A DNA stretch of 23,515 nucleotides from a virus. Position 1 is the stretch's first letter, and the number at the start of each line of letters is the position of its first letter. Made by a program: the position numbers and the translations under genes. The notes below the pieces were generated by a model, which saw only the letters and a list, made by a program, of their open reading frames with translations, was not told the origin of the DNA and did no database searches. The DNA is taken from IMG/VR virus record IMGVR_UViG_3300046009_008173, positions 1-23,515 of that record; one strand, 5' to 3'. Positions 1 to 23,515 of this stretch are shown one piece after another.

Positions 1-1
1 T

Positions 2-154
2 TTCTCTGATGAAATCATTGAAGAACTTAAAAAAGTAGACCTAGAACTTAAGAAGCAACATCAAGGCGTAGATAATCTAAGGTCTTATCTTGAAGAAAAC
101 AAACCAATTGTAGACTATTTCTATAGTAAATTTATTAATACTCTTGCATCATGA
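2..154 (+). CDS. C-terminal end of an unidentified protein (partial)
   Basis: An open frame enters from the left edge with its first full codon at base 2. It encodes about 50 residues before a TGA at 152-154. The fragment is rich in Glu, Lys and Leu (for example EELKKVDLELKK) and looks helical, possibly coiled coil, ending YFYSKFINTLAS. The stop overlaps the next gene's ATG in an ATGA arrangement, so the two are probably translationally coupled in one operon. Too little is present to assign a family. Confidence 0.6.
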   Translation, partial: FSDEIIEELKKVDLELKKQHQGVDNLRSYLEENKPIVDYFYSKFINTLAS

Positions 155-570
155 GATTATTAAATATTAACGGAAAACTCGTTAATAAAAATGTAAGAAA
201 CTATCTAGTAGACTGGGAAGGTAAAAGCCGAAGTAAACTTCAATTTAATTTTAAACAATTCTTTTATCCTTATTGGAAGAATCATATTGTTTATGAAGAA
301 TTTCCAGTTTATGGAACAATGCTTAAGGTTGATATATTAAATGCAACAAAAAAGATAGCAGTTGAGATACAAGGCAATCAACACGAATCCTTTAATCAAT
401 TCTTTCATGATAATTCAAGGTTAAAGTATTTAAATAGTATAAAAAGAGATGTCAAAAAAGAAAAATGGCTTGAATTAAATGGATTTAAATTTCTTGAATT
501 GTATGAAAATGATTTGAAAAATATATCACCACAATATATAGAAGAAAAGTGCGGAATTTTAATTATTTAA
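151..570 (+). CDS. Vsr/DUF559-like PD-(D/E)XK-fold endonuclease
   Basis: A 139-residue protein with the layout of small very-short-patch-repair/DUF559-type endonucleases. An acidic patch precedes a strand (EEFPVYGTMLKVD, Asp61), followed by AVEIQGNQH (Glu72 to His78), then a His-Asp pair near residues 86-87 and the C-terminal NGFKFLELYENDL. Asp61 with Glu72/Gln74 or His78 would form the metal site. Such enzymes act as nicking or repair endonucleases and, in phages, also as free-standing homing enzymes; which role applies is not visible. The ATG overlaps the previous stop, and there is no clear Shine-Dalgarno site. The fold assignment is from motif pattern only. Confidence 0.5.
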   Translation: MRLLNINGKLVNKNVRNYLVDWEGKSRSKLQFNFKQFFYPYWKNHIVYEEFPVYGTMLKVDILNATKKIAVEIQGNQHESFNQFFHDNSRLKYLNSIKRDVKKEKWLELNGFKFLELYENDLKNISPQYIEEKCGILII

Positions 571-582
571 GTGTAAAAGTTT

Positions 583-861
583 TTGGTGACAAATAAAAGA
601 AAAAGTTTTAAAATACCAGATTCTCTATTAAAGCAAATTGATGAATGCAGTTTTGGTGGATATATTCTTTTTAACTTTTCCAGTAAAGGTGAACCTCAAG
701 TTTTTACAAAATTTGATAATCAAATAAATGCAATGGCTCTTTTATATTATGTTAATACTTGGAGTCAAAGCGTAGATCAACTGAATTTAGAGGCTACTAC
801 CGATCAAATAGCAAGAACTAACCAAGAAGACGATTTTGATAATCCAGAAGATAAAGATTAA
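583..861 (+). CDS. small acidic-tailed hypothetical protein
   Basis: A 92-residue protein I do not recognise. The N-terminus is basic (TNKRKSFKIP), the middle is mixed alpha/beta (GGYILFNFSS, INAMALLYYVNTW), and the last 15 residues are strongly acidic (QEDDFDNPEDKD). The start is uncertain by one codon: TTG at 583 or GTG at 586, neither with a good Shine-Dalgarno site. It begins 12 bases after the nuclease gene and ends just before the promoter that drives dnaB, so it closes the upstream operon. Protein-like composition and tight packing are the only support. Confidence 0.55.
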   Translation: MVTNKRKSFKIPDSLLKQIDECSFGGYILFNFSSKGEPQVFTKFDNQINAMALLYYVNTWSQSVDQLNLEATTDQIARTNQEDDFDNPEDKD

Positions 862-866
862 AACTC

Positions 867-895
867 TTGACTTTTAATTTCTAGTTTGGTATTAT
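867..895 (+). promoter_or_regulatory. sigma70-type promoter for the dnaB operon, predicted leaderless
   Basis: The -35 TTGACT (867-872) and -10 TATTAT (890-895) are exactly 17 bases apart. A TG lies one base before the -10, making an extended -10. Only 9 bases separate the -10 from the dnaB ATG at 905, so the expected transcription start is at about 901-904, giving at most four untranslated bases. The AAGG touching the ATG is too close to act as a normal Shine-Dalgarno site. Confidence 0.75.
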
Positions 896-904
896 ATATA
901 AAGG

Positions 905-2389
905 ATGATTTATTCTTTACAGGTAGAAAGACACGTATTAAGCGGGTTATTAAAACATCAGGATCTATTTGCTGATATTGATGTATTTTTGACTGAAAAT
1001 GATTTCTATAATGATGTTCACTCATCAATATATACTGTATTTAAAAATATAAAGCATAAGGGCGAAACAGTAGATAAAGTACTTCTTGCTGAGAAAATTA
1101 AGAATCTTGGAATAACATTTAAGGATGAGATCAATATTTTCGATTATATTGATAACTTAAGCTTTTCTCAAATTACAGAAGAAGCGACAATGAACGCCTG
1201 TAAAGAGCTAATTAAATTAAGAATCCGAAGAGAGATATCTCAAACTGCGGATAAACTAAAAGAATATATAAATAAAAATTCAGAAGACTCAATAGATGAT
1301 ATCATTGGCAAAATAGATCAAATATATAACAAGAAGATTTCAGCGTATTCAGAAAATGATATGCCAGTTAATATTTTTGCAGAAGTAGAAGATCTTATTG
1401 AAGAAATTGGTAATTCTCCAAAAGATGATACTGGACTAATTACCCCATATTCTGAATTTAATAGAATGTATGGCGGTTTAAAGAATGGAAATATTTACGC
1501 TATTGCAAGTAGACCTGGCCAAGGAAAATCTACATGGTTGAATGATATCTGCTTTAAAACGTCTATCAATCCTAAGAATAAAACTAAAACTCTTATTTTA
1601 GATACAGAAATGCAAACTGTAGATATTCAATTAAGAATGGTTGCTTCACTAACTGACGTACCAGTATGGTATCTTGAAACAGGAAATTGGCGTAAGAATG
1701 AAGAGATGACTAAAAAAGTTCGAGCAGCTTGGGCAAAAGTTAAAACATATGAGTATTTTCATTATCATGTAGGTAATAAAAATATAGATCAAGTTTGCTC
1801 TCTTATTAGAAGATGGTATCTTTCAAAAGTTGGTAGAGGAAATCAAGCTATGATTGCTTATGATTATATTAAATTGACTGGCGAAAAGGTTAGTCAAAAT
1901 TGGGCAGAGCATCAAGCTATTGGAGAAAAAATTGATAAACTAAAAAGAATATCAGAAGAAATACATTGCCCAATTATTACCGCCATGCAATTAAATAGAA
2001 CTGGTGAAAATTTTAATAGAAACTCTAATAATGTAGTAGATGATAGCTCTGTTATTTCTTTATCAGATAGACTTCAATGGTTTGCGTCATTCGTAGCTAT
2101 CTTTAGAAGAAAGACGCTTGATGAAGTAACTCTAGATGGACAAGCTTTTGGAACTCATAAATTAATTCCAACCAAAACAAGATTCCAAGGTAAAGACGCT
2201 GCTGGACACCAAGATTTGGTTAGAAGATTAGATTCGAGTGGAAAAGAAACATGGGCGCAAAATTATCTTAATTATCAAGTTACTAATTTCAATATCGAAG
2301 AAAGAGGATCTTTAAGAGATGTTGCCGAGAGGCAAAGGGAACAATATGAACTCACCGACCAAAATGCAAATGATGGAGAATTACTATGA
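905..2389 (+). CDS. dnaB: replicative DNA helicase, DnaB family
   Basis: The ring helicase that unwinds DNA ahead of the phage fork. At 494 residues it is near the usual DnaB length. The N-terminal primase-interacting domain is clear (ERHVLSGLL; LTENDFYNDVHSSIY). The RecA-like domain has Walker A RPGQGKST with Lys208, the LDTEM segment matching the family SLEMS motif, Walker B AYDYIKL with Asp320, and ITAMQLNR matching the ALSQLSR motif. The ATG at 905 is set by the conserved start of the N-domain, which leaves almost no leader after the promoter. The stop overlaps thyX as ATGA. It heads an operon with thyX, primase and a nuclease. Confidence 0.95.
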   Translation: MIYSLQVERHVLSGLLKHQDLFADIDVFLTENDFYNDVHSSIYTVFKNIKHKGETVDKVLLAEKIKNLGITFKDEINIFDYIDNLSFSQITEEATMNACKELIKLRIRREISQTADKLKEYINKNSEDSIDDIIGKIDQIYNKKISAYSENDMPVNIFAEVEDLIEEIGNSPKDDTGLITPYSEFNRMYGGLKNGNIYAIASRPGQGKSTWLNDICFKTSINPKNKTKTLILDTEMQTVDIQLRMVASLTDVPVWYLETGNWRKNEEMTKKVRAAWAKVKTYEYFHYHVGNKNIDQVCSLIRRWYLSKVGRGNQAMIAYDYIKLTGEKVSQNWAEHQAIGEKIDKLKRISEEIHCPIITAMQLNRTGENFNRNSNNVVDDSSVISLSDRLQWFASFVAIFRRKTLDEVTLDGQAFGTHKLIPTKTRFQGKDAAGHQDLVRRLDSSGKETWAQNYLNYQVTNFNIEERGSLRDVAERQREQYELTDQNANDGELL

Positions 2390-3042
2390 ACGTTGAATTA
2401 ATATCAATTACAAAACCAGAGATAAAAGACTTAAAAAAAGCAGAAGATCTTGTAGCTTACTGTGCTAGAGTTAGCAATCCATCCAACCAATTAAATATAG
2501 AAACTGCGCCAAAACTATTAAAATTTTTAATTAAACATAAGCATTGGAGTCCATTCGAGCTAGTAGATATGTGTGTTGAAATAAAAACCAGTAGAGCAAT
2601 TGCAGCGCAAATTTTACGTCATAGATCTTTTTCATTTCAAGAATTTAGTCAAAGATATAGCTTGGCTAATGAATACGAAGATGTAGAATTAAGATTGCAA
2701 GGTGATAAAAACAGACAAGTTGGTGAAAAGCTTCTACCAACTAATACAGATGCATATGATAATATATCTAACCTAGTTGCAGAGTCCATATCTTTAGCAC
2801 AGCATTGTTATGATACAATGATAGAAAATGGAGTAGCTAAAGAAGTAGCTAGAATGATTCTACCACTCACAACACAAACTACAATGTATATGAAAGGCTC
2901 TTTAAGAAGTTGGATTCATTATATAGAATTAAGAACAGAGCAGAATACTCAGAAAGAACATCGAGAAGTCGCGGAGAGATGCAAAAGAATCTTTATTAAG
3001 GAATTTCCTATTATAAGCGAGGCTTTGGAATGGAACAAATAA
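2386..3042 (+). CDS. thyX: flavin-dependent thymidylate synthase ThyX
   Basis: Makes dTMP from dUMP using FAD, NADPH and methylene-tetrahydrofolate, supplying thymidine for phage replication. The 218 residues are typical for the family. The signature RHRx7S is present as RHRSFSFQEFS (Arg78 to Ser88) followed by QRYS. The C-terminal substrate- and flavin-binding segment reads GSLRSWIHYIELRTEQNTQ then KEHREVAE, as expected. GGAG lies upstream of the ATG, which overlaps the dnaB stop (ATGA), so it is co-transcribed with the helicase and primase. No feature suggests inactivation. Confidence 0.95.
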   Translation: MNVELISITKPEIKDLKKAEDLVAYCARVSNPSNQLNIETAPKLLKFLIKHKHWSPFELVDMCVEIKTSRAIAAQILRHRSFSFQEFSQRYSLANEYEDVELRLQGDKNRQVGEKLLPTNTDAYDNISNLVAESISLAQHCYDTMIENGVAKEVARMILPLTTQTTMYMKGSLRSWIHYIELRTEQNTQKEHREVAERCKRIFIKEFPIISEALEWNK

Positions 3043-3935
3043 GCGTGTATGAAATCCTAACTGAGTTAGGATATCAACTTAAAGATTATGGTAAAGAATT
3101 TAGGGCAAAACCTCTATATAGAGATAGTGATAATGATACAGTATTAAGGATTTATAAAGATACTGGTAAATGGTTTGACTTTAAGCAGAATATTAGTGGC
3201 GATATTAATTCATTAGTAAGACTTACTCTAAAAATTGATGATCCAGAGAAAGCTCAAGAATGGTTAAAAACTAAAAACTTTAATGTAAATTATAATATCG
3301 AATATACAAAACCAGTTTTAAAATCAACGCAAAAATTTGATCTTAATTTATTAGAGAATCTTGAGAATGATAATTCATATTGGAATAAAAGAGGAATTAC
3401 AGATGAGACTTTAGTTCAATTTAAAGGTGGAGTCGGAAAAGCTGGTAAGATGAAAAATAGATATGTGTTTCCAATATTTGATGCAAGAGCTGATATCATA
3501 GGATTCTCTGGTCGAGACGTAACAAATCTATCTAAGATAAAATGGAAACATCTAGGCGAAAAGAATGATTTCCTTTATCCATGCTTTTTAAATTCAAAGT
3601 TGATTCAAGACCAAAGAGAAGTAATTCTCGTAGAGAGTATAGGAGATATGCTCAGTCTATGGCAAGCTGGAATTAAAAATGTCCTTGTAACTTTTGGTAC
3701 AAGTCTCAGTTTATCTATTTTGAATTATTGTCTAAAGATTGATGCAAAGAAAATATATATTAGCTTAAATAATGATTCTAATAAAAATAATGCTGGAAAT
3801 ATTGGAGCCGAAAAGAGTTACGCTAGATTAAAAAGGTATTTTGATGACAAGCAATTAAAAATATCTTTACCAACAAAAAAAGATTTTGGTGAAATGACTA
3901 AAGAAGAGATTTTACAATGGAAAGCAAATCTGTAA
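3030..3935 (+). CDS. TOPRIM DNA primase with a zinc-less N-domain
   Basis: A 301-residue DnaG-type primase that probably makes RNA primers with the DnaB product. The N-terminal 70 residues follow the CHC2 zinc-domain pattern (FRAKPLYRDSDNDTVLRIY then KWFDFKQNISGDINSLVR) but have no Cys or His in the zinc-ligand positions. The middle has the RNA-polymerase-like basic segment (RGITDETLVQFKGGVG; RYVFPIFDARADIIGFSGR). The TOPRIM part has VESIGDMLSL (Glu202, Asp206), VTFGTSLS, and LNNDSNKNNAG, where DnaG has an Asp-x-Asp; here it is Asn247-Asn248-Asp249. The protein lacks a separate C-terminal helicase-binding domain and is half the length of DnaG. It overlaps thyX by 13 bases. Confidence 0.8.
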   Translation: MEQISVYEILTELGYQLKDYGKEFRAKPLYRDSDNDTVLRIYKDTGKWFDFKQNISGDINSLVRLTLKIDDPEKAQEWLKTKNFNVNYNIEYTKPVLKSTQKFDLNLLENLENDNSYWNKRGITDETLVQFKGGVGKAGKMKNRYVFPIFDARADIIGFSGRDVTNLSKIKWKHLGEKNDFLYPCFLNSKLIQDQREVILVESIGDMLSLWQAGIKNVLVTFGTSLSLSILNYCLKIDAKKIYISLNNDSNKNNAGNIGAEKSYARLKRYFDDKQLKISLPTKKDFGEMTKEEILQWKANL

Positions 3936-4882
3936 AAGTATTATCAGCATCTAGAATTAAAACTCTCGAAACTTGTTCTTGGGTTTATTGGAATAACTAT
4001 CATACTAAAGTTCCTCAGACTCAAAATGATGGCGCTCTTAGAGGTACAATCTGTCATACAGTTTTTGAACTACTTTTAAATCCAAAGCATAAAAATCATT
4101 TTAATAAAATAATAAAAAAGAATTCCATTAAAGGAAGTAAAGCAATTACAAGATTAGTCAAGAGATTAAAAGCTAAAGTTGGGCTAGATGAGTCGAATTT
4201 TGATATTTTAGATCAAATGATTATGGTTGGTCTAAAACATGACTTCTTTGGTGAGAAAGATGGCGAGATTGTTTCTCCAGAATATGCTTTTGAAATCAAG
4301 AATGATACGCCTAAATATCATATTAAAGGATTCATTGACAAGCCCATTAAATCAAAGAATAAAATGGTTATAATTGACTATAAAAGCTCAAAGGCTAAAT
4401 TTAGAGGAGATGACCTTGAGGCAAATATCCAAGCAATGATGTATAGTCTTGCTAGTAAAAAATTATGGCCTAAATTAAAACCTATAGTAAGATTTCTTTT
4501 CCTAAGATTTCCTAAACAGCCTATTCAAGAGCTTGAATTTACAGAAGATCAAATAAAGGGATTTGAATATTATCTAGAACATATTAATGATTATATTAAT
4601 AAATTTGATGAAAATTCAGCTAAAGCAAATTTCGCTATAGATAATGACAAAAGCAAATGGATGTGTGGAATAGGAAATTGGAGATGCCCATATAGGGATT
4701 CCTATGAGTATTATGTTAAATTAAATGAAAAAGGCGAAGTTGTAGAATCTAGTCTAGATGGTAAATTTAAAGATATAAAAGGATTTAAAATAGAGAAAAG
4801 AAGATATGAAGGATGTCCTAAGTTTAATAGTCCTAGTAAAGATGAATTTTTAGATAAAAAACAAGATGAATTTTTAGATTGA
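3917..4882 (+). CDS. Cas4/RecB-like PD-(D/E)XK nuclease with probable iron-sulfur cluster
   Basis: A 321-residue exonuclease-type protein. Motifs in order: LSASRIKTLETCSWVYW with Cys20; RGTICHTVFELL with His47 and Glu51; GFIDKP with Asp141; IIDYKSSK with Asp154 and Lys156; then QAMMYSL. Three further cysteines lie at 250, 257 (MCGIGNWRCPY) and 300 (EGCPKF). One N-terminal plus three C-terminal cysteines flanking the nuclease core is the arrangement that holds a 4Fe-4S cluster in Cas4, AddB and Dna2. It probably processes DNA ends during recombination or replication. The ATG lies within the primase gene, with AAGAAGAG upstream. It ends in a duplicated DEFLD. There is no helicase domain, and no CRISPR genes are nearby. 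Confidence 0.8.
   Translation: MESKSVKVLSASRIKTLETCSWVYWNNYHTKVPQTQNDGALRGTICHTVFELLLNPKHKNHFNKIIKKNSIKGSKAITRLVKRLKAKVGLDESNFDILDQMIMVGLKHDFFGEKDGEIVSPEYAFEIKNDTPKYHIKGFIDKPIKSKNKMVIIDYKSSKAKFRGDDLEANIQAMMYSLASKKLWPKLKPIVRFLFLRFPKQPIQELEFTEDQIKGFEYYLEHINDYINKFDENSAKANFAIDNDKSKWMCGIGNWRCPYRDSYEYYVKLNEKGEVVESSLDGKFKDIKGFKIEKRRYEGCPKFNSPSKDEFLDKKQDEFLD
4841..4879 (+). repeat. 15-base direct repeat ending the Cas4-like gene
   Basis: GATGAATTTTTAGAT occurs at 4841-4855 and again at 4865-4879, encoding DEFLD twice at the extreme C-terminus (DEFLDKKQDEFLD-stop). The second copy runs into the stop codon and the -35 box of the next promoter. It looks like a recent small duplication. Confidence 0.85.
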
Positions 4883-4907
4883 TTGCTAATAAAACTTAGG
4901 TTATAAT
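4879..4907 (+). promoter_or_regulatory. sigma70-type promoter for the DNA polymerase operon, predicted leaderless
   Basis: The -35 TTGATT (4879-4884) and a consensus -10 TATAAT (4902-4907) are 17 bases apart. Seven bases (AAATAAA) separate the -10 from the ATG at 4915, so transcription should begin at or within a base or two of the start codon. There is no Shine-Dalgarno site. Confidence 0.75.
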
Positions 4908-4914
4908 AAATAAA

Positions 4915-5658
4915 ATGATACCATTATTTAAGTCTCATTATTCTTTAGGTAGGTCAATACTTACTCTTGAGGATAAAAGTGAAGCTGATGACTATCCAGA
5001 CTCAATAATACAAATAGCTAAAGAGAATAAATTAAGTGAGATCTTTTTGGTTGAGGATAATATGTCTTCATTCTTAGAAGCATATACTAATACAAAAAAT
5101 AATAATATAAAATTAAATTATGGATTAAGAGTATCTGTAACGGAATCAATTAATGATAAAAGCGATGAATCAAGACAAAAGACTTCTAAAATTATTCTAT
5201 TTTTTAAGAATAAAAAAGGACACGAATCATTAACTAAATTATTTAGTATTGCAGCTAAAAGTGGATTCTATTATGAACCAAGACTTGATTATGAAACATT
5301 AAAAAATAATTGGTCAGATAATTTAATTCTTTGTATACCATTTTATGATTCTTTTATATTCAATAATACGCTCAAAAATTATATATGTATTCCGCAATTT
5401 AATTTTACGAAACCAATAGCTTTTCTAGAAGATAATGATTTACCATTTGATACGATTGTTAAAAACAAGCTAGAAAAATATATAAAAGAAAATGCACTTG
5501 AACTTTTTAAAACTAAGAGCATTTACTATAATAAAAAATCAGATTTTAAAACTTACTTGACATTTCGATGCATTAACAATAGAAGTATTCTTAATAAGCC
5601 AGAGATCGAGCATATGTCAAGCAATGAATTCTGTTTTGAAAGCTGGTTATCAAAATGA
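4915..5658 (+). CDS. DNA polymerase III alpha, separate N-terminal PHP-domain fragment
   Basis: A 247-residue protein matching the N-terminal PHP region of DnaE. It opens with MIPLFKSHYSLGRSIL where DnaE has FVHLHVHSEYSLLDG, continues with IAKENKLSEIFLVEDNMSSF (DnaE: LTDHGNMYGA) and LNYGLRVSV (DnaE: IIGCE), and ends SNEFCFESW, like the end of the PHP domain just before the palm. The His-x-His, Asp-His and final Glu of active PHP domains are missing (FKSH, ED at 47-48, GLR at 70-72), so phosphoesterase activity is unlikely. The palm, fingers and OB part is encoded separately at 6954-9548. Together they total about 1111 residues, a full DnaE length. Its probable role is structural, assembling with that subunit. 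No intein sequence is seen. The stop overlaps the next ATG. Confidence 0.75.
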   Translation: MIPLFKSHYSLGRSILTLEDKSEADDYPDSIIQIAKENKLSEIFLVEDNMSSFLEAYTNTKNNNIKLNYGLRVSVTESINDKSDESRQKTSKIILFFKNKKGHESLTKLFSIAAKSGFYYEPRLDYETLKNNWSDNLILCIPFYDSFIFNNTLKNYICIPQFNFTKPIAFLEDNDLPFDTIVKNKLEKYIKENALELFKTKSIYYNKKSDFKTYLTFRCINNRSILNKPEIEHMSSNEFCFESWLSK

Positions 5659-6116
5659 AGATTACTCTTACAGACGCAGAATGTTTGATGCTAAAAACTC
5701 TAGGAGGCATGAGAAGTCTAGTGGCTAGATCTGCTGGTGTTAAAGACGCAAAAATGGGAGATCAAAATGGGTTAGAAGCAGATATAGATGGGTTAATGGG
5801 CGAGTATGCTTTTTGTAAATGGAAAAATATTTTCCCAGACTTGATTCCTGCCCCAAGAAGCGGAAGCTGTGATTGTATCTTAAAAAATCAAAGAATTGAT
5901 ATAAAAACTACCAGATATAAAACTGGCAGACTTCTAGCTACATTAAAGAATAATCAAGATATTGATATTTATGTTCTAGCGATCTTAGAAGAGAATACTG
6001 TTGATTTTGTAGGATGGGCTAAGAAGGAAGATCTATGTCAAGAAAAGAATGTAAAAAATCTAGGTCATGGTAATGGCTATTGCTTAGACCAGAATGAATT
6101 GAGGAGTTTTAATTAA
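5655..6116 (+). CDS. small PD-(D/E)XK nuclease-like protein
   Basis: A 153-residue protein with a restriction-endonuclease-like core: MGEYAFCKW with Glu50, then GSCDCILKNQRIDIKTTR, where Asp73 and Asp82-Ile-Lys84 form the D...(D/E)xK site. It continues with strands (DIDIYVLAILEE, VDFVGWAKKEDL) and GHGNGYCLDQNELRSF. Similar small proteins are common in phages and usually annotated as hypothetical. A DNA nuclease or structure-specific endonuclease role is inferred from the motif only. It overlaps the PHP fragment as ATGA and is followed by the exonuclease, so it lies between the two halves of the polymerase. No substrate can be assigned. Confidence 0.55.
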   Translation: MKITLTDAECLMLKTLGGMRSLVARSAGVKDAKMGDQNGLEADIDGLMGEYAFCKWKNIFPDLIPAPRSGSCDCILKNQRIDIKTTRYKTGRLLATLKNNQDIDIYVLAILEENTVDFVGWAKKEDLCQEKNVKNLGHGNGYCLDQNELRSFN

Positions 6117-6117
6117 A

Positions 6118-6756
6118 ATGGACGAGCATCTCTTAAGATATAACAAAACTAAGAATTTAGTATTTATAGATTGTGAAACATTTAATCTCTGCTTAAATTT
6201 TTGTCATAATCTTCCTTGGCAGATAGCTATGATTAAAGTACAGGGTGATAAAAAGGTTGATGAAAAAAACTTTTATCTTAAATGGCAGACTGAATTAAAA
6301 ATAAGTCAAGATGCAGCCAGAATTACTAGATATGATCATAAGAAAGTGCAAAAAGAAGGTCATGACCCAAAAGAAATTTTTCCTACGATTAAAGACTGGC
6401 TAGATCATGCAGATTATATAATTGGACATAATACTTTAGGATTTGATATTTATCTTATAAAAGAATATTATAAATATATGGGATGTAATTGGAAACATTT
6501 AGTAAATAAATTTATTGACACGAATACTATTGCTCGCGGTATTAAATATGGTATACCATATAATCCAAAAGAAAGTCTAATAGAATATCAATATAAAATA
6601 TATCATACAAGAAAGAAAAATGTTAAAAGTTCATTGACGACTTTAGGTAAAGAAAATGGTATAGATCATGATTATGATAAACTTCATGACGCTATAAATG
6701 ATCTTGACTTAAACTTAAAAGTATGGAATAAATTGAAATGGCAAGTAGAGGTGTAA
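6118..6756 (+). CDS. DnaQ-like DEDDh 3'-5' exonuclease
   Basis: A 212-residue exonuclease with all motifs of the DEDDh family: Exo I IDCETF (Asp18, Glu20), Exo II GHNTLGFD (His104, Asn105, Asp110) and Exo III HDAINDLD (His190, Asp195). This is the fold of the Pol III epsilon proofreading subunit. Its place between the PHP fragment and polymerase body suggests that it proofreads for the phage polymerase, which is consistent with the degenerate PHP site. GAGGAG at 6101-6106 is a usable, somewhat distant, Shine-Dalgarno site for the ATG. The segment from Exo II to Exo III is long (about 80 residues) with a basic YHTRKKNVKSS stretch. An RNase T-like or recombination role is an alternative. Confidence 0.85.
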   Translation: MDEHLLRYNKTKNLVFIDCETFNLCLNFCHNLPWQIAMIKVQGDKKVDEKNFYLKWQTELKISQDAARITRYDHKKVQKEGHDPKEIFPTIKDWLDHADYIIGHNTLGFDIYLIKEYYKYMGCNWKHLVNKFIDTNTIARGIKYGIPYNPKESLIEYQYKIYHTRKKNVKSSLTTLGKENGIDHDYDKLHDAINDLDLNLKVWNKLKWQVEV

Positions 6757-6757
6757 T

Positions 6758-6973
6758 ATGGCATCATTAGATGATATTTATGATATGGTTCAGAAATTAG
6801 ATAATTCTAATATAGAATATCTTTTAATTACAATTCAAAAAGGCAAAAAGAATGGTAAAGCAGATGTTTTTTATTCTTTAAAAGATAGAAATTCAATGAA
6901 GATATTAACTCATGGATTGAATCAATTTACAAAAGAAATAGATAGGCTAGAGGATGAAGGAAAATTTGAATAA
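6758..6973 (+). CDS. hypothetical 71-residue protein in the polymerase operon
   Basis: A short protein not recognised. Predicted pattern: a helix (SLDDIYDMVQKLD), strands (EYLLITIQKG; ADVFYSLKDR) and a charged C-terminal helix (LNQFTKEIDRLEDEGKFE). The ATG lies two bases after the exonuclease stop, with AGAGG upstream, and the gene overlaps the polymerase gene by 20 bases, so translation is coupled. Its position between exonuclease and polymerase hints at an accessory role, but nothing in the sequence shows this. Confidence 0.6.
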   Translation: MASLDDIYDMVQKLDNSNIEYLLITIQKGKKNGKADVFYSLKDRNSMKILTHGLNQFTKEIDRLEDEGKFE

Positions 6974-9548
6974 TATTTTAAACGATAAAGACTTCTCATC
7001 TAAATTTGATAATTTAGATTTAGGATTGCATGGCGTTAGACTTCCAGAGTTTAGCATTGAGTCCTCAACAAAAAGACACCTCAATCTTAGTGAAGATGTT
7101 TCGAATTATGATTTTCTTAGAGCTTTAGCTTTGAATGGGTTTAAAGATCTAAAAATAGATAAAAATCTACCAGAATATAAAAAATATGTAGATCGTGCTA
7201 AATATGAGCTTGAAACACTAAAAGAGCTTGGATTTATTGATTATATTTTACTTGTATGGGATGTTATTAACTTTTGCAAGATGCATAATATTCCAGTTGG
7301 TCTTGGTAGAGGTTCAGCCGCTGGATCTCTAATTCTGTACCTTGTAGGAGTCACAAGGATCGATCCAGTTAAATATAACCTTTATTTCGAAAGATTTATA
7401 TCCAAGATTCGAGCTAAAAAGCAGGTTGTTGATGGAATAACCTATCTAGATGGTAGTTTAATGTGTGACGTAGATCTTGATATTTGTTATTATAATCGTC
7501 ATAAAGTATTAGAATATCTAGAGACTAAATTTAAAGGCAAAACTAGCAAGATTTTAACGCTTAATACTCTTAGCGGTAAACTGCTAATAAAAGAATGTGG
7601 TAAGATTATTGGTGAAAAGACAGAGGAAGAAATGACTACAATATCGTCTTTAATTCCAAAAATATTTGGTCAAGTAAAAGATATTACAACTGCATATGAC
7701 GAAGTATCTAAATTTAAAGAATGGTGCGATGAAAATAAAGAGATATATCAAATTGCTCTAAAGCTAAGAGATTTAATTAAAAATAAGGGTGTTCATCCAT
7801 CTGGAGTTTTGTTATCTTATGATGATCTAGAAAAAGTATGCCCAACAGAATTTTCTTCTGATAAAGAACCAGTCTCAAGTTTTGATATGAATTGGGTAAG
7901 CCTATTTAATATTAAATTGGATATCTTAGGCTTAAGAAGCGTTTCTGTTGTAGATGATGTCTGTAAAAATATTGGAATAAAAGTTCAAGATATTGATCTG
8001 AATGATGTATCAATTTATCAAAACCTTCAAGATCTAAAATCTCCACATGGACTATTTCAGATTGAAGCAGATACGAACTTTAAAGTCTGTCAAAAAGTAA
8101 AGCCTAAAAATCTCGAAGAACTTAGCGGAGTTTTAGCTCTAGCAAGACCAGGCGCATTACAATTTGTTGATAAGTATGCCAAGTATACAAACACAGGTGA
8201 TTACGAAGGTATTCATCCATTTTTTGATGATATCTTAAAGCAAACTGGTGGCGTTGCTCTTTATCAAGAGCAGTTAATGCAAATGGCACATAAAATTGGT
8301 TTTGATCTTGATGAAGCAGAAATCTTAAGAAGAATTGTAGGTAAAAAGAAAATCGATGAGATTAAATCTTGGCAAAAGAAGATTGATGCAAAAATAAAAC
8401 AAAATAAATTACCAAAAGAAGTCGGTGAAATCTTATGGAAAATTATGGAGGATTCCGCAAATTATTCATTTAATAAATCACATTCACTAGCTTATGCGGC
8501 ATTGGCAGCGGTAACAATTTACTTAAAATTTAATTATCCTCAACAATTCTTTTTATCTCTATTGAAGATGAGCAGAAATGAGCCAGACCCAATTGGTGAA
8601 ATTTCTAAGATTCAGAAAGAGATGCATGAATTTGATATTCAACTTTTGCCACCTCATATTATTAAATCAGCAATGGATTTCTCAATTGAGGAAAAAGATA
8701 TAAGATTTGGTCTACTATCAATTAAAGGCATTTCAGATAAATCAATAGAAAAATTAAATAGCTTTAGAAATAAATACTCAAATAAGTTTGAGATATTCCA
8801 AGCCGCAGAAGAAGCTGATCTAAATATTGGAGTATTATCTGCATTAATTCAAGCTGGCGCATTAAGTGGATTTAATCAATCTAGAAGTAAAATCGTACTA
8901 GAAGCACAGCTTTGGAATATTTTAACTTCAAAAGAGAAAAAATACGCCATCTCATTTGCCGAGAAATTTGATTATGATTTAATTAAAATTATTAAACATT
9001 TAAATAAATTTACTGACGAGAAGAATCATGTCGTTATTAAAGAGAATAGACTAAAGACTATTAAGAATAAATATGAACCATATCTACAGATATATAATCA
9101 AAATAGTAAAAGCGAAAGTTTCGCAAATTGGTATTATGAAAAGAAGCTTTTAGGATATACATATAATAAGTCATTAAAAGAAATATTCTCAGAGAAGAGA
9201 GAAAATCTAAAATATATATGCGATATTATTGAAGAGCCAGTTAATTCAAAAATAGCTTATGTTGGTCAAATTGAAGATGTCTTTACTGGGGTATCAAAAA
9301 ATGAAAAGAAAACTAGATATGTTAGACTAAAAATATCTGATGAAACCGCCTCAATGAATGTTTTGATATTTAATGATAATATTGAAAATAATAAATTATT
9401 AAATAATAAACCTTTTGAAGAAGGAAATATAGTTATAGTTAAAGGCTTAAAGAAAGATGATTGTATATTTGGAGATCTAGTCGCTATTCAAGATCAACAG
9501 ATATACATGAAACTAAATGATCTAAAGAAAATTGATAAAAATAATTGA
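6954..9548 (+). CDS. DNA polymerase III alpha, catalytic body (palm to OB fold) without PHP domain
   Basis: The polymerase subunit, 864 residues, in the order of DnaE from its palm onward. Visible are LPEF and YELETLKELGFIDYILLVWD; the palm GLGRGSAAGS (116-125); the catalytic pair in CDVDLDIC (Asp174, Asp176) and third acid in LDILGL (Asp323); LFQIEADT; LARPGALQ; ALYQEQLMQMA; FNKSHSLAYA (from 506); a helix-hairpin-helix near RFGLLSIKGISDKSIEKL; and a C-terminal OB fold (VGQIEDVFTGVSKNEKKTRY onward). All polymerase acids are present. Nothing before the LP-F segment resembles PHP; that domain is the separate product of 4915-5658. The ATG overlaps the previous gene. No intein signature is seen at the N-terminus. 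Confidence 0.93.
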   Translation: MKENLNNILNDKDFSSKFDNLDLGLHGVRLPEFSIESSTKRHLNLSEDVSNYDFLRALALNGFKDLKIDKNLPEYKKYVDRAKYELETLKELGFIDYILLVWDVINFCKMHNIPVGLGRGSAAGSLILYLVGVTRIDPVKYNLYFERFISKIRAKKQVVDGITYLDGSLMCDVDLDICYYNRHKVLEYLETKFKGKTSKILTLNTLSGKLLIKECGKIIGEKTEEEMTTISSLIPKIFGQVKDITTAYDEVSKFKEWCDENKEIYQIALKLRDLIKNKGVHPSGVLLSYDDLEKVCPTEFSSDKEPVSSFDMNWVSLFNIKLDILGLRSVSVVDDVCKNIGIKVQDIDLNDVSIYQNLQDLKSPHGLFQIEADTNFKVCQKVKPKNLEELSGVLALARPGALQFVDKYAKYTNTGDYEGIHPFFDDILKQTGGVALYQEQLMQMAHKIGFDLDEAEILRRIVGKKKIDEIKSWQKKIDAKIKQNKLPKEVGEILWKIMEDSANYSFNKSHSLAYAALAAVTIYLKFNYPQQFFLSLLKMSRNEPDPIGEISKIQKEMHEFDIQLLPPHIIKSAMDFSIEEKDIRFGLLSIKGISDKSIEKLNSFRNKYSNKFEIFQAAEEADLNIGVLSALIQAGALSGFNQSRSKIVLEAQLWNILTSKEKKYAISFAEKFDYDLIKIIKHLNKFTDEKNHVVIKENRLKTIKNKYEPYLQIYNQNSKSESFANWYYEKKLLGYTYNKSLKEIFSEKRENLKYICDIIEEPVNSKIAYVGQIEDVFTGVSKNEKKTRYVRLKISDETASMNVLIFNDNIENNKLLNNKPFEEGNIVIVKGLKKDDCIFGDLVAIQDQQIYMKLNDLKKIDKNN

Positions 9549-9573
9549 CATTTTTATATAGATATAGTAACAT
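9545..9573 (+). promoter_or_regulatory. sigma70-type promoter upstream of 9582, predicted leaderless
   Basis: A perfect -35 TTGACA (9545-9550) stands 17 bases before TAACAT (9568-9573), a moderate -10. Eight bases separate it from the ATG at 9582, with no Shine-Dalgarno site between. The -35 overlaps the polymerase stop codon. The layout matches the promoters at 867, 4879 and 13189. Confidence 0.65.
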
Positions 9574-9581
9574 AGATTAAT

Positions 9582-10115
9582 ATGATATCATTTTATAAAC
9601 CAAATAGTAAAAATACAGGTACAGCTTGTAGTTTCAGCGTCAATGCAAAAGACGGGTCAATATGGAGTTCTTTGATAAAGCAAAGTTCATGGAACGAAGG
9701 CACAAAAACAGGATCATTTTCCGATAATAAAGATAATCCACAAAAAAGTGCAAGAATTAAATTCTCTCCAACAGAAGTCGCTGGTTTACTAGAAACCCTA
9801 GATAAAAATACAGAATTTTCAGCATACCACTCATCCGAACAACAAATAACTAAAATTAAATTTGCACCTTATATAAAGGATGATAAACAAGTTGGTTTCT
9901 CATATAGCGTTCAGAAGGAAAGCAAAGATAATATTGAAAATAAACAATCATACCTAATAGGCTTCTATTTTAATGAAGCGAGATTATTGAAAGAATTTTT
10001 ACAATATTCACTATCATCTATTTTTGATTCGCAAAGAGTAGAAATGATTAAGAAGATTAAAAATTCTTCAAAAGAGAAAACCTCAGAATCACAAGAAGAT
10101 AGCGAACTTTGGTAA
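9582..10115 (+). CDS. possible ssDNA-binding protein (function uncertain)
   Basis: A 177-residue protein with a beta-rich N-terminal two-thirds (ISFYKPNSKNTGTACSFSVN; SIWSSLIKQSSWN; ARIKFSPTEVAGLLETLD; AYHSSEQQITKIKFAPY; GFSYSVQK), a helix (EARLLKEFLQYSLSSIF) and an acidic tail ending EDSELW. A compact beta domain plus an acidic tail with a terminal aromatic residue is the layout of phage ssDNA-binding proteins, and the Lys/Trp/Tyr content and position next to the polymerase fit that. I do not recognise a named family, so this is inference. The gene is first after its own promoter and is followed two bases later by the glycosyltransferase. Confidence 0.4.
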   Translation: MISFYKPNSKNTGTACSFSVNAKDGSIWSSLIKQSSWNEGTKTGSFSDNKDNPQKSARIKFSPTEVAGLLETLDKNTEFSAYHSSEQQITKIKFAPYIKDDKQVGFSYSVQKESKDNIENKQSYLIGFYFNEARLLKEFLQYSLSSIFDSQRVEMIKKIKNSSKEKTSESQEDSELW

Positions 10116-10117
10116 TT

Positions 10118-12031
10118 GTGAGAAAGAAAAAGATCTTATTTCAAAGCGATTTCTCTTTGGCTAAGACTGGCTTCGGTAGAAATGCTAGAGCTTTGTTAAA
10201 ATATTTATACTCTACAGGTAAATATGATATAGTACATTACTGCTGTGGAATGACTTGGGATCATCCAGAATTTAAAAAGACTCCATGGAAATCACTTGGA
10301 TCACTTCCTAATAACCAACAAGAATTAGAACAATTAAATCGAGATCCAAATTTAGCTAGGATGGCAAGTTATGGAGCGCATTTCTTAGATAGAGTTATAA
10401 ATGAAGAAAAACCAGATGTATATTTCGCTGTTCAAGATATATGGGGAGTAGATTTCGCAATTGATAAACCTTGGTTTAATAAAATCGCTTCTGCTATATG
10501 GACAACTCTAGATTCTTTACCAATACTTGATTCTGCTATTAAAAATGCTCCTAGAATTAAAAATTATTGGATTTGGAGTAATTTCGCAACAAAAGCCTTA
10601 CATAAACTCGGATATAGCCATGTAAAGACTGTTCACGGATCTTTAGAAGATAAAGATTTCTATAGATTATCAGACTTTGAAAGAAATCAATTGAGAAAAA
10701 AGAATAATATTCCACAAGATGCTTTTGTAATAGGATTCGTATTTAGAAATCAACTTAGAAAAAGCGTACCCAATCTTTTACAGGGATATAACCTTTGGAA
10801 AAAGCAAAATCCAGAGATTAAGAATACATATCTACTATTACATACCCATTGGGGCGAAGGGTGGAACATACATAAATTAGCCGCTGAGATAGGAGTAAAT
10901 CCACAAGAGATATTAACAACTTATGTATGTAAAAATTGTGGAGAATATGAAGTAAAAAATTTTACTGGACAAGACTTAAATTGTAAATATTGCGGTGCAG
11001 AAAAAAGTCAAACAACTACAAATGTTGCACTAGGAGTAACAGAGGCTCAATTAAATGAAGTATATAATTTAATGGATGTATATTGCCATCCATTTACTAG
11101 CGGTGGACAAGAGATACCTATTCAAGAAGCAAAACTAGCTGAGTTGATAACACTTGTTACGAATTATTCTTGTGGAGAAGAGATGTGTGAACCAGAGGCC
11201 AACTCATTAGCTTTAGAATGGGCAGAGTATAGAGAGCATGGTACGGAATTTATAAAAGCCTCTACCTCTCCAGAATCAATAGCAAAACAATTGAATATTG
11301 TATATAAAATGCCAGAACATAAGAGACTTGAAATGGGTAAAAAGGCTAGAGAATGGACAATTAAAAATTTTGGAGTTAAAAATGTAGCTAAAATTCTAGA
11401 AGATTTTATAGATTCGCAACCAACAGTAGATTGGGAAAAGATTAAAGAGAATGTAGAGGATAAGAAAGATCCATATTTTCAAATCCCTAATATTCTTGAC
11501 GATGCTGAATGGCTAACATTTATGTATCATAATATCTTAAAGATGAAGAATATAGATAGAAATGATTCTGGCCACCAATATTGGATGGGCGAATTAAGTA
11601 AAGGTGCAAAAAGGCAAGATATTGAAAATTATTTCAGAAATGTAGCTTTACAAGAAAATAATAAATCTAAAGAAATAAAATTTGAAGATCTTCTTGATCC
11701 TAATGATAAGGGAAGAGTAATCTATGTAATGCCAGAAAGTGCTGGAGATATATTTCTAAGTACAGCTTTATTTAAATCTATAAAAAATAGATATCCAGAA
11801 TATAGTTTATATGTTGCAACAAAACCTCAATATAAAGATATCTTAGAAGGTAATCCCTATATTCATAAATGGATCGAATATAATCCTATCATGGATAATC
11901 TTATTTGGTTAGAAGGAAATAATCAGCATAATGGTCATTTTGATATTGCTTATCTACCCTATACATGCACTCAAAGAAATCTAAACTATCTACATAATGG
12001 ATTAGATAAACTAGATTTTAGTTTAAGTTAA
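10118..12031 (+). CDS. GT4-type glycosyltransferase with zinc-ribbon insert, fused to the N-terminal half of a GT9 domain
   Basis: A protein of about 637 residues. Residues 1-430 follow the GT-B fold of GT4 enzymes: KKILFQSDFSLAKTGFGRNA, VIGFVFRNQLRKSVPNLLQGY, and the donor-site segment SGGQEIPIQEAKLAEL. Inserted before that segment is a CxxC-x14-CxxC zinc ribbon (Cys271, 274, 289, 292). The last 100 residues (RVIYVMPESAGDIFLSTALF; KNRYPEYSLYVATKPQY; EGNPYIHKWI) match the first Rossmann half of GT9 heptosyltransferases, whose second half is in the next gene. It would transfer sugars from nucleotide donors; the acceptor (virion protein, host glycan or DNA) is unknown. GTG at 10118 is preferred; a TTG at 10109 would overlap the previous gene. 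Confidence 0.75.
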   Translation: MRKKKILFQSDFSLAKTGFGRNARALLKYLYSTGKYDIVHYCCGMTWDHPEFKKTPWKSLGSLPNNQQELEQLNRDPNLARMASYGAHFLDRVINEEKPDVYFAVQDIWGVDFAIDKPWFNKIASAIWTTLDSLPILDSAIKNAPRIKNYWIWSNFATKALHKLGYSHVKTVHGSLEDKDFYRLSDFERNQLRKKNNIPQDAFVIGFVFRNQLRKSVPNLLQGYNLWKKQNPEIKNTYLLLHTHWGEGWNIHKLAAEIGVNPQEILTTYVCKNCGEYEVKNFTGQDLNCKYCGAEKSQTTTNVALGVTEAQLNEVYNLMDVYCHPFTSGGQEIPIQEAKLAELITLVTNYSCGEEMCEPEANSLALEWAEYREHGTEFIKASTSPESIAKQLNIVYKMPEHKRLEMGKKAREWTIKNFGVKNVAKILEDFIDSQPTVDWEKIKENVEDKKDPYFQIPNILDDAEWLTFMYHNILKMKNIDRNDSGHQYWMGELSKGAKRQDIENYFRNVALQENNKSKEIKFEDLLDPNDKGRVIYVMPESAGDIFLSTALFKSIKNRYPEYSLYVATKPQYKDILEGNPYIHKWIEYNPIMDNLIWLEGNNQHNGHFDIAYLPYTCTQRNLNYLHNGLDKLDFSLS

Positions 12032-12033
12032 TT

Positions 12034-12039
12034 TATCAT
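12034..12039 (+). promoter_or_regulatory. weak -10-like element before the GT9 C-terminal gene
   Basis: TATCATAATAAAATGAG at 12034-12050 matches 16 of 17 bases of the element at 13212-13228, which belongs to a good promoter. TATCAT lies six bases before the ATG at 12046. No convincing -35 lies 16-18 bases upstream (CTAGAT at 17), so this is a weak candidate. Confidence 0.35.
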
Positions 12040-12045
12040 AATAAA

Positions 12046-13197
12046 ATGAGACTATTAGATACTTACGCAACAAATACAGGATCAAAAATAGATAAACCTT
12101 TTATTTATACCAAATTTTTTCCCCTTCCTCTTGGTAAATTTATTACATTTCAAGCTCAGACTCCATATGACTCTAGAAATTACTCATATTGGCAAGAAGT
12201 TATAAATCTTATTCATCCGATCTTAAGTAAAAATAATATCCATATCGTTCAAGTTGGAACGAAAGATGAAAAGACATTTAATGGTGTCATAAATCTATTG
12301 GGTCAAACCACTATTAATCAAGTAGCTTATGTTGTTGAGAATGGAATTTTACATTTTGGCGCTGACAGCTTTTGTGTTCATCTAGCCTCTTATTTCAATA
12401 AGCCAATTGTTTCTATCTATAGCATAAGTAATCCTAATGTTGCAGGACCCCATTTTGGTGATAAGAATAAACATGTATTGTTAAAAGGATACGAAAGAAT
12501 TGGAAATAAAAAACCATCATATTCTCAAGTAGAAAATCCTAAATCTATAGATACAATAAAACCAGAAGAAATAGCCGCTGGAATCCTAGATCTTCTTGAG
12601 ATAAAGTATTCTAATTTTCCAGAATCAATCCATTTTGGAACAGATTACAATGTAAAGAGTTTTGAGGTTATACCAGACGAGATAATTGATCCTAATTCGA
12701 TACCTGTAGAAAACCCTATTATAAGAATGGATTATTCTTTTAATGAAAAAGCCCTTGAACAGATACTATCAGTAAAAAAATGTATTATTTTCACAAATAA
12801 ACCTATTAGGAAAGATATAATTCAAAAATATAGAAAAAATATCAATCAATTAATTTATATTATAGATGAATCAAATAATATTAATTTTGTTAAACTCTTA
12901 AAGAATAATTCTATTAATTATGTTCTACTATCTTTCTTAGATGAAGAGATTTTAAATAAATATAAAATAGACTATATGGATTATAATCTTATAGTTAATA
13001 GAAAGCATAAGACTAAAGCGGATACAAATATTCAACAAGTAGAAAATTTACATTACAAGTCCTCTAGAACATTGTATTCTTCAAAGGGTCAATTCATATC
13101 AAGATATGATTGGATTAATAATACTGGAAATAAAGTTGTAGATGATCCAGATTTTTGGAAAGAAGTAGATAATTTTTATATTTTTAAATTGACTTAA
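12046..13197 (+). CDS. GT9 glycosyltransferase C-terminal half with an unknown C-terminal domain
   Basis: A 383-residue protein. Residues 25-185 look like the second Rossmann half of GT9 (heptosyltransferase) enzymes: KFITFQAQTPYDSRNYSYW, IHIVQVGTKDEK, LLGQTTINQVAYVVENG, LHFGADSFCVHLASYFNKP then IVSIYS, and PEEIAAGILDLL. The GADSxxVHLA segment is the usual donor site. Residues 200-383 are unfamiliar, with a Rossmann-like KKCIIFTNKP and YKSSRTLYSSKGQFISRYDW near the end. The missing N-terminal half is at the end of the preceding gene in a different frame, 14 bases away. The pieces may assemble into one enzyme; alternatively this is a decayed fusion, although both frames are clean. Confidence 0.65.
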   Translation: MRLLDTYATNTGSKIDKPFIYTKFFPLPLGKFITFQAQTPYDSRNYSYWQEVINLIHPILSKNNIHIVQVGTKDEKTFNGVINLLGQTTINQVAYVVENGILHFGADSFCVHLASYFNKPIVSIYSISNPNVAGPHFGDKNKHVLLKGYERIGNKKPSYSQVENPKSIDTIKPEEIAAGILDLLEIKYSNFPESIHFGTDYNVKSFEVIPDEIIDPNSIPVENPIIRMDYSFNEKALEQILSVKKCIIFTNKPIRKDIIQKYRKNINQLIYIIDESNNINFVKLLKNNSINYVLLSFLDEEILNKYKIDYMDYNLIVNRKHKTKADTNIQQVENLHYKSSRTLYSSKGQFISRYDWINNTGNKVVDDPDFWKEVDNFYIFKLT

Positions 13198-13217
13198 AAA
13201 ATAAAACGTGCTATCAT
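13189..13217 (+). promoter_or_regulatory. sigma70-type promoter upstream of 13224, predicted leaderless
   Basis: TTGACT (13189-13194) and TATCAT (13212-13217) are 17 bases apart, with TGC before the -10 (extended -10). Six bases (CATAAA) separate the -10 from the ATG at 13224, so the transcript should start at about the start codon. The -35 overlaps the end of the preceding gene. Confidence 0.75.
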
Positions 13218-13223
13218 CATAAA

Positions 13224-14033
13224 ATGAGTCCAAAACTAAAACCAGACGAAGAAACAATCTCAATTGGTAGCTCAGAGTTAACAAATTTTGTTTCACAAAC
13301 ATTTAATTTAGACGCAAAAGAGATCTCTCAGATTCCACCTAATATTATTACTAGAAACAAATATGGTCTCCTAGAAAATAATAATATTAAATATATATAT
13401 AATGAAGATGGAACTATTAATTGGCGTAAAATGGTAAAAACAGAATATCTTGTTCCAAATCGCCAAAAAACACAAGAAACAGACGTATCAAAATTGGAGG
13501 ATAAAGATCTTTTGATTCTCTTGGGCGGGATTAAGGAATTAGCTCAAATTAGAGGATATACAACTGTAGAATATAAAGTCGTTGCTGCCTTAGAAAATTA
13601 TTTTGCTACAAGCTGTAGAATTACATGGATTCCTAACTATGAAACTGGTGGTAGAGAAATAGTATTTGAAGCTCTTGCTGATGCAACTTCTAATAATACT
13701 AAATCTTTTGCTCGCTTTTTCCTAGCTGCAATTGCAGAAAATAGAGCTTTTGTACGTTGTGTCCGTAATTTTCTTAAAATTAATATTGTCTCTCAAGAAG
13801 AGCTTGGTGACGCTAAACTGCTAGATGACTCTAATCTAGTAGTAGAGAATCCAACCTCTCCACAGACTCTCTTAGAAAAGACTATGAAAGATAAAGGTAT
13901 TAGTTTTGATACTCTTAAAAAGAAACTAGTTAAAGAAAAATTTGATGGTGCAGAAAACTTTAATGTAATTACTGATATACCAAAAGTAAAAATATTTGAA
14001 CTGATAGATAGAATAAAGAAAATTAAAGATTAG
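13224..14033 (+). CDS. putative ssDNA-annealing recombination protein (Rad52/Erf/RecT-like)
   Basis: A 269-residue protein. Residues 95-190 form the recognisable part: LLGGIKELAQIRGYTTVEYK, SCRITWIPNYETGGREIVFE, DATSNNTKSFARFFLAAI, then AENRAFVRCVRNFL. The final helix resembles the A-x-T/N-R-A-xx-R-A-x-R motif of ssDNA-annealing proteins of the Rad52, Erf and RecT groups. The C-terminal 55 residues are a charged helical module (ISFDTLKKKLVKEKF; FELIDRIKKI), as in the linker and partner-binding tails of such proteins. Phage annealing proteins often sit near an exonuclease and SSB, as here. Assignment rests on motif resemblance and could be wrong. Its TAG overlaps the stop of the convergent minus-strand gene. 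Confidence 0.4.
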   Translation: MSPKLKPDEETISIGSSELTNFVSQTFNLDAKEISQIPPNIITRNKYGLLENNNIKYIYNEDGTINWRKMVKTEYLVPNRQKTQETDVSKLEDKDLLILLGGIKELAQIRGYTTVEYKVVAALENYFATSCRITWIPNYETGGREIVFEALADATSNNTKSFARFFLAAIAENRAFVRCVRNFLKINIVSQEELGDAKLLDDSNLVVENPTSPQTLLEKTMKDKGISFDTLKKKLVKEKFDGAENFNVITDIPKVKIFELIDRIKKIKD

Positions 14034-15166
14034 ATGAATTGAATATTATCTACAGTATAGCAAATATTTATAGTTTCTCCAACTAGACTCTGATCATCAT
14101 TATCAAACTCGCCACACTCTACGGCAAAATAATCGTCTTTAAAAGTTGGCCCAGATGAGATAGAATATGATCTTTCCTCTACTATCGTACCATCAAAATC
14201 ATCATCGCAACAAGGCGTTTTTCCTTCAGTTCCACCATAATAAAAAATGACTCTTCCAGAGATACTCTTGTATTTTTTGCCGAATTCCTCTTTGGGCGCG
14301 GCAATTTTAAACTTTAGTTTCTGAGATGTCGTAGAATTTGCGTTAGGATCGTCAAGATTATTATCAACTATTGAGAAGGGCGAAGCACCTCCCCAGCAAT
14401 CATCTTTTTTTCCATCTCCACATTTTCCATTTTGACAGTTTTGTGGACCATTAGACTCTAGAAGAGACATTTTCTTTTCAACAGAAGATTTGCAAAGATT
14501 ATAAAAAAAAGATAAATTTTTATTTTCGTTTAAAGAAAATCGAATATACTCACTTAAGCTACTATTAGCCCAATATGTAAATCCACTTACATCTGTTGAA
14601 GCATCGCATTGATTTGTATATTGAGAACTTGAAATTGTGCAAGTATCTATATTATTACAACTTTCACTACAATCTGGCCAAACAGGACCAGGATTAGGAG
14701 TACAATATAAATTACCAGGCACACTCCCTAAATTCCCGTTTTCAGTTATTTTATCTTCTTCGCATGAATTTCTTTTAGCTATACTTTGATAAAAATAAGA
14801 ACCAACAGCTGTTCCGTCAATATATATATCACAACCATCCCCTGCGTAATCTGAAAAATTCATACTAATTACAGCATTTAATCCTATAGCAATTATTCCA
14901 AATTCATCAATAATATAAGAATATCTTTCATTATGCGAATAATTTAGACTTGTATTCGATGAATAACATATAACATTATCGGCTGCATTACGACTTTTCC
15001 CACCTGAACCAATTTTTGATCCAAATGGATCATTAGAAAAATCTCCATTTAAACATCCAAAACCAACTTTTTCTTGAGAAGTACTAGCATTTAAAACAAA
15101 TAAATTTAAATTTGGTCCGCAAGACGCGCAACCATTTAACTCACTTGATGAACACGATCCTGGCAT
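14030..15166 (-). CDS. cysteine-rich hypothetical protein, probably virion-associated
   Basis: A 378-residue protein with about 20 cysteines, several in close pairs (CSSSELNGCASC; CSESCNNIDTC; CQNGKCGDGKKDDC; PCCDDD), in a Ser/Asn/Gly-rich, weakly hydrophobic background. There is no signal peptide; the N-terminus is MPGSCSSSELNGC. Asp-rich turns such as CCDDDFDG could bind metal. I do not recognise a family. It is the last gene of a minus-strand block that begins with the probable tail tube, so a structural or receptor-facing role is plausible but inferred. The promoter is unclear; TAATAT lies six bases upstream of its ATG without a good -35. Confidence 0.6.
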   Translation of the reverse strand: MPGSCSSSELNGCASCGPNLNLFVLNASTSQEKVGFGCLNGDFSNDPFGSKIGSGGKSRNAADNVICYSSNTSLNYSHNERYSYIIDEFGIIAIGLNAVISMNFSDYAGDGCDIYIDGTAVGSYFYQSIAKRNSCEEDKITENGNLGSVPGNLYCTPNPGPVWPDCSESCNNIDTCTISSSQYTNQCDASTDVSGFTYWANSSLSEYIRFSLNENKNLSFFYNLCKSSVEKKMSLLESNGPQNCQNGKCGDGKKDDCWGGASPFSIVDNNLDDPNANSTTSQKLKFKIAAPKEEFGKKYKSISGRVIFYYGGTEGKTPCCDDDFDGTIVEERSYSISSGPTFKDDYFAVECGEFDNDDQSLVGETINICYTVDNIQFI

Positions 15167-15198
15167 ATAAGGATATTACACAATTATAATAACAATAA

Positions 15199-15495
15199 TT
15201 AAAGATCTTTATATTTAATTAAACCATTTCTTACAAAATATAAATTGATAAAAAATCCGCAAAACGCACTTAAAATATTACTTAAAAATCCATAAGTTAA
15301 TCCAGATAATGGATTAATAAAAAAACTAATGCCCAAAGATATCCAAAAGCTAGAACACTCATGACAAAGAAGTGGCTTATGAATATAAGGAATTTTTGCT
15401 ATAAAATTACGAAAAGGTCTTGCAACTTCAGTATCACTCCAAGCGTAAGTAACACCAAGACAAAGAAAAAGATAAACTAAGAATTCGTAAAACAT
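15199..15495 (-). CDS. DUF1360-like small membrane protein
   Basis: A 98-residue integral membrane protein. Hydrophobic segments lie at about residues 4-20 (EFLVYLFLCLGVTYAW), 48-66 and 68-90. Between the first two is a conserved-looking cytoplasmic or periplasmic loop RPFRNFIAKI followed by LLCHECSSFW, a CxxCxxFW motif (Cys44, Cys47, Trp51) typical of the DUF1360 family found in phages and bacteria. The motif may bind metal or form a disulfide; the function of the family is unknown. Its ATG overlaps the stop of the upstream gene by one base, so they are translationally coupled. Confidence 0.65.
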   Translation of the reverse strand: MFYEFLVYLFLCLGVTYAWSDTEVARPFRNFIAKIPYIHKPLLCHECSSFWISLGISFFINPLSGLTYGFLSNILSAFCGFFINLYFVRNGLIKYKDL

Positions 15496-15965
15496 TATAC
15501 AAAGTAAACGACTAATTTATTTTCTTTTTCTACTACAGAGAAAGATTTAAACATTACTTTCTCTAGTTCAAGTTTTTTACATAGATTTTTCCAATCTTGT
15601 TCGGTTTTACCAATCTCAAATACTCTACCACCACTATTTCTAAACATATTCTCTCTCATCATTCTCATATGTTCTTCCATAGGATCTTTAATCTGAGTAT
15701 TTTTTATTTCTTCCGCTTTGTCATTTACTATTTTTTTAATCTCTTCATTATTTAAAAGATTGTTAAAAAATTCTGATTCTGCTTCTAGTTTAGATTGAAG
15801 ATGAGCTTTTACTCTATTTTTACAAGAACAATTTGGATTATTTCTAGAACTAGTTAAATCCGCAAGAATCTCTGGAAATTTTCCCTTTAATGAATTAAAA
15901 AATAGATCATTCTTAATAAATATATTAAAAAATATTTGAGAATTGAGTAGCTCTTGAAATGTCAT
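15495..15965 (-). CDS. hypothetical protein in the minus-strand tail block
   Basis: A 156-residue protein of unknown family. The N-terminal half contains NPNCSCKNRVKAHL, a CxC between helices. The middle is a charged helical stretch (AESEFFNNLLNNEEIKKIV; KDPMEEHMRMMRENMF), and the end is FSVVEKENKLVVYFV. It lies directly downstream of the likely tail tube and overlaps the membrane-protein gene by one base. On the minus strand, TATAAT (15979 down to 15974) sits eight bases before its ATG, the same spacing as the plus-strand leaderless promoters, but the -35 (TAGAAT at 17 bases) is poor. A connector or chaperone role is possible but not shown. Confidence 0.6.
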   Translation of the reverse strand: MTFQELLNSQIFFNIFIKNDLFFNSLKGKFPEILADLTSSRNNPNCSCKNRVKAHLQSKLEAESEFFNNLLNNEEIKKIVNDKAEEIKNTQIKDPMEEHMRMMRENMFRNSGGRVFEIGKTEQDWKNLCKKLELEKVMFKSFSVVEKENKLVVYFV

Positions 15966-15973
15966 ATATTTAT

Positions 15974-15979
15974 ATTATA
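15974..15979 (-). promoter_or_regulatory. candidate -10 box (TATAAT) before the 15965 minus-strand gene
   Basis: On the minus strand, TATAAT lies eight bases before the ATG at 15965. The sequence 17 bases further upstream reads TAGAAT, a weak -35. In a stretch this AT-rich the match may be chance, but the spacing repeats that of the four clear promoters. Confidence 0.3.
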
Positions 15980-16007
15980 TATTAATTTTTAAATATATTC
16001 TAATATT

Positions 16008-16814
16008 TTAAATTCCACTTAATATATAAGTATTTAGATTAATTTTTAGTTTAGCGTCATTATCTATTGAATAATTTAATTGACTTTGACTATTAATTAG
16101 ATTAGAGAAGTTTAAATTTAATAGATTTGTATTATCATGATAATTTAAGAACCCAATGTTTAGATTTTCTTGAGTTAGACCAGTAAATATATTTGTTACT
16201 TTTTCTTGGTCATAATTACTCATAGAGAACTGAAATTGAAGATTAACTGAAATTGGATATTTAACTATAACATTATCTGGTAGAAAATTACCTATTGTAT
16301 AAACACCTTCTCTTGTTGTATCTATAGATAAAGAGAATTCCTCTAACCTATTATCATTACTTTCTGGAAGGTTCAAATTGACATAGCAGTTATCGCCTAT
16401 GTTAAAATTATTTAGAATTTTTGGTTGATAATTAAATAGTCCTGATATATTCCCAAGCTCACCAAATACTAAACTTTTAATAGATACTTTTGGATATTGA
16501 CCAAGTGTATAACCTAAAGAATAATTTGTAATATAACCACTAGAAAAATTAAAGTATTTATTTCCATATTCTAATCTACCACTAAAAGAATTTGAACCAG
16601 TATAAGATATAAATCTGTCATTAGTACTTAATAAGTAGTCAAAGTCCATCTCAGCTACAACTGGCGCACTTATATAATAATTTTGGCTAGGACTATCAAT
16701 AGCTAAAGAAGGATTGATATTGTTATTATAAGATATACTTAAATTTTGCACACCAGATACAAGTGAATCATTTAGATAAAAATTTTGGTTTTCTATAGAA
16801 TATACATTAAACAT
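16008..16814 (-). CDS. probable two-domain tail tube protein
   Basis: A 268-residue, beta-rich, Asn/Ser/Tyr-rich protein with two similar halves. The first has VQNLSISYNNNINPSLAID, ISAPVVAEMDFDYLL and YFNFSSGYITNYSLGYTLGQ then YPKVSIKSLVFGELG. The second has EEFSLSIDTTREGVYTIG, YPISVNLQFQFSMSNYDQ and a closing sheet KLKINLNTYI. Paired strands with a PV-x-hydrophobic core, duplicated once, resemble tail tube proteins that form rings from a fused dimer. There is no membrane segment or signal. It is divergent from the tail-tip genes, with a 51-base gap, and heads the minus-strand block. Another tail-associated beta protein is the main alternative. Confidence 0.45.
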   Translation of the reverse strand: MFNVYSIENQNFYLNDSLVSGVQNLSISYNNNINPSLAIDSPSQNYYISAPVVAEMDFDYLLSTNDRFISYTGSNSFSGRLEYGNKYFNFSSGYITNYSLGYTLGQYPKVSIKSLVFGELGNISGLFNYQPKILNNFNIGDNCYVNLNLPESNDNRLEEFSLSIDTTREGVYTIGNFLPDNVIVKYPISVNLQFQFSMSNYDQEKVTNIFTGLTQENLNIGFLNYHDNTNLLNLNFSNLINSQSQLNYSIDNDAKLKINLNTYILSGI

Positions 16815-16823
16815 TAAACATAA

Positions 16824-16844
16824 TTACACTATTTTTGAGTGTAA
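16824..16844. repeat. inverted repeat in the divergent tail intergenic region
   Basis: TTACACT (16824-16830) and AGTGTAA (16838-16844) are perfect complements around a 7-base loop. The hairpin lies in the 51-base gap between the divergent tail tube and gpM-like genes, just before a TATAAT read on the minus strand (16850 to 16845). It could be an operator for both directions or a short RNA hairpin; there is no U-run of terminator quality. Confidence 0.5.
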
Positions 16845-16865
16845 ATTATAAGAGGTAAAAGGTAT

Positions 16866-17414
16866 ATGGCTAGTATTTATGATACAGTTTTAAGCTGGAG
16901 TGCAGCTACAACATACAATAAATATAATATTGTACTAGGTAGTGATAATAGGTACTATTACTCTATTATTGATAATAATGTTGGAGCAGGAAATAATCCA
17001 ACCACGCTCTCTAATCTAGGAGTAGATTGGGATGGATATATATCATTAAATGGAAATCTAATACCTGATTTTTGGTGGAAACCATCGTATAATGCTAAAA
17101 TAGATAACAAGCCAAGAATAAGATATAACCAATTTGGTAATGGATATCAACAAAGAATACCAGATGGTTTAAATACAAGCCTTGTTGAATTTAATTTAAC
17201 TTTTGAAAATAGAAGCGAATTAGAGACTGTATCCATCTTACATTTCTTAAAGCAAAGAAATGGTCAAGAAAGTTTTATATATAACCTACCAACAATATAT
17301 TCAAAATCTTCGGATAATTTAAGCACAAGATTTATATGTCCAGAATGGGGTTCATCTTATATTTCATATAATAATTATACAATAGACTGTAAATTTATCG
17401 AAGTTCCAATATAA
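16866..17414 (+). CDS. minor tail protein, lambda gpM-like, with N-terminal carbohydrate-binding-like module
   Basis: A 182-residue tail-tip protein. Residues 70-182 match the gpM family: RIRYNQFGNGYQQRIPDGLN, LTFENRSELETVSILHFLKQ, GQESFIYNLPTIYS, RFICPEWGSSYISYNNYTID then CKFIEVPI. Lambda gpM is about 109 residues; the extra 70 at the N-terminus (SWSAATTYNKYNIVLGSDNR, YYYSII, then GVDWDGY) have the Trp-x-Y-x-V-YY-W spacing of CBM5/12-type modules. It would join the tail tip at the distal end of the tube. AGAGG at 16851-16855 precedes the ATG. It leads the plus-strand cassette M-L-K-I-J. Confidence 0.75.
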   Translation: MASIYDTVLSWSAATTYNKYNIVLGSDNRYYYSIIDNNVGAGNNPTTLSNLGVDWDGYISLNGNLIPDFWWKPSYNAKIDNKPRIRYNQFGNGYQQRIPDGLNTSLVEFNLTFENRSELETVSILHFLKQRNGQESFIYNLPTIYSKSSDNLSTRFICPEWGSSYISYNNYTIDCKFIEVPI

Positions 17415-17422
17415 TATAATTT

Positions 17423-18814
17423 ATGCCAACTTCTTCAGAAATATACAACTTAATTGTAAGTGGTTCAAAATCAATAAATTCTGAATTATTGTCACTAACC
17501 CCATCAACACCAATATACCTTTACGAAATAGATCTATCTCAAATTGCGCCAACCACAATTAACTACAATTATAATGGCGAACAGCCAATGAATAATGGTA
17601 TATACAGAATATATAATGATTATAATCTTTATAAAATTATAAATAATCAATATGGTACATTAAAATGGCAAGGAAATTTTTATTATCCATTTCCAATTCA
17701 AGCAGAAGGTTTTGAGTTTAATTCAGCAGGTACATTACCTACACCAAAACTTACAATTGGAAATTTTTCTCCAGACGGATCAAATAATTCATTTTATAAA
17801 TATATTAGGATGCAAATGCAGTCATTGGGCGATATTGTTGGTTCAAAATTTACTAGAATTAAGACATTTCTAAAATATATAGATGGATCAAATTTCTCTG
17901 GTAATGTAAACCCATTTAATCCACAGACTGGAATTTATGAAGTACAACTTCCAAGTGATATATACTATATTGATAGAAAAAGTTTAGAAAATAAAAATAT
18001 TATTCAATATGAACTTGCATCTATTTTGGATGTAGAAAATATTACATTGCCAGGAAGAACAATCTTAGCAAAAAAATGCCCATTTCAATATAGAGGAGAA
18101 GGTTGTTGTTATGAATACAATTCTAGACTAACCGCTTTACATAGCGGAGTCTATGCTTATGTAGAGAATTCTCCTATTTCAGTAAAAGGTCTACAAACCG
18201 CACCTCCAGTTGCAACTGATAACAATCAATTATTTATTGGAAGTATTTTTAGAACAGGAGATCCAGCAGGTAGAACTGCAATCTTTAGAATTACTGGAGG
18301 TCTAGGTAATTCTGGATCATGGCAAACTAATGCAAACTATACATCCGGAGATTTTGTTTATTTAACTAATAATAATTTAAAATTTTATTATGTATGTATT
18401 CAGCCACACACATCAGATATATTTAATGGCCCTCCAAGTGTTAATTATTGGACTGCAGATTCTTGCGCTAAAGAAATAAGCTCTTGTAGATTAAGATGGT
18501 TAAAAAATCCAGCATTTCGCCCTGTTATTTGGCCAACAAATAGAGGCGGAGAAACATGGCAAGCTTTCTATGAAAAATTACATGCTAGCGATGGTCTACC
18601 TGGATATCCAGTTTTATACACTCAATATGAAGTAGATACTCAATTTTTAACTGGAGTAAATGGAGTTCCTGTCTTTTATCCAAGAAGACCTGGCGCAGAA
18701 AATCCAATTTCAGAACAATCTCATGGAATTCCAAAAGATGCAAGTGGAAATTATCTAAATGGATATCTACCATTTGGGGGATTCCCTGGAACAAGCAATA
18801 CATCATCTGTATGA
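17423..18814 (+). CDS. tail-tip protein, lambda gpL-like iron-sulfur protein with internal inserted module
   Basis: At 463 residues this is twice lambda gpL (232). The N-terminal part has YLYEIDLSQIAP, FPIQAEGFEFNSAGTLPTPK, LTIGNFSPDG, TRIKTFLKYIDGSN and YYIDRKSLENKNIIQYELAS, all gpL-like, then LPGRTILAKKCPFQYRGEGC. Cysteines 219 and 228/229 and, after a gap of about 119 residues, 348 and 355 (DSCAKEISSCRLRW) correspond to the two cysteine pairs that hold the 4Fe-4S cluster in gpL relatives. Residues 299-346 within the gap resemble a CBM5/12 module (SWQTNANYTSGDFVYL, FYYVCI, NYW). The C-terminus adds about 100 residues rich in Gly/Pro. It overlaps the next gene as ATGA. Confidence 0.8.
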   Translation: MPTSSEIYNLIVSGSKSINSELLSLTPSTPIYLYEIDLSQIAPTTINYNYNGEQPMNNGIYRIYNDYNLYKIINNQYGTLKWQGNFYYPFPIQAEGFEFNSAGTLPTPKLTIGNFSPDGSNNSFYKYIRMQMQSLGDIVGSKFTRIKTFLKYIDGSNFSGNVNPFNPQTGIYEVQLPSDIYYIDRKSLENKNIIQYELASILDVENITLPGRTILAKKCPFQYRGEGCCYEYNSRLTALHSGVYAYVENSPISVKGLQTAPPVATDNNQLFIGSIFRTGDPAGRTAIFRITGGLGNSGSWQTNANYTSGDFVYLTNNNLKFYYVCIQPHTSDIFNGPPSVNYWTADSCAKEISSCRLRWLKNPAFRPVIWPTNRGGETWQAFYEKLHASDGLPGYPVLYTQYEVDTQFLTGVNGVPVFYPRRPGAENPISEQSHGIPKDASGNYLNGYLPFGGFPGTSNTSSV

Positions 18815-19536
18815 TAGATAAAAAAATAAAAAATTTTATTCGCGCGGAATCTATAAAAAACTCGCCAAGAGAGTCATGCGGATTTATAGTCGAGAAAGAT
18901 AATAAAATATCATGCGTCAAAACAAAAAATATTGCAGAAGATCCAATATCTTATTTTCAAATTTCAGCTATAGACTTTCTTCAAACAAAAAAACAATATG
19001 ATAATATATTATATGTCTATCATAATCATTTAAGTGAAAATTTTGATTTTAGTGAACTAGATATTTTAACTTCAGACAATCTAAATATACCTTTATTATT
19101 GTATATTTTTAAAGATGATTCTTTTAAAACATATTATCCAACTTCCTTTAAGAAAGGTTATACTGGTAAATGTTTTAAGATTAAAGAAAATGATTGTTTT
19201 ACTTTTATAAAAGAATATTTTCTAAATGAATTTAATATAAACATACAACCAATTACAGAAAATTACTCTAATAGAATAGAGGCCCAAAAGATACTGGATG
19301 AAAATTTAAAATTAAATTTTCTAGAAAAGAATGGTTTCTATAAAGTTGAAAATATGCAAATATTAGAAAATAATGATATACTTCTAATATCAACTAGATT
19401 CGGAAAGCATTTTGCTATATACATAGGTAATAATAAAATTATACATCAACCTATATTCGGTTTCTCAAAGATTGAAAATTATTGTAATTTTTATAGAAGG
19501 CATACGGTGTCAGTTTATAGGAGAAAAGCATGGTAA
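18811..19536 (+). CDS. tail assembly protein, lambda gpK-like (JAMM metalloprotease plus NlpC/P60)
   Basis: A 241-residue two-domain protein. The JAB/MPN domain has Glu21 in SPRESCGFIV and the JAMM site HxHx7SxxD (His71, His73, Ser81, Asp84) in YHNHLSENFDFSELD. The NlpC/P60 domain has the catalytic Cys129 in ENDCFTF, His200 in GKHFAIYIGNNK and a polar His212 in IIHQ. All key residues of both domains are present, so it is probably active. In lambda-type phages gpK acts at tail-tip maturation, and its peptidase domain can open peptidoglycan during DNA entry. The ATG overlaps the gpL stop. Confidence 0.85.
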   Translation: MIDKKIKNFIRAESIKNSPRESCGFIVEKDNKISCVKTKNIAEDPISYFQISAIDFLQTKKQYDNILYVYHNHLSENFDFSELDILTSDNLNIPLLLYIFKDDSFKTYYPTSFKKGYTGKCFKIKENDCFTFIKEYFLNEFNINIQPITENYSNRIEAQKILDENLKLNFLEKNGFYKVENMQILENNDILLISTRFGKHFAIYIGNNKIIHQPIFGFSKIENYCNFYRRHTVSVYRRKAW

Positions 19537-20300
19537 AGGTAACTCTACATGGAAGACTAGGTGAAGAGTTTAATTCCGAATGGGATCTAGAAGTAACTAG
19601 CGTCGCGGAAGCTTTGAGAGCTATTGAAGCTAATACTAGAAAATTTAGAAGATGGCTTATTCAAAATAAAGATATATTTGCATATGAAATATTAGTTAAT
19701 CAAACTAATTTATTTTCTGAGCAACCAAATTTAGACTCTCTAGAAGATATAAAAAATTCTGAAATTTGTGTAGATTTTAAAGATAAATTACAAACAATAG
19801 ATATTGTTCCCGTTATAATTGGGGCAGATTTTTTATATAAACCAATAGCAAAAATTCTAATTGGTGCAGCTGCAGTTATTGGAGCGATTGCATTAGGAGT
19901 CTTCACGCCATTTCTCTTACCAGCAGTAGCTCTTGGAATAGCTGGTTTGGGACTTATCGCTGCTGGTACAAGTCAATTATTATCAAAACCTCCACCAAAT
20001 GTTCCATTTAATGCACAGCAAGTTGATCCTATTGACGGCACTGAAGGTGGAGCAACTTCATATTTATTTAATGGTCCAGTAAATACAGTTGGAGAAGGTG
20101 GTCCTGTTCCTGTAGGTTATGGGGAACTATTGATTGGTGGAAATAATGTTTTTGCTAATTATGATGTATTATATAGGGCATACAAGAGCGATTTTAATTC
20201 AACAACTTTACAATACTCTCTTGAAGGTACAGATAGCTACGTCTTTAATTCAAGAGGGTTCTTAATAAGTCAACAGCCTTCTTTCGTAGAACCGGTATAA
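19530..20300 (+). CDS. tail assembly protein, lambda gpI-like
   Basis: A 256-residue protein like lambda gpI (223). The N-terminal 95 residues form a ubiquitin-like domain (VKVTLHGRLGEEFNSEWDLE, TSVAEALRAIEANTRKFRRW). Then a long hydrophobic Ala/Gly-rich stretch at about 104-155 (ILIGAAAVIGAIALGVF, LLPAVALGIAGLGLIAAG) could insert in or pass a membrane. The C-terminal part has YLFNGPVNTVGEGGPVPVGY then GELLIGG, the family signature. AGGAG at 19519-19523, six bases before the ATG, is a good Shine-Dalgarno site. The gene overlaps gpK by seven bases. Lambda gpI is needed for tail-tip assembly but is not found in the mature virion. Confidence 0.85.
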   Translation: MVKVTLHGRLGEEFNSEWDLEVTSVAEALRAIEANTRKFRRWLIQNKDIFAYEILVNQTNLFSEQPNLDSLEDIKNSEICVDFKDKLQTIDIVPVIIGADFLYKPIAKILIGAAAVIGAIALGVFTPFLLPAVALGIAGLGLIAAGTSQLLSKPPPNVPFNAQQVDPIDGTEGGATSYLFNGPVNTVGEGGPVPVGYGELLIGGNNVFANYDVLYRAYKSDFNSTTLQYSLEGTDSYVFNSRGFLISQQPSFVEPV

Positions 20301-20304
20301 TTTT

Positions 20305-23300
20305 ATGGGAAATCCAAATAGATTTGCAGAGGGAATGGATAATATTTTATTTCCAGCAAATATTGGATATAGTTTTTGTGGTTATAATTTTCCAGAAAGT
20401 ATTGCACAAGATCTTGGATCTTTAAGTTTATCTTTTTCTGGCGAAAGAATTCCATTTAGTACAGCATTAACTTATGGATATGGATATGGACCAAGTGGAT
20501 ACGACTCTGATTGGACACAACTTCAAACCTTAAGCGATAGATTCATCTATCCATTTTTTTGGGATGGTACTAATGAATTTACAGCTTCTGGATTAGATCC
20601 AAACACGCCAGATTTAAATAGTATATTTCCTCCTGGAGATTTTAAAACAGAAGCGCAAAGAGCATTTACTTCTATAACAACTATAGAGACTCTAGATCTA
20701 ATCTCTGAAGGACCAATCGAAGGATTTGTATCTGGTTTATATATTCCAAATCTTAGCGGTAAAACAACTGGAGATATTGGATATACAAGCGTAACTTTTC
20801 AACCATACGAACAAACATATTCTAATCCAGAGACAAGATCAATTTATTGGGATGATACACCAATCACAGATCTTCAAGGATTCTTTAACTTCCAATACGC
20901 AAACTATAGATTTACATATGGAGAAAAAACAAATGATCATACAGTATATAATCCATATTTAAATTTATATGAGAATAGATATAATTATTTTGGTCGCCAA
21001 GTAGATCAGAATAAGATACCGCTTGAGACATCAGTAACAAGAGCGATAAATGAAAGATTATATGGAGCCTATCTAATTAGTGGCAATTTCTTAAGATATT
21101 ATCCAAAAACATATTATGTATATAATACCGAAGTATCTGCTCTAAAAATTAATATTAAAATTAATGGTCTTTATGAGCAAATACTGTCTGGAAGTAATGC
21201 TGGAGATATAAACAGAAAAGCCATAGAGACAGTCTTTGTATTATATAGGCTTCTAGATGATGGAACAGTTATTCCTCTTGATACTTCAAAATATGCTCCA
21301 TACATAGCTGATATTTATTCTAAAGATTCAGTTTATGTTAATGGTAAAATTAGTGGACCAGTTATATTTACGTATCAATTTAATATTAGACCATACTCAG
21401 AAAATCAACCATTCTTTCCATTATTCCCTAACCAAATTGGTTGGGTGCTAGATATATATAGAACAAGTTTAGAGGGAATTGGGGCTTCTAATCAAGCGTC
21501 AACATCAGTTGATAGTATAACTGAAGTTTATTCCGATAGATTTGTATATCCAGATACTGCAATGGTATGGTCTAAATTTGATGCAAGATATTTTGGTAAT
21601 GTTCCTTCTAGATCTTATAAAGTAAGGCTTCTAAAAGTTAAAGTACCAGTTAATTATGATCCTATTGCAAAGACATATACTGGTCCTTGGAATGGAAAAT
21701 TTAAAGTAGCGTGGACAGATAATCCTGCTTGGTGTTTCTATGATATAGTAACGAGCAATCGTTATGGTCTAGGTAAATATATTGATCAAGCTTTAGTAGA
21801 TAAATGGACGCTATATGAGATTGCACAATATTGTGACCAATTAGTTTCAGATGGATTTGGTGGGCTTGAACCTAGATTTAGATGCAATGTTTTAATATCA
21901 ACAAAAGAAGAAGCATATAAAGTACTTAATGATATGGCGAGTGTATTCAGGGCTATTATTTACTATGCAGCAGGTCAAATTGTAGTTAGTCAAGACTCTC
22001 TTAAAGAGCCAGTATATCTATTTAATAATAGCAATGTCATTGATGGAATATTTAATTATTCTGATGCATCAAAGAAATCTAGGAGAACAGTTGCTCTAGT
22101 AAGATATAATGATGAGAATAATAACTATAAGCCTGGAATTGAATATGTAGAGGATAAAACTTCTGTATTAAAATATGGAATAAGAGAAACTGAGATTGTA
22201 GCTTTTGGTTGTACTAACAAAAATCAAGCCAGAAGAATTGGTAAATGGCTCATAGTTACAGATAATACAGAAACAGAAACTGTTGATTTCCAAGTTGGAT
22301 TAGAAGGTAATTATGTTAGACCTGGCGATGTTATCCTAGTTTATGATCAAGATAGAAAGAATCAAGTCTATGCAGGTAGAACATTAGAGCTAACTACTGG
22401 ATATGCAGTTTTGGATGTACCTTATAATACTTATAATAATTTTGCAATTACTGGCGTAAATAGTGGATTTAATTTTACTATCGTAACACCAACCTATAAT
22501 CTAGAGTATGGCACAACTTTAGGCGATTTATACTATACAGGATTCTCAGATGTTACATCTAGCGGAATAACTGGACTAAATAGTTCTTTCTATAATAGAA
22601 GCCATATACAAACTATTTCAATTAATAATCCTACAAATTATTTAACTAGCGGAAGTGGTATATATAGTAATAATGTAAGATTACTATTTCCTAGTGGGCT
22701 TAATACTGGATCTTATGATTTATATCAAAATACAGTATGGACAATAGATATTAATCCTAATCAATATAACGTAAATCAAGGTTTAGAAATTAGATCTGAG
22801 ATTAATAACCCATCAAATATTGCCTATCCTGGATATTATCTAGAACCATATTTAAATGAAGTTAAAAAATATAGAATATTAAATATAACCGAGTCTGAGA
22901 ACTCTTTATTCAATATATCAGCCTTAGAATATAATGATCAGAAATATAATGATATAGATAATATTGCTACATTAGTTAATGTGCCAGTAAGACCTGCGCT
23001 TCCACAAACTCCATCATTATTTTTAAGCGGAATATTTAGAAACCCAACTACGAATTCATATTGCGTTACATCTCCATGCAATGGAACGATATATACTACG
23101 AATCAAGGTGGAATTAATAGCATATTATACAATATAATACCTCCAGCTAATAATACTAGTAATTCCTTGTATTATGTATATGTTAAATCTGGATCTAACT
23201 TTACAAGTGCAACTACAGAATCTGTATATCTAAAAGATGTTATAAGTTCAGTTCTATTAAAAACGGGTCTTAGTGCAACAGACTGGATAAATGGAAGTAT

Positions 23301-23460
23301 TCCACAATTTCTTACTCCATTATATACTGGAGCATACTATTTTAGAGTATTCGCAGAGAATACGATAGGAGAAAGATCATCTCCAGCCACCGGACTATAT
23401 ACATTAACAAATCAGGCTTCAGTCTTTAGCGTAATAGCTTCTGGAAATAATATATTTTAA
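20305..23460 (+). CDS. tail-tip central/receptor-recognition protein, lambda gpJ-like
   Basis: At 1051 residues this is close to lambda gpJ (1132). The conserved gpJ core begins with ETLDLISEGPIEGFVSGLY (about 128-146) and SIYWDDTPI, and continues with FGNVPSRSYKVRLLKVKVPV, WTDNPAWCFYDIVTSNRYGL, DGFGGLEPRFRCNVLIST, YYAAGQIVVSQDS, NNYKPGIEYVEDK and EGNYVRPGDVILVYDQDRKN. The C-terminal 150 residues include a fibronectin III-like end (GAYYFRVFAENTIGERSSPA). Residues 1-115 are Gly/Tyr/Phe/Pro-rich and have no counterpart at the short lambda N-terminus. It caps the tail and contacts the host receptor. TATAAT sits three bases before the ATG, without a -35 or Shine-Dalgarno site. Confidence 0.9.
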   Translation: MGNPNRFAEGMDNILFPANIGYSFCGYNFPESIAQDLGSLSLSFSGERIPFSTALTYGYGYGPSGYDSDWTQLQTLSDRFIYPFFWDGTNEFTASGLDPNTPDLNSIFPPGDFKTEAQRAFTSITTIETLDLISEGPIEGFVSGLYIPNLSGKTTGDIGYTSVTFQPYEQTYSNPETRSIYWDDTPITDLQGFFNFQYANYRFTYGEKTNDHTVYNPYLNLYENRYNYFGRQVDQNKIPLETSVTRAINERLYGAYLISGNFLRYYPKTYYVYNTEVSALKINIKINGLYEQILSGSNAGDINRKAIETVFVLYRLLDDGTVIPLDTSKYAPYIADIYSKDSVYVNGKISGPVIFTYQFNIRPYSENQPFFPLFPNQIGWVLDIYRTSLEGIGASNQASTSVDSITEVYSDRFVYPDTAMVWSKFDARYFGNVPSRSYKVRLLKVKVPVNYDPIAKTYTGPWNGKFKVAWTDNPAWCFYDIVTSNRYGLGKYIDQALVDKWTLYEIAQYCDQLVSDGFGGLEPRFRCNVLISTKEEAYKVLNDMASVFRAIIYYAAGQIVVSQDSLKEPVYLFNNSNVIDGIFNYSDASKKSRRTVALVRYNDENNNYKPGIEYVEDKTSVLKYGIRETEIVAFGCTNKNQARRIGKWLIVTDNTETETVDFQVGLEGNYVRPGDVILVYDQDRKNQVYAGRTLELTTGYAVLDVPYNTYNNFAITGVNSGFNFTIVTPTYNLEYGTTLGDLYYTGFSDVTSSGITGLNSSFYNRSHIQTISINNPTNYLTSGSGIYSNNVRLLFPSGLNTGSYDLYQNTVWTIDINPNQYNVNQGLEIRSEINNPSNIAYPGYYLEPYLNEVKKYRILNITESENSLFNISALEYNDQKYNDIDNIATLVNVPVRPALPQTPSLFLSGIFRNPTTNSYCVTSPCNGTIYTTNQGGINSILYNIIPPANNTSNSLYYVYVKSGSNFTSATTESVYLKDVISSVLLKTGLSATDWINGSIPQFLTPLYTGAYYFRVFAENTIGERSSPATGLYTLTNQASVFSVIASGNNIF

Positions 23461-23462
23461 AT

Positions 23463-23515
23463 ATGAAAATTAAAAATCTAAACATAACATTAGAGTGGAA
23501 TACGATTAGAAATCT
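23463..23515 (+). CDS. start of a further tail-region gene (partial)
   Basis: An ATG two bases after the gpJ-like stop opens a frame that runs off the right edge: MKIKNLNITLEWNTIRN. A strand ending in LEW followed by N/T is how fibronectin III-like modules of tail fibres often start, but 17 residues are too few to assign. The tight spacing puts it in the same operon as the tail-tip genes. Confidence 0.5.
   Translation, partial: MKIKNLNITLEWNTIRN

Follow-up and report, generated by a model that had tools for sequence, protein, structure and literature searches.

The window analysed here is a 23.5-kb contig (23,515 nucleotides), IMG/VR virus record IMGVR_UViG_3300046009_008173. ORFs and family matches define a row of five tail genes in the order M-L-K-I-J, the same as in phage lambda (Table 1). 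The second of these genes encodes a homolog of the lambda-type hub protein gpL. Its product matches the Pfam family PF05100 (Phage_tail_L) with an E-value of 3.1e-32 (112 bits, above the curated cut-off of 25) and phrog_18 with an E-value of 4e-47, and phmmer aligns it with the solved lambda gpL (PDB 8iyk_L; E = 5.7e-14); PF05100 is matched by all 39 members of the set of full-length relatives as well. A full-length structural model built from 39 sequences (pLDDT 61.6) was good only for the HDI domain, where residues 25-206 superimpose on residues 11-160 of 8iyk_L, the best match (Z = 12.8, rmsd 3.5, 141 residues). The family matches, the fold and the neighboring genes uphold the gpL-like identity proposed in an earlier reading made from the sequence without database searches (hereafter, the sequence-only reading), and the reading frame used there was right: the Cys219 codon begins at position 18077, and Arg356 ends at 18490. 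A match to the Pfam Clenterotox family inside the HDI domain (E = 0.0015, below the cut-off, in 4 of the 39 members) was judged spurious. A search for close relatives in bacterial genomes found none.

Table 1. Features of the tail gene row and of the gpL-like protein (window positions)
Feature	Positions	Strand	Basis
gpM-like distal tail protein, N-terminal extension of ~68 aa	16866..17414	+	PF05939 at residues 69-180, E 4.7e-21
gpL-like tail-tip hub protein, 463 aa	17423..18814	+	PF05100, phrog_18 and 8iyk_L matches
HDI tube-like domain, about residues 24-200	17492..18022	+	model match to lambda gpL
First cysteine pair, Cys219 and Cys228 (CPFQYRGEGC)	18077..18106	+	both invariant in 74 relatives
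Insert 1, residues 229-347, between the cysteine pairs	18107..18463	+	spacing 120, compared with 22-23 in canonical gpL
CBM5/12-like module, residues 294-347	18302..18463	+	pLDDT mostly 85-95; top structural matches are chitin-binding domains
Second cysteine pair, Cys348 and Cys355	18464..18487	+	both invariant in 74 relatives
Insert 2, residues 356-447, before the C-terminal LPFGGFPG motif	18488..18763	+	few residues here in canonical gpLs
gpK-like protein (JAB + NlpC/P60)	18811..19536	+	NLPC_P60 E 1.8e-6; phrog_30 E 2.8e-38
gpI-like tail assembly protein	19530..20300	+	phrog_32 E 1.6e-34
gpJ-like central fibre protein	20305..23460	+	PF13550 E 2.3e-24; phrog_31 E 1.9e-144

Upstream of the tail genes, two adjacent genes encode glycosyltransferase-like proteins of groups 1 and 9 (10109-13197). 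Elsewhere in the window, the DNA polymerase III alpha subunit appears to be split into a PHP-domain ORF (4915-5658) and a polymerase ORF with alpha, finger and HHH domains (6954-9548), between which lie three small ORFs, one of them encoding an exonuclease-like RNase_T protein.

Cys219, Cys228, Cys348 and Cys355 are invariant in the 39 aligned full-length relatives (50-72% identical), in which Cys229 and Cys325 vary, and the same four cysteines are invariant across 74 aligned C-terminal regions, including those of canonical short-loop gpLs. The sequence-only reading had left the choice between Cys228 and Cys229 undecided; conservation in both alignments selects Cys228, and position 229, occupied by C, V, L or I among the relatives, drops out. 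The cysteine spacings in the window gpL are 9/120/7, compared with 9/23/7 in lambda gpL (Cys173, 182, 205 and 212; PMC10721106), which bears out the proposed gap of about 119 residues between the pairs against 20-25 in lambda. By analogy with solved relatives, the window gpL would hold a 4Fe-4S cluster; the stretch of the model that contains Cys219 and Cys228 has pLDDT values below 50.

Within this expanded loop, the sequence-only reading had pointed to a CBM5/12-like pattern at about residues 299-346. None of the 39 aligned relatives lacks the corresponding module, in which Trp300, Tyr306, Gly309, Tyr322 and Trp343 are invariant (Tyr306 and Trp343 belonging to the core) and the mean pairwise identity is 0.613; such conservation excludes chance as the source of the pattern. 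The Pfam family CBM_5_12 (PF02839) matches the whole protein with an E-value of 0.004 and the module alone with an E-value of 0.00035 (21 bits), both scores lying below the curated cut-off of 26.2 bits, and phmmer detects the chitin-binding domain of chitinase A1 (PDB 1ed7; E = 0.0023). A profile of the module gave no significant match to PDB sequences. In a second model, covering residues 196-463 and built from 74 sequences (mean pLDDT 74.9), most of the stretch 256-345 has pLDDT values of 85-95. The best structural matches of the module are the chitin-binding domains of Vibrio chitin oligosaccharide deacetylases (Z = 4.4, rmsd 1.1 Å, 47 residues). This Z-score is low as such, but a domain of this size would not be expected to score much higher. 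Phage tail fibres or tailspikes are in the same list, as are chitinase C (2d49) and chitinase A1 (1ed7). Foldseek ranked thirteen chains of this kind at the top (probability 0.90-1.00, E-values of 0.016 or more), and the matches in a viral structure library are proteins annotated as ChiA1-BD or CBM5/12. The pattern noticed in the sequence is backed by conservation, by a Pfam score below the cut-off, by the phmmer match and by a separate fold match, and the insert, which could have proved to have a fold unrelated to carbohydrate-binding modules, is predicted to have a CBM5/12-like fold. Because the sequence support is weaker than that from the fold and lies below the curated cut-off, we use the label CBM5/12-like and stop short of assigning the module to the family.

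The alignment of the module segment CIQPHTS with CLQPHTS of chitinase A1 places Gln327 on Gln679. Gln679 and Trp687 of chitinase A1 are reported as involved in chitin binding, according to the title of a work cited in PMC8449059. Phe334, which is Phe in 36 of the 39 relatives, probably lies at or next to the Trp687 position, judging by the equal spacing to the last Trp. With the Gln679 equivalent kept and Phe334 at or near the position of Trp687, a glycan-binding surface on the module is plausible.

To assess the spread of the loop insert, which the sequence-only reading had proposed to look for in gpL homologs, IMG/VR was scanned twice, with 334 and 324 relatives matched and the best 80 of each set examined. 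Among the best 80 of 334 and of 324, the loop gaps of insert-bearing relatives are of two classes, one of 118-129 and the other of about 258-270. Each of the 80 distinct ORFs recovered with the module is a gpL: the four-cysteine pattern, with a gap of 118-129 or 259-270, is matched by 74 of them, visual inspection shows these cysteines in another five, and the last is truncated at its 5' end. In the longer-loop class, an extra domain of about 140 residues is placed before the CBM5/12-like module; this domain has weak Pfam matches to F5/8 type C or galactose-binding domains (E = 0.0003-0.013, below the cut-offs), and its best PDB profile match is an alpha-N-acetylglucosaminidase family protein (E = 0.0031). 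The gap is 22 or 23 in distinct canonical gpLs (S-H1 query) and 22-23 in 8 of 10 other cultured phage gpLs, the remaining two being S-CBS4, with 261, and HJK1, which falls outside the motif. When the loop was left out and a tree was built from the gpL core, a fully supported branch separated the insert-bearing gpLs from the others; the bootstrap of this tree had not fully settled. The insert itself, when searched in cultured phages, gave weak matches only (E = 0.2 or worse, coverage at most 61%).

Several gpL relatives depart from these layouts. In two divergent module-bearing relatives (L322 and L326), the N-terminal half of gpL is longer by about 330 residues. The long insert of the gpL relative of Klebsiella phage HJK1 (L355:721-1989) lies in the N-terminal half and not in the cysteine loop, and the gpL relative of cyanophage MED4-184 (L094:2483-3055), 190 residues long, stops before the cysteine domain.

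The window gpL has a second insert, absent from the sequence-only reading, that extends the distance between Cys355 and the C-terminal GGF motif to about 90 residues, compared with a few in canonical gpLs. A Pfam search of insert 2 gave no match. It contains the most variable stretch of gpL, residues 372-419 (18536-18679), with a mean pairwise identity of 0.395 compared with 0.61-0.95 elsewhere in the protein; the cysteine segments are at 0.80-0.85. If gpL encodes specificity, judging by this variability, residues 372-419 would be a better candidate than the module. In three relatives (L068, L069 and L071), insert 2 is longer by about 170 residues, and Pfam found no match in the L068 copy. Upstream of gpL, the N-terminal extension of the gpM-like protein (16866-17069) is conserved in relatives and displays a conserved W-Y-IV-YYS-P-W pattern reminiscent of CBM5/12. 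As a second CBM5/12 copy it was rejected: Pfam support is confined to 1 of 30 members, and the module profile misses the extension.

Taking these features together, we consider it most likely (probability of roughly 0.6) that the module has an auxiliary role, providing weak multivalent glycan contact that assists receptor binding. In this reading, the loop, closed at its ends by the four-cysteine domain, would have turned into a place where added domains are displayed. The loop of this lineage carries the module with its predicted CBM5/12 fold, preceded in a subgroup by an added F5/8-type-C-like domain. Given the threefold symmetry of the hub, three copies of the module would ring the outside of the tail tip, with both the trimeric assembly and the outward position taken from solved relatives. 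Through several weak contacts at once with envelope or capsule glycans of the host, such a ring could help the tip to locate the cell surface and stay on it while the specific receptor is bound by gpJ or the fibres. Outward display of the module at the tail tip is plausible because the iron-binding domain of lambda gpL sits on the outer surface of the tip (PMC10721106) and the oligosaccharide-binding domain of related hubs occupies the same place.

Both sugar binding by the module and its part in adsorption are what we infer, and several observations weigh against the glycan-binder reading. The module scores lie below the curated Pfam cut-off, and the module profile gave no significant PDB match. 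At 61% mean pairwise identity, the module is fairly conserved, whereas a specific receptor binder would be expected to change fast, and Phe stands in for Trp687, a key residue of chitinase A1. CBM5/12-like tail domains could be purely structural, and two of these observations, a module moderately conserved rather than hypervariable and Phe at the Trp687 position, would fit one that braces the tip against gpJ, the gpM ring or side fibres, having kept the CBM5/12 fold and lost sugar binding. The similar fold in a contractile injection system baseplate protein (7b5h_AE, Z = 3.2) also favors bracing, which we nevertheless hold to be rather unlikely, given that the Gln679 equivalent is retained in the window copy, that related hubs use this site for a domain named oligosaccharide-binding, and that a subgroup has gained a lectin-like second domain.

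In RcGTA-type baseplates, fibres attach near the hub. The location of the module on the hub, near the fibre attachment in related baseplates, would suit an attachment point at the tip for side tail fibres or for some other protein of host recognition, with the module itself not touching the cell, and the most variable stretch lies in the adjacent insert 2, as could be the case for an adaptor surface. However, no fibre partner was identified in the 23.5-kb contig, and the fold of the module is that of a glycan binder, which makes anchoring improbable. The sequence-only reading further suggested that binding might be linked to the redox state of the cluster. Nothing in the sequence or in the literature found links cluster state to binding, and redox coupling is without support. 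It is very improbable that the iron-sulfur cluster acts as a switchable clasp, its assembly or loss altering the presentation of the module and coupling surface binding to tip opening. Also very improbable is a coupling of cluster state to glycan binding: both ends of the insert are tied to cluster cysteines, but the cluster motif is retained in many gpLs whose loop is short.

The preferred reading, auxiliary glycan contact from a displayed module, can be set beside several known systems. Lambda gpL (PF05100; 8iyk) shares with the window gpL the HDI domain, the pair spacings of 9 and 7 and the M-L-K-I-J gene order, but has a pair gap of 23 residues and lacks the second insert. The CBM5/12 modules (1ed7, 2d49 and the Vibrio deacetylases) share the predicted fold, the core aromatic residues and the Gln679 equivalent; in contrast, the window module scores below the Pfam cut-off, has Phe at the Trp687 position and sits inside a tail-tip protein.

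RcGTA and roseophage R4C already provide examples of tail hubs whose iron-sulfur domain contains a sugar-binding-like domain. In the RcGTA hub Rcc01696, ion-binding segments 143-167 and 250-263 flank an oligosaccharide-binding domain, 168-249 (PMC7296036), and in the R4C hub vBDshSR4C_014, segments 142-161 and 244-266 flank the inserted domain 162-243 (PMC10276861). As between Cys228 and Cys348 of the window gpL, the iron-binding domain of these proteins is split in two by the inserted domain; however, they belong to another hub family, and their insert (6tba, 8gtc) is described as resembling an insertion domain of the LKA1 tailspike and not CBM5/12, the closest fold to the window module. The general architecture is also known in the upper baseplate protein of JBD30 (Cys147, 156, 238 and 245; PMC11445458), which has the same pair spacings of 9 and 7 and a gap of 82, although its insert is of another kind and its metal site is putative.

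A further parallel is gp36 of the cultured cyanophage S-CBS4 (L353:1456-2853), a PF05100-type gpL core with cysteines at 166, 175, 436 and 443 and a gap of 261 (258-276 in its metagenomic relatives). Its insert of about 240 residues, with helical-looking flanks, lies in the same cysteine loop but is unrelated to that of the window, and a Pfam search of it gave no match. In a small tree, the S-CBS4-type gpLs group among short-loop gpLs, apart from the clade of the window. Two independent gains of a loop insert in gpL are therefore the simplest reading, the deep forks of this tree being weak (75/72). As far as our searches of the open-licence literature show, what is new is the presence of such an insert in a lambda-type gpL, its CBM5/12-like and sometimes F5/8-like nature, its breadth in uncultured phages, and the independent use of the loop by S-CBS4-type gpLs.

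The role of the gpL iron-sulfur cluster has been described as still uncharacterised (PMC10721106). Because two separate gpL lineages and the hubs of RcGTA, R4C and JBD30 all bear domains between the same cysteine pairs, we suggest a simple role for the cluster: by fixing the two ends of a surface loop, it would allow domains to be added there with the hub left intact. The analysis offers a defined, testable site and a mobile set of adhesion modules in widespread uncultured phages. Given that other phages and gene transfer agents hold different domains at this place, the cysteine loop looks like a recurrent site for the display of adhesion domains, occupied in the window gpL by a CBM5/12-like module and in the RcGTA and R4C hubs by a domain described as similar to an LKA1 tailspike insertion domain.
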